A stretch of 64,000 bases of DNA from contig NZ_JAUSVK010000001.1 of the NCBI RefSeq assembly GCF_030814655.1, forward strand, positions 2,437,501 through 2,501,500. The letters run 5' to 3'. Origin of the DNA: Labrys monachus. GTDB taxonomy: Bacteria > Pseudomonadota > Alphaproteobacteria > Rhizobiales > Labraceae. Below the pieces are notes generated by a model. It was not told the origin of the DNA, did no database searches, and saw only the letters and a list, made by a program, of their open reading frames with translations. Positions 1 through 64,000 of this stretch are shown piece by piece. The stretch's first letter is position 1; every line of letters begins with the position of its first letter. The translations under genes were made by a program, and so were the position numbers.

Positions 1-247
1 CGCCGTTTCAATAAGGTCCGCTGCTGAGCGCCAAGCCAATGTCTGCAACTGGCGCAACCGCCACCTTCAGCGTCGTGCTGGCGACGTCCGCATCAAGTAA
101 TTTGTCCAATGGCCGCGTATGGGTGGAGCGCCGGCATCTCTACGTTCCGCCCTCAAGAGGCCGTCATCCCCGGCTAGGGCGGCGCGGTCGATGCACATGT
201 CGAGGCGGCGGGCTTGTGCCCTCGGCCTCCCCCCTCTCAAGCCCCCC
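1..247. other. Window edge, no gene assigned
   Basis: Short open frames exist on both strands but none has a recognisable domain, and those that continue downstream only shadow the SUKH gene. The last 30 bases are C/T rich because the neighbouring minus-strand gene ends in a run of Glu codons. The region may hold the end of a gene cut by the window edge; I cannot show it. Confidence 0.4.
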
Positions 248-712
248 TCACTCCTCCTCCTCTTCGTAATAAGAAGGATCCAGCCGAAACTCCAAATACT
301 GCCTGAGGTCGCCGGCGAACCATTCGCGGCCGTCGGTTTCGTGGTCCCAGCGATAGATGTCGCTCTTGCCGATCTTGCCGTCCGCGGTGATGCCGAAGGC
401 GAACTGGTCGCCGGTGCCGTCATCGGCGAAGAACAGCAGATTGTCGAAGGGCATGTAGAGTTCGCGGAACCCTTCCTCGCGGCGGAAGGACAGGTTCTGC
501 TCGGCGATGTCCTCGGCGGACCAGATGGCGCCGGCGCCGTCCTCGTCCTGAAGGCCGTCGCCTTCGAGCAGCAGAGAACGCAGCTCGGCCGGAAAGCGCA
601 CGCCGAGCGCCTTCTCGGCGGCGGCGATCTCGGCTTCCGAGGCAGCCGGCGCGAATTCCGTGTCGCTTCCGAGGCCGTCGACAAACGATTCCCAGGGTCC
701 CTGCTCGGCCAT
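248..712 (-). CDS. SMI1/KNR4 (SUKH) family protein
   Basis: Predicted 154-residue cytoplasmic protein. The segment after residue 22 (EIAAAEKALGVRFPAELRSL) matches the start of a SUKH domain: an acidic lead-in, a helix with a conserved Leu-Gly, then P-x-E-L-x-x-L and a Gly-rich turn (EGDGL). The tail ends in YYEEEEE. The start at 712 is preceded by a strong GGGAGGAG ribosome site; a longer frame reaches 826 but has no such support. SUKH proteins often act as immunity proteins against polymorphic toxins, and others have housekeeping roles. No toxin gene is visible nearby, so an immunity role is only a family-level possibility. It stands alone, with a 221 bp repeat element upstream of its start. 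Confidence 0.75.
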   Translation of the reverse strand: MAEQGPWESFVDGLGSDTEFAPAASEAEIAAAEKALGVRFPAELRSLLLEGDGLQDEDGAGAIWSAEDIAEQNLSFRREEGFRELYMPFDNLLFFADDGTGDQFAFGITADGKIGKSDIYRWDHETDGREWFAGDLRQYLEFRLDPSYYEEEEE

Positions 713-823
713 GTCCGCTCCTCCCGGTCGATGAGTTACCGGTGCGACTGTGGGGCAAGCCGTCGATCCTGTCGAGGCGTTCCGGCCCGGTGCCGCATCT
801 CGCCGCAGCACAAGCGCCGGCGC

Positions 824-1044
824 CATAGGCGCTCACTTAACGGTGACGAATGCGACGCCAGGGTCTCCCTTCCGCCTTGCGGGCTCCGCATTTCCTGCGG
901 AAATGTCGGGGGGTAGGGATGGGGGGCGAGACACAAGTCTCCACCGATGAGATCGTTGTCTCGACCCCCACCCTTCTATTCCCTCCCCGCAAGGGGGAGG
1001 GCGGCCCAAGCGTCGCGTTTGACGGCCTGACGTCGGCGCTTATG
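824..1044. mobile_element. MITE-like element, copy 1 (221 bp)
   Basis: The sequence runs from CATAGGCGCTCACTTAA to GGCGCTTATG, so its ends are inverted repeats of each other (CATA[G/A]GCGCT). The interior is close to the copy at 2776-2997, including shared stretches with GCATTTCCTGCGGAAATG and a CCCTCCCC...GGGGGAGGG hairpin. The flanks share GGCGC at both ends, a possible weathered target duplication. No coding capacity is recognised. It lies between the SUKH gene and the next minus-strand gene. Confidence 0.75.
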
Positions 1045-1101
1045 GGCGCTGCCGCCCGTCCCCGGCCGGGCCTTTTCGCCGCGCTTTCCGGCGAATAGGC
1101 C

Positions 1102-1881
1102 TCAGCCGCCCTTCTTGCTCATCATCTCCAGCAGCCCGTTCACCGCCTCGCTCGTCGCCTGGCCCTCGACATGGGCGTTCACATGCAGGTCGCCATGGTC
1201 CTCGGCGAAGACGGCCTTGTCGATGGTCACGTCGAGGCCGGGGATGTCGGGCACCGCGGCCTGCGCCTTCTCCGAATCGAGGGCCTTGGCGATGGCGGCC
1301 GTCAGGCGGGCGTTGAGGTCGCCGAGGATGGCGGCGGCGGCCTCCTGGGTGTCGGGATTGCCGGTGCGGATGGTCGCCTCGCCCTTGACGCGCAGGGCGA
1401 CCTGGCGGGGCGTCGGCGTGTAGAGTTCCACCGGCAGGGTGATCGAGACGGTGTCGGCGACGAGCTTGGTCTTGACCTTGGCGCCCAGCACCTTGGCGCA
1501 GGCCCAGGCGGTGGCGTGGCCGGACATGTCGATCACCGCGGTGTCGCCGACGGCGCCGATATGGGCGTCGTCGATGGAGTTGATCACCAGATTGACGCCC
1601 TTGTGGCGGCAGGTGTCCTCGGGCAGGGGAAGGCGGCGGGCGATCTCCAGCGCATGCGCCTGCAGCGCGGCGAGGTTGCCGGTGGCCTTGAGGTCGACCG
1701 CCACGCGGTCGGCCTCGGTATGCATGTCGAGCGAGACGGTGAGCGGGATCGGCAGTTGGAGGCCGAGGATCTTCACCGGCACGATGCGGGGGCCGAGGTC
1801 GAGCGCGGCGGCGGGCGCGCCGGCGAGCCCGGTGAGCAGGAGGAGGGACGCGGCGCCCCGGGCAGCCATGGAATGGATCAT
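1102..1881 (-). CDS. Secreted protein of unknown function
   Basis: Predicted 259 residues. The N-terminus has a signal peptide: a short charged start, the hydrophobic run LLLLTGLAGAPAAA, and a plausible Ala-x-Ala cleavage site near residue 26. The remainder alternates charged and hydrophobic residues in strand-like patterns with two well-spaced Cys residues (near 91 and 127), and ends MSKKGG. It may be a periplasmic lipid-binding or beta-rich protein, but I recognise no family. The start at 1881 has AGGAG eight bases upstream; an internal Met at residue 5 is an alternative. The frame runs much further upstream as an artefact antisense to yggS. It is divergent from yggS, with about 140 bp between the two starts. 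Confidence 0.6.
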   Translation of the reverse strand: MIHSMAARGAASLLLLTGLAGAPAAALDLGPRIVPVKILGLQLPIPLTVSLDMHTEADRVAVDLKATGNLAALQAHALEIARRLPLPEDTCRHKGVNLVINSIDDAHIGAVGDTAVIDMSGHATAWACAKVLGAKVKTKLVADTVSITLPVELYTPTPRQVALRVKGEATIRTGNPDTQEAAAAILGDLNARLTAAIAKALDSEKAQAAVPDIPGLDVTIDKAVFAEDHGDLHVNAHVEGQATSEAVNGLLEMMSKKGG

Positions 1882-2025
1882 CGTTGCGGTCTCCTGATGC
1901 CGAGCCGTTTTCCCGAAGCGGGCGTTCCGGCTTCTATCACGCCGGGGCGTGGTTCTGATAGACAACGCTGCCGGCCGGCCTTCGCAGGTGGGGCCGCGAC
2001 CGTGATTTGTCCAGGAAGGCCCGCC

Positions 2026-2700
2026 ATGTCCGCTGCCCCGTCCGATGCCCCCTCCCGCCTTGCCGATATCCGCCATGCCATCGCCCGCGCCGAGGCCGAC
2101 GCGCTGCGCCCGCCCGGCTCGGTGACGCTGGTCGCCGTGTCCAAGACCTTCGGGCCGGAGGCGATCGAGCCGGTGCTGGCGGCCGGCCAGCGCGTGTTCG
2201 GCGAGAACCGGGTGCAGGAGGCGCAGGGCAAATGGCCGGGGCTGAGGGAGAGCCATCCGGATGTCGAGCTCCATCTGATCGGGCCGCTGCAGTCCAACAA
2301 GGCGAAGGAGGCGGTGGCCCTGTTCGATGCGATCCACACCGTCGACCGCCCCTCGATCGCCCAGGCGCTGGCCAAGGAGATCGCGCGGCAAAGGCGGGCG
2401 CCGCTGCTGTTCGTGCAGGTCAACACCGGCGAGGAGGCGCAGAAGGCCGGCGTCGCGCCGCAGGAGGCCGACGCCTTCATCGCCGCCTGCCGGGACGAGC
2501 ACGGCCTCGACATAAGGGGCCTGATGTGCATCCCGCCGGCCGACCAGTCACCCGGGCCGCATTTCGCCCTGCTGGCCAAGATCGCCGCGCGCAACGGCCT
2601 GGCGCTGCTCTCGATGGGCATGTCCGGCGATTTCGAGACGGCCATCGAGCTTGGCGCCACCCATGTGCGGGTGGGCAGCGCCATCTTCGGCACGCGGTGA
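2026..2700 (+). CDS. yggS: YggS family pyridoxal phosphate homeostasis protein
   Basis: A 224-residue cytoplasmic PLP-binding protein of the YggS/PLPBP family, which buffers PLP and affects amino-acid and keto-acid metabolism. The fold is an alanine-racemase-like TIM barrel. The PLP lysine is Lys40 in TLVAVSKTF. FGENRVQEAQ, HLIGPLQSNKAKEAV, the Asn-Thr-Gly-Glu stretch (VQVNTGEE), RGLMCIPP, SMGMSGDFETAIELGATHVRVGSAIFG follow in the normal order, and the length is typical. An AGGAAGG site precedes the ATG. It is transcribed alone; the family often sits near proC or cell-division genes, and that context is absent here. Confidence 0.95.
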   Translation: MSAAPSDAPSRLADIRHAIARAEADALRPPGSVTLVAVSKTFGPEAIEPVLAAGQRVFGENRVQEAQGKWPGLRESHPDVELHLIGPLQSNKAKEAVALFDAIHTVDRPSIAQALAKEIARQRRAPLLFVQVNTGEEAQKAGVAPQEADAFIAACRDEHGLDIRGLMCIPPADQSPGPHFALLAKIAARNGLALLSMGMSGDFETAIELGATHVRVGSAIFGTR

Positions 2701-2711
2701 GGGGCCTTGCT

Positions 2712-3017
2712 GGGACCGCAGGCTTCCAGCCTGCTCTTGGAACCTCGACGCTTCGGAAGATGCAGGCTGGAAGCCCATAGGCGCTCACTTAACTTAGACG
2801 GGTGCAACGCTCGGGTCTCCCTTCCCCCTTGCGGACTCCGCATTTCCTGCGGAAATGTCGGGGGGTAAGGGATGGGGGGCGAGACATAGTCTCGACCGAT
2901 GAGATTGTTGTCCTGATCCCCACCCTTCTATTCCCTCCCCGCAAGGGGGAGGGAAGGCCCAAACGTCACGTTTAACAATCTAAAGTTAGCGCTTATGGGC
3001 TGGAAGCCTGCGGTCCC
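2712..3017. repeat. REP-type inverted repeat split by the 222 bp MITE
   Basis: The left arm is GGGACCGCAGGCTTCCAGCC..., and the right arm is its inverse, GGCTGGAAGCCTGCGGTCCC. The right arm is interrupted at 2776-2997 by the MITE-like element, and GGCTGGAAGCC occurs on both sides of the insertion. Without the insertion the arms would match the intact pair at 45301-45375. The spacer carries the TTGGAA...TTCGGAAG words seen in the other pairs. Confidence 0.85.
2776..2997. mobile_element. MITE-like element, copy 2 (222 bp) with 11 bp target duplication
   Basis: The ends CATAGGCGCTCACTTAA and TTAGCGCTTATG form terminal inverted repeats (about 17 bp with mismatches). GGCTGGAAGCC lies directly before (2765-2775) and directly after (2998-3008), and is present only once in uninterrupted members of the target repeat. 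This is what a transposition leaves. The interior aligns along its whole length with copy 1 at 824-1044. There is no transposase inside, so it would be moved in trans. Confidence 0.85.
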
Positions 3018-3038
3018 GGGGGGCTTCACCTCATCCCG

Positions 3039-3611
3039 CTACCCGATCACCATCACCGCGTGCCGCGACAGCCGCGGCAGCACCTTGCGGAACACCTCGG
3101 GCGCCACGGCGACGCAGCCGGCGGTGGGCGCGCCGTTGCCGCGGGCGACGTGCCAGAAGATGGCGCTGCCGCGCCCCCTGACGATCGGGCCGTCATTCCA
3201 GCCGAGCGGCACCACGATGTCGTAGAGCCGGTCCGCCCGCATCAGGCGCTCCTCGGCGGGCTCGCCGGGCGCGCGCCGGATCAGCCGGTTGTAGCGCCGG
3301 TCGGCGACGTCGTCGCACCAGGCGTCCTCGGGGCGGATGGCGCGGAAGGGCAGCAGGCTCGGGATGCGCCGCCCCCGGTCGGTCCGCTGCAGCAGGCATC
3401 GCAGCGGCAGGCGGCCGCGGGGGGTGCCGCCGTCGCCCTCCCGCTTGGCGGCGAGGATGCCGCCGCGCCCGAGCACGCAGGCGAAGGAGACGCTTCCGGC
3501 GCTCAACCGCCCCTTCGTTCTGTCGCCGGGGCCGGCGTGAACGCGAATTAGACTGATATTCCGCTTCAAAATCGGCAATTTCCCTGTCGAAAGCGCCGGC
3601 GCGCATCTCAC
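3039..3611 (-). CDS. L,D-transpeptidase (YkuD fold) family protein
   Basis: About 190 residues. The C-terminal half carries the YkuD-type signature: His154 in SAIFWHVARG, then after eleven residues APTAGCVAV with the catalytic Cys166. Upstream is GGTPRGRLPL (residues 61-70), the usual Gly-x-T-P-x-G loop. Enzymes of this fold cross-link peptidoglycan stems (3-3 links) or attach proteins to them, and a short periplasmic version like this is common in alphaproteobacteria. No clear signal peptide is visible. The start is uncertain: 3611 is a GTG without a ribosome site, and TTG codons at residues 12 and 15 (3578, 3569) follow an AGGGAAA stretch. It is divergent from the response-regulator gene. 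Confidence 0.8.
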   Translation of the reverse strand: MRCAPALSTGKLPILKRNISLIRVHAGPGDRTKGRLSAGSVSFACVLGRGGILAAKREGDGGTPRGRLPLRCLLQRTDRGRRIPSLLPFRAIRPEDAWCDDVADRRYNRLIRRAPGEPAEERLMRADRLYDIVVPLGWNDGPIVRGRGSAIFWHVARGNGAPTAGCVAVAPEVFRKVLPRLSRHAVMVIG

Positions 3612-3711
3612 AAATCATGGCGCATGCTTCCATAATGGTCTACGTGCTGCTGCTCGCAAAGCGTCCCGTCTCGTATATTCCTTTCGTTTTTCCTTGCCTT
3701 TGGGGATTGTC

Positions 3712-4398
3712 ATGTCCGGCAGTCGCAAAATTCTGATCGTCGACGACGAAAACGAGCTTCGCCAGGCTCTCGCGGAGCAGTTGGCGCTCTATGACGAATT
3801 CGAGATCGTGCAGGCTGAATCGGCCAGCCGAGCCGTCCAGGCGGCGAAGGGCGACCATCTCGACCTCATCATCATGGATGTCGGCCTGCCCGACATGGAC
3901 GGCCGCGAGGCTGTCAAGCTCCTGCGCAAGAACGGCTTCAAATCGCCGATCATCATGCTGACCGGCCACGATTCGGATGCCGACACCATCCTGGGCCTGG
4001 AGGCGGGCGCCAACGACTATATCGTCAAGCCCTTCCGCTTCGCGGTGCTGCTCGCCCGGGTGCGCGCCCATCTGCGCCAGCACGAGACCAGCGAGGACGC
4101 CGTCTTCAACATCGGCCCCTTCGTGTTCAAGCCGGCCTCCAAGCTGCTGCTGACGGAGAAGGGCTCGAAGGTGCGCCTGACGGAGAAGGAAACCTCGATC
4201 CTGCGCTATCTCTACCGCTCCGGCCAGAAGGCGGTGCAGCGCGATGTGCTGCTCCAGGAGGTCTGGGGCTATAATTCAGGTGTCACCACCCACACGTTGG
4301 AAACGCATATTTATCGTTTACGCCAGAAGATCGAGCGGGATCCTTCCAACGCCACGCTTCTCGTCACGGAGGGCGGCGGTTACAAGCTCGTACCCTGA
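3712..4398 (+). CDS. OmpR-family response regulator
   Basis: A 228-residue two-component DNA-binding regulator. The receiver domain (residues about 6-120) has the acidic pair in LIVDDENE, phospho-acceptor Asp56 in IIMDVGLPDMDG, the switch Thr in IMLTGHDS and the Lys in DYIVKPFR. A winged-helix DNA-binding domain (about 130-228) follows, with RLTEKETSILRYLYRS and THTLETHIYRLRQKIE. No kinase gene is adjacent, so it is an orphan regulator here. It is followed 42 bp downstream by a cyclic-nucleotide-binding protein, and the two probably share a transcript. The ATG at 3712 is chosen over an upstream TTG. The target genes are unknown. Confidence 0.9.
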   Translation: MSGSRKILIVDDENELRQALAEQLALYDEFEIVQAESASRAVQAAKGDHLDLIIMDVGLPDMDGREAVKLLRKNGFKSPIIMLTGHDSDADTILGLEAGANDYIVKPFRFAVLLARVRAHLRQHETSEDAVFNIGPFVFKPASKLLLTEKGSKVRLTEKETSILRYLYRSGQKAVQRDVLLQEVWGYNSGVTTHTLETHIYRLRQKIERDPSNATLLVTEGGGYKLVP

Positions 4399-4440
4399 TC
4401 GTCGTTCGATGCGGGCCGGGCCAATCCATAAGGGCCTTGA

Positions 4441-4899
4441 ATGGCGCTCGAAGACGATATGGCTCTGCTGTCGCGTGTCGCCCTGTTCCGCGACATGGAC
4501 CGCGATGCCCTTCGCCTGCTCGCCTTCTCGTCCGAGATGCGGAACCTGCGCACCGGCGATACGCTGTTCCGCAAGGATGACCTGTCCGAATACAGCTTCG
4601 TGGTGGCGACCGGCTCCGTCGCGCTGATCGACAACGATTTCGTCCTCGCCGTCATCGGGCCCGGTGGCCTGATCGGCGAAATGGCGCTGTTCACCGAGAC
4701 GAGGCGTCCGGCGACGGCGGTCGCCCGCGAGGCGACGACGCTGCTGCGCCTGTCGCGCCAGATCTTCCGCCGGACCCTCGAGGAATATCCCGACAACGCC
4801 CTGCGCGTCGCCGCCGTCCTGCGGGCGCGGGTGAAGCGCATCTCGGTCGAACTGGCCGAGGTCAGGGGCCGGCTGCTCAGGATCGACAAGAAGCCCTGA
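4441..4899 (+). CDS. Cyclic-nucleotide-binding domain protein without HTH
   Basis: A 152-residue protein consisting of one Crp-type cNMP-binding beta-roll. The N-terminus (LLSRVALFRDMDRDALRLLA) is the usual lead helix. GDTLFRKDDLSEYSFVVATGSVAL and GPGGLIGEMALFTETRRPATAVA follow, the last holding the phosphate-binding-cassette-like Gly-Glu-Met-Ala-Leu and Arg-x-x-x-Ala pattern. A dimer-helix-like tail follows, but there is no helix-turn-helix, so it is not a transcription factor by itself. Proteins of this build act as sensory partners. It lies directly after the OmpR-type regulator, which suggests a joint role; that is inference from position. Confidence 0.85.
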   Translation: MALEDDMALLSRVALFRDMDRDALRLLAFSSEMRNLRTGDTLFRKDDLSEYSFVVATGSVALIDNDFVLAVIGPGGLIGEMALFTETRRPATAVAREATTLLRLSRQIFRRTLEEYPDNALRVAAVLRARVKRISVELAEVRGRLLRIDKKP

Positions 4900-5283
4900 G
4901 CCCCGTCGCGCGCGCTCGTCGCTGTTCCGGAACAAAGCAGGATCGCAACGCGAAAGCCGATTCGGGCGCCCTTCGTTCCGGCCGCGTTCGAGGTCTTTGC
5001 CGACGGTATCCCGGTGCGTGTCATTTCGGGACGGCGCCGCCGCCGGCCGCGTCCGGACGGATCGAGGAGGCCGGCTTCCGATTCGGGCGCGTTTCGTTCC
5101 CTCCACGTTCGCGGTATTAAGATAGGGGAGCGCGCTGCGCCGCCTGCCGCCCCATAACGGGACCGCGGGGTGGGAGGGAACAAACCTCCGCGCCGCGGCT
5201 TGAGGGAAGCACGATTGGCCGGCAGGTCTGCAAGGGCGCCGGTCCGGGCGGTCTCCGGCATCGGCGTTCGAGAAGGATATGAC
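4900..5283. other. Intergenic region with an imperfect direct repeat
   Basis: No gene is seen. The block beginning CCGATTCGGGCGC and continuing TTCGTTCC occurs at about 4958 and again at about 5079, each followed by a GCGTTCG or ACGTTCG stretch. The copies are about 121 bp apart and on the same strand. A possible AT-rich promoter patch (GCGGTATTAAGATAGG) lies at about 5111-5127, upstream of the small secreted-protein gene. Confidence 0.5.
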
Positions 5284-5610
5284 ATGAACTCCCCATTCCG
5301 ACTGGCCTGCGCCGTGCTCTTCGCTGCGACAGGCTTGCTTGTGACGGCCGAAGCGTCCTCCGCCATGCCTGCCGCCGCGCCGCAGCAGGGCGGCCACGCC
5401 CTCGTTCAGGATGTCCGCTGGGGCTGCGGCCCGGGCCGTCATCCCAATCCGTGGGGGCGCTGCGTGCCTGACCGCCGCCCGCGGGCCTATTATGGCGGCG
5501 GCTGGCGTGGTGACGGCTATCGTCACGACCGGGGCTGGCATGGCGGCTGGCACCGCGACGACCGTCGCGGCGGCCCGATGCATGGCGACCGGCGCATCAT
5601 CCGCCAATAA
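5284..5610 (+). CDS. GCG_CRPN-type small secreted protein
   Basis: A 108-residue protein with an N-terminal signal peptide (FRLACAVLFAATGLLVTAEA, cleavage near Ala-Met-Pro-Ala). After it comes WGCGPGRHPNPWGRCVP (about residues 46-62), the hallmark of the GCG_CRPN prefix family found in many Hyphomicrobiales, with two Cys that could form a disulfide. The tail is rich in Gly, His, Arg, Trp and Tyr (GGGWRGDGYRHDRGWHGGWH), possibly metal- or surface-binding. The function of the family is not established. ATG 5284 follows GAAGGAT. It appears monocistronic. Confidence 0.8.
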   Translation: MNSPFRLACAVLFAATGLLVTAEASSAMPAAAPQQGGHALVQDVRWGCGPGRHPNPWGRCVPDRRPRAYYGGGWRGDGYRHDRGWHGGWHRDDRRGGPMHGDRRIIRQ

Positions 5611-6132
5611 CCAGCCGGTCTCCTATGCGTTGAGCTTACGATACGAACGCGACGCGTGCCGCCTTCCCTCTCCCTTGCGGGGAGGGAATGGCAGGGCGGC
5701 AAGCGAGACGACAGGCCCTGGTCGAGCAGGGCAGTCCTGACCCTGCCCCTCGCGGCCTTTCCGCAGGAAGTCCCGAGCCTGCAAGGGGGCCATGCGCCGA
5801 GCCTCCGCCGCCAAGGCCCTGCGCAGCAGCCGGGAGAACGGAGCGCGAAGATGGGGCGAGCGCCGATTCGGCCACGCTCCGTTCAATTCTCGTTCGAGGG
5901 GTTAATTTCTGCGCCCCCAGGCGCCATATCATGCTTCATTGCGAGACAGGCGCCCCGGCGTCTGGTACCAGCGAGAAGGCGAGGCCGTGCCGGCGGGCCT
6001 TTCCTTGAGGTCGCGGGGCGGGGTGTCCGGCGAAGATCCGCATGATGTTCCCCGGCCGGGCGGCCCGGCCTGTTCGGGAACGCAGACACGAAGCCCGCGA
6101 CGATCGCCGAGAAAGCGCCCGAGAAAACGCCA
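5611..6132. other. Long intergenic region with degenerate palindromic repeats
   Basis: No credible gene. At 5658-5696 there is a CCCTCTCCC...GGGAGGG hairpin of the same kind as those inside the 221 bp elements and near 55 kb. GCAGGGCAGTCCTGACCCTGC-like and CCTGCAAGGGGG words follow at 5726-5790. Near 5626 the start TATGCGTTGAGCTTA loosely resembles the MITE end. I read it as decayed repeat material plus the helicase promoter, without a confident boundary. Confidence 0.45.
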
Positions 6133-9738
<3,606 letters not shown>

Positions 9739-9741
9739 CGC

Positions 9742-10032
9742 ATGACGTCCACGAGCCAGGATCGTCTTCGGATCGACAAATGGCTCTGGCGTGTGCGCGT
9801 CGCCAAGACGCGCACATCGGCCGCGAAACTGGTGGCGGACGGCTATGTCCGCATCAACGGGACCAAGACCGATTCGCCCGCCAAGACGGTGAAGGCGGGC
9901 GACGTGCTGACGATCGCCCTCGAACGCACCGTGCGCGTCTATCGCGTGCTCGAACTGGGCGGGCGGCGCGGCCCGGCGGCGGAGGCGCAGGCTTTATACG
10001 AGGACCTTTCGCCCGAGCCGCCGCAGGGGTGA
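9742..10032 (+). CDS. S4-domain RNA-binding protein (Hsp15/RlmP-like)
   Basis: A 96-residue protein made of one S4 RNA-binding domain: RIDKWLWRVRVAKTRTSAAKLVADGYVRINGTK (about residues 9-42) followed by KTVKAGDVLTIA. Hsp15-type proteins bind 50S subunits that still hold a peptidyl-tRNA after premature dissociation and recycle them. It starts 3 bp after the helicase stop, so the two are cotranscribed; the pairing is a common alphaproteobacterial arrangement and suggests shared work on RNA or ribosomes. The C-terminus ends in an acidic/Pro tail. Confidence 0.9.
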   Translation: MTSTSQDRLRIDKWLWRVRVAKTRTSAAKLVADGYVRINGTKTDSPAKTVKAGDVLTIALERTVRVYRVLELGGRRGPAAEAQALYEDLSPEPPQG

Positions 10033-10124
10033 GGCAGGCATGGGTGCTCGACAATCCGTATATTCATACCATATTGAACCGATGATCCGCGACGCCTTCA
10101 GCGGCGGAGAATATCAGGGCGGCC

Positions 10125-10571
10125 ATGCTGACCAACAAGGGTAAATACGGACTCAAGGCTCTGGCGCATCTGGCCGGCCTGCCGACCGGCGAGACGGCGC
10201 AGAGCCAGGAGATCGCGGAAGCCAACCAGATCCCCAAGAAATTCCTCGACGCGATCCTCGGCGAGCTGCGGGTCGCCGGGATCGTCCGCAGCAAGAAGGG
10301 CAAGGGCGGCGGCTATATGCTGGCGCGCGACGCCAGCCAGATCAGCGTCGGCAACGCCATCCGCGTGCTGGACGGGCCGCTCGCCCCGATCGCCTGCGCC
10401 AGCCGCACCGCCTATCAGCCTTGCACCGACTGCCCGGATGTTCCAAGCTGCACGGTGCGCCTGCTGATGCAGAAGGTGCGCGACATATCCTCCAATCTCC
10501 TCGACAACACCTCCGTCGAGGAAATGCGCCAGGCCGCTCTCGGCGAACAGGCGCTGAGCTACTCGATCTGA
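10125..10571 (+). CDS. Rrf2 family transcriptional regulator
   Basis: A 148-residue regulator. The N-terminal winged helix (LTNKGKYGLKALAHLAGL, then IPKKFLDAILGELRVAGIVRSKKGKGGGYMLAR) is the Rrf2 signature. The C-terminal half has Cys residues in CASRTAYQPCTDCPDVPSC (about 91-109), the position where IscR/NsrR/RirA-type members hold an Fe-S cluster, so it may sense iron, NO or redox state. There are four Cys rather than the usual three, so the ligands are uncertain. The AT-rich stretch CATACCATATTGAACCGATG (10066-10085) just upstream is a candidate promoter/operator. The aldo/keto reductase 88 bp downstream, in the same direction, is a candidate target. Confidence 0.9.
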   Translation: MLTNKGKYGLKALAHLAGLPTGETAQSQEIAEANQIPKKFLDAILGELRVAGIVRSKKGKGGGYMLARDASQISVGNAIRVLDGPLAPIACASRTAYQPCTDCPDVPSCTVRLLMQKVRDISSNLLDNTSVEEMRQAALGEQALSYSI

Positions 10572-10659
10572 CGGTCAATCCGGTCATTTACGCGGCGATC
10601 TGAGGCAGGGGCGGCACTGCGCGTCCCGACCTGTTTGCCTGGAACTACGGAGAGCATTG

Positions 10660-11613
10660 ATGGAAAAGCGTGCAATTGGACGATCCGATCTGATGGTGGC
10701 CCCGCTCGGGCTGGGCGGCAACGTCTTCGGCTGGAGCGCGGACGAGAAGGCCTCGTTCGCGGTTCTCGATGCCTTCGTCGATGCGGGCTTCAATCTCGTC
10801 GACACCGCCGACGTCTATTCGGCCTGGGCCCCCGGCAACCAGGGCGGCGAGTCGGAGACGGTGATCGGCAAATGGATGAAGGAGCGCGGCAACCGCGATG
10901 CGATCGTGCTGACCACCAAGGTCGGCTCGGAAATGGGCCCGGGCAAGAAGGGCCTGTCCCGCAGCTATATCACCAGCGCCGTCGAGGCATCGCTGCGCCG
11001 CCTGCAGACCGACTATATCGACCTCTATCTCTCCCATTGGGAGGATCCCGAGACGCCGCTGGAAGAGACGCTCGGCATCTACGCCGATCTGGTCAAGGCC
11101 GGCAAGGTCAGGGTGATCGGCAATTCCAACCACAGCGCCAACACGATGTTCAAGGCGCTGGCGATCAGCGCCAAGGAAGGCTGGCCGCGGTTCGAGAACC
11201 TGCAGACGCATTACAATCTCTATGACCGCGCCGGCTACGAGGCCGAGCTGGAGCCGTTCTGCCTCAAGAACGAGATCGGCGTGACCAGCTATTTCTCGCT
11301 CGCCAAGGGCTTCCTGTCGGGCAAATATCGCTCGGAAGCCGATTTCTCCAAGAGCGCGGCCCGTGGCGGCGGCATGGCCGACTACCTCAACGAGCGCGGC
11401 CTGCGCATCCTCGACGCGCTCGACGCCGTGGCGAAGGCCAAGGGGGCGACGCCCGCGCAGATCGCCATCGCCTGGCTGATCGCCCGGCCCGGCCTCGTCG
11501 CGCCGATCGCCAGCGCCACCAGCGTCGCCCAGCTCGGCGATCTCATCGCCGCGACCGCCCTGTCCCTCAACGGCGCGGAAATCGAGCAGCTCAACAAGGC
11601 GAGCGCCTATTGA
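10660..11613 (+). CDS. Aldo/keto reductase
   Basis: A 317-residue NADPH-dependent (alpha/beta)8 oxidoreductase. LGLGGNVFGW, then FNLVDTADVYSAW with the catalytic Asp and Tyr, the Lys in VLTTKVGSEMG, and SHWEDPETPLEETL with the His-Trp position complete the tetrad arrangement. The C-terminus IAIAWLIARPGLVAPIASATSVAQL is the coenzyme-binding end. The family is close to YajO/Tas-like reductases; the substrate cannot be read from sequence. ATG 10660 follows GGAGAGC; a TTG one codon earlier is ignored. It is convergent with phoB, with a strong hairpin between them. Confidence 0.9.
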   Translation: MEKRAIGRSDLMVAPLGLGGNVFGWSADEKASFAVLDAFVDAGFNLVDTADVYSAWAPGNQGGESETVIGKWMKERGNRDAIVLTTKVGSEMGPGKKGLSRSYITSAVEASLRRLQTDYIDLYLSHWEDPETPLEETLGIYADLVKAGKVRVIGNSNHSANTMFKALAISAKEGWPRFENLQTHYNLYDRAGYEAELEPFCLKNEIGVTSYFSLAKGFLSGKYRSEADFSKSAARGGGMADYLNERGLRILDALDAVAKAKGATPAQIAIAWLIARPGLVAPIASATSVAQLGDLIAATALSLNGAEIEQLNKASAY

Positions 11614-11622
11614 AGGCGCCGG

Positions 11623-11683
11623 GGGATCACCGCGCGTGCGACGGAGGGCCGGTCTCCGGCCTTCCAGTCGACCGGTGATCGCC
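11623..11683. repeat. REP-type inverted repeat, GATCACCG head
   Basis: GGGATCACCG near the left end and CGGTGATCGCC at the right end are inverted copies, with an inner GGCCGGTCTCCGGCC hairpin and a CTTCCAG spacer word. The head matches the pairs at 53508-53586 and 59508-59587. It lies just past the aldo/keto reductase stop. Confidence 0.7.
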
Positions 11684-11686
11684 GAC

Positions 11687-11712
11687 GCCCCGCGGATTGT
11701 CGCCCGCGGGGC
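11687..11712. terminator. Bidirectional hairpin between convergent genes
   Basis: GCCCCGCGG and CCGCGGGGC form a perfect 9 bp GC stem with an 8-base loop. It stands between the aldo/keto reductase 3' end and the phoB 3' end, 10 bp from the phoB stop. There is no strong T-tract, so termination efficiency is uncertain. Confidence 0.65.
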
Positions 11713-11721
11713 GCCGCACCA

Positions 11722-12423
11722 TCAGTTCTGCTTGGAAAAGGTCTCGTCGAACGAATAGCCCGCGCCGCGGACGGTGCGGATGGGATCGATCTCGCGCGTG
11801 CGGTTCATCGCCTTGCGCAGGCGCCCGACATGCACGTCGACGGTGCGCTCGTCGATATAGACGTCACGGCCCCATACGCTGTCGAGCAGTTGCTCGCGGG
11901 CGAAGACGCGGCCGGGCGCCTGCATCAGGAATTCGAGCAGGCGAAATTCGGTCGGCCCGAGCCGGATCTCGCGCGTGCCGCGATGGACCCGCTTGGTCTC
12001 GCGGTCGAGGGAGATGTCGCCAGCCTTCAGGAGCGAGGCGACGTGATCGGGCTTGGCGCGGCGCAGCAGGGCGCGGACGCGGGCCGACAGCTCGGGCACC
12101 GAGAAGGGCTTCACCACATAGTCGTCGGCACCGGTGGCGAGCCCCCGGACGCGCTCGGTCTCTTCGCCGCGCGCCGTGAGCATGATCACCGGCAGCCGCT
12201 CCGTCTCCGGGCGCATGCGGATGCGGCGGCACAGTTCGATGCCGGACAGGCCCGGCAGCATCCAGTCGAGCAGCACCAGATCGGGGATGCTTTCGCGAAG
12301 GCGGATCTCCGCCTCGTCGCCGCGCGCCACGCTGTCGACCTCGTAGCCCTCGGCTTCGAGATTGTAGCGCAGCAGCAGCGTCAACGCTTCTTCGTCTTCG
12401 ACGATCAGAACCTTGGCAGGCAT
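11722..12423 (-). CDS. phoB: Phosphate regulon response regulator PhoB
   Basis: A 233-residue OmpR-family regulator that, when phosphorylated by PhoR, binds Pho boxes and activates phosphate-starvation genes. The receiver has LIVEDEE, phospho-acceptor Asp53 in LVLLDWMLPGLSG, MLTARGEE and DYVVKPFS. The winged helix has LGPTEFRLLEFLMQAPGRVFARE and DERTVDVHVGRLRKAMN with RTVRGAGYSF. The length matches PhoB. It is the last gene of the phoR-pst-phoU-phoB locus, 103 bp after phoU, which suits cotranscription from the pstS promoter with possible internal starts. Confidence 0.97.
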   Translation of the reverse strand: MPAKVLIVEDEEALTLLLRYNLEAEGYEVDSVARGDEAEIRLRESIPDLVLLDWMLPGLSGIELCRRIRMRPETERLPVIMLTARGEETERVRGLATGADDYVVKPFSVPELSARVRALLRRAKPDHVASLLKAGDISLDRETKRVHRGTREIRLGPTEFRLLEFLMQAPGRVFAREQLLDSVWGRDVYIDERTVDVHVGRLRKAMNRTREIDPIRTVRGAGYSFDETFSKQN

Positions 12424-12526
12424 AGGCCTCCCCCAGCATTGGCTCCGGAGGGCCGCCCGGCCGTCCGGAGGGGATTTGCGATGAAAGAGGGACCGGCGGC
12501 CGGCGGCCGGTTACCGCCTCCCGCCT

Positions 12527-13246
12527 TCACTTGACGGGAATGGGCAGGTCGACCAGCGAGGTGCTGGTGTCGTTCTTCGGGCGTTCGCCGGCCGGCGATT
12601 CGCCGGTGACGAGATAATGCACGGTTTCCGCGATGTTGGTGGCGTGGTCGCCGATCCGCTCGATGTTCTTGGCGCAGAACAGCAGATGGGTGCAGAAGCC
12701 GATATTGCGCGGATCCTCCATCATGTAGGTCAGCAATTCGCGGAAGAGCGAGGTGTACATCGCGTCGATCTCGCCGTCGGAGCGCCAGACGGACAGGGCC
12801 TCCTCGACATTGCGCTGGGCGAAGGCGTCGAGAACCTGCTTGAGCTGCTCGAGCACCAGATCGGCCATGTGATCGAAGCCGCCGAACAGCTGCACCGGCT
12901 GCATGTGGCCGTTGATGGCGACCACGCGCTTGGCGACGTTCTTGCCGAGATCGCCGATGCGCTCGAGGTCGTTGGCCACGCGCAGGGCCGAGACGATCTC
13001 GCGCAGGTCGAGGGCGAGGGGGCCGCGCTTGGCAATGACGAGGATGGCGCGGTCCTCGACCTGACGCTGCAGCCGGTCGATGCTGAGATCGAGCTCGATC
13101 ACGGCCTGCGCCCGCAGGGTGTCCCGCTTGAGCAAGGCCTCGACGCTGTCGGCTACGCTCTTTTCGGCATAGCCGCCCATTTCGGCGATCATGTTGCGCA
13201 GTTCCCGCAATTCCTGATCGAAGGACGTAACGATGTGGTCGGACAT
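12527..13246 (-). CDS. phoU: Phosphate transport regulator PhoU
   Basis: A 239-residue all-helical protein with two PhoU repeats, each carrying the Glu/Asp motifs that bind metals: LRNMIAEMGGYAEKSV in the first half and DLERIGDLGKNVAKR plus NIERIGDHATNIAETV in the second. It links the Pst transporter to PhoR and keeps the kinase quiet when phosphate is plentiful. It sits between pstB and phoB, as in most proteobacteria. The C-terminal tail (AGERPKNDTSTSL) is longer than the helical core. Confidence 0.97.
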   Translation of the reverse strand: MSDHIVTSFDQELRELRNMIAEMGGYAEKSVADSVEALLKRDTLRAQAVIELDLSIDRLQRQVEDRAILVIAKRGPLALDLREIVSALRVANDLERIGDLGKNVAKRVVAINGHMQPVQLFGGFDHMADLVLEQLKQVLDAFAQRNVEEALSVWRSDGEIDAMYTSLFRELLTYMMEDPRNIGFCTHLLFCAKNIERIGDHATNIAETVHYLVTGESPAGERPKNDTSTSLVDLPIPVK

Positions 13247-13305
13247 GCCGCTCTCCCAATGTCGTGTGTCGGTGCCGGCGGCCCGCCGGCCCGGCCGGTT
13301 GCCGG

Positions 13306-14133
13306 TCAGCCGAAGCGGCCCGTGATGTAATCCTGCGTGCGGCTGTCGTCGGGCCTGGTGAAGATCTTGTTGGTCGGCCCGGCTTCGATGAGATTGCCGA
13401 GATAGAAGAACGCCGTCACGTCGGCGCAGCGTGCGGCCTGCTGCATGTTGTGCGTGACGATGACGATGGTGAAATCCCGCTTCAACTCGTCGATCAGCTC
13501 TTCGATCTTGGCGGTCGAGATCGGATCGAGGGCGGAGGTCGGCTCGTCAAGAAGGACCACTTCCGGCTTCACCGCGATGGTGCGGGCGATGCACAGGCGC
13601 TGCTGCTGGCCGCCGGACAGGCCGAGCGCCGACGTGTTGAGCCGGTCCTTGACCTCGTTCCAGAGGGCGGCCTTGGTCAGGCACCACTCCACGCGCTTGT
13701 CCATATCGGCCTTGCCGATACTCTCGTGCAGGCGCACGCCGAAGGCGATATTGTCATAGATCGACATCGGGAAGGGCGTCGGCTTCTGGAACACCATGCC
13801 GATGCGCGCCCGCAGCACGGCGGGGTCGATTTCCTTGCCGATGACGTTCTGGCCGTCGAGCAGCACCTTTCCCTCGGCGCGCTGGCCCGGATAGAGATCA
13901 TACATCCGGTTGAGGACGCGCAGGAGGGTCGACTTGCCGCAACCCGACGGGCCGATCATGGCGGTGACACGGCGTTCGCCCATGTCGAGATTGATGCCCT
14001 TGAGCGCATGCTTGTCGCCGTAGAAGAAGTCGAGGGCTTCGACCTTGAGCTTGATCGCTGCATTCGGATCGAGGGCGGGACGGTCGGCAACCGCAATCGA
14101 GGCGTTGGAAGAAGAGGACATGGGAGCACTCAT
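13306..14133 (-). CDS. pstB: Phosphate ABC transporter ATPase PstB
   Basis: The ATPase of the high-affinity phosphate importer, 275 residues from the start at 14133. Walker A is GPSGCGKST, the signature is [11 protein letters not shown], and Walker B is [13 protein letters not shown] with the H-loop in IVIVTHNM. The start at 14133 overlaps the pstA stop as ATGA, indicating translational coupling; an internal ATG at 14121 is also possible. The N-terminus is about 20 residues longer than in E. coli PstB, a Ser/Ala-rich lead. PstB is also part of the phosphate-sensing complex with PhoU and PhoR. Confidence 0.97.
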
Positions 14134-14951
14134 TTCTTGGGGGCGAGCACGACGCGGGTGATGATGTTCAGGGCCAGGACGCCGGCAGTGATGAGGAGCG
14201 CGCCGGCCCAGGCGATCGAGACCTGCGCCGGATCCGGCACCTGGGCGAGCTGGTTGATGGCGGCCGGAAGGCTTGGGAAAGCCTGGCCGAGATCGAATGT
14301 CAGGTTCGGGTTGCCGAAGGCGGTGAAGAGCAGCGGGGCGGTCTCGCCGGCGGCGCGGGCCAGCGAGAGCAGGATGCCCGTCACGATGCCCGTGCGGGCC
14401 GCCCGCCACGTCACCGATACGATCACCTTCCACATCGGCGCGCCCAGGGCGAAGGCGGCCTCGCGCAGGCCGATCGGCACCAGCGACAGCATGTCCTCCG
14501 TGGTGCGGACGACGACCGGCATGATGATGATGGCAAGCGCCACGACGCCCGACCAGCCGGAGAACCCGCCGGTCGGCACCACCACCATCTGGTAGACGAA
14601 CAGGCCGATCAGGATCGAGGGGGCCGAGAGCAGGATGTCGTTGATGAAGCGCACCGCCGCGGCGAAGCGGCTGCCGCGTCCGGCCTCGGCCAGATAGGTG
14701 CCGGCCATGATGCCGATCGGCGCGCCGATCACCAGAGCGAGGGCCACCATCAGAAGGCTGCCGACGATGGCGTTGAGCAGGCCGCCGTCGGAAATGGCCT
14801 TGGTGAAGATATCGCTGCTCAAGGCGGGGAGGCCGCGCTGGAGCAGAGTGAACAGAATCCAGGCGAGCGCGATCAGCGAGATCACGGCGAAGGCGCTGGA
14901 TATGGCCTTCATCGTGTAGTCGACGGAACGGCGGCGTGCGAGGCGGTCCAT
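14130..14951 (-). CDS. pstA: Phosphate ABC transporter permease PstA
   Basis: A 273-residue inner-membrane permease. Hydrophobic segments lie at about residues 17-37, 64-88, 105-130, 140-160, 190-210 and 245-265. The EAA-type cytoplasmic loop is in [21 protein letters not shown]. PstA and PstC together form the phosphate channel powered by PstB. It follows pstC with a 16 bp gap and overlaps pstB by four bases. The N-terminus has a basic lead ([11 protein letters not shown]), as expected for a cytoplasmic end. Confidence 0.96.
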
Positions 14952-14967
14952 GATGTTTCCTCTCGTC

Positions 14968-15972
14968 CTATTTGACGCCGGTGCGAACGAGCAGGCGGGA
15001 GATCGCGAGCACGATGAAGGAGATCACGAAGAGCACGAAGCCGAGTTCGAGCAGCGACTGGTTGCGCAGCGAGCCGGCCGGTGCGTCCGGGAATTCATTG
15101 GCGATGGTCGAGGCGATGGTCGAGCCGGAGGCGAACAGCGAGGCCGAGATGCGGTTGGCGTTGCCGATCACATAGGTGACGGCCATGGTCTCGCCCAGCG
15201 CGCGGCCGAAGCCGAGCATGGTGGCGCCGACCAGGGCAGTGCGCCCATAGGGCACCGAGACGTTGCGGAACACCTCATAGGTGGTGCATCCCACGCCATA
15301 GGCCGATTCCTTCAGCATCGTCGGGACGGCTTCGATGATCTCCACGAACATCGCGGTGATGAAGGGGATCACCATGAAGGCGAGGATGATGCCGGCGGTG
15401 AGCATGCCGAGGCCGCTGGCCGGCCCCTTGAAGAGATAGGTGAGCACCGGTATGTGCGAGAACAGCGCGATCAGCGGCGGTTCGACATAGGCGGCCATCA
15501 GCGGCACCACGACCACTACGCCCCACATGCCGAAGATGATGGACGGCACGGCGGCGAGAAGCTGGATCGCCATGCCGATCGGGCGGCGCAGGCTGACCGG
15601 GGCGATCTCCGTCAGGAAGAAGGCGATGCCGAAGGACATCGGCATGGCGATGATCAGCGCCAGGATGCCGGTGAACAGCGTGCCGTAGATCATGACGCCG
15701 GCGCCGAAATTCTCGGTGACCGGATTCCACACCGTCGACCAGTAGAAGCTCGGGCCGAAATGCGACAGGGCCGGCCAGCCGCCATAGAACAGCAGCACGA
15801 CGATCGAGGCCAGCAGGATCAGGATCAGGCCGCTGCAGCCATAGAGGGCTGCCTTGAAGATGGGGTCGAGACCTGCGCCAGGCACATGTCTCGCACCGGG
15901 CGAGGGGGCGCCCCGGGCGACTTCGGATGCGACGGCACCCCTGTCCATCGAACTCTCTGCAATGGCGCTCAT
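14968..15972 (-). CDS. pstC: Phosphate ABC transporter permease PstC
   Basis: A 334-residue inner-membrane permease. The first membrane segment (LYGCSGLILILLASIVVLLFY) begins near residue 50. The typical PstC stretch SFYWSTVWNPVTENFGAG comes next, then several hydrophobic segments, and the EAA-type loop LKESAYGVGCTTYEVFRNVS. The ATG at 15972 has an AGGAAA site eight bases upstream; the open frame runs further but without support. It follows pstS with a 63 bp gap. An N-terminal extension of about 40 polar residues (Ser/Ala/Gly-rich) is longer than in E. coli. Confidence 0.95.
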   Translation of the reverse strand: MSAIAESSMDRGAVASEVARGAPSPGARHVPGAGLDPIFKAALYGCSGLILILLASIVVLLFYGGWPALSHFGPSFYWSTVWNPVTENFGAGVMIYGTLFTGILALIIAMPMSFGIAFFLTEIAPVSLRRPIGMAIQLLAAVPSIIFGMWGVVVVVPLMAAYVEPPLIALFSHIPVLTYLFKGPASGLGMLTAGIILAFMVIPFITAMFVEIIEAVPTMLKESAYGVGCTTYEVFRNVSVPYGRTALVGATMLGFGRALGETMAVTYVIGNANRISASLFASGSTIASTIANEFPDAPAGSLRNQSLLELGFVLFVISFIVLAISRLLVRTGVK

Positions 15973-16035
15973 GTGATTTTCCTGCCGCGAAACGACGAGC
16001 CTCCGGCGCCTGGGCGCCGGAGGCCGGAACATGTC

Positions 16036-17085
16036 TTAGTTGGTGAGGACGGGCTTGCCGTCGGGACCCTTGACCTCGGCCTTCCAGGCGGAATGGATCG
16101 AGGTCACGACTTCCTTCGGCAGCGTGATGTAATGGAGCTTCTCGGCGGCCGGAGCGCCGTCCTTGTAGGCCCATTCGAAGAACTTCATGACCGCAGCCGA
16201 CTTCGCCGCGTCCTTGGGATCCTTCGGCAGCAGGATGAAGGTGGTGGAGACGATCGGCCAGGAATTGTCGCCGTCGACATTGACCATGGAAACGGCGAAA
16301 TCCTTCGCGTTCTTCCAGTCGGCCTTGGCGGCGGCCGCCTTGAAGGTCTCGAGGCTCGGCTTGAGGACCTTGCCGGCCTTGTTCTTCAGTTCAGTGGTCG
16401 TCAGGTGGTTTTCGGCGGCATAGGCGTATTCGACATAGCCGATGGCGCCCTTGGTGTTCTTGACCGAGGCGGCGACGCCGTCATTGCCCTTGGCGCCCGA
16501 GCCCGCGGCCCACTGCACCGAGGTGGCGGCGCCGACATTGGACTTCCAGTCAGGGCTGACGCCGGCCAGATAGGAGGTGAACACGAAGGTCGTGCCCGAT
16601 CCGTCCGAACGATAGACGGGAGCGATGTCGAGATCCGGCAGCGTCACGCCCTTGTTGAGCGCGGCGATCGCCGGGTCGTTCCACTTGGTGATCTTGCCGA
16701 GATAGATCTGGGCGATGAGGTCGCCGTCGAGTTGGAGCTGGTCGGAGGAGATGCCGTCCAGGTTGACGATCGGCACGATGGCGCCGACGACCGTGGGGAA
16801 CTGCAGGATCTTGGCGGAGACGAGCTTCTCCGGCGCCATCGGGGCGTCGGAAGCGCCGAAATCGACGGTACGGTTGGTGATCTGCGTCTGACCGCCGCCC
16901 GAGCCGATCGCCTGATAGTTCACCGCGTTGCCGGTCTTGGCTTTGTATTCGGAAGCCCACGCATTGTAGACGGGGGCCGGGAAGGTGCCGCCGGCACCGG
17001 TGATGTCGGCAGCATAGGCGGTGGTCGCAGCGATCGTGCTCGAAAGCGCGACAGAAGCCGCCAGCGCAAGGAATGAAAGCTTCAC
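16036..17085 (-). CDS. pstS: Periplasmic phosphate-binding protein PstS
   Basis: A 349-residue phosphate receptor. The signal peptide is about residues 1-25 with cleavage after AYA, giving ADITGAGGTFPAPVYNAW as the mature start. The phosphate-binding loops are present: TGAGGTFPAP, AIGSGGGQTQI, DFGASDAPM, and YRSDGSGTTFVFTSYL. The start is a GTG at 17085 with GGAG upstream. It is the first gene of pstSCAB-phoU-phoB, directly downstream of a two-unit Pho box, so it should be strongly induced in phosphate starvation. Confidence 0.97.
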   Translation of the reverse strand: MKLSFLALAASVALSSTIAATTAYAADITGAGGTFPAPVYNAWASEYKAKTGNAVNYQAIGSGGGQTQITNRTVDFGASDAPMAPEKLVSAKILQFPTVVGAIVPIVNLDGISSDQLQLDGDLIAQIYLGKITKWNDPAIAALNKGVTLPDLDIAPVYRSDGSGTTFVFTSYLAGVSPDWKSNVGAATSVQWAAGSGAKGNDGVAASVKNTKGAIGYVEYAYAAENHLTTTELKNKAGKVLKPSLETFKAAAAKADWKNAKDFAVSMVNVDGDNSWPIVSTTFILLPKDPKDAAKSAAVMKFFEWAYKDGAPAAEKLHYITLPKEVVTSIHSAWKAEVKGPDGKPVLTN

Positions 17086-17171
17086 GGGATGTCTCCGTTA
17101 TCGTGAAAGCAGCCGCCCCAATCGTCTTCCGATTGCAAGCCCTGCCTACGGGCAACTCCTAAAAGTCGCCA

Positions 17172-17211
17172 GCAACGCTTCTATGACAAGAGGGCTATCG
17201 TTTTATGACAA
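17172..17211 (-). promoter_or_regulatory. Pho box upstream of pstS
   Basis: Read on the minus strand: TTGTCAT-AAAA-CGATAGC, then CCTC, then TTGTCAT-AGAA-GCGTTGC. The two TTGTCAT words begin exactly 22 bases apart, so the half sites follow the 11 bp PhoB periodicity. It lies 87-126 bp upstream of the pstS start. Confidence 0.85.
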
Positions 17212-17252
17212 GGAATGTATATAAATATCATATGGTTAGGTGTTTTTGTCCC

Positions 17253-17267
17253 TTTCGTGTAACGAAA
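17253..17267. promoter_or_regulatory. Short perfect palindrome in the phoR-pstS gap
   Basis: TTTCGTGTAACGAAA is a 6 bp inverted repeat around a 3-base centre, enclosed by AGGTGTTTTT...AAAAATACCT. It lies between the phoR 3' end and the pstS Pho box. It could be part of a phoR terminator or an operator. The rest of the 17086-17405 gap shows no gene. Confidence 0.35.
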
Positions 17268-17405
17268 AATACCTCCGCCTTGGACCCAGGGGGCGCGAGA
17301 GGCCGTGCTTTCGGCCCGGAAATGCCTGCCCGCGAGGGCCCATCAGCGCGACGAGCCGCTTGATCGGGGGTGTCGCAACATTAATTCGCGTTAAGGTTGC
17401 GTTCT

Positions 17406-18725
17406 TTATCCGAGCTGGTCGATGCGGACGGAGAAGGCGGCTCCCTCGCCCGGTACGCTTTCGATCACCAGGCGGCCGCGATGGCGCGCCACGATATGCT
17501 TGACGATGGCCAGGCCGAGGCCTGTGCCGCCCTTCTCGCGTGATTTCGCCACGTCGACGCGATAGAAACGCTCGGTCAGGCGAGGCACGTGCTCGGCCTC
17601 GATGCCGGGGCCGTAGTCGCGCACCGTCACCACCGCCTCGGCGCCCTTGCCGCGGGCGCGGGGCTGCGATTCCAGGGTGATCTCGACCTTGCCGCCGGAC
17701 GCACCATATTTGATCGCGTTCTCGACGAGGTTCTCGAACACCCGAATCAGCTCGTCGCGTTCGCCGAGGACTTCCAGGGCGGGAAGGCGCTTGTCGATCG
17801 TCAGCGCCACACCCCGATCTTCCGCCAGCGGCGCCAGCGTGTCGGCGACATGGCCGACGACGATGTTGAGGTCGATCGGCTTGTCCGGTCGGACATGGGC
17901 GTTGAGCTCGATGCGCGAGAGCGACAGGAGGTCGTCGATGAGGCGCGACATGCGGTTGGCCTGCGCGCGCATGATGTCGAGGAATTTCTCGCGCGCCGCC
18001 GCGTCGTTGCGGGCCGGGCCCTGCAGCGTCTCGACGAAGCCGAGCAGGGAGGCCAGGGGCGTTCGCAGCTCATGGCTGGCATTGGCGACGAAATCGACGC
18101 GCATCTGCTCCACCCGCTGGCGCTGGGTGACGTCGCGCAGGACGATCACCACGAAATCGGTCTTTCCCGCGGCGCCGGCGATCGTGGATATCTGCGCCTC
18201 GACCGCGCGGTCGACGGGAACGCGTTCGGCATATTGGATCAGCCGGCTGGCGCCGCTTTCGGTGGCGAGGCGGATGGCGTCGATCAGCTCGGGGACGCGC
18301 AGGGCGAAGGTCAGCGCTTCCGACACCCTGAGATTGGGCACCAGGTCGCGGGCATGGCGGTTGAAGTGCCGGACGGCGAGATTGGCGTCGAGCACGATGA
18401 CGGGGTCCGGTATGGCCGAGACGAGCGCTTCGAAGGAAGGCTTGGGGCCGTCCGCCGGCTGAGGCGGCAGCGAGCCGTCGTCATGCGCGCCGCCTTGCGG
18501 CAGCAGGCCGGCAATGCCCACGATGATCGCCCAGCCCGCCAGCCCGTGCCACAGACTGACCCCGTCCCACAGCACGAAGCTGGCCAGGACGAGCGACGAC
18601 GCCAGGAGCAGCCATCGGCGCGCCCAGAGCTGATGCAGAATGGTCGTGTTCGAGCCCACGCCCGCAGCTACACCGCGCCTTGCCTGTTTCGTCAAGAGGC
18701 GGGAAAGTTCCAGCGCCATCGACAT
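17406..18725 (-). CDS. phoR: Phosphate regulon sensor kinase PhoR
   Basis: A 439-residue membrane histidine kinase. Two membrane segments (about 38-57 and 60-77) anchor it, followed by a PAS-like region (about 97-200), HisKA with phospho-acceptor His218 in VANASHELRTPLASLLGF, and an ATPase domain with ENLVENAIKYG, VRDYGPGIEAEHVPRLTERFYRVD and GGTGLGLAIVKHIV. It phosphorylates PhoB at low phosphate. ATG 18725 follows AAGGGGGGAAG; the longer frame to 18773 is not supported. It has its own Pho box upstream, and its end is 320 bp before the pstS start, so it may be a separate transcript. Confidence 0.95.
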   Translation of the reverse strand: MSMALELSRLLTKQARRGVAAGVGSNTTILHQLWARRWLLLASSLVLASFVLWDGVSLWHGLAGWAIIVGIAGLLPQGGAHDDGSLPPQPADGPKPSFEALVSAIPDPVIVLDANLAVRHFNRHARDLVPNLRVSEALTFALRVPELIDAIRLATESGASRLIQYAERVPVDRAVEAQISTIAGAAGKTDFVVIVLRDVTQRQRVEQMRVDFVANASHELRTPLASLLGFVETLQGPARNDAAAREKFLDIMRAQANRMSRLIDDLLSLSRIELNAHVRPDKPIDLNIVVGHVADTLAPLAEDRGVALTIDKRLPALEVLGERDELIRVFENLVENAIKYGASGGKVEITLESQPRARGKGAEAVVTVRDYGPGIEAEHVPRLTERFYRVDVAKSREKGGTGLGLAIVKHIVARHRGRLVIESVPGEGAAFSVRIDQLG

Positions 18726-18811
18726 AGCAGCTTCCCCCCTTGGCCGACGGCCGATGGAAGGGAGGATCGGCACCCGTTCATCCGCCGCGTCGTGGAAATA
18801 TCTTCACCGGA

Positions 18812-18844
18812 AGTGTAGTGAAATTGACGACAGTTTGACGACAG
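18812..18844 (-). promoter_or_regulatory. Pho-box promoter pointing at phoR
   Basis: On the minus strand CTGTCGT-CAAA-CTGTCGT-CAAT is two near-consensus half sites 11 bp apart (18844-18827). Nine bases after the second half site comes TACACT (18817-18812), a fair -10 element. The box overlaps the region just before the ppk2 start (18858), so PhoB bound here could also influence ppk2. Confidence 0.75.
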
Positions 18845-18857
18845 GCGGGAGGGCGGC

Positions 18858-19769
18858 ATGACAAAGCAGGGGAAGACAAAGCAGCGGGGAGGAAAGAAGG
18901 AAGGGAGCGGTCTGGCGGCGGCGATCGCCGCCTTCCATATCGACGACGCCGAGCTCGCGCCCGAAATCGAGCGGGCCGCCTTCGCCTCCGGCGGCTATCC
19001 CCATGCCGGCAAGCTCGGGGGCTCCCTCTACAAGGCGCAGCTCCTGGCCCTGCAGATCGAGCTCCAGAAGGCGCAGACCTGGGTCGAGGAGCAAGGGGAA
19101 CGGGTGGTGATCGTGTTCGAGGGACGCGATGCCGCCGGCAAGGGCGGTTCCATCCACCGTTTCACCCAGCACCTCAATTCGCGCCTCGTGCGCATCGCCG
19201 CGCTGCCCAAGCCGTCGCCGGCAGAGCTGGGACAATGGTATTTCCAGCGCTACGTCACGCATATGCCGACACGCGGCGAGATCGTCATCTTCGACCGCTC
19301 CTGGTACAACCGCGGCGGCGTCGAGCCGGTCCTGGGGTTCTGCAAGCCCGAGCAGACCAAGCAGTTCCTGCATGAGGCGCCCCATTTCGAGGCCATGCTG
19401 GCGCGTGACGGCATACGTCTGTTCAAGCTCTTCCTCACCATCGGTCAGGCCATGCAGCTCAAACGCCTCCATGCCCGTCGCGCCGATCCGCTGAAGCGGT
19501 GGAAATTGTCCGAGGTGGACTACAAGGCCGTCGAAAAATGGGAGCCCTATTCGCAGGCCTACGACACCATGCTGGAGCAGACCGACACCGTCGACGCGCC
19601 CTGGACCATCGTCAAGGGCAACGACAAGCGCCGGACGCGGCTGGCGGTGATCCGCCGGGTGCTGGCGGACCTGCCCTATCCGGACAAGGACGAGAAGCTG
19701 GTGGGGGGACAGGACGACAGCATCGTTCTGTCGGCGGGGCAGTTCCTCGCGCGGGGCGGGGAGGGATAG
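18858..19769 (+). CDS. ppk2: Polyphosphate kinase 2
   Basis: A 303-residue cytoplasmic enzyme of the PPK2 family, which moves phosphate between polyphosphate and nucleotides. Walker A is EGRDAAGKGG (about residues 88-97), and Walker B with the lid is FDRSWYNRGGVEPVLGFC. The stretches SLYKAQLLALQIELQKAQ, RYVTHMPTRGEIVIFDR, DPLKRWKLSEVDYKAVEKW and NDKRRTRLAVIRRVL all fit one-domain members. The basic N-terminus (TKQGKTKQRGGKK) is probably disordered. It is divergent from phoR and shares its Pho-box promoter region, so control by phosphate status is likely. Confidence 0.95.
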   Translation: MTKQGKTKQRGGKKEGSGLAAAIAAFHIDDAELAPEIERAAFASGGYPHAGKLGGSLYKAQLLALQIELQKAQTWVEEQGERVVIVFEGRDAAGKGGSIHRFTQHLNSRLVRIAALPKPSPAELGQWYFQRYVTHMPTRGEIVIFDRSWYNRGGVEPVLGFCKPEQTKQFLHEAPHFEAMLARDGIRLFKLFLTIGQAMQLKRLHARRADPLKRWKLSEVDYKAVEKWEPYSQAYDTMLEQTDTVDAPWTIVKGNDKRRTRLAVIRRVLADLPYPDKDEKLVGGQDDSIVLSAGQFLARGGEG

Positions 19770-19772
19770 GAC

Positions 19773-19798
19773 TCAGGCTCGCGGCGCCGCGAGCCTGA
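19773..19798. terminator. 26 bp perfect palindrome at the ppk2/truB 3' junction
   Basis: TCAGGCTCGCGGC is followed directly by its exact reverse complement, GCCGCGAGCCTGA. It begins on the truB stop codon and covers the last codons of truB, three bases past the ppk2 stop. It can fold into a strong hairpin in both transcripts. No T-tract follows. Confidence 0.7.
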
Positions 19799-20708
19799 AG
19801 ATTCGCCGCGGCATCAATTCGCCCCGCTCCAGTTCCGCGAGCGCGATCAGCGTGCCGCCGGACATCACCGCGGCCGTCCCCTCGAACACCGGGGCGTCGC
19901 GTCCGCGCAGGAGCACGCTCTGGCCCCGCGCGAGGCGGCTGGCGTCATGCTGCGACACCGCCAGCGTCGGCAGCGCCTCGAGGGCGGTCTCGACCGGCAG
20001 CAGGGCGTTCTGTACCGGCGCGAAGCCGTCGAGGCCGTCCTTCATCGCCCGCAGCTCGTCCGGCGTCACCGCGTCTTCCTCGTCGAAGGTGCCGACGACG
20101 GCGCGGCGCAGGTCGATGACGTGGCCGTAGCAGCCGAGGTCGCGTCCGAGGTCGCGTGCGAGCGCGCGCACATAGGTGCCCTTGCCGCATTCGGCTTCGA
20201 AGGTGGTGGAGTCGGGCGAAGAGGCGGCGATGACGAGCCGGTGGATCTCGATCTGGCGGGCGGCGAGCTCGACCTCCTCGCCGTCGCGGGCCAGGTCGTA
20301 GGCGCGCTCGCCATCGATCTTGATCGCCGAGAATTTGGGCGGCACCTGGCTGATGACGCCGGTATAGCGGGGCAGGAGCGCCTCGATATCCCCGCGTTCC
20401 GGCCGCTTGTCGGAGGTCGCGACGGCCTCGCCCTCGGTGTCGTCGGTGTTGGTCTCCACGCCCCAGGCCACCGTGAAGCGGTAGACCTTGCGCCCGTCCA
20501 TGACATAGGGAACGGTCTTGGTGGCTTCGCCGAGGGCGATCGGCAGCAGGCCGGAGGCGAGCGGGTCGAGCGTGCCGGCATGGCCGGCCTTCTTGGCGTT
20601 GAAAATGCGTTTGACGACGGCGACGCCCTGGGTCGACGTCATGCCGACCGGCTTGTCGAGGATGACCCAGCCGTCGACCTCGACCTTGGTGGAGCGGGGA
20701 GCGTTCAT
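19773..20708 (-). CDS. truB: tRNA pseudouridine-55 synthase TruB
   Basis: A 311-residue enzyme that makes pseudouridine 55 in the T-arm of tRNAs. The catalytic Asp48 is in [24 protein letters not shown]. The N-terminal [17 protein letters not shown], the middle [21 protein letters not shown] and the [14 protein letters not shown] loop are standard. The C-terminal part has a small PUA-like end ([19 protein letters not shown]). Its ATG overlaps the rbfA stop as ATGA, so translation is coupled. The last codons form the 26 bp palindrome shared with the convergent ppk2. Confidence 0.97.
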
Positions 20709-21130
20709 TCCTCGTCGGGCTCCGAATTCGGCAATTTCTGCTCCAGGTCGCGGCTGACCTCGGCCTTGCGCAGGATGCCGTCGACCTTGTCGGCGTAGTC
20801 GAAGGTGGTGTCGAGCTGGAAGCGGAAATTCGGCACGAACTTCGTGACCACACGCCGGGCCACCAGCCCGCGCAGGAACTTGGCGTTGGCCGCCAGCGCC
20901 TTGATGACCGCTTCGCCGTCCTGTCCCCCCAGAGGCATGACATAGACGGTCGCCACCTTGAGATCGGGAGACATCCTGACTTCGGGGACGGTGATGACGT
21001 GGCGGGTGAGCACGTCGTCGATGATCTCACCGCGCGTCAGGGTCTCGGCGACGGCGTGGCGGATCAGTTCCGCGATGCGCAATTGCCGCTGCGACGGAGC
21101 CTTGGAGGAAGAAGGGGTGAGACGTGGCAT
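20705..21130 (-). CDS. rbfA: Ribosome-binding factor A
   Basis: A 141-residue KH-fold protein that helps late 30S maturation. Recognisable parts are [42 protein letters not shown] (the kinked KH strand region), [36 protein letters not shown], and an acidic tail (NSEPDEE). The start ATG 21130 (PRLTPSSSK) fits family length; the frame upstream is repeat sequence. It lies between infB and truB, the normal proteobacterial order. Confidence 0.95.
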
Positions 21131-21150
21131 CGTTGCTTTCGTTTCTTGGG

Positions 21151-21252
21151 AGCGCGGACATCCCGCCCGCTCTCGGAACCCGCTCCTGCGGATGGGAAGA
21201 GCGAAGAGGGCGTCTGCGCTCCAAACAGAGATGGCCGGGACGAGCCCGGCCA
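21151..21252. repeat. REP-type repeat and GC hairpin between infB and rbfA
   Basis: The left part AGCGCGGACATCCCGCCCGCTC carries the GCGGACATCCC head also seen at 57905 and 61146, with CTCGGAACC and GGGAAGAG spacer words after it. The right part ATGGCCGGG...CCCGGCCAT (21230-21252) is a perfect 9 bp stem 23 bp past the infB stop, and could terminate or stabilise the infB message. Confidence 0.6.
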
Positions 21253-21274
21253 TGCTCGAAGTTGCAGAGGCGGA

Positions 21275-24715
<3,441 letters not shown>

Positions 24716-24745
24716 TCCGTGCCAAATCCTGCGGGTCGCCCCGGT

Positions 24746-25480
24746 TCATTCAAAAATTCCGATGACGCCATCTCTCGACGGGCCGGCATCTTGCGTTGAG
24801 GGTTCGTCGTCCGCGTGTGGCGGGACTTCCTGGGATGGCTGAGGCTGCGCCGGAGCAAGTCCGCCATCGCGCCAGAAAGTGAGCGCCGCAACGCGATCCA
24901 GGAAACCGGTAGCCGCCGGGCCCGCGCACAGCGCAGCATGTATCACATTTGACCGCCCCAATGCCAAATCCAAATGGGCGGAATCAAAATTCATTACGAT
25001 TGAAGGTGCATTTTTTTCTAGATAAGCCCGCCGGACGGCTTGCGCAAGCTTGCGCAGACCGTCTTCCGCTCCGTCGCGGGCCTGAATCACAGCTGCGGCG
25101 CGCCGGGATTCGATCGCGTCCATCACCTTGGCATAGCCGGGAATCACCAGGCCGGCCTTGTTGGCGAGGCCGAGCATGTCCAGCGCGGCTCTCTCAAGCA
25201 GCCGGTCGATGGTATCGGCGAGGTCGGCCGGCACCTCGGCCGGATGCTTCAGGGAGCGGACGAAGGCCTTCTTCCGGACCGCTTCGGTGAAAGCCGCCCT
25301 CGTCGCCGTCACCCATACGCCGCGGCCGGGCAGGCTGCGCTTGAGGTCGGGCGTCAGTACCCCGTCGGGCGAGACGACCAGGCGGAGCAGCGTGCCGACA
25401 GGCTGGACGAGACGCGTGGCGACGCACAGGCGCTCGCGCGCCTGCCGATCATCTGCGTCCTCGGTCCGTCCTGTCCGCAC
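24746..25480 (-). CDS. ylxR: YlxR (DUF448)/L7Ae-type RNA-binding protein
   Basis: A 244-residue protein with two parts. The first (about residues 15-80) is a YlxR/DUF448 domain, with RLVVSPDGVLTPDLKRSLPGRGVWV and a basic helix (VRKKAFVRSLK). The second (about 95-200) resembles an L7Ae/L30e-type RNA-binding domain (LDMLGLANKAGLVIPGYAKVMDAIESRRAAAVIQARDGAEDG). The acidic/Pro-rich tail is disordered. YlxR has been linked to RNase P and rRNA processing in other bacteria. The gene lies between nusA (6 bp gap) and infB (30 bp gap), as in most genomes. Confidence 0.9.
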   Translation of the reverse strand: MRTGRTEDADDRQARERLCVATRLVQPVGTLLRLVVSPDGVLTPDLKRSLPGRGVWVTATRAAFTEAVRKKAFVRSLKHPAEVPADLADTIDRLLERAALDMLGLANKAGLVIPGYAKVMDAIESRRAAAVIQARDGAEDGLRKLAQAVRRAYLEKNAPSIVMNFDSAHLDLALGRSNVIHAALCAGPAATGFLDRVAALTFWRDGGLAPAQPQPSQEVPPHADDEPSTQDAGPSRDGVIGIFE

Positions 25481-25486
25481 GCTGGG

Positions 25487-27085
25487 TCATGCTCCATGCT
25501 CGGCGAGAGCGGCGGTGTCAGGGACCGGCGCCGGGGCCGGAGCCTCGATCCAGCCGGCCTTGACGCGGGCCGCCATGATGATCGCTTCCGCCTCGTCGCG
25601 GCTGAGGTCGAATTCGTCGAGATAGCCGGCGTTCTTGGTCGTCTCGCCGTCCTTGCGTTCCGTCCAGCCGACGAGATCGTCGGTGGCGCAGCCCGCCAGG
25701 TCCTCGACCGACTTGACGTCGTTCTCGCCGAGCGCCACCAGCATGGCCGTGCTCAGGCCCTCGATGCCCTTGAGGTCGTCCTCGACGCCCAGCGTCTTGC
25801 GCTTGCCGTCGAGTTCGGCTTCCAGCGCGTTGAGATAGTTGCGGGCGCGGGTCTGGATCTCTTCGGCGGTCTCCTCGTCGAAGCCTTCGATCGACGACAC
25901 GTCGGACGGATCGACATAGGCGACCTCCTCCACCGTGCGGAAGCCTTCGGACGCCAGGAGCTGGCCCACCACCTCGTCGACGTTGAGGGCGTTCATGAAG
26001 GTCTGCGTACGGGCCACGAATTCCTTCTGGCGCCGTTCGCTCTCTTCCGCCTCGGTGAGGATATCGATATCCCAGCCGGTCAGCTGCGAAGCGAGGCGGA
26101 CGTTCTGGCCGCGCCGGCCGATGGCGAGCGAAAGCTGGGCTTCCGGCACGACGACCTCGATCTTCTCGGAATCCTCGTCCAGCACCACCTTCGACACCTC
26201 GGCGGGCTGCAGGGCATTGACGATGAAGGTGGCGACGTCCGGCGACCACGGGATGATGTCGATCTTCTCGCCCTGCAATTCGCCGACGACGGCCTGCACG
26301 CGCGAGCCGCGCATGCCCACGCAGGCGCCGACCGGATCGATGGAGGAATCGCGGGAGATCACGGCGATCTTGGCGCGCGAGCCCGGGTCGCGGGCGACCG
26401 CCTTGACCTCGATCACCCCGTCATAGATCTCCGGCACTTCCTGCTCGAAGAGCTTGGCCATGAACTGGGGGTGGGTGCGCGACAGGAAGACCTGGGGCCC
26501 GCGCTGTTCGCGGCGCACGTCGAAGAGATAGGCGCGCAGGCGGTCCCCCGGCCGGAAGACTTCGCGCGGGAGGAGTTCGTCGCGGCGCACCACGGCCTCG
26601 CCGCGGCCGAGATCGACGACGACATTGCCATATTCGACCCGCTTGACGAGGCCGTTGACCACGGTGCCGACACGGTCCTTGAACTCGTCGAACTGGCGGT
26701 CGCGCTCGGCTTCGCGCACCTTCTGCACGATGACCTGCTTGGCCGACTGGGCGGCGATGCGGCCGAAATCGAAGGGCGGCAGCGTCTCGGCGATCCAGTC
26801 GCCGACCTGCGCGGCCGGATTCTTGCGACGCGCGTCCTCGATCAGGATCTGCGTCGCGTCGTTCTCGATCTGGTCGACGACGAGGAGCAGCCGGGAGAGG
26901 CGGATCTCGCCCGTCTTGGGATTGATCTCGGCGCGGACTTCGGTCTCCTGGCCATAGCGCGAACGGGCGGCCTTCTGGATCGCATCTTCCATGGCGGCGA
27001 GCACGATCTGACGGTCGATCACCTTTTCGCGGGCGACGGCATCGGCAATTTGCAGAAGTTCCAGGCGATTCGCGCTGACGGCCAT
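25487..27085 (-). CDS. nusA: Transcription termination/antitermination factor NusA
   Basis: A 532-residue RNA-polymerase-binding factor. The order is an N-terminal polymerase-binding domain ([40 protein letters not shown]), S1 (about 135-200), two KH domains ([32 protein letters not shown] and [24 protein letters not shown]), and two C-terminal helix-hairpin-helix acidic repeats ([29 protein letters not shown] and [30 protein letters not shown]). NusA is also a plausible sensor for the terminator in the rimP leader of its own operon. Confidence 0.97.
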
Positions 27086-27097
27086 GGTTCTTTCCTC

Positions 27098-27790
27098 TCA
27101 GCGGGTTCTTGGTGGTTTATCGGAACTTTCCAGCTCCGGGGCGTCATCGATCTCCAGGCCGTCCTGCTCGGCCGCCTCGATCTGCGCGGCGAGAGCCTTG
27201 GAGGCGGCCTTGGCGCGGCGCAGGGATTCCGACACCAGCGCATCGGTCAACACCAGCCGCGCCTCGCTCATGTCGTCGATCTTCAGCTCGACGTCGGTGG
27301 CTTCGCCCGGCTGGGCGTCGGTGCGGCGGAGCCTGGCCTTGCTGCCTTCGCCCCCGAGGAGGATGCCGCGGAACTTCCGCCGGCCGGCGACGATCAGGGT
27401 CATGTCGATCCTGGCTTCGTGCCCGGCCCAGCGTTGGAAATCGCTGGCCCTGACGAGCGGTCGGTCGATGCCCGGAGAGGAGACCTCCAGGTGATAGGCG
27501 GTGCCGACGGGATCGTCGACGTCGAGGACGGGGGAGATCGTCTTGCTGATCAGCTCGCAATCGTCCACCGTCATCGTTCCGTCCGGCCGTTCGGCCATGA
27601 TCTGCACCGTGCAGCCATTATTGCCGTTGAGGCGGACGCGCACGAGGCGGTAGCCCATCGGCAGGATGGTGCGTTCGACGATTTCCGCCACGCGTGCGGC
27701 AACGCCCGTCTCGGTGAGACGGCGCGGCTCGTGCAGGGCGTCGGTGGCCAGGCCGATTTCGTTGGCGATGATGGTTACAGCTTCGGTCAA
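27098..27790 (-). CDS. rimP: Ribosome maturation factor RimP
   Basis: A 230-residue 30S-assembly factor. The N-terminal domain has [53 protein letters not shown] and [30 protein letters not shown]; the C-terminal Sm-like domain follows ([17 protein letters not shown]). The C-terminal extension (about 185-230) is charged and typical of alphaproteobacteria. The start is a TTG at 27790 with a CGAGGA site six bases upstream. It is the first gene of the operon, just after a leader with an intrinsic terminator. Confidence 0.95.
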
Positions 27791-27804
27791 GCAATCCTCG
27801 AAAC

Positions 27805-27835
27805 AAAAAGAGCGGGTCCCGGGAGGGCCCCACTC
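27805..27835 (-). terminator. Intrinsic terminator in the rimP leader (attenuator)
   Basis: On the minus strand GAGTGGG and CCCGCTC pair around an inner CCC-TCCC-GGG, and TTTTTG follows directly. It ends 14 bases before the rimP TTG and only about 70 bases after a predicted transcription start, so it can stop transcripts before the operon. A weaker hairpin, ACGATCC-t-GGATCGT, precedes it. Confidence 0.85.
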
Positions 27836-27886
27836 TCAAAATCACGATCCAGGATCGTCTATGAGATGTCTCACTAAGACACCATC

Positions 27887-27914
27887 AATATAGTCGTTTC
27901 GACCTCCTGCGCAA
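27887..27914 (-). promoter_or_regulatory. Predicted promoter of the rimP-nusA-infB operon
   Basis: TTGCGC (27914-27909) and TATATT (27892-27887) on the minus strand are 16 bp apart, a good sigma-70-like pair. The expected start near 27880 gives a short leader containing the attenuator hairpin. Confidence 0.6.
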
Positions 27915-28023
27915 GCGCTAATAGAAGATCGGGCGCCGATTCCCCACGATGGGGTCTCGCATCGCAATGCGGTGCCGCGAAACGGCGCACGCCGGCCGCG
28001 GCGCCAGCGGGCGGCGCCTGGCG

Positions 28024-28542
28024 TCAGACCCGCTCCCGGCCTTCCAGATAGCCGTGCCTCGCCACCGGGATCGGCGGGAAGCGGTTCGACGGCCCGAAGC
28101 CCTGACGGCCATCGGTGGAGGACATGAGGGCGGCCCTGATCGTCACGGGGGGGCTGGATTTTGCCCGCAGCGCCTCGACATGGTCGATCAGGAGTTCCCT
28201 GATGCTCTTCCCCTTCGAGGCCGCCGCCTGCATCTCGCCATGGACGGACGTGCCGTCGATCATGTGCCGCCAATTGTCGGTAAGGCCGAGATCGAAGAGC
28301 GGGACCAGCATCTCGTCCCAGATCCCCTGTTCGGCCCAGCGGCGGAAGCGGACATAGACGGAGTTCCACTTGCCGTAGCGCTTGTGCATGTTCCGCCACG
28401 GGCAACCCGCGCGCAGCACCTGCAGCATTCCGTTCAAAAACATCCTGTTGTCCCGGGCAGGACGCGATTTGCGTCCCCGCTCGGGCGGCAACAATTCTCC
28501 GATGATCTTCCATTGTTCGTCGGTCAGATCGCCATGGGCCAT
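28024..28542 (-). pseudogene. IS5-type transposase remnant
   Basis: The first about 110 residues match the N-terminal half of an IS5-family transposase: LTDEQWKIIGELLPPERGRK, DNRMFLNGMLQVLRAGCPWR, YGKWNSVYVRFRRWAEQGIWDEML, and DNWRHMIDGTSVHGEMQAAASKGK with the first Asp of the catalytic triad. After that the sequence no longer follows the family (no second Asp or Glu region), and the frame ends at 28024. I see no terminal inverted repeats. It is a truncated copy at the border of the quorum-sensing patch, between rimP and luxI. Confidence 0.8.
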
Positions 28543-28665
28543 GGCTGCCTCCAAAATTCCGTGAAGCGCGCTTCCGCTCTTCGAAATAACTTTGTCAACA
28601 CGACGCACTTAGTCATCCGCGCAAACGGCGGCTGGCATGGCGGCGGCGTATCAGGCGACGGCGTG

Positions 28666-29304
28666 TCAGGCGGCGACGGCGTGGTATCGGGCGTTGCCGT
28701 TCAGGACGCTTGCGTTGATGTGGCCGGCCGAGGCGATCCGCTGTCTCATCTCCTCGGAGATTTCGAACAGCCCGGCATAGGTCATCACCTGGCCGATGCG
28801 GGTGGGGACGCCGATGATGTCGGCCGGACAATTGGCCAGCTTGAAGATCCGGGCCATCCGCGCATCATAGACCGAGACCACGAAATCGATACCGGCGAGG
28901 AGGCCGACCTCGACGATGCCGCAGAGCAGTTCGGTGGTCACGGCATGCAGGCGGCGGGAGCCGTCGGTCGCCAGGTTCGGATCGATCGCGAAGCGCGAGC
29001 TTTCCCAGATCAGCGGGCTTTCGACCACTTCGCCGTCGGGCAGGAGCACCGAGAACACGTCTCTGAGCATGTTCGGCCCGGTCGTCGGCAGGAGGCGCAG
29101 GCCACCTTCGACACGCCCGGTCTCCTGGTTGCGGGAGACCAGATAGAGCGGATCGCAATCGTCGAAGCGATCGATCTCGCGGCCGTTCTCGACCCTGACG
29201 TCCCAATTGAGCCGGTCCTTGAACACGCTGGCACGCATTCTGTAGATCGCGTCAAGGGTTTCGGCATGTAGATGACGGTCGCTACTTTGAATGATTTCGA
29301 TCAT
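28666..29304 (-). CDS. luxI: LuxI-family acyl-homoserine-lactone synthase
   Basis: A 212-residue enzyme that makes an N-acyl-homoserine lactone from S-adenosylmethionine and an acyl carrier. The conserved residues are present: RASVFKDRLNWDV (Arg, Phe, Trp), DRFDDCDPLYLV (two Asp), GGLRLLPTTGP (Arg) and ESSRFAID (Glu and Arg). ATG 29304 is preceded two codons earlier by a GTG at 29310, which sits nearer to the TGAGG site; either may be used. It is downstream of luxR on the same strand, and a 16 bp palindrome overlaps its ribosome-site region. The acyl chain length cannot be predicted here. Confidence 0.93.
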   Translation of the reverse strand: MIEIIQSSDRHLHAETLDAIYRMRASVFKDRLNWDVRVENGREIDRFDDCDPLYLVSRNQETGRVEGGLRLLPTTGPNMLRDVFSVLLPDGEVVESPLIWESSRFAIDPNLATDGSRRLHAVTTELLCGIVEVGLLAGIDFVVSVYDARMARIFKLANCPADIIGVPTRIGQVMTYAGLFEISEEMRQRIASAGHINASVLNGNARYHAVAA

Positions 29305-29315
29305 TGCCACAGAAC

Positions 29316-29331
29316 CTCAGTTGAAACTGAG
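29316..29331. promoter_or_regulatory. Perfect 16 bp palindrome upstream of luxI (lux-box-like)
   Basis: CTCAGTTGAAACTGAG is two 7-base inverted halves around GA. Its edge touches the luxI ribosome site and it ends 12 bases before the ATG. It could be a LuxR operator, or as RNA a 6 bp hairpin with a UUCA loop that hides part of the ribosome site. Confidence 0.6.
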
Positions 29332-29380
29332 CAAACTTAGTAACAATGAACTCCTAAAAAAATACCGCACATTTGACGGG

Positions 29381-30115
29381 TTACCGACTCCCGAAAAAAA
29401 TGCTCATATTCAGTGCCTTAGCAACGGCATGGGTAACGTTGGTGGCGTTCAGCTTGTTGCGGGCGATATCGAGATAAAAACGGACGGTCCGATCCGAAAG
29501 GGAGAGAATGGTGGCGGTTTCCGAAACCGTCTTGCCGCGGGCGACCCATTTGAGGCATTCGATCTCACGCGGAGAAAGATGGATCTCCTCCTCCTTGACC
29601 GCTTCGGTGCGGAGGATGGCGTTGTGGATATGGTAGGCCAGCACCTGGAAGTCCCGCATGAAAGTCCGCAGGGTCTTGTCCCACTCGCCGTCCTGGGCGT
29701 CGCTGGTGATGGTGAAGAGCGCTCTTTCGCCGTGCCGGCCGCGGATCGGAAAGGTGAGGCCCTGCCGGCCCAGCCCGAATTCCGCGGCCTGGCCGAAAAA
29801 CGTGCGCAGCTTGGGCGCCTTGATATCGAATTTGCGCCAGTCGATGGGCAGGATGGACGAGAAGCCTTCGGTCAGCACCGGGTCGATGCGGACGAAATTT
29901 TCCTGCTTGTAATGCTCGATCCAGTCATTGCTGTAGGTAACCGCGAGATAAGGCTCTTCGGTCGCGATGTCCGGGATGTTGATGGCGAAGTAGGCCGCGG
30001 TCCGCAGGCCGTATCGTTCGGTGACGCAATTGAGCAGGTTTCTGACGCCGGCGGACGTCGGGACGTGGTCGAGCTCGTCGACGATATCATAGTATATTCT
30101 GTCGAGCGCCTTCAT
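29381..30115 (-). CDS. luxR: LuxR-family quorum-sensing regulator
   Basis: A 244-residue regulator with an N-terminal autoinducer-binding domain and a C-terminal LuxR helix-turn-helix. The ligand domain has YSNDWIEHYKQENFVRIDPVL, the usual Trp-Tyr-Asp-Pro spacing, and LTFPIRGRHGERALFTIT. The HTH is LSPREIECLKWVARGKTVSETATILSLSDRTVRFYLDIARNKLNATN. ATG 30115 has AAGGAT upstream; the open frame continues to 30277 without support. It precedes luxI by 76 bp on the same strand, so the pair is a complete signal circuit. It may activate or repress; the overlap of the palindrome with the luxI ribosome region would suit repression. Confidence 0.92.
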   Translation of the reverse strand: MKALDRIYYDIVDELDHVPTSAGVRNLLNCVTERYGLRTAAYFAINIPDIATEEPYLAVTYSNDWIEHYKQENFVRIDPVLTEGFSSILPIDWRKFDIKAPKLRTFFGQAAEFGLGRQGLTFPIRGRHGERALFTITSDAQDGEWDKTLRTFMRDFQVLAYHIHNAILRTEAVKEEEIHLSPREIECLKWVARGKTVSETATILSLSDRTVRFYLDIARNKLNATNVTHAVAKALNMSIFFGSR

Positions 30116-30431
30116 CGGCCGATCCTTAACGCAATCTGACACTAGATGATAGAGCAAGGTTCCTTTTCTTGCCAGCTTGGGAAGTGACCGGGAGCGAGTC
30201 GGGATAGTCTGTCGTAATGGTAAATCGAAAAAAAATATGCAGTATAATATGTCGATATGCCCGGTCGGAGCGTCCATAACTGGTCGCGGAGCGGAGTTGA
30301 GAGGGGCAGGATCGCTCAGGGGATTGGAAGTAATAAAATTATATACGAAAAATTATAGTGAGGACGGGCGTTTTTCTGTTCCAGCGATATAATTTTGCTT
30401 TTTCGTTCCGACTGAAAGGAGTGCCGTGAAA
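30116..30431. other. AT-rich intergenic region of the quorum-sensing patch
   Basis: No gene. Composition is clearly more AT-rich than the core DNA on either side. TATAAT occurs at 30243-30248 and at 30388-30393; the second lies 38 bp before the small ORF at 30432 and lacks a good -35. AAATTATA is repeated at 30336 and 30350. An activator-dependent promoter is possible. Confidence 0.5.
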
Positions 30432-30647
30432 ATGGAATCCAGGCTTGACGAAATCTCGCCCTTTCAAAGCGACAGAACATCGGTCACGATCGACAGGGAT
30501 ACAGGGGCGATTACGATCGACGTTGTTGCCGACGGCTTCGTTCGAATTGTCCTGACGGCGGATGGCGACATCGAGTTTGATGGACGCAGCCTCCTCAACA
30601 CCATTCAATGGACAGACTTCTCCGACGATATTGTCACGCGAGGATAG
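30432..30647 (+). CDS. Small acidic protein of unknown function
   Basis: 71 residues from ATG 30432, or 73 from a GTG two codons earlier. An AAAGGAG site lies upstream, and TATAAT stands about 40 bp before the start, so it is likely to be expressed. The sequence alternates hydrophobic and polar residues (SVTIDRDTGAITIDVVADGFVRIVLTADGDIEFDG), suggesting a small beta sheet rich in Asp. I recognise no family. It lies next to luxR, divergent from it, in AT-rich DNA, so a quorum-controlled role can be proposed but not shown. The overlapping minus-strand frame has no ribosome site. Confidence 0.55.
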   Translation: MESRLDEISPFQSDRTSVTIDRDTGAITIDVVADGFVRIVLTADGDIEFDGRSLLNTIQWTDFSDDIVTRG

Positions 30648-30730
30648 GACGAAATCGTGGAAAAAAGGTTAATGCCGTGACGCTCGTCCGCTGACGGGAT
30701 GGCTGACGGGCGTCGTGAAGGCGCCGGCCT

Positions 30731-31204
30731 TCACTCGTCCACCGGCTTCCATTCGTCGCGACCGAGATCGATGACGCCGCGATCGCCGCCGGCCCGAGCA
30801 GGTCTGGAAGGCGCCACGGCGCTCCCTTCCTTCCACGATCGAAGCAGCGCCGGCACCATCAGCCCGAATCCGATCGCGTCGGTGACGAAGCCGGGCAGGA
30901 TCATCAGCGCGCCGCCCGCTGCCAGCATGAGGCTCTCGCGCGCCGCCCCGCCGGAGGCCTCGCCGCTGCCGAAGGCACGCAGGAGGCGCCTGAATGCGGA
31001 CGAACCCTGGTGCCGCAGCAGGGAGACCCCCAGGAAAGAGGTCGCGATCAGCAGCAGCAGCGTGAGGGACAGGCCGAGCCGGTCCGCAACCCAGAAGAAA
31101 GCGGCGAATTCGGCAAAAGGCAGCACCACGAGCGCGGCGAGGCCGAGCCAGAGCCGACGAGGCGGAATGTCGATGCTGCGAGTCGTCATCGGATCCATAT
31201 TCAT
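30731..31204 (-). CDS. fxsA: FxsA family membrane protein
   Basis: A 157-residue small inner-membrane protein. Hydrophobic segments are at about 16-36 (LWLGLAALVVLPFAEFAAFFWV), 40-58 and 90-112 (LMLAAGGALMILPGFVTDAIGFGL). LPGFVTDAIG is the family signature. FxsA overproduction suppresses exclusion of phage T7 in E. coli; its normal role is unclear. ATG 31204 has GGAGGGG upstream. It is divergent from the Tim44-like gene, a frequent alphaproteobacterial arrangement. Confidence 0.88.
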   Translation of the reverse strand: MNMDPMTTRSIDIPPRRLWLGLAALVVLPFAEFAAFFWVADRLGLSLTLLLLIATSFLGVSLLRHQGSSAFRRLLRAFGSGEASGGAARESLMLAAGGALMILPGFVTDAIGFGLMVPALLRSWKEGSAVAPSRPARAGGDRGVIDLGRDEWKPVDE

Positions 31205-31410
31205 CTCGGAGCCCCTCCGCCGGCCGCCCACCCCTGCGGATTCCGCATTCGCTATCCGCCGCAAGGAGGCCATGTTTGGCCGCCATGATGGGACAAGCCA
31301 TTGGCATAGCGGCCGTTCCATACCATATAGGCGTGGATTGTGGCATTGCCACGGTTGGATGGAGCCGATATTGCGAGGCTCCTCGCTGGAGCACATGTGC
31401 TGAAGGTCAA

Positions 31411-32115
31411 ATGGGCAGCTTCGACATAATCACGCTTATCTTTCTCGGCCTGGCAGTGTTCGTCATTTTCAAGCTCCGCTCGGTGCTGGGGGAACGTACG
31501 GGCGCCGAGCCGCCGCCGCCCGAGGTGCTGCGTCGCGACGCTCCCCAGGCGCCCGTCCGGGACGAAAAGATCATCACGCTGCCGCAGCGCACGCCGCCGC
31601 CCGTCGAGGAGGCCGAGCCGGAGTCCGCATTCCGCTGGCAGGACTTTGCCGAGGAGGGTTCGGCGCTCGCCGCCGGCTTCGATGCGATCGTCGCGCTCGA
31701 CCCCACCTTCCATCCCCGCAGCTTCGCCGCGGGCGCCAAGGCGGCCTATGAGATGATCGTCACCGCCTTCAACAACGGCGACCGCAAGGCGCTCAAGAAT
31801 CTGCTGTCGCGCGAGATCTTCGACGCCTTCTCCCAGGACATCACCGAGCGGGAGACGCGCGGGGAGGCGATCGAATCCAATTTCGTCTCGCTCGACAAGG
31901 CCGACATCACCGATGCCTCGGTGAAGGCCCGCACCGCACAGGTCACGGTCCGCTTCGTTTCGCAGATGATCACCGCCACCCGCGACAAGGCCGGCACCGT
32001 GGTCGACGGGAGCCTCGACCGGATCGTCAACGTCAAGGATACCTGGACATTCTCCCGCGACACCGCCAGCAAGGATCCCAATTGGCGTCTCGTCGCCACC
32101 GGCGACGGCGAATAG
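31411..32115 (+). CDS. Tim44/TimA domain protein
   Basis: A 234-residue protein. One membrane segment at the N-terminus (DIITLIFLGLAVFVIFKLRSVLG) anchors it. A Pro-rich linker (about 30-70) follows, then a C-terminal Tim44-like domain (FDAIVALDPTFHPRSFAAGAKAAYEMIVTAFNNGDRKALKNLLSREIFDAF, then VRFVSQMITATRDKAGTVVDG, ending WRLVATGDGE). Bacterial Tim44-like proteins, called TimA in Caulobacter, are inner-membrane proteins ancestral to the mitochondrial import subunit; their bacterial task is unsettled. ATG 31411 follows GAAGG. mltA is 55 bp downstream. Confidence 0.9.
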   Translation: MGSFDIITLIFLGLAVFVIFKLRSVLGERTGAEPPPPEVLRRDAPQAPVRDEKIITLPQRTPPPVEEAEPESAFRWQDFAEEGSALAAGFDAIVALDPTFHPRSFAAGAKAAYEMIVTAFNNGDRKALKNLLSREIFDAFSQDITERETRGEAIESNFVSLDKADITDASVKARTAQVTVRFVSQMITATRDKAGTVVDGSLDRIVNVKDTWTFSRDTASKDPNWRLVATGDGE

Positions 32116-32170
32116 GGGAGCGCCGCGTCGTTCCCGGTGACGGACCGATGCGCCGCGGCAAGGACGAACC

Positions 32171-33385
32171 GTGCGGATGTTGTGGACAGCCAGCCTTGCA
32201 CTGGCGCTTTCGGTGACGAGCGGCCTGGCTGCGACCGCCGGCCGCCAGGCGCTTTCCGCGCCGCCGGTGCCGACAGGGGTCGTCGCTTCGCCCGTCGCCT
32301 TTTCGGCCATTTCCGGATGGGCGCGCGACGACCATGCCCGTGCCTGGAGCGTGTGGCTCGCATCCTGCAAGTCGCAGGCCGAGGGCAATCCGCCCTTGCG
32401 GGACGGCGTGCCGATTCCCGAGGCGCTTGCCGCCGTCTGTCGGGAGGCGCTCGCGCTCGGTCCGCAGGACGATCGTTCGGCGCGTCGTTTCTTCGAGAGC
32501 CGCTTCGCCGCCTGGCGCATCCGCCCGAACGGGGGCGGGGCCTTCTACACCGGCTATTACGAGCCGGAGATCGCCGGATCGCTGGTGCGGGAGGGCGTCT
32601 ACCAGACCCCCCTTCTCGACCGCCCGGCCGATCTCGTCACCTTCCAGCAGGATGACGTGCCGCCGGGGTTCGAGGGCTACACGGCGGCCCGGCGGCTGCC
32701 GGACGGGGCGCTGGCGATCTATCCCGACCGCGCGGCGATCGAGGGGGGAGCGCTGGACGGCCAGGGGCTGGAGCGCGCCTTCGTCGCCGATCCCGTCGAC
32801 CGCTTCTTCATGCAGGTGCAGGGATCGGGACGCCTCCGCTTGCCGCGCGGCGGCGTCGTCCGCTTCGCCTATGCCGGCCGCAACGGTCACCCCTACACCT
32901 CCATCGGCAAGGTCGTGGCGGCCCGGCTCGGCGTGCCGCCGGGCAAGATCACCATGGCGAGCCTGCGCGCCTTCCTCGCCCGCGACCCGCAGGTGGCACG
33001 TGACGTCATGCGCGAGAACAAGTCCTTCGTCTTCTTCCGCATCGCGCCTTTCCTCGGTCCGGATGCCGGGCCGATCGGCGGCGAGGGCCTGCCGGTCACT
33101 CCGCTGCGCTCGATCGCCGTCGACCGCCGGATCTGGCCCTACGGCCTGCCGGTCTTCGTCGGGACGGCGATCCCCGATGTCGGCGGCGTGCGGCCGCGGC
33201 GGATCCGCAAGCTGATGATCGCCCAGGACACCGGCTCGGCCATCGTCGGCGCGGCGCGGGCGGACATCTTCTTCGGCTCCGGCGACGAGGCGGGGGCGCT
33301 CGCCGGCGCCGTACGCCATGGCGGGGAGTTCCTCGTGCTCTGGCCGCGCCAGCCGCCGCAGTCCGAGGCGGAAGGCCGGCCATGA
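32171..33385 (+). CDS. mltA: Membrane-bound lytic murein transglycosylase A
   Basis: A 404-residue peptidoglycan-cleaving enzyme. A signal peptide (MLWTASLALALSVTSGLAAT) starts it, without a clear lipobox, so membrane attachment is uncertain. The MltA domain contains FYTGYYEPEIAGS, DRFFMQVQGSGRLRLPRGG, ENKSFVFFR and the C-terminal 3D domain (AQDTGSAIVGAARADIFFG), where the final Asp corresponds to the catalytic residue. It starts at GTG 32171 and overlaps the next gene (smr) by ATGA. It belongs to the conserved Tim44-mltA-smr run. Confidence 0.93.
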   Translation: MRMLWTASLALALSVTSGLAATAGRQALSAPPVPTGVVASPVAFSAISGWARDDHARAWSVWLASCKSQAEGNPPLRDGVPIPEALAAVCREALALGPQDDRSARRFFESRFAAWRIRPNGGGAFYTGYYEPEIAGSLVREGVYQTPLLDRPADLVTFQQDDVPPGFEGYTAARRLPDGALAIYPDRAAIEGGALDGQGLERAFVADPVDRFFMQVQGSGRLRLPRGGVVRFAYAGRNGHPYTSIGKVVAARLGVPPGKITMASLRAFLARDPQVARDVMRENKSFVFFRIAPFLGPDAGPIGGEGLPVTPLRSIAVDRRIWPYGLPVFVGTAIPDVGGVRPRRIRKLMIAQDTGSAIVGAARADIFFGSGDEAGALAGAVRHGGEFLVLWPRQPPQSEAEGRP

Positions 33386-33999
33386 CCACGCGCCGCCGCC
33401 GGGGCCTCAGCAGCGAGGACATCGAACTGTGGACCTATATCACCCGCGACGTCGAGCCGCTGAAGCGCCGCCGCCGACGGATTGCCGCCAAGCCGGCCGA
33501 GGAGGTTCCCGCAGCCGTGCCGCCCGGCACGCCCCCGCCGGCGGAAGCCGTCGCTAAGGCCGCCGTCCCCGCCGGGCCGGCCGCTGCCGCCAGGCCGCGG
33601 CCCGCGGCGCCCAAGGCGCCCGTCCTGCCGCCGATCGCGCCGATCGACCGCAAGGAGCGGCGCCAGATCGTCCGCGGCGCCCGTGAGATCGAAGCCCGCA
33701 TCGATCTGCACGGCATGCGCCAGGCCGAGGCGCATGGCGCGCTCCGGGGCTTTCTCGCCATCGCGCAGATGCGCGGCTACAGCATGGTGCTGGTGATCAC
33801 CGGCAAAGGGGCGGCCGACGAGGCCCTTGTCGCCTTCCACGACGAGCGGGGGGTGCTGCGCCGCGTCGTGCCGCAATGGCTGCGCATGCCGGACATGCGG
33901 CCGCTCGTGCTCGGCTTCGAGGAAGCGCATCAGGCGCATGGCGGAGCGGGCGCGCTCTATGTGCGCCTGCGCCGCATCAAGCGAAGCGGCCTGTCATGA
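33382..33999 (+). CDS. Smr-domain protein
   Basis: A 205-residue protein. The C-terminal Smr domain (about 105-195) has IDLHGMRQAEAHGALRGFL, then VLVITGKG, and VVPQWLRMPDMRPLVLGFEEAHQAHGGAGALYVRLRR, as in the MutS2-type Smr family that nicks branched DNA or acts on RNA. The first 95 residues are Ala/Pro-rich and basic (KRRRRRIAAKPAEEV), probably disordered. It is coupled to mltA by ATGA and to the xre gene by an ATGA overlap. Confidence 0.9.
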   Translation: MTTRRRRGLSSEDIELWTYITRDVEPLKRRRRRIAAKPAEEVPAAVPPGTPPPAEAVAKAAVPAGPAAAARPRPAAPKAPVLPPIAPIDRKERRQIVRGAREIEARIDLHGMRQAEAHGALRGFLAIAQMRGYSMVLVITGKGAADEALVAFHDERGVLRRVVPQWLRMPDMRPLVLGFEEAHQAHGGAGALYVRLRRIKRSGLS

Positions 34000-34358
34000 C
34001 GCCGTTCGGCGCGAAACTGCGCGACCTGCGCGCGGCGCGGGGGCAGAACCTCAAATCCATGGCGTCCGCCATCGGCGTATCGCAGGCCTATCTCTCGGCC
34101 CTCGAGCATGGCAGGCGCGGCCGGCCGACCTGGCTGCTGATCCAGCGCATCATTGCCCATTTCAACATCATCTGGGACGAGGCGGAAGATCTGCAGCGCC
34201 TTGCCGCGCTGTCGGATCCCCGCGTCGTCGTCGACACGGCCGGTCTTTCGCCGGAGGCGACCGAGCTCGCCAACCGTCTGGCGCGCGACATCGGCGCGTT
34301 GCCGGAAGACGAGATCCGCGCGCTCCTCCTCCGGCTGCGGGCGGCGGACAAGCGGTGA
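33996..34358 (+). CDS. XRE-family helix-turn-helix protein
   Basis: A 120-residue DNA-binding protein. An HTH-3 domain occupies about residues 5-65 (FGAKLRDLRAARGQNLKSMASAIGVSQAYLSALEHGRRGRP), followed by a helical tail (LSPEATELANRLARDIGALPEDEIRALLLRLRAADKR) that may dimerise. ATG 33996 overlaps the smr stop by ATGA, so it is the last gene of the mltA-smr-xre unit. Its targets are unknown; autoregulation cannot be seen because the promoter lies far upstream. Confidence 0.88.
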   Translation: MTPFGAKLRDLRAARGQNLKSMASAIGVSQAYLSALEHGRRGRPTWLLIQRIIAHFNIIWDEAEDLQRLAALSDPRVVVDTAGLSPEATELANRLARDIGALPEDEIRALLLRLRAADKR

Positions 34359-34557
34359 CTGGGGACCGGCATAGGGCTTGCGCATGTCGATGCGGGCGCG
34401 CCCGCGCATGCGAGAAATGCCGCCCGGGCCCTTCACAATCCGGTGTCGCCGGGCGCATAAGGCGGGCACGCGAGCGCTTCGGCTCCGGCAGGGACCTTTT
34501 CCTCGAGGAAGGGTCGGCGCCGCCGGCGGCCAGGCCGGACAGTTCGGGAGTTGACGG

Positions 34558-37188
34558 GTGACGGCGAGCAAGGATGAAAACCAGTCGCCGGCGTCGACGA
34601 TGCTCGTGCCGCCGCCCCGAGGCGGGAAGACGTCGTGGCTGAGGCGGGCTCTGCGTGCCGTGCCCTGGAATTATGTCGGCCCCATCCTCAGCATCGGCCT
34701 GTTCGTCGGCGCCCTGGCCGTCCTGGCGTCGCTGTTGCGGGAGGTGAAGCCGGACGAGGTCGCGGCGGCCTTCACCGCGACGCCGACGACGGCGATCATC
34801 GTCAGCATCCTGTGCACGGCCTGCTCCTATCTCGCCTTGACAGGCTATGACGGCCTCGCCTTGCGCCAGATCGGCGCCAAGGACATTCCCTATTCGACGG
34901 CGGCCATCGGCTCCTTCACCTCCTACGCCATCAGCTACACACTCGGCGTGCCGCTGCTCACGGCGGGCGCGGTCCGCTACCGCGTCTATGGCGGCGCCGG
35001 CCTTTCCGCGCCGCAGATCGCGGCGCTGACCCTCGTCTGCACGCTCACCTTCTGGCTCGGCATGGGGGCGGTGCTGGCGCTGGGCTTGGTGCTGGTGCCG
35101 GGCTCGGTGGCCGGGGTCGACCACCTGCCCCTGACGCTCAACATGTCGATCGGCGTCGCCATCATCGTCGTCATCGTCGCCTATGTCGCCTATGTGGCGA
35201 GCGGCAGGCGTGTCGTCGCGCTCGAAGGCTGGTCGCTGCCGTTGCCGGACGGGCGGGTGACGGCGATACAGATCGTGCTCGGCGTGCTCGATGTCTGCGC
35301 CGGCGCCGGCGCGCTCTATGTGCTGCTTCCGGACCAGGCGGCGAGCGTGCCCTTCTTCACCTTCATGGTGATCTATGTGCTGGCCGCCTTCCTCGGCGTC
35401 CTCAGCCATGCGCCCGGCGGCATCGGCGTGTTCGAGGCGACCATGCTGGTGGCGCTGCCGGGCATTCCGGAGACCGCCCTGCTGGGCCGGATCCTGCTTT
35501 TCCGGGTGATCTATTATTTCGTGCCGTTCGCCCTCGCCTTGGCGATCCTGGGCATCTACGAACTGGCGCGGCGCCGGCATGTCGTCGACAGGCTGGTCGA
35601 CCAGGCTTCGGGCGTGATGAAGCCGCTGGCGCCGATCCTCGTCAGCGGCGCGGCGTTCCTGGCCGGCACCGCCCTGCTGGTGACGGGCGCGGTGCCGGCC
35701 GGCGAAGCCCGTCGCAGCCTCGTCGAGACCCTGATCCCGCTGCCGGTCGTCGAGATCGCGCATGTCGCAGCGACGCTGGCCGGCGTCGCTCTTCTGTTCC
35801 TGTCGCGCGGGCTGATCCGCCGGGTCGAGACCGCGTGGCATGCGGCCGGCGTGGTCCTCTCGGTCGCCATCCTCGCCAGCCTGCTGCGAAGCGCAGACTG
35901 GCGTTTCGCCCTGGTGCTGTGCGGCGCGTTGCTCGTGCTGGCGCTGAGCCGCCCGGCCTTTCCCCGCGTCGCGCGCCTGTTCGGCCTCGATTTCTCCCCG
36001 CTCCTCCTGGGGGCGATCGCCGCGGTGCTCGTCGTGACGACATGGATCGGCTTCTTTGCCTTCCGCTTCGTCGCCTACAGCCCGCAGACGTGGATCAGCT
36101 TCGGCTATGGCGAGGAAATGTCGCGTTTTCTGCGGGCGGCTGCCCTCGCCCTGCTTGCCGCGGTCGTGATCGGCGTGCTGAGCTTCCGCTGGAAGGGGGG
36201 TATCGCGCTGCTGCCGGCCGCCTCGCTCGATCTTTCCGGCCTGGTGGCGTCGACGCCGTCCGCCGAGGCGCGCCTGGCCCTGCTGCCCGGCCAGACGCTG
36301 CTGGCGAGCGATCAGGGCAATGCCGCCATGGTGGTCGCGCGGGCCGGCGCCTCCTCGATCGCCCTCGGCGATCCGCTCGGGCTGCCGGGGCTGGCGCAGG
36401 AACTGGTCTGGGTCTTCAGCGAGCGCGCCGAGCGGCAGCGCCTGTGGCCCGTCATCCTGTCCGCCTCGCCGCAGATGCGCTCGGACTATCTCGAGGCCGG
36501 CCTGACCCTGACGCCGATCGGCGACCGCGCCTGGCTCGACCTGCCGACACTGGCCGACGAGCCGTTCAGCGGCGCCAATGCCATCTTCGCCTGGGCCGAT
36601 GCCCAGGGACTGAGCCTCGATCTGGTGCCGGCCGGCGCCATGGCTGCGGCAACGCCGGCGCTGCACGCCGTCTCCCAGGCCTGGCTGACCCGCAGCCCGC
36701 ATGCGGAGGGCTATTTCACGCTCGGCCGCTTTCTGCCGGAATGGATCAAGGGCAATGATTGCGCCATTCTGCGCCGCGCCGGCGAGATCGTCGGCTTCGC
36801 CGTGGTGATGCGCGGCGGCGGCAACGAGGAATGGGCGGTCGACATCCTGCGCTATCTGCCCGAGCTCGGCCCCAACGCGCTCGATTTCATGCTGCTCCGG
36901 CTGATGCGCCTGGCCAAGGCGCGCGGCGTCAGGCGCTTCGATCTCGGCCTGACGCCCAATCCCGCCCGCGCCACCGAAAATCTCGGCCCCGCCTGGCAGC
37001 GCGTCACGCCGCTCCTGTTCCGCTTCGGCGACCACATCGCCAATTTCGATGCCTTGCGCGGGTTCAAGGCCCGCTTCAACCCGCATTTCGAGCCGCGCTA
37101 CCTTGCCTGCACCGCCGGCTTCGCCCTGCCGCACATCCTGCAGGACATCACCGCGCTGATCGAAAGAGGCGGCGTCCCCCCGCGCTGA
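34558..37188 (+). CDS. mprF: MprF-like phosphatidylglycerol lysyltransferase/flippase
   Basis: An 876-residue membrane protein. The N-terminal half (about 30-530) has a dozen or more hydrophobic segments of the flippase part, including YAISYTLGVPLLTAGAVRYRVYGGAGLS and HAPGGIGVFEATMLVALP. The C-terminal 330 residues form the cytosolic synthase domain (LLPGQTLLASDQGNAAMVV, YFTLGRFLPEWIKGNDCAILRRAGEIVGFAVVMRGGGNEEWAVDILRYLP, FDLGLTPN). The enzyme adds an amino acid, usually Lys or Ala, to phosphatidylglycerol and flips it, lowering surface negative charge and giving resistance to cationic peptides and acid. It starts at GTG 34558 with GGGAG upstream. It is a single gene. Confidence 0.92.
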   Translation: MTASKDENQSPASTMLVPPPRGGKTSWLRRALRAVPWNYVGPILSIGLFVGALAVLASLLREVKPDEVAAAFTATPTTAIIVSILCTACSYLALTGYDGLALRQIGAKDIPYSTAAIGSFTSYAISYTLGVPLLTAGAVRYRVYGGAGLSAPQIAALTLVCTLTFWLGMGAVLALGLVLVPGSVAGVDHLPLTLNMSIGVAIIVVIVAYVAYVASGRRVVALEGWSLPLPDGRVTAIQIVLGVLDVCAGAGALYVLLPDQAASVPFFTFMVIYVLAAFLGVLSHAPGGIGVFEATMLVALPGIPETALLGRILLFRVIYYFVPFALALAILGIYELARRRHVVDRLVDQASGVMKPLAPILVSGAAFLAGTALLVTGAVPAGEARRSLVETLIPLPVVEIAHVAATLAGVALLFLSRGLIRRVETAWHAAGVVLSVAILASLLRSADWRFALVLCGALLVLALSRPAFPRVARLFGLDFSPLLLGAIAAVLVVTTWIGFFAFRFVAYSPQTWISFGYGEEMSRFLRAAALALLAAVVIGVLSFRWKGGIALLPAASLDLSGLVASTPSAEARLALLPGQTLLASDQGNAAMVVARAGASSIALGDPLGLPGLAQELVWVFSERAERQRLWPVILSASPQMRSDYLEAGLTLTPIGDRAWLDLPTLADEPFSGANAIFAWADAQGLSLDLVPAGAMAAATPALHAVSQAWLTRSPHAEGYFTLGRFLPEWIKGNDCAILRRAGEIVGFAVVMRGGGNEEWAVDILRYLPELGPNALDFMLLRLMRLAKARGVRRFDLGLTPNPARATENLGPAWQRVTPLLFRFGDHIANFDALRGFKARFNPHFEPRYLACTAGFALPHILQDITALIERGGVPPR

Positions 37189-37440
37189 GGTCGAGAGGCG
37201 GAGGCGTCGGCGATCGCCGCTTCACATCGTCCACAGATGGCAGATCGGGGCGGCATGCAGAGGCGAGCTTGATGCGCTCGATCCGCAGATTGAAAGGAAA
37301 AGCTCCGCAGATCGTAAGCCATCTTGTCGCCGATCGTAACTGAGGGGCCCCGCTCATCGTAACGAGGACGGGTGGAGCAGGGGCGTCGCTCCGGGGGCGC
37401 TCCTCCCGAAATCGCTGCCGGTGGATCGGTCTTCCAGGTC

Positions 37441-37483
37441 TTGACAGGAGCGGCATTCCAGCGCGATTATTGTTAGCATACAA
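37441..37483 (+). promoter_or_regulatory. Promoter with overlapping GntR-like operator
   Basis: TTGACA (37441-37446) and GATTAT (37465-37470) form a promoter with an 18 bp spacer. TTGTTAGCATACAA (37470-37483) directly follows; its outer TTGT/ACAA halves are inverted and fit GntR/FadR-like operator patterns. A repressor there would block the start of the downstream operon. The rest of the 37189-37524 gap shows no gene. Confidence 0.5.
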
Positions 37484-37524
37484 ATGAATATATGCCGCCC
37501 TCGCGAGGGGCAGAGGCTTGAGCC

Positions 37525-39012
37525 ATGACCGTCCCGAGCGAGCTTCCCGCTGCTGCGACCGCCGACGACAAGATCCGCTGCGATGCCTGTCCGGTGATGT
37601 GCTATATCAAGCCCGGCATGGCCGGCGCCTGCGACCGCTACGCCAACGACGATGGCCGGCTGGTGCGGGTCGATCCGCATGTGCTCCTGGAGCGCGCGGT
37701 CAGCGGCGGCGGCGACCTCGTGGCGTTCGGCGGCGATGCCGGCTGGGACGGCGGCGTGGTGGCGGGACCGGAGAGGTTCGTCACCGCCATCGGCGCGGGA
37801 ACCACCTATCCCGACTACAAGCCGGCCCCGTTCATCGTTTCCTCGCAGGTCGACGGCGTCGACATGGTCACCGTGGTGACGGAGGGCATCTTCTCCTATT
37901 GCGGCGTCAAGGTGAAGATCGACACCGACCGCTTCGTCGGGCCGGAACAGGCGAGCGTGCGCGTCGCCGGCGAGGCGGTCGGCCACGTCACCACCGGCGA
38001 ATATGGCTCGCAGATGCTGTCGCTCGGCGGCGTGCACCACCTCACCGGCGGCTCCAAGAAGGAGGGGCGGGTCACCTGCGACGCCCTGCTCGAACTGTGC
38101 AACGGCAGGCCGGTCGAGATGACCGTCGACGGCGGCGCCACCCTCGTCATCGAGGCCGGCAAGGCGCCGCGGGTCAACGGCCAGCTCGAGCAGCGCATGC
38201 GCGTCGGCTGCGGCTCGGCCACCATCGGCATCTTCGCCAAGCAGTGGGAAGGCAAGGTCGACGAGGTCGTGGTCGTCGACGACCACATCACCGGCGTCCT
38301 GTCCGAGCACCAGGCCGGCAAGCTGCTCGGCATCGCCGAGACCGGCATCCGCCTGAAGGGCCGGCGCTCGACTCCCGGGCGCTATTTCCAGGTCGCCCAG
38401 CCCGGAACCGGTTGGGGCGGCACCGATATCGACGATCCCCTTGCCATCCTCGGCGCGTTCGATCCCAAGACGGCCTATCCCGGGCTGCGCCTCCTGATGG
38501 TCAGCACCACCGGCGAGCATCATGCCTATTTCGAACTCGACGAAAGCCTGCGGCCCGTCCCGCGCGACCTGCCCGCGGCGCTGGTGGAATCGGTCGAGCG
38601 CATCAGCGAGAATTGCGAGCCGGCTTTGGCCACCGTGCTGTTCATCGGCGGGGCCGGCGGCTCGCTGCGGGCCGGCGTCACCGAGAATCCGGTGCGGCTG
38701 ACACGCTCGGTCAAGGATGCGCTGACCTATGTCACCTGCGGCGGCGCGCCCGTCTATGTCTGGCCGGGCGGCGGCATCACCTTCATGGTCGACGTCACCC
38801 GCCTGCCGGCCAACGCCTTCGGCTATGTGCCGACGCCCGCCTTGGTGGCTCCGGTGGAGTTCACCCTCCGCCTCGACGACTATGAGGCGATGGGCGGCCA
38901 TATGGGCCATGTCAGGCCGCTGTCGAGCCTCGGGGGCGGCCTCGGCCTGCGCCATCGCGACGACAATCCCTGGCCCTTCTCGCCGCAGGCCGCCAGAAGG
39001 TCGCACGGATGA
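37525..39012 (+). CDS. 6-hydroxynicotinate reductase-like Fe-S protein
   Basis: A 495-residue protein annotated by similarity to 6-hydroxynicotinate reductase (Hnr), the ferredoxin-dependent ring reductase of nicotinate breakdown in Eubacterium barkeri and the Azorhizobium nicotinate pathway. Four N-terminal Cys (19, 22, 26, 36; C-x2-C-x3-C-x9-C) could hold an iron-sulfur cluster. The body is rich in Gly motifs: VTEGIFSYCGVKVK, TGEYGSQMLSLGGVHHLTGG, VGCGSATIGIFAKQWEG, CGGAPVYVWPGGGITFMVDV. No other nicotinate gene is adjacent (pncA lies 18 kb away), so the real substrate is open. It starts the four-gene operon; its stop overlaps the next start by ATGA. Confidence 0.75.
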   Translation: MTVPSELPAAATADDKIRCDACPVMCYIKPGMAGACDRYANDDGRLVRVDPHVLLERAVSGGGDLVAFGGDAGWDGGVVAGPERFVTAIGAGTTYPDYKPAPFIVSSQVDGVDMVTVVTEGIFSYCGVKVKIDTDRFVGPEQASVRVAGEAVGHVTTGEYGSQMLSLGGVHHLTGGSKKEGRVTCDALLELCNGRPVEMTVDGGATLVIEAGKAPRVNGQLEQRMRVGCGSATIGIFAKQWEGKVDEVVVVDDHITGVLSEHQAGKLLGIAETGIRLKGRRSTPGRYFQVAQPGTGWGGTDIDDPLAILGAFDPKTAYPGLRLLMVSTTGEHHAYFELDESLRPVPRDLPAALVESVERISENCEPALATVLFIGGAGGSLRAGVTENPVRLTRSVKDALTYVTCGGAPVYVWPGGGITFMVDVTRLPANAFGYVPTPALVAPVEFTLRLDDYEAMGGHMGHVRPLSSLGGGLGLRHRDDNPWPFSPQAARRSHG

Positions 39013-39899
39013 GGGAGCCGCCGCGAGCCGCATGGCTGGGCGACGGCAGCCGGCTGCATCTCCAGCACGGCCCGATCGATCTCGTCATCGAGGCTTTCGG
39101 CCAGGCTGAGGCCGTGCGGGCGGCGCATCAGGCCGCTTCGCGGCGCTTCGACGGGCTCCTCGAAGCGCTCTGCGCCGAGCTCGGGTTGCTGCGCGCGCCG
39201 CATCGGCCGGACAGTCCGCGCGCCGATAGTGATGTCGCTCGCCGCATGCAGGTGGCCGTCGCACCCCATGCAGCCGGGCACTACATCACGCCGATGGCGG
39301 CGGTGGCGGGCGCGGTCGCGGATGCCGTCCTCGCCGCCATGGTCGCCGCGGCGCCGCTCCGGCGGGCCTATGTCAACAATGGCGGCGACATCGCGCTGCA
39401 TCTCGCCGACGGCGAGCGCTTCGCCGTCGGCCTCGTCGACCGGCCCGACAGGCCCGGCCTGTTCGGCCGAGGCGAGGTGGCGTCCGCCGATCCGGTCCGC
39501 GGCATCGCGACATCGGGCTGGCGGGGGCGCAGCTTCTCGCTCGGCATCGCCGACGCCGTCACCGTGCTGGCCGCCGACGCGGCCGCGGCGGATGCGGCCG
39601 CCACCATCGTCGCCAATGCCGTCGACCTGCCCGGCCACCCGGCCATCGACAGGCGGGCGGCCCGCGACCTCCAGCCCGACAGCGATCTCGGCGACAGGCC
39701 GGTGACCCGCCACGTCGGCCCGCTCTGCCCGGAGGAGATCGGGCGGGCGCTGGCCTCGGGTGCGGCGATGGCGCAGGATCTTGCCGATAGCGGCCTCATC
39801 GTCGCGGCGGCGCTCCATCTTGCCGGCATGACGCGCCTCGTGCCAGCCTCTCATCCGCTCGTCTCTCCCATCCAACCGGAAGCAGTCCGACATGCCTGA
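39009..39899 (+). CDS. UPF0280 family protein (ApbE-like fold)
   Basis: A 296-residue protein of the UPF0280 family. VAPHAAGHYITPMAAVAGAVADAV and the Gly-rich VNNGGDIALHLADGERFAVGLVD, then GIATSGWRGRSFSLGIADAVTVLAADAAAADAAATIVANAV, are characteristic. The NNGGD stretch and overall layout resemble ApbE flavin transferases, and the family is placed with the ApbE-like fold; catalysis has not been shown. ATGA coupling to the Hnr-like gene before it and an 8 bp overlap with the DUF1185 gene after it indicate one operon. A role in loading a flavin onto the reductase is a reasonable guess only. Confidence 0.8.
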   Translation: MREPPRAAWLGDGSRLHLQHGPIDLVIEAFGQAEAVRAAHQAASRRFDGLLEALCAELGLLRAPHRPDSPRADSDVARRMQVAVAPHAAGHYITPMAAVAGAVADAVLAAMVAAAPLRRAYVNNGGDIALHLADGERFAVGLVDRPDRPGLFGRGEVASADPVRGIATSGWRGRSFSLGIADAVTVLAADAAAADAAATIVANAVDLPGHPAIDRRAARDLQPDSDLGDRPVTRHVGPLCPEEIGRALASGAAMAQDLADSGLIVAAALHLAGMTRLVPASHPLVSPIQPEAVRHA

Positions 39900-40476
39900 A
39901 ATCCTCCTGCGCAAGCGCGCCATCATCATCGAGGAGATCTTCCACGAAGGCGGGCCGGCCAGCCCGGTGCCGCTTCGGCGCGGCGCCATCCTCAGCGCCA
40001 TCCGCAATCCCTTCGCCGGCCGCTACGTCGAGGAGATCGCGCCCTTCATGGAAGACCTGAAGCCGCTGGGGCTCGAGATGGCCAGGGCGCTGCTCGCGGC
40101 GCTCGGCGGTAATCCCAAGATCGTCGAGGGGTATGGCAAGGGCGCCATCGTCGGGGCGGCCGGCGAGCTCGAGCACGGCGCCCTCTGGCATGTGCCCGGC
40201 GGCTACGCCATGCGCGAGATCCTCGGCGACGCCAAGGCGATCGTCGCCTCGACCAAGAAGCTCGGCGCGCCCGGCGCCCGCCTCGACGTGCCCGTGACCC
40301 ATGTCAACGCCTCCTATGTGCGCAGCCATTTCGACGCGATGGAGGTCGGCCTGCCCGACGGGCCGAAGGCGGACGAGATCGTGGTGGTGCTGGTGATGAC
40401 GACGGGCCCGCGCATCCATGCCCGCGTCGGCGGCCTCGCCGCCAAGGACGTCAAGGGCGAGGACGGCCTGCGATGA
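39892..40476 (+). CDS. DUF1185 (amino acid synthesis) family protein, copy 1
   Basis: A 194-residue protein of the DUF1185/AA_synth family, whose name does not reflect a proven activity. Landmarks shared with the next gene: NPFAGRYVEEIAPFM, YGKGAIVG, GELEHGALWHVPGG, TKKLGAPGARLDVPVTHVNASYVRSHFDAMEVGLPDGPKADEIVVVLVM, and the tail RVGGLAAKDVKGEDGLR. The sequence looks like a compact alpha/beta protein without signal or membrane segments. It overlaps the UPF0280 stop by 8 bp. The two copies are diverged paralogues and may form a mixed complex. Confidence 0.85.
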   Translation: MPEILLRKRAIIIEEIFHEGGPASPVPLRRGAILSAIRNPFAGRYVEEIAPFMEDLKPLGLEMARALLAALGGNPKIVEGYGKGAIVGAAGELEHGALWHVPGGYAMREILGDAKAIVASTKKLGAPGARLDVPVTHVNASYVRSHFDAMEVGLPDGPKADEIVVVLVMTTGPRIHARVGGLAAKDVKGEDGLR

Positions 40477-40566
40477 GCGGCCTGCCGTTTCTACCCCTCG
40501 CGGCCGGCAACGGCCGCCCCCGATCCTGATATCCGCCCGACAGATCCCAATTTCCGGAACCCCGCC

Positions 40567-41163
40567 ATGCAGCCCGCCACATCCGCCAGGATCCGCAAGA
40601 TCGTCACTATCGTCGAGGAAGTCCACGCCGAGATGGACCGGCCCATCCACCCGCCGACCCGCCGTGCCGCCGCGGTGGCGGTGATCGCCAATCCCTTCGC
40701 CGGCCGCTATGTCGAGGACCTCACGCCGCTGATCGAGATCGGCGAGGAACTGGGCGGCCTCCTGGCCGAACGCGCCGTGGCGGCGCTCGGCATCGACGGG
40801 GCCGACGCCGAGAGCTACGGCAAGGCCGCGGCGGTGGGCGAGAACGGTGAGCTGGAGCACGCGGCCGCCATCCTGCATCCCAAGCTCGGCACGCCTGTGC
40901 GCAAGGTGCTCGGCAAGGGCGCCGCGCTGATTCCCTCCTCGAAGAAGCGCTGCGGCCTCGGCGGGGTGCTCGACGTGCCGCTCGGCCACAAGGATGCCGC
41001 CTATGTCCGCAGCCATTTCGACGGCATGGAGGTGCGCGTGCCCGATGCTCCCCGCGCCGACGAGATCGTCGTCGCCGTCGTCGTCACCGATAGCGGCCGG
41101 CCTTTGCCGCGCGTCGGCGGCCTCGCCAAGGACGCCGTCAAGGGCGAGGACGGCCTGCGCTGA
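40567..41163 (+). CDS. DUF1185 (amino acid synthesis) family protein, copy 2
   Basis: A 198-residue paralogue of the preceding gene, with ANPFAGRYVEDLTPLIEIG, ESYGKAAAVGENGELEHAAAILHPKLG, SSKKRCGLGGVLDVPLGHKDAAYVRSHFDGMEVRVPDAPRADEIVVAVVV and RVGGLAKDAVKGEDGLR. The N-terminus (PATSARIRKIVTIVEEVHAEMDRP) differs most. It follows copy 1 after 90 bp. Duplication with strong conservation of the same segments suggests the pair works together, perhaps as a heteromer or with two related substrates. It is the last gene of the operon. Confidence 0.85.
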   Translation: MQPATSARIRKIVTIVEEVHAEMDRPIHPPTRRAAAVAVIANPFAGRYVEDLTPLIEIGEELGGLLAERAVAALGIDGADAESYGKAAAVGENGELEHAAAILHPKLGTPVRKVLGKGAALIPSSKKRCGLGGVLDVPLGHKDAAYVRSHFDGMEVRVPDAPRADEIVVAVVVTDSGRPLPRVGGLAKDAVKGEDGLR

Positions 41164-41280
41164 AGCGGATGTTTCCCGAGAAAGGCACGCCATCATAAGA
41201 AGCAGGATCAAGTTTCGCCCTTCTGCTTCGACGGCTCACGCTGAATCGGAGGGCGCCAACAGGCGACAAGGCGCAGTGAT

Positions 41281-41925
41281 CTAATGCGACTCGATAGGCC
41301 CATGCTCGATTTCGAGACGGAGGCGTTTTGCGGCCCGGCAGGCAGGATCGATGTCGCCATTCAGGCAACTGTCGGCCAGAGCGGCCTTGGCTGCGCTTAG
41401 ATCGCGGGCGGTTCCCTCGCCCCGATAGAGTTCGAGCGCGTACATGGAGCACCCCCACGGATCGTGCGCTTTGCAGGCGATCTCGAAGGAGCGCGTGACG
41501 CAACGCGCAGAGGCCGGGCCGTCATCCATCATCGCGGCGGCGCGGTTGGTGCATCCGGATGGCGTGCCGAGTTCGCATGCGCGGTGAAACAGTGCGTTGT
41601 AGTCGTCGGTTCTCCGCTTCCGCGGGTCTTCCCTCTGCAGTTCCACCGCCAGCCAGTAGCAGCTAAAGGCGTCCCCCACTTGGCATTGGAGCAGACAGGT
41701 GGCCTGATCGGCCTTGCAATCGACATCCGAGTCCAAGGCGAGATCGGGTTGCGTCCCGAAGGCGTCGGCGGGACACGATCTTTGGTGAAAAAGCCATGCC
41801 GGACGCTTTGCCAACGTCGCGTGAAGGGCGTCGTCCTGCTGCGACCGCCTTGTGGACGGCGCAAGAAGCAAGGCAGCCAGCGCAAGCCAGTTGAGGAGGA
41901 AAACGCGGTGCCCAATCATTGACAT
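41281..41925 (-). CDS. Secreted Sel1-like, Cys-rich repeat protein
   Basis: A 214-residue protein with an N-terminal hydrophobic signal (VFLLNWLALAALLLAPS). The body has three to four helical repeats with paired Cys: CLLQCQVGDAFSCYWLAVELQ, HRACELGTPSGCTNRAAAMMDDG, EIACKAHDPWGCSMYALELYRGEG, and DSCLNGDIDPACRAAKRL. Cys at the ends of the repeats is typical of Helicobacter cysteine-rich protein (Hcp)-like and Sel1-like proteins, exported scaffolds for protein contacts. ATG 41925 has GAGG upstream. It is convergent with the DUF1185 operon. Confidence 0.75.
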   Translation of the reverse strand: MSMIGHRVFLLNWLALAALLLAPSTRRSQQDDALHATLAKRPAWLFHQRSCPADAFGTQPDLALDSDVDCKADQATCLLQCQVGDAFSCYWLAVELQREDPRKRRTDDYNALFHRACELGTPSGCTNRAAAMMDDGPASARCVTRSFEIACKAHDPWGCSMYALELYRGEGTARDLSAAKAALADSCLNGDIDPACRAAKRLRLEIEHGPIESH

Positions 41926-42241
41926 CAGCCTCAGCGATAGCCGCTTCGAGCGTCGTAGAGGAAGTCGACAGACCCGACAAGGATGTGTTCAAAGGTTTCC
42001 GCGATCTCTGGTTTCGGTATTGTTCCGCCGATGCATCGTATCTTGACGTTGCGTTGATCCATCTGTTCCTTTTGGAGCGAATCCGGACGGCGCAGCCGAA
42101 CTGTCCATCCGCGCTTGAAACACGGCGTCGACAGGATGGGAAGAAGCGGTCGGGACGACCGCGCTCCCAGGAAGAGAAAGGCGCAAACACGGCGTCACGG
42201 CAGGCTCGCTCCGTCCTGGAGCCTCCTTCAACGGCACGACA
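41926..42241. other. Intergenic region with a REP-type arm
   Basis: Frames on both strands lack domains and ribosome sites, and I assign no gene. GCGGTCGGGACGACCGCGCTCCC with an AGGAAGAG spacer word (42146-42175) matches the head-hairpin and spacer layout of the other REP-type pairs, but a clear mirror arm is missing. The region lies between the Sel1-like and ctaG genes. Confidence 0.45.
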
Positions 42242-42919
42242 TCACGGTTCCTCGCGGCGGACGGCATCGTTCACGAAGCTGGTGTCGGCGGTGAGCTTCT
42301 GCTTCGCCTCGGCGGCGGAGCCGGCCTTGAGGTCGCGCGCGGCGGCGACGTCGTCGGCCGGCAGCCCCTTCTGGTTGTAGAAGGTATAGGACAGCGTCAC
42401 GTCGTTGATCTTCTGGACGTTCTCGTCGGCGAGCATCGCGTCGTCGAGATAGAAGACGACCGGCATCTGGGCGGATTCGCCGGGGGCCAGCTTTTCCGAG
42501 GTGAAGCAGAAGCACTGGATCTTGTAGAAATACGGGGCGACCCCGCTCGGCGTGACGTTGTAGACGGCACGCGCGACCTGCGTCTGCGCCGATTTGTTCC
42601 TGGCGTCGAAATAGACGGTGGCGGGGATGCCGACCTCGACCTCGACCGATCGCTGTTCCGGCTTGAAGTCCCAGTCGAGCCCGGGCGCGACATTGGTATC
42701 GAAGAACACCGTCAGCTTGCGCCGTGCCTGATGCCCGTCGGCGCTCGGCTTCAGGACGTCGCCTGCGCGCTTGGGCGTGCCGTCGATGCCGGTCGCGTCG
42801 CAGAAGGCGCGGTAGAGGGCAGGGGCGTAGGAAACGGTGACCAGCATGCTGCCGACGAAGGCGGTGGCGATGAGAGCGGTGACGCGGATCCGCGCAAGTC
42901 TGGGCAACATCAAATCCAT
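42242..42919 (-). CDS. ctaG: Cytochrome c oxidase assembly protein CtaG/Cox11
   Basis: A 225-residue inner-membrane copper chaperone for the CuB site of cytochrome oxidase. One N-terminal membrane anchor (VTALIATAFVGSMLVTVSYAPALYRAFC) leads into the periplasmic immunoglobulin-like domain, with the copper motif in YFYKIQCFCFTSEKLAPGE (Cys-Phe-Cys-Phe) and MPVVFYLDDAMLADENVQKINDVTLSYTFY. The ATG at 42919 or 42910 is used. No oxidase genes are adjacent, which is unusual since it normally lies in a cox operon. It is divergent from the MerR gene. Confidence 0.9.
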   Translation of the reverse strand: MDLMLPRLARIRVTALIATAFVGSMLVTVSYAPALYRAFCDATGIDGTPKRAGDVLKPSADGHQARRKLTVFFDTNVAPGLDWDFKPEQRSVEVEVGIPATVYFDARNKSAQTQVARAVYNVTPSGVAPYFYKIQCFCFTSEKLAPGESAQMPVVFYLDDAMLADENVQKINDVTLSYTFYNQKGLPADDVAAARDLKAGSAAEAKQKLTADTSFVNDAVRREEP

Positions 42920-42989
42920 TCCCGAAAGCCGGCAAGGTATGCCACGCGGGCGGTCAAGGCACTGTGGCGGATGACCACGGGGGTTTGTC

Positions 42990-43018
42990 TTGACGTTGAC
43001 GTAAACGGTAAATAGCTT
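42990..43018 (+). promoter_or_regulatory. Promoter and MerR-type operator of the beta-oxidation operon
   Basis: TTGACG (42990-42995) and TAGCTT (43013-43018) are 17 bp apart. Between them is GTTGACGTAAAC (42995-43006), an imperfect palindrome centred on ACGT that matches at 10 of 12 positions. MerR-family proteins typically bind between -35 and -10, and ACGT-centred sites are known for the LiuR-like MerR regulators of acyl-CoA catabolism. Confidence 0.6.
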
Positions 43019-43046
43019 CGCCTCCCATGACCTGTAAGACGAGGCG

Positions 43047-43496
43047 ATGACGTTGATGACGTTCACCGAGGCCGGCAGTCGCGAGGGGGAAACGCCGGCG
43101 CAGGGGATTGTTTCCCGCAAGACCTGCTTCACGATCCGCGACCTCGCCGCCGAATTCGGGGTCACGGCGCGGACGCTGCGCTTCTACGAGGAGAAGGGCC
43201 TTCTCGCTCCCGCGCGCAAGGGGCAGGAGCGTCTCTATTCGCGTCGGGACCGGGCCCGGCTGAAGCTCGTGCTGATGGGCCGCAATGTCGGCTTCCCGCT
43301 CGAGGACGTCAGGGCCATGCTCGACCTCTACGATCTCGGCGACGGCCAGGCCACGCAATTGCGCGTCGCCCTCGGCCGTTTCGAGGAAAAGCTCGCGGAG
43401 CTCGAGCGCAAGCGGCGCGACCTCGACCAGGCCCGTGCCGAGCTCACCCATGCGTGCGAAGTCGTGCGCGCCCGCCTCGCCCGGCAGCCGAAATAG
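43047..43496 (+). CDS. MerR-family regulator of acyl-CoA catabolism (LiuR-like)
   Basis: A 149-residue regulator. The HTH is CFTIRDLAAEFGVTARTLRFYEEKGLLAPARKGQERLYSRRDRARLKLVL (about residues 27-76), followed by a dimerisation coiled coil (LGRFEEKLAELERKRRDLDQARAEL). There is no Cys-rich metal site. MerR proteins of this build sit before fatty-acid and branched-chain acyl-CoA genes in many proteobacteria. The acyl-CoA dehydrogenase gene begins 9 bp after its stop, so it heads the operon and probably controls it through the ACGT-centred site upstream. ATG 43047 is chosen; ATG 43056 is possible. Confidence 0.88.
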   Translation: MTLMTFTEAGSREGETPAQGIVSRKTCFTIRDLAAEFGVTARTLRFYEEKGLLAPARKGQERLYSRRDRARLKLVLMGRNVGFPLEDVRAMLDLYDLGDGQATQLRVALGRFEEKLAELERKRRDLDQARAELTHACEVVRARLARQPK

Positions 43497-43505
43497 GAGA
43501 GAACG

Positions 43506-45284
43506 ATGCCCGTCTACAAAGCGCCCGTCGCGGACGTCATGTTCCTCCTGGAGGACGTGCTGGAGATCGGGCGCTACAGCGGCCTTCCCGGCTTCGAGGA
43601 CGTCTCCGCGGATACCGTCCGTGCCATCCTCGTCGAGGGCGCCAGGCTCTGCGAGGCGGTGCTGCAGCCCCTGAACGCCAGCGGCGACCGCGAGGGATGC
43701 CATCGCGCCGAGGACGGGTCGGTGACGACCCCCAAGGGGTTCCGCGAGGCCTATGAGGCCTATCGCGCCGGCGGGTGGATCGGCCTGCCGGTGCCGACCG
43801 CGTTCGGGGGCCTCGGCCTGCCGGCGGTGCTGAACGCGGTGATGCAGGAGTTCGCGTCCGGCGCCAACCTCGCCTTCGGCATGTATCCCGGCCTGACGCA
43901 GGGCGCCATCGCCGCCTTGCTGGAGCATGGTTCGGACGAGCAGAAGGCGACCTACCTACCGAAGATGGTGTCGGGCGAGTGGAGCGGCACCATGAACCTG
44001 ACCGAGCCGCATTGCGGCACGGATCTCGGCCTCATCCGCACCCGCGCGGCGAAGCAGCCGGACGGCTCCTATCGCCTCAGCGGCCAGAAGATCTTCATCT
44101 CGGCCGGCGAGCACGACCTGACGGACAATATCGTGCATCTGGTGCTCGCCCGCATCGAAGGGGCGCCCGCCGGCACCAAGGGCATTTCGCTGTTCGTCTG
44201 CCCGAAATTCCTGGTCGGCGCGGACGGCACCATCGGCGCGCGCAACGCGGTCACCTGCGGCAAGATCGAGGAGAAGATGGGCATCCACGCCAACGCCACA
44301 TGCGTCATGAACTATGACGGGGCGAGCGCGTGGCTGGTCGGCGAGGAGAACCGGGGCCTGCCCGCCATGTTCGTGATGATGAACGAGGCGCGCCTCGCCG
44401 TCGGCGTCCAGGGGCTGGCGGTCGGCGAGGCTGCCTACCAGAACGCCGCCGCCTATGCCAAAGAGCGCCTGCAGGGCCGCGCGCTCACCGGCGCCAAGCA
44501 GGCGGACAAGCCGGCCGATCCCATCATCGTCCATCCCGACGTCCGCCGCATGCTAATGACGGTGCGGGCGCTCAACGAGGGCGGCCGCGCCCTCATGCTG
44601 GAGACGGCGTTGCAGGCCGACATCCACCGCCGCGCCGCGGACGAGGCCACCCGACGGGCCGCGGACGACCGCCTCGGCCTGATGACGCCGATCGTCAAGG
44701 CGATGCTCACCGAGAACGGCCTCAGGGGCGCGATCGAGAGCCAGCAGGTGTTCGGCGGCCACGGCTATGTCGCCGAGGTCGGCGTCGAGCAGTTCGTGCG
44801 CGACGCCCGCATCACCCTGATCTATGAAGGCGCCAACGGCATCCAGGCCCTCGACCTCGTCGGCCGCAAGCTGCCCAAGGACGGTGGACGCGCGATGATG
44901 GCCTATCTCGGCGAGCTCCAGGCCTTTCTCGGCCGCCATGCGGCGGACGAGGCGCTGAAGCCCCATATCGATCCCCTGAAGGTCTCGGCCGGACATCTGC
45001 AGCAGGCGACGATGTGGCTGATGCAGAACGCGCTCGGCAAGCCGGACAATGCCGGCGCCGCCTCGACCGACTACCTCCACCTCTTCGGGCTGGTGGCGCT
45101 CGGCCATATGTGGGCGCGCATGGCGAAGGCGGCGCTGGCGAAGGGGGACGATCCGCTGGCCAGGGCCAAGCTCGTCACCGCGCGCTTCTTCGCCGAACGC
45201 CTGCTGCCGGAGACCGGCCTGCGCCTGGCGCGCGTCAGCGCCGGTGCCGGCGGGGTGATGGCGCTGCCGGCGGAGATGTTCTGA
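43506..45284 (+). CDS. Acyl-CoA dehydrogenase (DmdC-like, large form)
   Basis: A 592-residue flavoenzyme of the long acyl-CoA dehydrogenase type with an extra N-terminal segment and C-terminal domain, like DmdC and other medium/long-chain dehydrogenases. The FAD-binding middle has GTMNLTEPHCGTDLGLIRTRA and FISAGEHD. The catalytic Glu is Glu441 in LIYEGANGIQALDLVGRKL. The last about 110 residues form the extra helical domain (MMAYLGELQAFLG to LPAEMF). It is the first step enzyme of the thiolase/FadB operon. The exact acyl substrate (fatty acyl or methylthiopropionyl) cannot be decided. Confidence 0.9.
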   Translation: MPVYKAPVADVMFLLEDVLEIGRYSGLPGFEDVSADTVRAILVEGARLCEAVLQPLNASGDREGCHRAEDGSVTTPKGFREAYEAYRAGGWIGLPVPTAFGGLGLPAVLNAVMQEFASGANLAFGMYPGLTQGAIAALLEHGSDEQKATYLPKMVSGEWSGTMNLTEPHCGTDLGLIRTRAAKQPDGSYRLSGQKIFISAGEHDLTDNIVHLVLARIEGAPAGTKGISLFVCPKFLVGADGTIGARNAVTCGKIEEKMGIHANATCVMNYDGASAWLVGEENRGLPAMFVMMNEARLAVGVQGLAVGEAAYQNAAAYAKERLQGRALTGAKQADKPADPIIVHPDVRRMLMTVRALNEGGRALMLETALQADIHRRAADEATRRAADDRLGLMTPIVKAMLTENGLRGAIESQQVFGGHGYVAEVGVEQFVRDARITLIYEGANGIQALDLVGRKLPKDGGRAMMAYLGELQAFLGRHAADEALKPHIDPLKVSAGHLQQATMWLMQNALGKPDNAGAASTDYLHLFGLVALGHMWARMAKAALAKGDDPLARAKLVTARFFAERLLPETGLRLARVSAGAGGVMALPAEMF

Positions 45285-45300
45285 TGGAGATGTTTTGATC

Positions 45301-45375
45301 CTGGGACCGCAGGCTTCCAGCCTGCCCTTGCTCTTTGTCTTTGCGGGAAAGCAGGCTGGAAGCCTGCGGTCCCAG
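45301..45375. repeat. REP-type inverted repeat, GGCTTCCAGCC head, perfect arms
   Basis: The left arm begins CTGGGACCGCAGGCTTCCAG and continues CCTGC; the right arm is its exact mirror, ending CTGCGGTCCCAG. The 25-base arms are perfect. The spacer contains CTTGCTC and GCGGGAAAG. The pair lies between the acyl-CoA dehydrogenase and thiolase genes, inside an apparent operon, so it may shape the message 3' end. Confidence 0.95.
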
Positions 45376-45389
45376 GGAGGAATCGCCCG

Positions 45390-46598
45390 ATGACCGATGT
45401 CTACATCTACGATGCGGTGCGCACGCCCCGCGGCCGCGGCAAGGCCGACGGCGCTCTCCACGAGGTGACGAGCCTGTCGCTGGCGAGCCAGGCGCTCGCC
45501 GCGCTCGCCAGGCGCAGCGAACTGCCCGAGAACGCGGTCGAGGACGTCATCCTCGGCTGCGTCGACCCGATCGGCGAGGCCGGCGGCGATATCGCCCGCA
45601 TCGCCGCGCTGCATGCCGGGCTCGGCGAGAAGGTGCCCGGCGTGCAGATCAACCGCTTCTGCGCCTCCGGCCTCGATGCCGTGAACCTGGCCGCCGGCCA
45701 GGTCGCCGGCGGCCAGAAGGACCTGGTGGCGGCCGGCGGCGTCGAGAGCATGTCGCGCATCGGCATGATGGCCTCGGGCGGCGCCTGGGCCTTCGATCCC
45801 TCCAGCGCGGTGCCGACCTGGTTCATGCCGCAGGGCATCTCCGCGGACCTCATCGCCACCAAATACGGCTTCTCGCGTTCCGACGTCGACGCCTATGCCG
45901 TCGAATCGCAGCGCAGGACGGCGCAGGCCTGGGACGAAGGCCGCTTCGGCGGCTCGGTGATCCCGGTGCGCGACGTCAACGGCCTCGTCATCCTCGGCCG
46001 GGATGAACATATGCGGCCCTCCACCACCATGCAGTCGCTCGCCGCCCTCCGGCCGGCCTTCGTCGAGATGGGCGAGATGGGCGGCTTCGACGCGGTGGCC
46101 GTGCAGTCGCATCCGGAAGTCGAGAAGGTCGAGCATGTCCACCATGCCGGCAATTCCTCGGGCATCGTCGACGGCGCCGCGGCGGTGCTGGTGGGGTCCG
46201 CCGAAGCCGGCAGCCGCTTCGGCCTCAAGCCGCGCGCCCGGCTCAGGGCGGCCGCCTCGATCGGGTCGGACACCGCGCTGATGCTGACCGGGCCGGTCGA
46301 CGTGACGGAGCTGATCCTGCGCAGATGCGGCATGAACACCGCCGACATCGACCTTTTCGAGATCAACGAGGCCTTTTCCTCAGTGGTGCTGCGCTACATG
46401 CAGGCCTTCGACCTCGATCCCGCCCGCGTCAATCCCTGCGGCGGTGCCATCGCCATGGGCCATCCGCTCGGCGCGACCGGCGCGATGATCCTCGGCACGG
46501 CCCTGGACGAATTGGAACGAACCGGCAAGTCGGTGGCGCTGGTGACGCTGTGCGTCGCCGCCGGCATGGGCGCGGCCACGATCATCGAGAGGGTGTGA
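45390..46598 (+). CDS. Acetyl-CoA C-acyltransferase (thiolase)
   Basis: A 402-residue thiolase of the degradative/biosynthetic type. The nucleophile Cys91 is in [13 protein letters not shown], the second His in [18 protein letters not shown], and the third motif Cys in [33 protein letters not shown] is the conserved Asn-Glu-Ala-Phe stretch. It releases acetyl-CoA from 3-ketoacyl-CoA in the last step of beta-oxidation. It is coupled to the next gene by an overlap of one base (TGATG). Confidence 0.95.
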
Positions 46599-48805
46599 TG
46601 GAACTCGTCAATTTCCGCTTCGACGTCGACGCCGACGGCATCGCCCTCGCGATCTGGGACATGCCGGACCGTTCGATGAACGTCTTCACCCCGACGGCGA
46701 TGGAGGAACTCGGCGGCATCGTCGACCACGTCGTCGCCGACACGGCGATCAAGGGCTGCGTCATCGCCTCCGGCAAGGAGAGCTTTTCCGGCGGTGCCGA
46801 TCTCACCATGCTCGAAGGGCTGGGGCGCCGCTACGAGGCGGCACGGCACGAGATCGGCGAGGAGAAGGCGATGGAGGTCTTCTTCGCCGACAGCCGCGCC
46901 TTGTCGCAGCTCTTCCGCCGGCTCGAGACCTGCGGCAAGCCGTTCGCCATCGCGATCGACGGCATCTGTGTCGGCGGCGCCTTCGAGCTGGCGCTCGCCT
47001 GCCACTACCGCATCGGCGCCGCCGACAACGACAAGGCCCGCGTCGGCCTGCCCGAGATCAAGGTCGGCCTGTTCCCCGGCGGCGGCGGCACCATCCGCGT
47101 CTCGCGCCTGATGAAGCCGGACCAGGCCCTGCAGATGCTGCTCAAGGGCGAGCAGCTGCGCATGGCGCAGGCGCAGAAGATGGGCCTGATCCATGCCCTC
47201 GCGCCCCGCGGCGAACTGGTCGCCAGGGCGAAGGACTGGATCCGCGTCGGCGGCTCGCCGATCGCCCCCTGGGATGTCGACGGTTTCCGCCTGCCCGGCG
47301 GGCCGGTCTATTCCAAGGCCGGCACGATGGTCTTCCCGCCGGCCAACGCGATCTACCGCCGCGAGACCTATGACAATTATCCGGCGGCGCGCGCCCTGCT
47401 GCAGACCGTCTATGAAGGACTTCAGCTGCCCTTCGACACCGCCTTGAGGGTGGAATCGCGCTATTTCGCCCATGTCCTGCGCAGCCGCGAGGCGGGCGCC
47501 ATGATCCGCACCCTGTTCGTCTCGATGCAGGACCTCAACAAGGGCGCCCGCCGGCCGGCCGCGCCCAAGGCCGGCCTGAAGCGCATCGGCGTCGTCGGCG
47601 CCGGCTTCATGGGCGCCGGCATCGCCTATGTCGCCGCGCTGGCGGGGCTCGACGTCGTGCTCGTCGACCGCGACCAGGAGGCGGCCGACAAGGGCAGGGC
47701 CCATTCGGAGAGCCTGATCACCGGGCAGATCCGCAAGGGCCGGGCCACCACGGCGGAGCGGGACGCCTTGCTCGCCCGCATCACCGCGACGCCGGACTAT
47801 GGCGCGCTCGCCGGCGTCGATCTCGTCATCGAGGCGGTGTTCGAGGACCGCGGCGTCAAGGCTGAGGTGATCGCCAAGGTCGAGGCGGCGATCGGGCCGG
47901 ACACCATCTTCGCGTCCAACACCTCGACGCTGCCGATCGGCTCGCTCGCCGCGGCCTCGAACAATCCGGCGCGCTTCGTCGGCATCCATTTCTTCTCGCC
48001 GGTGGAGAAGATGCTGCTCGTCGAGGTGATCAAGGGCGCAAACACCGGCGACGGGGCGATCGCCACCGCCTTCGACTTCGTCAGGCTGATCCGTAAGACG
48101 CCGATCCTCGTCAATGACGGCCGCGGCTTCTTCGCCAATCGCTGCGTGCTCAACTATATCCGCGAAGGCCATCTGATGCTGGGCGAGGGCGTGCCGCCGG
48201 CGATGATCGAGAATGTGGCGCGGGCGGCGGGCATGCCGGTCGGCCCGCTCTCGCTCAACGACGAGATCGCCATCGACCTCGCCTGGAAGATCCTGCAGGC
48301 GGCGAAGAAGGATCTCGGTCCGGACGCCGTCGATCCCGCCCAGGAGCGGCTGCTCGACGCCATGCTCCACCAGCATGGCCGGCTCGGCCGCAAGAACGCC
48401 AAGGGCTTCTATGATTATCCGGCCGTCGGCGCCAAGCGTCTGTGGCCGGGGCTCGCCGAGCTGCAGCCGGCCAAGCTCGATCCGGACACCATCGACATCC
48501 CCACCTTGAAGCATCGTTTCCTGGTGACGCAGGCCCTGGAGGCGGCGCGGACGGTGGAGGACGGCATCATCACCGACATGCGGGAGGCGGATGTCGGCTC
48601 GATCCTCGGCTTCGGCTTCGCGCCCTTCACCGGCGGGGCGCTGTCCTATATCGACGGCATGGGCACGAAGGCCTTCGTCGCGCTGTGCGACAGGCTCGCC
48701 GCCGCCCATGGGCCGCGATTCGAGCCCAACGGCCTGCTGCGTGCGATGGCCGTGAAGGACGAACGCTTCTATCAGCGCTTCAAGCCGGCGCCGAAAGCGG
48801 CGTGA
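46598..48805 (+). CDS. Multifunctional enoyl-CoA hydratase/3-hydroxyacyl-CoA dehydrogenase
   Basis: A 735-residue FadJ/FadB-type enzyme. The N-terminal crotonase domain (1-190) has the two catalytic Glu in [15 protein letters not shown] and [16 protein letters not shown]. The NAD-binding dehydrogenase domain begins with [21 protein letters not shown] (about 328-348), then [25 protein letters not shown] and [16 protein letters not shown], and a second dehydrogenase C-domain follows. It carries out steps two and three of beta-oxidation. Its ATG overlaps the thiolase stop. It ends directly before the RAYT unit. Confidence 0.95.
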
Positions 48806-48810
48806 TGCTC

Positions 48811-48889
48811 CCGGGACCGCAGGCGTCTCGCCTGCTCTTTCCGGAAGCGCCGCGTTTCCAGAAGCAGGCGAGACGCCAGCGGTCCCGGG
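48811..48889. repeat. REP-type inverted repeat, GGCGTCTCGCC head, next to the RAYT
   Basis: CCGGGACCGCAGGCGTCTCG at the left mirrors AGACGCCAGCGGTCCCGG at the right, with GCAGGC/CGCCTGC inner hairpins. It ends two bases before the restored stop of the transposase reading frame at 48892. The spacer has TTTCCGGAAG and TTTCCAGAAG, the same layout as other pairs. Confidence 0.93.
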
Positions 48890-48891
48890 AA

Positions 48892-49461
48892 TTATCGTTT
48901 CGTTCGATGGTTTGAGGCGCTCGAAAAGCGCCATTGTTCCGGCGTGCTGCACAAGCGAGCCTTGACAGGGTTTTGCTCAATATAGAAGCATGCGGTCTAA
49001 AAATGGCGTTCATCGCGTATTCTGCGGTCGAAATACTCCTTGAACCAGACTTGGCCGTCGCGATTCAATGCCTGGTTGATCCGGTGAGCTGAGAACGATT
49101 TCCAGGCATGCGCCAGTGAAGACAGGCTGTGTTCCGCCAGGGGTGTCACCAAGGCGTGGACATGATTGGGCATCACGCACCATGCGTGCAGATGGTAGCG
49201 TATGCCGTCGAAGAACAGCATGGCGTCCTCGACGATCGCACCGATGTCAGACCGCGCCAAAAAGGCCTCGCCATGGCCTTGATCGAGGACGGCCTCTATG
49301 CGCCTTCGCTCCTCGATCTTCGCCTTGCTTTCGGGCCAGGAGGCAAGATCGGCCAGATATCGATCGACGACGGCGCGCGGAAGGGAATCGGCGAGGCGAA
49401 AGCAAATCGCCTGAGGTACTTCGCCAGCTTCCCAATGGGGGAGGTACCCCGCGAATGCCAT
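48892..49461 (-). pseudogene. REP-associated tyrosine transposase broken by one amber codon
   Basis: The reading frame encodes a Y1 (RAYT) transposase: LPHWEAGEVPQAICFRLADSLP, YHLHAWCVMPNHVHALVTPL with the metal-binding His-x-His, and WFKEYFDRRIRDERHF with the candidate catalytic Tyr. A TAG at 48999-48997 interrupts it, but the same frame continues for 34 more codons ([28 protein letters not shown]) to a TAA at 48892-48894. That is the normal RAYT C-terminus, so a single nonsense change broke an otherwise full-length gene. REP arms flank it on both sides. The upstream start is uncertain (ATG 49461 or a TTG at 49527). It may still be made by readthrough, but I call it a pseudogene. Confidence 0.9.
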
Positions 49462-49528
49462 TCCCGACTGGATTTCATGGCCCCTCTTCGAGACCGTATG
49501 ACTCTTGCTGCAATGCAGCGTTTCCAAG

Positions 49529-49554
49529 AGCAGGCGAGGCGCCTGCGGTCCCGG
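49529..49554. repeat. Single REP arm upstream of the RAYT
   Basis: AGCAGGCGAGGCGCCTGCGG then TCCCGG repeats the right arm of the pair at 48811-48889 with one swapped word. With that pair it brackets the transposase, giving a unit from 48811 to 49554 that lies between the FadB-like stop and the pyrD stop. Confidence 0.85.
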
Positions 49555-49559
49555 CGGGA

Positions 49560-50561
49560 TTACAGCCCCCGCTTGATCTCCCCGATCAGGCCCGGCCCCT
49601 TGTAGATCAGGCTCGAATAGAGCTGCACCAGCGTGGCGCCGGCTTCGAGCTTGGCCTTGGCCGTCGCCGCCGAATGGATGCCGCCGACGCCGATGAGGGG
49701 GAACTTGCCGGCCACCCGCCGGGCGACTTCCGCCAGGACGCGGGTGGAGAGATCGAACAGCGGCGCTCCCGACAGCCCACCGCCTTCGCGCGCCGTCTCC
49801 TTGTCCTTCAGGCTGTCCGGCCGGGCGATCGTGGTGTTGGAGACGATCATGCCGTCGATGCCGCGGCCGAGCGCCACGTCGATGATGTCGTCGAGTTCAT
49901 AGGCGGTGAGGTCGGGCGCGATCTTGAGCAGGAGAGGCCGGCGCGGCGCCTTCAGCGCGATCTCGTCCCGCGTCTCCACCACGCGGGCGAGCAGGCTGTC
50001 GAGCGCTTCGCGTTTCTGCAGGTCCCTGAGGCCGGGCGTGTTGGGGGAGGAGATGTTGAGGGTGAAATAGGAGGCGACCGGCGCAAAGGCGACGATGCCG
50101 GCGGCATAGTCCGCCGCCTTGTCCTCGCTGTCCTTGTTGGCGCCGACATTGACGCCGAGGATGCCGCCGGCCTTGCGCGCCCGGAGCCGCGCGAGCACGG
50201 CCTGGTGGCCCTCATTGTTGAAGCCGAAGCGGTTGATCACGCCCTGGTCGGCCGGCAGGCGGAACAGGCGCGGGCGCGGATTGCCTTCCTGCGGCCGCGG
50301 CGTGACGCTGCCGATCTCGACGAAGCCGAAGCCGAGGCGGAACAAGGGATCGACGACCTCGCCGTTCTTGTCGAAGCCGGCGGCCACGCCGACGGGATTG
50401 GGAAAGTCGAGGCCGAAGGCGCGGACCGCCAGCCTCGGCGGATCGGGGGCCATCGGTGGGAGCGGCAGCGTGCGCAGCGCCATGAGTGTCCGCTCATGGG
50501 CGCGTTCCGGGTCCATCCGGAACAGCAGCGGGCGAATCAGCGGGAAGAAAGCTGCGATCAT
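49560..50561 (-). CDS. pyrD: Dihydroorotate dehydrogenase (quinone), class 2
   Basis: A 333-residue FMN enzyme of the inner membrane that oxidises dihydroorotate with quinone for pyrimidine synthesis. The N-terminal helices (AFFPLIRPLLFRMDPERAHERTL) are the class 2 quinone-binding extension. The barrel shows NPVGVAAGFDKNGE, SVTPRPQEGNPRPRLFRLP, FNNEG, NVGANKDSED, YFTLNISSPNTPGLRDLQ (catalytic Ser), LLLKIAPDLT, MIVSNTTIARP and LIGVGGIHSA. ATG 50561 overlaps the DUF952 stop by ATGA. Confidence 0.96.
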   Translation of the reverse strand: MIAAFFPLIRPLLFRMDPERAHERTLMALRTLPLPPMAPDPPRLAVRAFGLDFPNPVGVAAGFDKNGEVVDPLFRLGFGFVEIGSVTPRPQEGNPRPRLFRLPADQGVINRFGFNNEGHQAVLARLRARKAGGILGVNVGANKDSEDKAADYAAGIVAFAPVASYFTLNISSPNTPGLRDLQKREALDSLLARVVETRDEIALKAPRRPLLLKIAPDLTAYELDDIIDVALGRGIDGMIVSNTTIARPDSLKDKETAREGGGLSGAPLFDLSTRVLAEVARRVAGKFPLIGVGGIHSAATAKAKLEAGATLVQLYSSLIYKGPGLIGEIKRGL

Positions 50562-50902
50562 GGAAGGTTCGTCGGAAACAGATGGCCGCCGAGGCCGTCC
50601 AGCGGCAGCGGCACCGTCCAAAGCACGGCATCGAGCGGCAGGAAAGCATAAAGATGCGGAAACAGGGCGCCGCCGCGCGAGACTTCCCATTTGAGGGTAT
50701 CGCCCAGCCTCGCCGCATCGACGGCGGCGAGGACGAGGCCTTCCTGCGCGGCGAAATGCCTGGCCGCCGTCTCGCGCACGGTGGCCGCATCGGAGAAATG
50801 GATGAAGCCGTCCTCGATGTCGACCGGCGCCCCGTCGAAGCGGCCCTTCTCCTCGGCCGCGCGCCATTGTTGCGCCGTCGCGATCTTGTAAATGATCTTC
50901 AT
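50558..50902 (-). CDS. DUF952 family protein
   Basis: A 114-residue protein. The family pattern is clear: KIIYKIATAQQWRAAEEKGRFDGAPVDIEDGFIHFSDAATVRETAARHFAA, then LVLAAVDAARLGDTLKWEVSRGGALFPHLYAFLPLDAVLWTVPLPL. DUF952 proteins are small and widespread; their biochemical role is not settled. It is coupled to pyrD by ATGA, and the pair is frequent in alphaproteobacteria. Confidence 0.92.
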   Translation of the reverse strand: MKIIYKIATAQQWRAAEEKGRFDGAPVDIEDGFIHFSDAATVRETAARHFAAQEGLVLAAVDAARLGDTLKWEVSRGGALFPHLYAFLPLDAVLWTVPLPLDGLGGHLFPTNLP

Positions 50903-51265
50903 GCTCGATCCCCAGCCCGGCCTCGCCTATACGAAAGGCGGCGTTGCGCAAGCCGCCCGCCGGACACTCTATGCGGCATATTCATTATGTTCTTGATTGG
51001 CAAAGTGAATGTTTGATGTCGCCGATACAGTCCAGCGAGGCGCGTTGCGGCGGCTTGCACCGTTTTTCCATCGTTCGCGCGTAAAGTCGCATTGCGTCAG
51101 CCACCACAATGGCCCGATAAGGCCTTGTTTGCGCCGTGCGCCTGGTGGAAAGCACGTCGGCGCCGCCGGAGCCTGCAGCTGGAGCGGCAACGGGCCCTTA
51201 ACGGCCGTGGGCATAAAACAGTCGATTGTCGCGGATATTCGCTTCTCATGGGTTGGACGGAATGA
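50903..51265. other. Intergenic region between divergent DUF952 and PBP genes
   Basis: No gene is seen. It must hold promoters for both directions. An AT-rich segment (GCATATTCATTATGTTCTTG, 50973-50992) and CGGCTTGCACCGTTTTTCC (51049-51067) are the most promoter-like. GGCGGCGTTGCGCAAGCCGCC at 50938-50958 is an inverted repeat near the DUF952 start. Confidence 0.5.
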
Positions 51266-53503
51266 ATGGCGCAGGGGCAGCGGCGCATGATTGAACGGGT
51301 CGAGCCGCGCTTTGAGCCGGACAGGAAAGACGAGCCGGGCGCGGACACGGATGCCGATGGCGGCGGCTTGCGCCTGACGCGGGAGGACCGGCCGGCGCCT
51401 GTTCCGATCGAGGCCCGCGGTCGCGCCTCGGCGAGCCCGAAGACCGTGCGCCAGAAGAGCGGCAAGGGCTTCTTCGGCGGCGATGCCAGGACGTCGGGAT
51501 CGCGCGGCGGCTCGTCCGGCGGCGGCCGGGGGCGCAGGCCGCGTCGGCGGCGCTCCTTCCTGTTCCGCCTGGTCTACTGGTCCTTCGTGCTGGCGATGTG
51601 GGGATTGCTCGGCGTCGGCGGCATCGTCGCCTGGTATGCCGCGCATCTGCCGCCGATCCAGAACCTCGAAGTGCCGCAGCGTCCGCCCAACGTGCAGATC
51701 GTGTCGGCGGACGGTGCCGTCCTCGCCAATCGCGGCGATATGGGCGGAGCCGCCGTCTCGATCAAGGACCTGCCTTCCTACGTGCCCCAGGCCTTCGTCG
51801 CCATCGAGGACCGGCGCTTCTATTCGCATTTCGGCATCGATCCGATCGGCCTCGCCCGCGCCGCCTTCGTCGCCATCACCACCCACCGCGCCACGCAGGG
51901 CGGCTCGACGCTGACGCAGCAGCTCGCCAAGAACGTGTTCCTGACCCAGGAACGCAGCCTGCAACGCAAGGTCCAGGAAGCGATCCTGGCGATCTGGCTC
52001 GAACACAAGTTCACCAAGGACCAGATCCTCGAAATGTATATCAACCGCGTCTATTTCGGCGCGGGAGCCTATGGCATCGAGGCGGCGGCCCAGCGCTATT
52101 TCCACGAGCCGGCGAAGAGCCTCAGCATCGCCGAGGCCGCGACCCTGGCCGGGCTGATGAAGGCGCCGTCCTCCCTCGCGCCGAACAAGAATCCGAAGGG
52201 CGCGCAGGCCCGCGCCCATGAGGTGCTCGACGCCATGGTCGACACCAAGGTGATCACGCCGCAGCAGGAGCAGCAGGCCCTCGCCACGCCGGTGAAGGTC
52301 TCCAAATTCGCCAGCGAATCGTCCGGCAACTATCCGGCCGACTGGATCATGGGCCTCCTCGACGACTTCACCGGCCCGCTCGATACCGACGTCATCGTCG
52401 ACACGACGATCGATTCGAAGCTGCAGTCGCTGGGCGAGCAATCCCTGCGGCAGGCGCTCGACAAATCGGGCGCGAAGCTCCACGTCTCGCAGGGCGCCCT
52501 CGTCGCCATGGACCCCGACGGAGCGGTGCGGGCGATGGTCGGCGGGCGTTCCTACGCCGACAGCCAGTTCAATCGCGTCATCATGGCCCATCGCCAGCCG
52601 GGATCGACCTTCAAGCCCTTCGTCTATCTCGCCGCGCTGGAAGCCGGGGCGACGCCCGATACGGTGCGCGACGACGCGCCGGTGAGCCTCGCCGGCTGGA
52701 ACCCGGCCGACTTCTCCAAGGAATATCGCGGGCCGGTCTCGCTGACGACGGCGCTCGCCCTCTCCCTCAACACCGTCGCCGTGCGCCTGTGCGCCGAAGT
52801 GGGGGCGAAGACGGTGGTCGACGTCGCCCATCGCCTCGGCATTTCATCCAATCTCGAGCCGAACCCGTCGATCGCGCTCGGCACCTCGGAAGTGACGCCG
52901 CTCGAGATCACCTCCGCCTATGCCACCTTCGCCAATGGCGGGCATCTCGTCATCCCCTATGTCGTCAAGCGTATCCGCACGGTGAAAGGCAAGGTCCTGT
53001 TCCAGCGCGGGCCGCCAATGGGCCAGACCGTCATCTCCGACGACAAGGTCGGCATGATGAACTCCATGATGAGCGAGACGCTCACCGTCGGCACCGCCCG
53101 CAAATGGGCGCTCTCGGGCTGGCAGGCCGCCGGCAAGAGCGGCACCAGCCAGAACTTCCGCGATGCCTGGTTCATCGGCTTCACCAGCCACATGGTGACG
53201 TCGGTCTGGGTCGGCAACGACGACGGTTCGTCGACCAAGCGAATCACCGGCGGCGCCATGCCGGCGCAGATCTGGAACACCTTCATGAAGACGGCCCACA
53301 AGGGCCTTGCGCCGCGGCCGCTGCCGGGCGCGCCCTGGGTGCATCAGGAGGCGCCGGTCGACCCGGCCGTCGACGCCCAGCAGCCGCAGATCGACGGTGC
53401 GCCGGACGACCAGCCCGTGGCGATGGACCCGTCTTATGACGGCGGCCCGCCGCCGGACCGGCCGGGCATCGGCGACTGGCTTCACCGGGTGCTGGGCAAT
53501 TGA
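51266..53503 (+). CDS. Class A penicillin-binding protein (PBP1a-type)
   Basis: A 745-residue bifunctional peptidoglycan synthase. A basic, Gly/Arg-rich cytoplasmic N-terminus of about 95 residues precedes one membrane segment (98-125). The glycosyltransferase domain has the catalytic Glu181 in FVAIEDRRFYSHFGID, RATQGGSTLTQQLAKN and YFGAGAYGIEAAAQRYF. The transpeptidase domain has Ser447 in RQPGSTFKPFVYLAALE, the Ser-Leu-Asn triad LALSLNTVAV and AAGKSGTSQNFRDAWFIGFT. The Pro/Asp-rich tail is disordered. It is divergent from the pyrD-DUF952 unit. Confidence 0.95.
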   Translation: MAQGQRRMIERVEPRFEPDRKDEPGADTDADGGGLRLTREDRPAPVPIEARGRASASPKTVRQKSGKGFFGGDARTSGSRGGSSGGGRGRRPRRRRSFLFRLVYWSFVLAMWGLLGVGGIVAWYAAHLPPIQNLEVPQRPPNVQIVSADGAVLANRGDMGGAAVSIKDLPSYVPQAFVAIEDRRFYSHFGIDPIGLARAAFVAITTHRATQGGSTLTQQLAKNVFLTQERSLQRKVQEAILAIWLEHKFTKDQILEMYINRVYFGAGAYGIEAAAQRYFHEPAKSLSIAEAATLAGLMKAPSSLAPNKNPKGAQARAHEVLDAMVDTKVITPQQEQQALATPVKVSKFASESSGNYPADWIMGLLDDFTGPLDTDVIVDTTIDSKLQSLGEQSLRQALDKSGAKLHVSQGALVAMDPDGAVRAMVGGRSYADSQFNRVIMAHRQPGSTFKPFVYLAALEAGATPDTVRDDAPVSLAGWNPADFSKEYRGPVSLTTALALSLNTVAVRLCAEVGAKTVVDVAHRLGISSNLEPNPSIALGTSEVTPLEITSAYATFANGGHLVIPYVVKRIRTVKGKVLFQRGPPMGQTVISDDKVGMMNSMMSETLTVGTARKWALSGWQAAGKSGTSQNFRDAWFIGFTSHMVTSVWVGNDDGSSTKRITGGAMPAQIWNTFMKTAHKGLAPRPLPGAPWVHQEAPVDPAVDAQQPQIDGAPDDQPVAMDPSYDGGPPPDRPGIGDWLHRVLGN

Positions 53504-53507
53504 GGCG

Positions 53508-53586
53508 GAGGGTCGATCACCGATCGACCTCTTCCTTTCCGGCAGACGCGACGGTTCCAAGACGGGCGATCGGTGGTCGCCCCTCC
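53508..53586. repeat. REP-type inverted repeat, GATCACCGATC head
   Basis: GAGGGTCGATCACCGATCGA at the left and GGGCGATCGGTGGTCGCCCC at the right are inverted copies with changes in the head. The spacer has CTTCCTTTCCGG and GGTTCCAAG. The same head occurs at 59508-59587. It lies after the PBP stop. Confidence 0.85.
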
Positions 53587-53638
53587 ATCCGCACCTTTCG
53601 CCGGTAAAGAAAAGGTCGAGGAGAACGCCGCCGATGCT

Positions 53639-54895
53639 TCACGCGCTCTGCCGCGAGCGGCCCTTCGCCGCGAGGAGGAGGGTGATCGCCAGGCTGCCGA
53701 CGGTGGCGATGCCGCCGAACAGGAAGGGCGTGGCCGAGGTGAAGCAGCTGGCGATCAGGCCGGCCGCCGGCCCGGTGATGCCGAGCGACACGTCGAGGAA
53801 CATCGAATAGAGGCCGAGCGCCGATCCCCGGTTCGCGGCAGGCACGCTGGCGACGGCCTGCACGCCGATCGCCGGGAAGACGAGGCTGAAGCCGAAGCCG
53901 GCGAGCCCGGCGCCGATCAGCGCCATCGCCGGCGCATCGGCGCTCCACACCACCATCAGCCCGACGAACTGCAGGACCAGCGAGACGATCGCCACCTTCA
54001 GGCCGCCATAGAGGTTGATCGTGTCGGCGAAGATCAGCCGGCAGGCCATGAAGGCGACGCCGAACACGCTGAGGGCGAAGGCGGCGCCCTCCCAGCCGCG
54101 GCTGGCGTAGAACAGCGTGATGAAGGTGGTGATCGTGCCGAAGCCGGCGGTCGCCAGGGCAAGGGCGATGCCCGGCAGCAGGACGCGCGACAGCACCCGG
54201 CCGACGCCGAGCCGGCCTTCGCCGCCGACCATGGCGGTCGCCGGCTTGGGCAGCGCGATGGCGAGGCCGAGCGCGGCGAGCAGCATGACGCTGACGCCGA
54301 GGCTGGCAAAGCCCAGCAGTCCCATCAGGTAGACGCCCGCGGGAGCGCCGAGGGCGAGCGCGCCATAGGTGGATACCCCGTTCCAGGCGATGATGCGGGC
54401 GGTGTATTCGGGGCCGACGCGTCCGATGGCCCAGGCGATGGCGCCGGTGCCGATCAGGCTTTCACCGATGCCGAGCGCCAGGCGGCTCGCCAGCAGCAGG
54501 CCGAGGCCGAGCGCCGGAACGCCTTCCAGGAGGGCGGAGGCGAGCAGCAGCACGCCGCTCGCAAAGCCGGCCATCAGGCCCCAGATCACCGTGCGCTTGG
54601 GGCCGCGCGTATCGGCGATCCGCCCGACCTGGGCGCGGGTCAGCACGGTCGCGATATATTGGATGCTGATGACGAAGCCGGCCATCACCGTGCTGTAGCC
54701 GAGCGTGCCGTGGACATAGGTCGGCAGGACCGCCAGCGGAAGCCCGATGGTCAGGTAGCCGACGAAGGTGACGAAGACGGTCGCGATGATCTGGGCATTG
54801 CCGTCCCTGCTGTTCCGCTTGGGAACAGAGGCGTCGGCGGCATGGTCGGCGGGCACGGGAGAGGGTCCTTCGGCAAGCGCGCGGACGGGAGGCAA
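53639..54895 (-). CDS. MFS transporter (YhhS/arabinose-efflux-like)
   Basis: A 418-residue permease with about twelve hydrophobic segments. The MFS loop motif between segments 2 and 3 is VLTRAQVGRIADTRGPKRTVIWG. The second half repeats the fold (FGVAFMACRLIFADTINLYGGLKVAIVS). The Gly-rich, short-loop sequence is like YhhS/YfcJ-type drug or sugar efflux proteins. The start is unclear: 54895 is a TTG, 54856 a GTG, and neither has a good ribosome site. Substrate unknown. Confidence 0.85.
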   Translation of the reverse strand: MPPVRALAEGPSPVPADHAADASVPKRNSRDGNAQIIATVFVTFVGYLTIGLPLAVLPTYVHGTLGYSTVMAGFVISIQYIATVLTRAQVGRIADTRGPKRTVIWGLMAGFASGVLLLASALLEGVPALGLGLLLASRLALGIGESLIGTGAIAWAIGRVGPEYTARIIAWNGVSTYGALALGAPAGVYLMGLLGFASLGVSVMLLAALGLAIALPKPATAMVGGEGRLGVGRVLSRVLLPGIALALATAGFGTITTFITLFYASRGWEGAAFALSVFGVAFMACRLIFADTINLYGGLKVAIVSLVLQFVGLMVVWSADAPAMALIGAGLAGFGFSLVFPAIGVQAVASVPAANRGSALGLYSMFLDVSLGITGPAAGLIASCFTSATPFLFGGIATVGSLAITLLLAAKGRSRQSA

Positions 54896-55326
54896 ATCGG
54901 GGCGAGTCCAGGCGGGCGGCCATTATGGCGGCCGCGATTTTTCCGTCCCATGATCTTTTTGCAAAACTGCCATCCGGATTTGCAGGCCGCAGCGCCGAAG
55001 ACGTGACGTCAGCAGCGGCGCAGCGCTTGCCCTACCCTCTTCCCCGCGATGCGGGGAGAGGGGACCTCGGATCGGGAAACGTCTCCGTCTCGCCCGGCCA
55101 GTTCGAGACGTGACGCCGGCCACTCCTTCTCCCCGTCCTTACGGGGAGAAGGGTAGGATGAGGGGCGGCGCGATCGCCTGCTCGACGAGGGCGGGCGGCG
55201 GCGTTGCCCTCACCTCTATCCTCTCCCCGCGATGCGGGGAGAGGGAACCTCGGCGTCGAGACGGGTCGGAAATGTCTTCGTCTCGCCCGACCGGTTCGGG
55301 ACGCGACGCAAGGGGCAGCCATGCCT
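54896..55326. repeat. Intergenic region with three CCTCTCCCC hairpins
   Basis: CTCTTCCCCGCGATGCGGGG (55038), CTTCTCCCCGTCCTTACGGG (55125) and CCTCTCCCCGCGATGCGGGG (55219) are hairpins of one kind, each followed by GAGAGG or GAGAAGG. Words like GAAACGTCTCCGTCTCGCCC and AAATGTCTTCGTCTCGCCC recur after the first and third, about 190 bp apart, so two copies of a larger unit seem present with the middle hairpin inverted. Similar hairpins lie inside the MITE-like elements. No gene is seen. Confidence 0.7.
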
Positions 55327-55701
55327 CTACCCCAGATCCATCTCGAAGGCGTTGGCGTTGTGGACGGGCCAGCGGCGCGGCGAGACGAAGACGGCGTCGA
55401 AACGCTGCGTCATGGCCATGTGGCCGGGATGGCGCGCCAGCCAGATGCGGGCGGCCGCGGCGATCCGCCGCCGCTGCGCCGGCGTGATCGCTTCATAGGC
55501 CGAGGCCGCATCGAGACGGCCCTTGACCTCGATGAAGACGAGCGTGTCGCCCCGCGAGGCGACGAGGTCGATCTCCCCTGCCTGCGTCTTGAAGCGGCGG
55601 GCGAGGATACGGTAGCCCTTCAGGCGCAGGAGCCATGCCGCCCTGGCCTCGGCGCCGAGGCCGAAGCGGAAGGCGGTCCGGCGCGCGTCGCGCCCGCTCA
55701 C
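55327..55701 (-). CDS. yraN: YraN family (UPF0102) endonuclease-like protein
   Basis: A 124-residue protein with the nuclease-fold pattern: FGLGAEARAAWLLRLKGYRILARRFKTQAGEIDLVASRGDTLVFIEVKGR, which holds Glu-Ile-Asp and Glu-Val-Lys, the metal and catalytic residues of the PD-(D/E)xK superfamily. The family is linked to Holliday junctions or DNA uptake by similarity, without firm proof. It overlaps rsmI by ATGA. The usual partner, rsmI, is directly upstream. Confidence 0.94.
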   Translation of the reverse strand: MSGRDARRTAFRFGLGAEARAAWLLRLKGYRILARRFKTQAGEIDLVASRGDTLVFIEVKGRLDAASAYEAITPAQRRRIAAAARIWLARHPGHMAMTQRFDAVFVSPRRWPVHNANAFEMDLG

Positions 55702-56624
55702 GACGCCCGGCTGCGCCGTTCGGCCGCCATCTCGACGGCCCGGGCATAGACATCGCGCCGGGGCAGGCCGAGGCGGGCGGACACCGTCGTCGCCGCATCC
55801 TTCACCGAAAGGCTGTCGAGGGCGACGGCGAGCGAGGCTTCCATGTCGTGCTCGCTGGCGCGCTCCTCGACCGGCGGGCCGACGATCACCACGATCTCGC
55901 CCCGGGGCTCGTCCGCCAGGGCGAAATCGGTGGCCAGCGAAACCAGCGTGCCGCGATAGACGGTCTCGAACGCCTTGGTGAGCTCGCGCGCCACGGTGGC
56001 GCTGCGGTCGCCGAGCGCCGTCGCCATGGCGGCGAGGCTGTCGGCGAGGCGCGGGCCGCTCTCGTAGAAGATCAGCGTGGCCGGAATCGTCTTGAGTTCG
56101 GCCAGCCGGTTGACCCGGGCGCCGTCCCGGGCCGGCAGGAAGCCCTCGAAGAAGAAGCGGTCGGTCGGCAGGCCCGCGAGCGTGAGCGCCGCCAGCGCCG
56201 CGGACGGGCCGGGGGCCGAGAACACCGCCACGCCGGCCTCGATGGCCTCGCGCACCAGCTTGAAGCCGGGATCGGACACCATCGGCGTGCCCGCATCCGA
56301 GACCAGGGCCACCGCCTGGCCGCTGTTCAGGCGGTTCAGGATCTGGGGGCGCATGCGGGGCGCATTGTGGTCGTTATAGGCGAGCAGGGTGGCGCCGATG
56401 CCGTAATGGTTGGTGAGGCGGGCAGTGACGCGAGTGTCCTCGCAGACGATCAGGTCGGCCGCGGCCAAGGTCGCCAAGGCCCGCAAGGTGACGTCGCCGA
56501 GATTGCCGATCGGCGTCGCCACGACATGAAGGCCCGGAATCAGCGAGGGGGGCGTCAGGCGCTGGCCGTGCAGGATATAGGTTCGCTCGGCGCTGTCGGA
56601 GGAGGGAGAGAAATCGGGACGCAT
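55698..56624 (-). CDS. rsmI: 16S rRNA (cytidine-1402-2'-O)-methyltransferase RsmI
   Basis: A 308-residue SAM-dependent methyltransferase of the tetrapyrrole-methylase fold that modifies C1402 of 16S rRNA. LHVVATPIGNLGDVTLRAL, DLIVCEDTRVTARLTNHYGI, ALVSDAGTPMVSDPGFKLV, VFSAPGPSAALAALTLAGLPTDRFFFEGFLP and LIFYESGPRLADSL are characteristic, as is ARELTKAFETVYRGTL. The start ATG at 56624 leaves a 20-residue lead. It is coupled to yraN and lies divergent from pncA. Confidence 0.96.
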   Translation of the reverse strand: MRPDFSPSSDSAERTYILHGQRLTPPSLIPGLHVVATPIGNLGDVTLRALATLAAADLIVCEDTRVTARLTNHYGIGATLLAYNDHNAPRMRPQILNRLNSGQAVALVSDAGTPMVSDPGFKLVREAIEAGVAVFSAPGPSAALAALTLAGLPTDRFFFEGFLPARDGARVNRLAELKTIPATLIFYESGPRLADSLAAMATALGDRSATVARELTKAFETVYRGTLVSLATDFALADEPRGEIVVIVGPPVEERASEHDMEASLAVALDSLSVKDAATTVSARLGLPRRDVYARAVEMAAERRSRAS

Positions 56625-56763
56625 AGGGTCCTGCCTTTATCCGCCCGCGTCGCGATGGGGCGGCCACTGCGTTGCGTAGCATTGCCGGGGGGCTCGACGC
56701 AAAGGCAAGTTGATCTTGCCGCCTCCGGCGCCGATGATGGCGCAAAGCAGCAAGGGATTTGCG

Positions 56764-57381
56764 ATGAAGCCGGGCGAGACGGACGTTCTTCTGGTGATCG
56801 ATGTGCAGAATGATTTCTGCCCGGGCGGTGCGCTCGCCGTGCCGGACGGCGATTCGGTGGTGCCGGACATCAATCGCATCGCCATGAGTTTCGACCGCTG
56901 CGTGCTGACGCAGGACTGGCATCCGGCCGGCCATTCCTCCTTCGCCTCGAGCCATCCGGGCCGCCAGCCCTATTCGACCGTCGCCATGCCCTATGGCGAG
57001 CAGACTTTGTGGCCGGACCACTGCGTCCAGGGGACGAAGGGCGCGGAATTCCATCCGGGCCTTGCCCTGCCGCGCGCCGGCCTCGTCATCCGCAAGGGAT
57101 TCCGCCCGGCGATCGACAGCTATTCGGCCTTCTTCGAGAATGACGGGCGGACGCCGACCGGGCTTGCCGGCTATCTCAGGGAATGCGGCCTGTCGCGGAT
57201 CTTCTGTGTCGGGCTCGCCACCGATTTCTGCGTGCGCTATTCGGCCGAGGACGCACGGCGGCTCGGCTTCGAGACGGTGGTGGTGCTCGGCGCCTGCCGC
57301 GGCATCGACCTCGACGGCTCGATCGCCGCCGGCATCGGCGCCATGAAGGCGGCCGGCGCGGTGCTCGTCGACTGGATCTAG
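56764..57381 (+). CDS. pncA: Nicotinamidase/pyrazinamidase
   Basis: A 205-residue isochorismatase-fold hydrolase that turns nicotinamide into nicotinate. The catalytic triad is visible: Asp in LLVIDVQNDFCPGG, Lys in VIRKGFRP, and Cys in GLATDFCVRYSAEDARRLGF. The metal site is in LTQDWHPAGHSSFAS with WPDHCVQGT. ATG 56764 follows AAGGG. It feeds NAD salvage; the distant reductase-like gene at 37.5 kb could in principle use downstream nicotinate products, but no direct link is visible. Confidence 0.95.
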   Translation: MKPGETDVLLVIDVQNDFCPGGALAVPDGDSVVPDINRIAMSFDRCVLTQDWHPAGHSSFASSHPGRQPYSTVAMPYGEQTLWPDHCVQGTKGAEFHPGLALPRAGLVIRKGFRPAIDSYSAFFENDGRTPTGLAGYLRECGLSRIFCVGLATDFCVRYSAEDARRLGFETVVVLGACRGIDLDGSIAAGIGAMKAAGAVLVDWI

Positions 57382-57516
57382 CCGGTCTCGTGCGGATACC
57401 ACTGCGCTTCGGTGCGGAGGGCAATCCGGAGCGGACCGAAATGGTGACTTGAACCGCCGGGCGTTCGGCGCGATCATGACGTTATGACGACAGGCCCTAT
57501 CTGACATGGAGGCGTC

Positions 57517-57903
57517 ATGACGGAGTCCGATCCGCCGGGATCGCAGGTTTCGCGGAGCGAGGGAGCCGACATAGCGGTCTTTCCGGCTCCGCGCCGGCCC
57601 GATCCCCCCACCATCGCATTCGACCGGCACGAATTGCGCCAGATCCTCGATCTCTATGGCCGCATGGTCGCCTATGGCGAGTGGCGCGATTACGCCATCG
57701 ATTTCCTGCGCGACAAGGCGATTTTCTCGATCTTTCGCCGCTCTTCGGAGATGCCGCTCTACCGTATCGTCAAGGACCCGGCCCTGGCCCAGCGCCAGGG
57801 CGCCTACAGCGTCCTCGCGCCGACCGGCATGATCCTCAAGCGCGGGCATGACCTCGCCCGCGTGCTGCAGGTGATCGACAAGCCGGTGCGGGTGGTGGTG
57901 TAG
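57517..57903 (+). CDS. DUF2794 family protein
   Basis: A 128-residue protein of a family found mostly in alphaproteobacteria. The conserved core is TIAFDRHELRQILDLYGRMVAYGEWRDYAIDFLRDKAIFSIFRRSSEMPLYRIVKDPALAQRQGAYSVLAPTGMILKRGHDLARVLQVID. The first 35 residues are polar. The function is unknown. It has no obvious operon partner, and is followed by a REP-type pair. Confidence 0.88.
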   Translation: MTESDPPGSQVSRSEGADIAVFPAPRRPDPPTIAFDRHELRQILDLYGRMVAYGEWRDYAIDFLRDKAIFSIFRRSSEMPLYRIVKDPALAQRQGAYSVLAPTGMILKRGHDLARVLQVIDKPVRVVV

Positions 57904-57904
57904 G

Positions 57905-58017
57905 GAGCGGGACATCCCTGTCCGCTCTGGAGGGCGCACGCCTTCCAGGTGACGGGAGGGCCCTGGCTATCGCCGCGGCGAACCGGCGCGAAGATGCGGA
58001 CAGGGATGTCCGCGCTG
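57905..58017. repeat. REP-type inverted repeat, GGACATCCCTGTCC head
   Basis: GAGCGGGACATCCCTGTCCG on the left mirrors GCGGACAGGGATGTCCGCGC on the right. The spacer of about 75 bases is longer than in the other pairs and holds CTTCCAGG and inner small palindromes (GGGAGGGCCCTGG). It lies between the convergent DUF2794 and tesA genes. Confidence 0.85.
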
Positions 58018-58021
58018 CCGT

Positions 58022-58690
58022 CTATGGCATCCCCTTCACGAAAGCCGCTACGGCCGGCGCCATCTTTGCCACGATGACGTCGACGCCCTGCGCCGTGGGG
58101 TGCATGCCGTCCGCCTGGTTAAGCTTCTGGTTTCCCGCCACGCCGTCGAGGAAGAATGGGTACAGTCCGACGCCGTAGCGGACGGCGAGGTCCGGATAGA
58201 TGGTGTCGAAGGATTTCTGGTAGTCGGGGCCGAGATTGGGCGCGGCGCGCATGCCGAGCAGCATGACCGCGATCCTGCGTTCCTTCAGCCGCGACAGGAT
58301 GGCGTCGAGCGCGGCTCTCGTCCGGGCGGGGTCGAAGCCGCGCAGCATGTCGTTGGCGCCGAGTTCGAGCAGCACCGCGTCGGTGCCGTCCGGGACCGAC
58401 CAGTCGATCCGCGCGAGGCCGTCGTCGGCGGTGTCGCCGGAGACGCCGGCATTGTCGATGGCGACGTCGAGGCCCTGCGCGGTGAGGGCGGCCTGGAGCT
58501 TCACCGGATAGGCGTCCCCGGCCGGCAGGCCGAGGCCGGCGGTGAGGCTGTCGCCCAGCGCGACGATGTGGAGGGATCGCGCCGCTGCCGGCTGCAGCGC
58601 CGCCGCCAGCAGCGCGAGCGCGGCCAGGGCAGCGGCGCGACGGCGAATTGCCACAATCCATGCGTAGACGGGGATGCTGCAGACGGGCAT
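58022..58690 (-). CDS. tesA: Arylesterase/thioesterase TesA (SGNH hydrolase)
   Basis: A 222-residue secreted hydrolase. The signal-like hydrophobic region RAAALAALALLAAALQPAAARS precedes the nucleophile Ser in LHIVALGDSLTAGLGLPAG. Block II Gly, block III ELGANDMLRG and block V DGMHP (Asp/His) complete the SGNH catalytic set. ATG 58690 has GGAAGG; a GTG at the second charged segment is an alternative. It is divergent from the ABC ATPase gene, the usual tesA-ybbA arrangement. Confidence 0.94.
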   Translation of the reverse strand: MPVCSIPVYAWIVAIRRRAAALAALALLAAALQPAAARSLHIVALGDSLTAGLGLPAGDAYPVKLQAALTAQGLDVAIDNAGVSGDTADDGLARIDWSVPDGTDAVLLELGANDMLRGFDPARTRAALDAILSRLKERRIAVMLLGMRAAPNLGPDYQKSFDTIYPDLAVRYGVGLYPFFLDGVAGNQKLNQADGMHPTAQGVDVIVAKMAPAVAAFVKGMP

Positions 58691-58759
58691 GCCTTCCGAA
58701 CTCTTCTGTTGGCCGGAAAGCGGTGGCGCTTTGCGGACTGGGCCTTTACGGGAATGATC

Positions 58760-59458
58760 ATGAACGAAGCGATCGATCTGGCCGATGTCCATCTCAGCCT
58801 CGGCACCGGTGCGGCGCGCGTTCACATTCTCAAGGGCGTTACGCTGAAAATAAGGCAGGGCGAGGCCATCGGCCTGGTCGGTCCATCCGGTTCCGGCAAA
58901 TCGACCCTGCTGATGACGCTCGGTGGCCTCGAAAGGCCGGACAGCGGCATGGTCCGCATCGCCGGGCAGGATCTCGGCGTCCTGAACGAAGACGGGCTCG
59001 CCCGTTTCCGCGGGCGGCATATCGGCATCGTCTTCCAGTCCTTCCACCTCATCCCGACCATGACGGCGCTGGAGAATGTCGCGGTTCCCCTGGAGCTCGC
59101 CGGACGGCGCGATGCCTTCGCCAGGGCCGAGGCGGAACTGGCGGCGGTGGGGCTGGCGGGGCGCCAGGCCCATTATCCCGCGCAATTGTCCGGCGGCGAG
59201 CAGCAGAGGGTGGCGCTGGCGCGGGCGCTCGCACCCGAGCCGGCCATCCTCATCGCGGACGAGCCGACCGGCAATCTCGACGAGGATACCGGCCGCGGCA
59301 TCGTCGAGCTGATGTTCCGGCTCAAGCGCGAGCGCGGGGCGACGCTGGTGCTCGTCACCCACGACCTGGCGCTGGCGGCGCGCTGCGACCGCATGATCCG
59401 CATCCGCTCCGGCCGGATCGAGACCGACGAGACGCCCGAAGCCGAAGCGGCGGAGTAG
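58760..59458 (+). CDS. ybbA: YbbA-type ABC transporter ATPase
   Basis: A 232-residue ATPase of the LolD/YbbA type. Walker A is GPSGSGKST, the signature is AQLSGGEQQRVALARAL, and Walker B is ILIADEPTGNLDEDTG with the His in LVLVTHDL. In E. coli and many proteobacteria ybbA is divergent from tesA and is followed by the large permease ybbP. Here the next gene on the plus strand is about 750 bp away and is a LysR regulator, so no permease is adjacent. The protein may pair with a permease elsewhere or the locus may be reduced. Confidence 0.9.
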   Translation: MNEAIDLADVHLSLGTGAARVHILKGVTLKIRQGEAIGLVGPSGSGKSTLLMTLGGLERPDSGMVRIAGQDLGVLNEDGLARFRGRHIGIVFQSFHLIPTMTALENVAVPLELAGRRDAFARAEAELAAVGLAGRQAHYPAQLSGGEQQRVALARALAPEPAILIADEPTGNLDEDTGRGIVELMFRLKRERGATLVLVTHDLALAARCDRMIRIRSGRIETDETPEAEAAE

Positions 59459-59507
59459 GGCAGACATCTGCCCCGAGGTGCGGGGTTTGCGGGAGATGGC
59501 GCGAACG

Positions 59508-59587
59508 GAGGGGCGATCACCGATCGCCCTTCCTGGCAACGTGGAGCTTGCGGGAAAGGAAGAGGTCGATCGGTGATCGACCCTCCC
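59508..59587. repeat. REP-type inverted repeat, GATCACCGATC head, second copy
   Basis: GGAGGGGCGATCACCGATCG at the left and CGATCGGTGATCGACCCTCC at the right. The spacer has CTTCCTGG, GCGGGAAAGGAAG. It lies between the ABC ATPase gene and the VOC gene, in the spot where a ybbP permease would normally begin. Confidence 0.9.
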
Positions 59588-59590
59588 GGG

Positions 59591-60106
59591 CTATGCCGCC
59601 TTCAGCAGGCCGTCGAGGTCGAGATGGCGCGTGTACATGCCGAGCTTGCCGTCGGGCTGGCGCGGCCATTCGGCTTCGGGCCGGTCCCAATAGAGCTCGA
59701 CGCCGTTATGGTCGGGATCGTGCAGATAGAGCGCCTCGCTGACGCCGTGGTCGCTCGCCCCGTCGAGCGGGATGCCCGCGGCGATGAGCCGGCGGAGAGC
59801 GTCCGCCAGTGCGGCGCGGGTCGGATAGAGGATGGCGGTGTGGAACAGGCCCGTGGTGCCGGGGGCCGGCGGCGAGCCTCCACGGCTCTCCCAGGTGTTG
59901 AGCCCGATGTGATGATGGTAGCCGCCGGCGGCGATGAAGGCGGCCTGCGTGCCATAGCGCGCCATCAGGCTGAAGCCGAGGACGTCGACATAGAAGGCGA
60001 GCGCGCGGTCGAGGTCGGCGACCTTGAGATGGATGTGACCGATGCGGGTGCCGGCGGCGATCGGATTGGCCGGCGTACGCAGGGGTTCGAAGGATGGGAC
60101 GGACAT
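59591..60106 (-). CDS. VOC (glyoxalase/extradiol dioxygenase) superfamily protein
   Basis: A 171-residue protein with two beta-alpha-beta-beta-beta modules of the vicinal oxygen chelate fold. The first metal-site His is in IGHIHLKVADLDRALAFYVDVLGFSLMAR and the second in HHHIGLNTWESRGG with FHTAILYP, then the Glu in NGVELYWDRP. Similar CatE-like proteins act as dioxygenases or glyoxalases; the substrate is unknown. ATG 60106 has AGGAG. It is divergent from a LysR regulator, the classic target arrangement. Confidence 0.88.
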   Translation of the reverse strand: MSVPSFEPLRTPANPIAAGTRIGHIHLKVADLDRALAFYVDVLGFSLMARYGTQAAFIAAGGYHHHIGLNTWESRGGSPPAPGTTGLFHTAILYPTRAALADALRRLIAAGIPLDGASDHGVSEALYLHDPDHNGVELYWDRPEAEWPRQPDGKLGMYTRHLDLDGLLKAA

Positions 60107-60207
60107 GGAAGGCTCCTGTTTGCTGAGCGAGATATAACCTCTGCCGTTCGACTGGATAATATGGCGCAATGGAATATCATCTCATCGGCGGAGTGTGAGA
60201 TGATGCC

Positions 60208-61134
60208 GTGCTCGATCGCTTGACGGGAATGCAGGTCTTTGTCCGGGTGGCGGCGCTCGGCAGCTTCTCGGCGGCAGGCCGGGCTCTTTCCTTGTCGCAG
60301 ACCATGGTCACCCGCCACGTCCAGGCCCTGGAAGACAGGCTCGGGGTGCGGCTTTTCCACCGCTCGACCCGGCATTTGACCCTGACCGACGCCGGTCGCC
60401 GGCACCTCGAATTCTGTGAGCGCATCCTCGCCGAGATCGAGGAGGCGGAGCGGGCCACGGCGGACGAGCGCATCGAGCCGCGCGGCGTGCTGCGCGTGGC
60501 GGTGCCGGTCGTGTTCGGAACGAGGGAGATCGCCCCGCTCCTGGCGGGTTTCCTGCAGCAGCACCCGGCCATCACCGTCGATATCGGCTTCAACGACCGC
60601 GTCGTCGACCTCATCGACGAGGGCTGGGACGTGGCGGTCCGCATCGCGGTCCTGGCCGAATCGAGCCTGCTCGCCCGGCGCCTCGCGCCGTGCAACATGG
60701 TGCTGTGCGCCGCGCCAGCCTATCTGGAACGCCGGGGAACGCCGAGGACGCTGGCGGACCTCGCCGCCCATGACTGCCTCGGCTACACGCTGCCGGTTCC
60801 CGCATCCGCCGAGCGCTGGAGCTTCGGCCGCGACGGCGAGATCGGCGTCGCCGTCTCCGGTCGCCTGCGCGCCAGCAATGGCGAGGCGTTGCGCCTGGCC
60901 GCGCTGGCCGGCCTCGGGCTGATCAATCAGCCGACCTTCATCGTCGGAGACGACATCCGCGCCGGCCGGCTCGTCATCGTGCCGCTCGACCAGCCGCAGC
61001 GCACCAGCCTCGCCATCCATGCCGTGCAGCCGCCGGGCCGCAATCCGCCGGCCAAGGTCCGCGCCTTCATCGACCATCTTGCGGAGCGTTTCGGCCCCAG
61101 GCCGCCCTGGGACCGCGATCTCGCCCTGGCATAG
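60208..61134 (+). CDS. LysR-family transcriptional regulator
   Basis: A 308-residue regulator. The HTH is LDRLTGMQVFVRVAALGSFSAAGRALSLSQTMVTRHVQALEDRLGVRLFHRSTRHLTLTDAG, followed by a periplasmic-binding-protein-like effector domain (LRVAVPVVFGTREIAPLLAGFLQQHPAITVDIGFNDRVVDLIDEGWDVAVRIA, and RLAALAGLGLINQPTFIVGDDI). It starts at GTG 60208. It is divergent from the VOC gene with 101 bp between, where an AT-rich GATAATATGGCGCAATGGAA segment could be the shared operator. Confidence 0.92.
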   Translation: MLDRLTGMQVFVRVAALGSFSAAGRALSLSQTMVTRHVQALEDRLGVRLFHRSTRHLTLTDAGRRHLEFCERILAEIEEAERATADERIEPRGVLRVAVPVVFGTREIAPLLAGFLQQHPAITVDIGFNDRVVDLIDEGWDVAVRIAVLAESSLLARRLAPCNMVLCAAPAYLERRGTPRTLADLAAHDCLGYTLPVPASAERWSFGRDGEIGVAVSGRLRASNGEALRLAALAGLGLINQPTFIVGDDIRAGRLVIVPLDQPQRTSLAIHAVQPPGRNPPAKVRAFIDHLAERFGPRPPWDRDLALA

Positions 61135-61434
61135 GGGGCGGCGAGCGCGGACATCCCTGTCCGCTCATGCGTGCCCGCAGGCCGAAACCGCTCCGCTCCT
61201 GGCGGAAGAGCAGTCGCATCTGTCTGTGTGTCATCCCGCGCGCATTGCGCCACGCAGTGGTGCGATGCAGAGGCGGGATCGCGAGACGATAAGAAGCGCC
61301 TTCATCGGCCGGCGGTCCCGGATCTGCGAAGCGTCACTGCGTGCCGCATCGCGTCCGGGATGACGCGGCATCCATAGGCGATCGCCCTGCCGGCAGGGGC
61401 GGCGGCGGACGGAGATGTCCGCGCTCCCCGGATC
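61135..61434. repeat. Intergenic region with two nested REP-type pairs
   Basis: The outer pair has arms GAGCGCGGACATCCCTGTCC (61143) and GGAGATGTCCGCGCTCC (61411). Inside lies a second pair with ends GTCATCCCGCGCGCATTGCG (61231) and CATCGCGTCCGGGATGAC (61345-61362). Further CGATCGCCCTG/CAGGGGCGG words lie beside the right arm. No gene is seen. The nesting suggests one element landed inside another. Confidence 0.75.
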
Positions 61435-62712
61435 CTACCCCGCGAACGTATAGCGCCGGATCGATTCTTCCTTCATCTCGATCGAGAATCCCGGCCGGGT
61501 CGGCGGCATGTAGGCGGCGTTCTCGATCAGGCAGGGGTCGACGAAATGCTCGTGCAGGTGGTCGACATATTCGATGACGCGCCCCTCCTTCTCGCCGGAG
61601 ACGACGAGATAGTCGATCATCGAGAGGTGCTGGACATATTCGCACAAGCCCACCCCGCCGGCATGCGGCCAGACCGGCTTGCCATATTTGGCCGCCATCA
61701 GCAGCACGGCGAGCACCTCGTTGAGCCCGCCGATGCGGCAGGCGTCGATCTGCACTATATCGATCGCGTCCCGGGTGATGAACTGCTTGAACAGGATGCG
61801 GTTCTGGCACATCTCGCCGGTAGCGACCTTGACCGGGGCGACACCCTCGCGGATGCGGCGATGGCCCTCGATATCGTCGGGGCTGGTCGGCTCCTCGATG
61901 AAATAGGGCTTGGCGAAGGCGAGCTCCTTCACCCATTCGATCGCCTGGTCGGTTTCCCACACCTGATTGGCGTCGATCATCAGGTAGCGGTCCGGACCGA
62001 TGACCTCGCGCGCCGTCTTCAGGCGGCGGATATCGTCGTCGAGATCGCGGCCGACCTTCATCTTGATGTGGTCGAAGCCGTTGTCGACCGCCTCCTGGCA
62101 GAGCCGTCGCAGCTTCTCGTCGCTGTAGCCGAGCCAGCCGGCCGAGGTGGTGTAGCAGGGATAGCCCTCTTCGCGCAGAAGCCGCATGCGTTCGGCCTTG
62201 CCCGGCTCGGCGCGGCGGAAGATCGCGAGGGCGTCGTCCGGCGTCAGGGCGTCGGTGAGGTAGCGGAAGTCGATGATGCCGACGAGTTCCTCCGGGTTCA
62301 TCTCGGCGACGAGCTGCCAGACCGGCTTTCCCGCCTCCTTGGCCCACAGGTCCCACACGGCGTTGACGACGGCGCCGGTGGCGAGATGGATGGCCCCCTT
62401 GTCCGGGCCGATCCAGCGCAGCTGGCTGTCGCCGGTGACGTGGCGCCAGAACCGGCCGGGATCCTGCTTGATCCAGTCGAGGTCGAGGCCGATCACCAGA
62501 TGGTCGAGCGCGCGGATCGCCGCGCAGCAGACCTCGTTGCCGCGGCCGATGGTGAAGGTGAGGCCGTGGCCCGACAGGCCGGGCCGGTCGGTGTCGAGGA
62601 TGACATAGGCGGCCGAATAATCCGGATCGGGATTCATCGCATCCGAGCCGTCGAGCGATTGCGAGGTCGGGAAACGCAGGTCGAAAATGCGAAGGCCGGT
62701 AATTCTGGTCAT
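61435..62712 (-). CDS. L-fuconate dehydratase-like enolase-superfamily enzyme
   Basis: A 425-residue sugar-acid dehydratase of the enolase superfamily, close to L-fuconate dehydratase (FucD). [21 protein letters not shown]-like sequence near the N-terminus ([19 protein letters not shown]) is diagnostic. The catalytic Lys is in [11 protein letters not shown], the metal ligands in [21 protein letters not shown] and [10 protein letters not shown], and the acid-base His in [16 protein letters not shown]. It would convert L-fuconate to 2-keto-3-deoxy-L-fuconate. No fucose transport or aldolase genes are visible in the window. A SorC regulator is upstream on the same strand. Confidence 0.93.
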   Translation of the reverse strand: [425 protein letters not shown]

Positions 62713-62802
62713 GTCTGCCACCGTGGACGATTGCGAAGGACGAGGCTGCCTCATGCGAGGATACCCGTCCGTCCGTAAAGAATCGATCCGTCGGATCTTA
62801 TC

Positions 62803-62885
62803 CCCCGGGTGCGCGGACGTCTCGTCCGCCCTTGAAACGTCGCGCTTGCAGGAGGCAAGAGCGGGCGGGACGCCCGCGCACCCGG
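62803..62885. repeat. REP-type inverted repeat, GCGGACGTCTCGTCCGC head
   Basis: CCCGGGTGCGCGGACGTCTC at the left mirrors GGACGCCCGCGCACCCGGG at the right; outer stems are CCCGGGTGCGC/GCGCACCCGGG. The spacer has CTTGAAACG and GGAGGCAAG. It lies between the SorC-type and FucD-like genes. Confidence 0.93.
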
Positions 62886-62892
62886 GATCGGC

Positions 62893-63888
62893 TCATTCCT
62901 CCAGCAGGCGCCGCGCGGTGTTCTCGTCGGTGATCAGGCTGTTGGCGAGGCGCCCGTCGAGGGCGGCGCGGATGGCCGGCACGCGGATGGTGCCGGACTG
63001 CACGATCATGGTCGGGCGCCTGGCTCCCGCCTGCAGCAGGAAGGAGGTCAGCCGGTCGTGATAGCCGCCGGAGACGAGCCTGCCGGAGGCGTCGATGCCG
63101 TGGCCGAGCAGTTCGCCGATCGCGCCGGCCTCCATGGCCTGGCCGAGCTCGACATCGGTGATGAAGCCGTCGAGATGGAGCGGCGCCTGCCAGCCCATAT
63201 AGCCGATGCCCATCATCAGCACGCTCGCCTCCTCGACGAGCGACAGGAAGGACTGGTAGGCGAGCTGCGCCTGCAGGACTTCGCGCTCCGCCACGGTGTT
63301 CGTCACCACCGGCATCGGCAGCGGATAGCATTGCGCCCCGACGCGCTCCGACAGCCGCATGACCACATCGTAATGGCTCGCGCGGCCGTGGCGGGTGAGA
63401 TTGCCCATCAAGGACACGAATTTATGCTGCGGCCGGTTCAGGGGCGGGATGCGCAGGGTGGTCTCGCGCATCGCCGCGCCGTTGCCGACGCCGATGGTGA
63501 TCGGCGCCTTCTGCTGCAGGAGGTTCTCCAGATAGAAGGCGGCGGCGGTGGCGACGGTGGAGATGTCCTCTTCCCGGTCCTTCTCGGCGGGCGCGACATC
63601 GCAATAGATCAGCTCGAAGCGTTGCCGGAGCCGCTCCGCCAGCTCGATGCATTCGGACAGCGGATGGATCAATTGGAAGCGGATCAGTTTCTCGCTGGCG
63701 GCGAGCGCGATCAGCCGCTGCACGATCTGCCGGGAGATGTTGAGCTCCAGCGCGATCTGGTCCTGCCGGCGGCCCTTGGCGTGGTAGAGCCAGGCCGCGC
63801 GCGCCGCCAGTTCGAGCTTGCGGTCGCTCGGCGAGACATCCGGCCGGTCGTTCAGTTCTTTCGCGTCGTCGTTCCGAGATGTTTTCAT
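62893..63888 (-). CDS. SorC/DeoR-type sugar-binding transcriptional regulator
   Basis: A 331-residue regulator. The N-terminal HTH (LAARAAWLYHAKGRRQDQIALELNISRQIVQRLIALAASEKLI, about residues 27-68) precedes the SorC sugar-phosphate-binding domain, with VGNGAAMRETTLRIPPLNRPQHKFVSLMGNLTR, YPLPMPVVTNTVAEREVL and LMMGIGYMG plus GIDASGRLVSGGYHD. It is upstream of the fuconate-dehydratase gene on the same strand and probably controls sugar catabolic genes. The cognate sugar is unknown. Confidence 0.92.
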   Translation of the reverse strand: MKTSRNDDAKELNDRPDVSPSDRKLELAARAAWLYHAKGRRQDQIALELNISRQIVQRLIALAASEKLIRFQLIHPLSECIELAERLRQRFELIYCDVAPAEKDREEDISTVATAAAFYLENLLQQKAPITIGVGNGAAMRETTLRIPPLNRPQHKFVSLMGNLTRHGRASHYDVVMRLSERVGAQCYPLPMPVVTNTVAEREVLQAQLAYQSFLSLVEEASVLMMGIGYMGWQAPLHLDGFITDVELGQAMEAGAIGELLGHGIDASGRLVSGGYHDRLTSFLLQAGARRPTMIVQSGTIRVPAIRAALDGRLANSLITDENTARRLLEE

Positions 63889-64000
63889 GAGCCGTTCAGT
63901 TATAGGCGCCGCTGGCGTCGAAGGGGCACGGATCGTCTTGGTATTGCGGAGGTGGTCGTCCAGGGGCGCCGGGGAAGGCGGATCAGCCCCCTTCTCCCGT
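63889..64000. other. Upstream region of the SorC-type regulator, window end
   Basis: Only the 5' flank of the regulator is seen. No gene is complete here. A neighbour may begin beyond the window. Confidence 0.4.

Follow-up and report, generated by a model that had tools for sequence, protein, structure and literature searches.

A minus-strand reading frame for a REP-associated tyrosine transposase (RAYT, TnpA-REP) that meets a TAG codon and continues in the same frame beyond it raises two questions: whether the gene is dead or decoded across its stop, and whether it forms one unit with the REPs around it. The window, meaning the whole 64,000-nucleotide stretch of Labrys monachus DNA that was analysed, comes from a genome represented by a single 6.92-Mb contig. 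Within it, the whole REP-RAYT-REP unit occupies 744 bp (48811–49554) between two ORFs with putative assignments, one FadB-like (46325–48805, plus strand) and the other a pyrD-like dihydroorotate dehydrogenase (49560–50561, minus strand). The RAYT frame runs from 49527 to a TAA at 48894–48892 with one TAG inside it, at 48999–48997 on the minus strand (codon 177 counting from the TTG at 49527), and it resumes past this TAG as a recognisable RAYT C-terminus that extends to the TAA. The frame, the stop and the continuation described in an earlier sequence-only reading of this DNA were borne out.

That reading had also placed the RAYT between its own REPs, and the arrangement was confirmed. A REP pair (REPIN, 48809–48890) lies on the fadB side and a single REP (49528–49554, minus strand) on the pyrD side. 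The outer REP of the pair (48811–48836, plus strand) has the head GGGACCGC, a 7-bp stem and a TCT loop, while the inner REP occupies 48863–48888 on the minus strand. The pair is a near-perfect inverted repeat with a single-stranded DNA folding energy of -42.8 kcal/mol (z -11.6); folded singly, the three REPs gave z values of -2.4, -1.4 and -2.3. The outer REPs constitute 38-nt inverted ends that are 87% complementary. As in a REPtron, cognate REPs are thus found on both sides of the gene. Most REPtrons have a GT[AG]G foot, with subclass 2.6 and class 3 as exceptions, according to the available part of PMC6006769. This guide was not found 5' of the hairpin in the window REPs, where the head is GGGACCGC.

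Profile comparisons identified the frame as a RAYT. The part before the TAG matched Pfam Y1_Tnp and NF047646 (NCBIfam, REP-associated tyrosine transposase; 6.5e-15, profile 33–119), and the part after the TAG matched NF047646 on its own (2.1e-4, profile 125–146). When read through the stop, the whole frame scored 89.5 bits, above the curated cut-off of 80, which makes the RAYT match more than chance; the part before the TAG alone scored 55.3 bits, under that cut-off. Against IS200/IS605 TnpA (NF033573), the part before the TAG scored 24.4 bits, under the curated cut-off of 55. The HUH motif (HVH of PNHVH, 49156–49164, minus strand) is present before the TAG. The catalytic tyrosine codon (48982–48984, minus strand), in YIEQNP, is located 3' of the TAG and is therefore absent from the translated product, which marks the gene as a RAYT pseudogene and not a working RAYT. 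The sequence-only reading had assigned both motifs to the part before the stop, which is correct for the HUH motif and incorrect for the tyrosine. In an alignment of the intact paralogue L002 from the same genome with E. coli TnpA-REP (PDB 4ER8), the Y of Y-I-E-x-N-P, and with it the window codon, corresponds to chain residue 115, which we take to be the catalytic tyrosine.

With respect to the TnpA-Y1 subclasses of Quentin et al. 2018 (PMC6006769), compared by way of its Table 1, the Y---NP pattern fits class 2 and the combination of WF with GGGANCGC matches no row. All 11 Labrys copies described below have F or Y immediately after the conserved W, whereas most class 2 rows of this table have WQ or WE. 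The idea that this residue, which is Q95 in E. coli, might go with the type of REP head was discarded, as loci with WQ (for example L063, L089, and L095–L097) also have GGGANCGC by eye.

The sequence-only reading held a single amber codon responsible for the silencing. A second lesion, a frameshift, was found; the gene is therefore disrupted in two places, at its start and upstream of the codon for its nucleophile. Counted from the ATG that opens the conserved start through to the TAA, the pseudogene spans 48892–49478 (minus strand). The conserved start reads ..EWHSRGYLPHWEAGE.. in relatives and is split between two frames in the window (49440–49478, minus strand), with EWHSRG in the frame of the ATG at 49478 and YLPHWEAGE onward in another.

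A search of 100 genomes, the window genome included, gave matches at E ≤ 0.001 in 11, most of them weak. Four Labrys genomes (the window genome, KNU-23, WJW, and L. okinawensis) together contain 11 RAYTs of this clade, a count that excludes the distant RAYTs L005, L006, L027, and L036 and weak matches in G004. Six copies are open (L002, L015, L016, L025, L026, and L032) and five are broken (the window copy, L003/L004, L031, L017, and L034); the window genome thereby holds the intact L002 and the frameshifted L003/L004 in addition to the window copy. Four of the ten other copies, spread over three genomes, are also broken, so such decay is common across the genus. Two of the excluded sequences, L005:1402–2094 and L006:1396–2118, form a near-identical pair of a different, longer RAYT type within the same genome (2683496 and 3679842).

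The gene order fadB-pyrD-next ORF-PBP, in which the gene names are putative, is common to the window, KNU-23 (G001), WJW (G002), and L. okinawensis (G003); for G004, pyrD but no fadB match was present in the 8 kb taken, and its gap is uninformative. The KNU-23 gap (L050:3184–3965) contains REPIN-RAYT-REPIN, with the RAYT opposite to the window orientation and carrying its own, different frameshift. In the WJW gap (L051:4142–5664), which gave no RAYT match, a REP-like pair is accompanied by a duplicated piece of pyrD and approximately 1 kb of other DNA. In L. okinawensis (L052:2984–3070), the gap of approximately 87 bp has no RAYT, and its inverted repeat pair (GTGTCGACCT type) is unrelated. 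The window and KNU-23 RAYTs are sisters in a tree of 84 rows (SH-aLRT 91, not starred), 69% identical, and mutual nearest rows. This tree was built without the frameshifted L060, L068, and L126; L031 and L017 are pieces of the same genes that replace L060 and L068, and L126 (= L034) stayed outside. Our preferred history starts from a single inherited copy, in which the segment between the REP arms was later inverted and which was then disrupted by different lesions in the two species. Independent insertions of the two copies into the same REP-rich gap are a possibility that we take seriously without favouring it: the opposite orientations suit it, as does a gap that attracts repeats even where no RAYT is found, as in WJW and L. 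okinawensis, but the sister relationship, the identity and the mutual nearest rows argue for the single inherited copy.

The lesions themselves admit other explanations. One or both could be sequencing or assembly errors in an intact gene, as only one strain is represented, the frameshift adjoins a G run, and the sequence is a single contig of unstated read type. This is nevertheless improbable, given that the TAG is a substitution relative to relatives and not an indel, and that broken copies occur elsewhere in the genus. It is still less probable that the cell makes a truncated HUH product lacking the tyrosine and uses it as a regulator that binds REPs. From G27 on, the part upstream of the TAG does keep the residues that are invariant in six intact aligned relatives, but its start is out of frame, and natural ends at HF, which the sequence-only reading had named as evidence against itself, were seen in none of the ten other Labrys copies. 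All ten have a sense codon at the TAG column; the earlier expectation of Lys, Gln or Arg there held for one copy and failed for nine (by eye).

TAG terminates 7 of 31 window ORFs, picked by length and codon-position G+C, and likewise the intact paralogue L002. A loose pattern scan for a tRNA with a CUA anticodon, which may miss an unusual tRNA, gave 3 matches versus 19 in the reversed control, the sole match at a tRNA being tRNA-Arg(tct), and thus no credible candidate. Regulated amber readthrough in a living gene, with the TAG sometimes decoded and full-length RAYT made, which the sequence-only reading had offered as one outcome, is unlikely as the main reading because TAG is an ordinary stop here, and barely credible given a frameshifted start that readthrough does not cure, even though conservation extends to both sides of the TAG, dN/dS is low, and many bacterial in-frame stops have been argued not to be pseudogene marks (PMC7918605).

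The alternative outcome of the earlier reading, recent loss, was supported. In 166 gap-free columns covering 10 of the 11 Labrys copies (L034 was left out), the window copy has 2 private departures from otherwise invariant positions, compared with 0–4 in the other nine rows. Its dN/dS to the sister is 0.14, a rough guide only, as the dS of 1.68 is near saturation. The few private departures and the low dN/dS indicate that the window copy has probably not been long adrift as a pseudogene. The low dN/dS would also suit a gene still in use, and translation from the ATG at 49461–49459 could yield a protein in which EWHSRG alone is missing; both points count against a dead gene. On balance, we conclude with good confidence that the window unit is a decayed REP-RAYT-REP cassette (REPtron) between fadB and pyrD that was broken twice. 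Loss of the RAYT was probably recent because there are two breaks, the RAYT C-terminus is still recognisable, conservation is not visibly relaxed, and only five REP sites of its type were found. A broken RAYT is in itself routine, since RAYT pseudogenes have already been described.

Before its loss, the ancestral RAYT, as an HUH and tyrosine nuclease, would have had its own REP as substrate, recognised as a single-stranded hairpin (GGGACCGC head, 7-bp stem, and TCT loop). The enzyme may have cut and rejoined this hairpin, thereby moving REPs and REPINs or the whole REP-bounded unit. The window REPs would now be passive hairpins between two convergent genes.

The pattern GGGANCGCNNGCNNCNNGCNNGC identified 74 REP sites in the window genome and 0 in the reversed control of that genome; the count refers to this genome alone and, with 14 fixed bases in the pattern, overlooks REPs that have diverged, those of L003 among them. 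The window stem type accounts for five genome sites, three at the locus and two as a pair at 1760079–1760153. The commonest stem, AGGCTTCCAGCCT, is present at 21 of the 74 sites, and the window itself has sites of this stem at 2716–2734 (single) and 45307–45369 (pair). The second commonest, GGGCGTCTCGCCC (16 of 74), was not seen beside any of the window genome's three RAYTs of this clade. The intact paralogue L002 is flanked by AGGC(T/A)TCC(A/T)GCCT-type REPs. The dead window RAYT is accompanied by few REPs of its stem and the intact L002 by many, which agrees with the model in PMC3686654; that paper describes nonsense and frameshift mutations in RAYTs of Pseudomonas and Stenotrophomonas, and cognate REPs that dwindle once the RAYT is lost. 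REP number is, however, an unclean sign of the RAYT state, because the GGGCGTCTCGCCC stem is numerous without an assignable clade RAYT.

The wider clade was sampled as the best 80 of 260 confirmed hits, in which most nested records (see below) are metagenome bins. The density of GGGANCGC was 1.88/kb near the RAYT versus 0.22/kb far from it (approximately 8.5-fold), with the motif near the RAYT in 46 of 80 loci. For the whole REP pattern at ≤1 mismatch, the density was 2.13/kb within approximately 400 bp (127 in 59.7 kb) versus 0.058/kb beyond (25 in 429.7 kb), an approximately 37-fold difference obtained with a pattern built on Labrys and with near flanks that take in nested units. By locus, the whole pattern was present on both sides in 41, on one side in 9 and on neither in 30. 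The GGGANCGC head, which differs from the usual GT[AG]G, is enriched beside this RAYT clade across phyla. No paper on REPs with a GGGANCGC head in place of GT[AG]G was found in the open literature searched.

Relatives in this sample support the claim that the unit consists of the gene plus its REPs more strongly than the window does. Open frames of >700 codons hold 26 of the 80, and in 21 of the 80 the host is a DUF1156 methylase (L062–L067, L069–L072, L074, L077, L079–L081, L084, L085, L093, L100, L102, and L129), with homology to uninserted genes on both sides in 20 and on one side in L080, at a contig end. A PADLOC scan of seven of these 21 (L063, L065, L066, L071, L100, L102, and L129) gave an HmaB match in all seven, and in L071 the nested HmaB is preceded by HmaA and followed by HmaC. 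The host homology breaks off and restarts at the REPs: both junctions lie ≤30 nt from a REP end in 18 of 20 loci, the exceptions being L070 and L084, when the REP pattern is allowed ≤3 mismatches and the nearest REP is picked by hand. The host match extends 18–30 nt into the REP in L069, L071, L085, and L100. Uninserted homologues are collinear across the insertion site (5 stretches aligned); six of seven uninserted stretches were usable, L156 having no recognisable host ORF. The left end of the host falls at residues 450–454 of L155 or the equivalent in 14 of 21 loci, within approximately 10 residues of this main point in L072, L077, L084, and L093, and elsewhere in L079, L081, and L129.

In-frame translation of the hairpins gives LGARASRP and RAGRPRS in L071 and L065. 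Across five nested pairs, which are not independent and some of which have saturated dS, dN/dS was 0.08–0.29 for the RAYT part and 0.07–0.34 for the host parts; the fused frames thus look kept. Parsimony on the 84-row tree gave 11 switches between nested and free states, with at least 3 forced by starred branches. In a class-wide search, a DUF1156 match was present in 13 of 289 genomes, and none of the 6 host ORFs read from this set contained a RAYT motif, so that nesting is not the rule in that class. The window genome (G000) has no DUF1156 match. Further REP-like peptides (for example SAGVPPA and QDARAP) were observed elsewhere in the HmaB-type frames L062:3061–7053 and L063:3258–7106, as if REPs could insert in frame on their own as well.

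RAYTs in frame were also observed in other hosts, with host domains on both sides in leucyl-tRNA synthetase from two Akkermansiaceae bins (L113:3786–6959 and L131:3636–6965), PglX (L135:3909–8519) and a type IIG restriction enzyme (L132:2340–6593), and with just one flanking host domain in a chorismate-binding enzyme (L130:4263–6572). None of these five loci yielded a REP of the Labrys pattern, and the cassette reading accordingly rests on the DUF1156 loci. We consider it moderately likely that REP-RAYT-REP of the GGGANCGC clade is a discrete mobile cassette, which can be free of stops over its full extent, the REP hairpins too, and that it has repeatedly settled in frame in host genes across phyla. 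With similar, moderate confidence, the DUF1156/HmaB phage-defence methylases appear to have received it mostly at one position, and the window unit appears to be a dead intergenic member.

No report of REP-RAYT-REP nesting in DUF1156 genes was found in the open literature with a limited set of search terms, and the DUF1156 and RAYT literatures found there did not overlap. Specifically, the available text of PMC12839542, which concerns BREX-related systems and DUF1156, does not contain 'transposase', 'RAYT' or 'HUH'. In-frame REPs within tnpA-REP genes have already been described (PMC6006769), and the same paper notes a lack of direct comparative evidence for the movement of whole REPtrons. The relatives of the window RAYT bear on this very point, whether a RAYT travels with its REPs, and the nested cassettes, if correctly read, would be direct comparative evidence of that kind. 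The REP borders at host junctions, together with uninterrupted homologues, offer testable insertion sites. Purifying selection on RAYT domains in HmaB genes further raises the question of whether the nuclease was co-opted for anti-phage defence or is merely tolerated.

Among known systems, TIRYT/TIRtron elements, in the available part of PMC3733652, resemble the window unit in having a tyrosine transposase between terminal inverted repeats. Their repeats have the motif GGGGWSAS, which is absent from the window terminal repeats; the window ends are hairpin REPs with GGGANCGC and read CCGGGACCGC. The likeness to RAYT/TnpA-REP and REPtrons, as portrayed in the available parts of PMC6006769 and PMC2817692, comprises the HUH motif, Y---NP, REP inverted repeats on both sides, and the presence in one genome of several RAYTs whose REP stems differ; unlike these, the window copy is broken and its REP head is GGGANCGC instead of GT[AG]G. 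With the pseudogenised RAYTs of PMC3686654, so far as the available part describes them, it shares nonsense and frameshift lesions, but differs in genus and REP family, in having two lesions, and in having a sister in the corresponding gap that has the reverse orientation and its own break. Finally, the Hma methylase HmaB, as defined by PADLOC models, hosts many of the nearest non-Labrys relatives in frame, whereas the window copy stands alone between genes.
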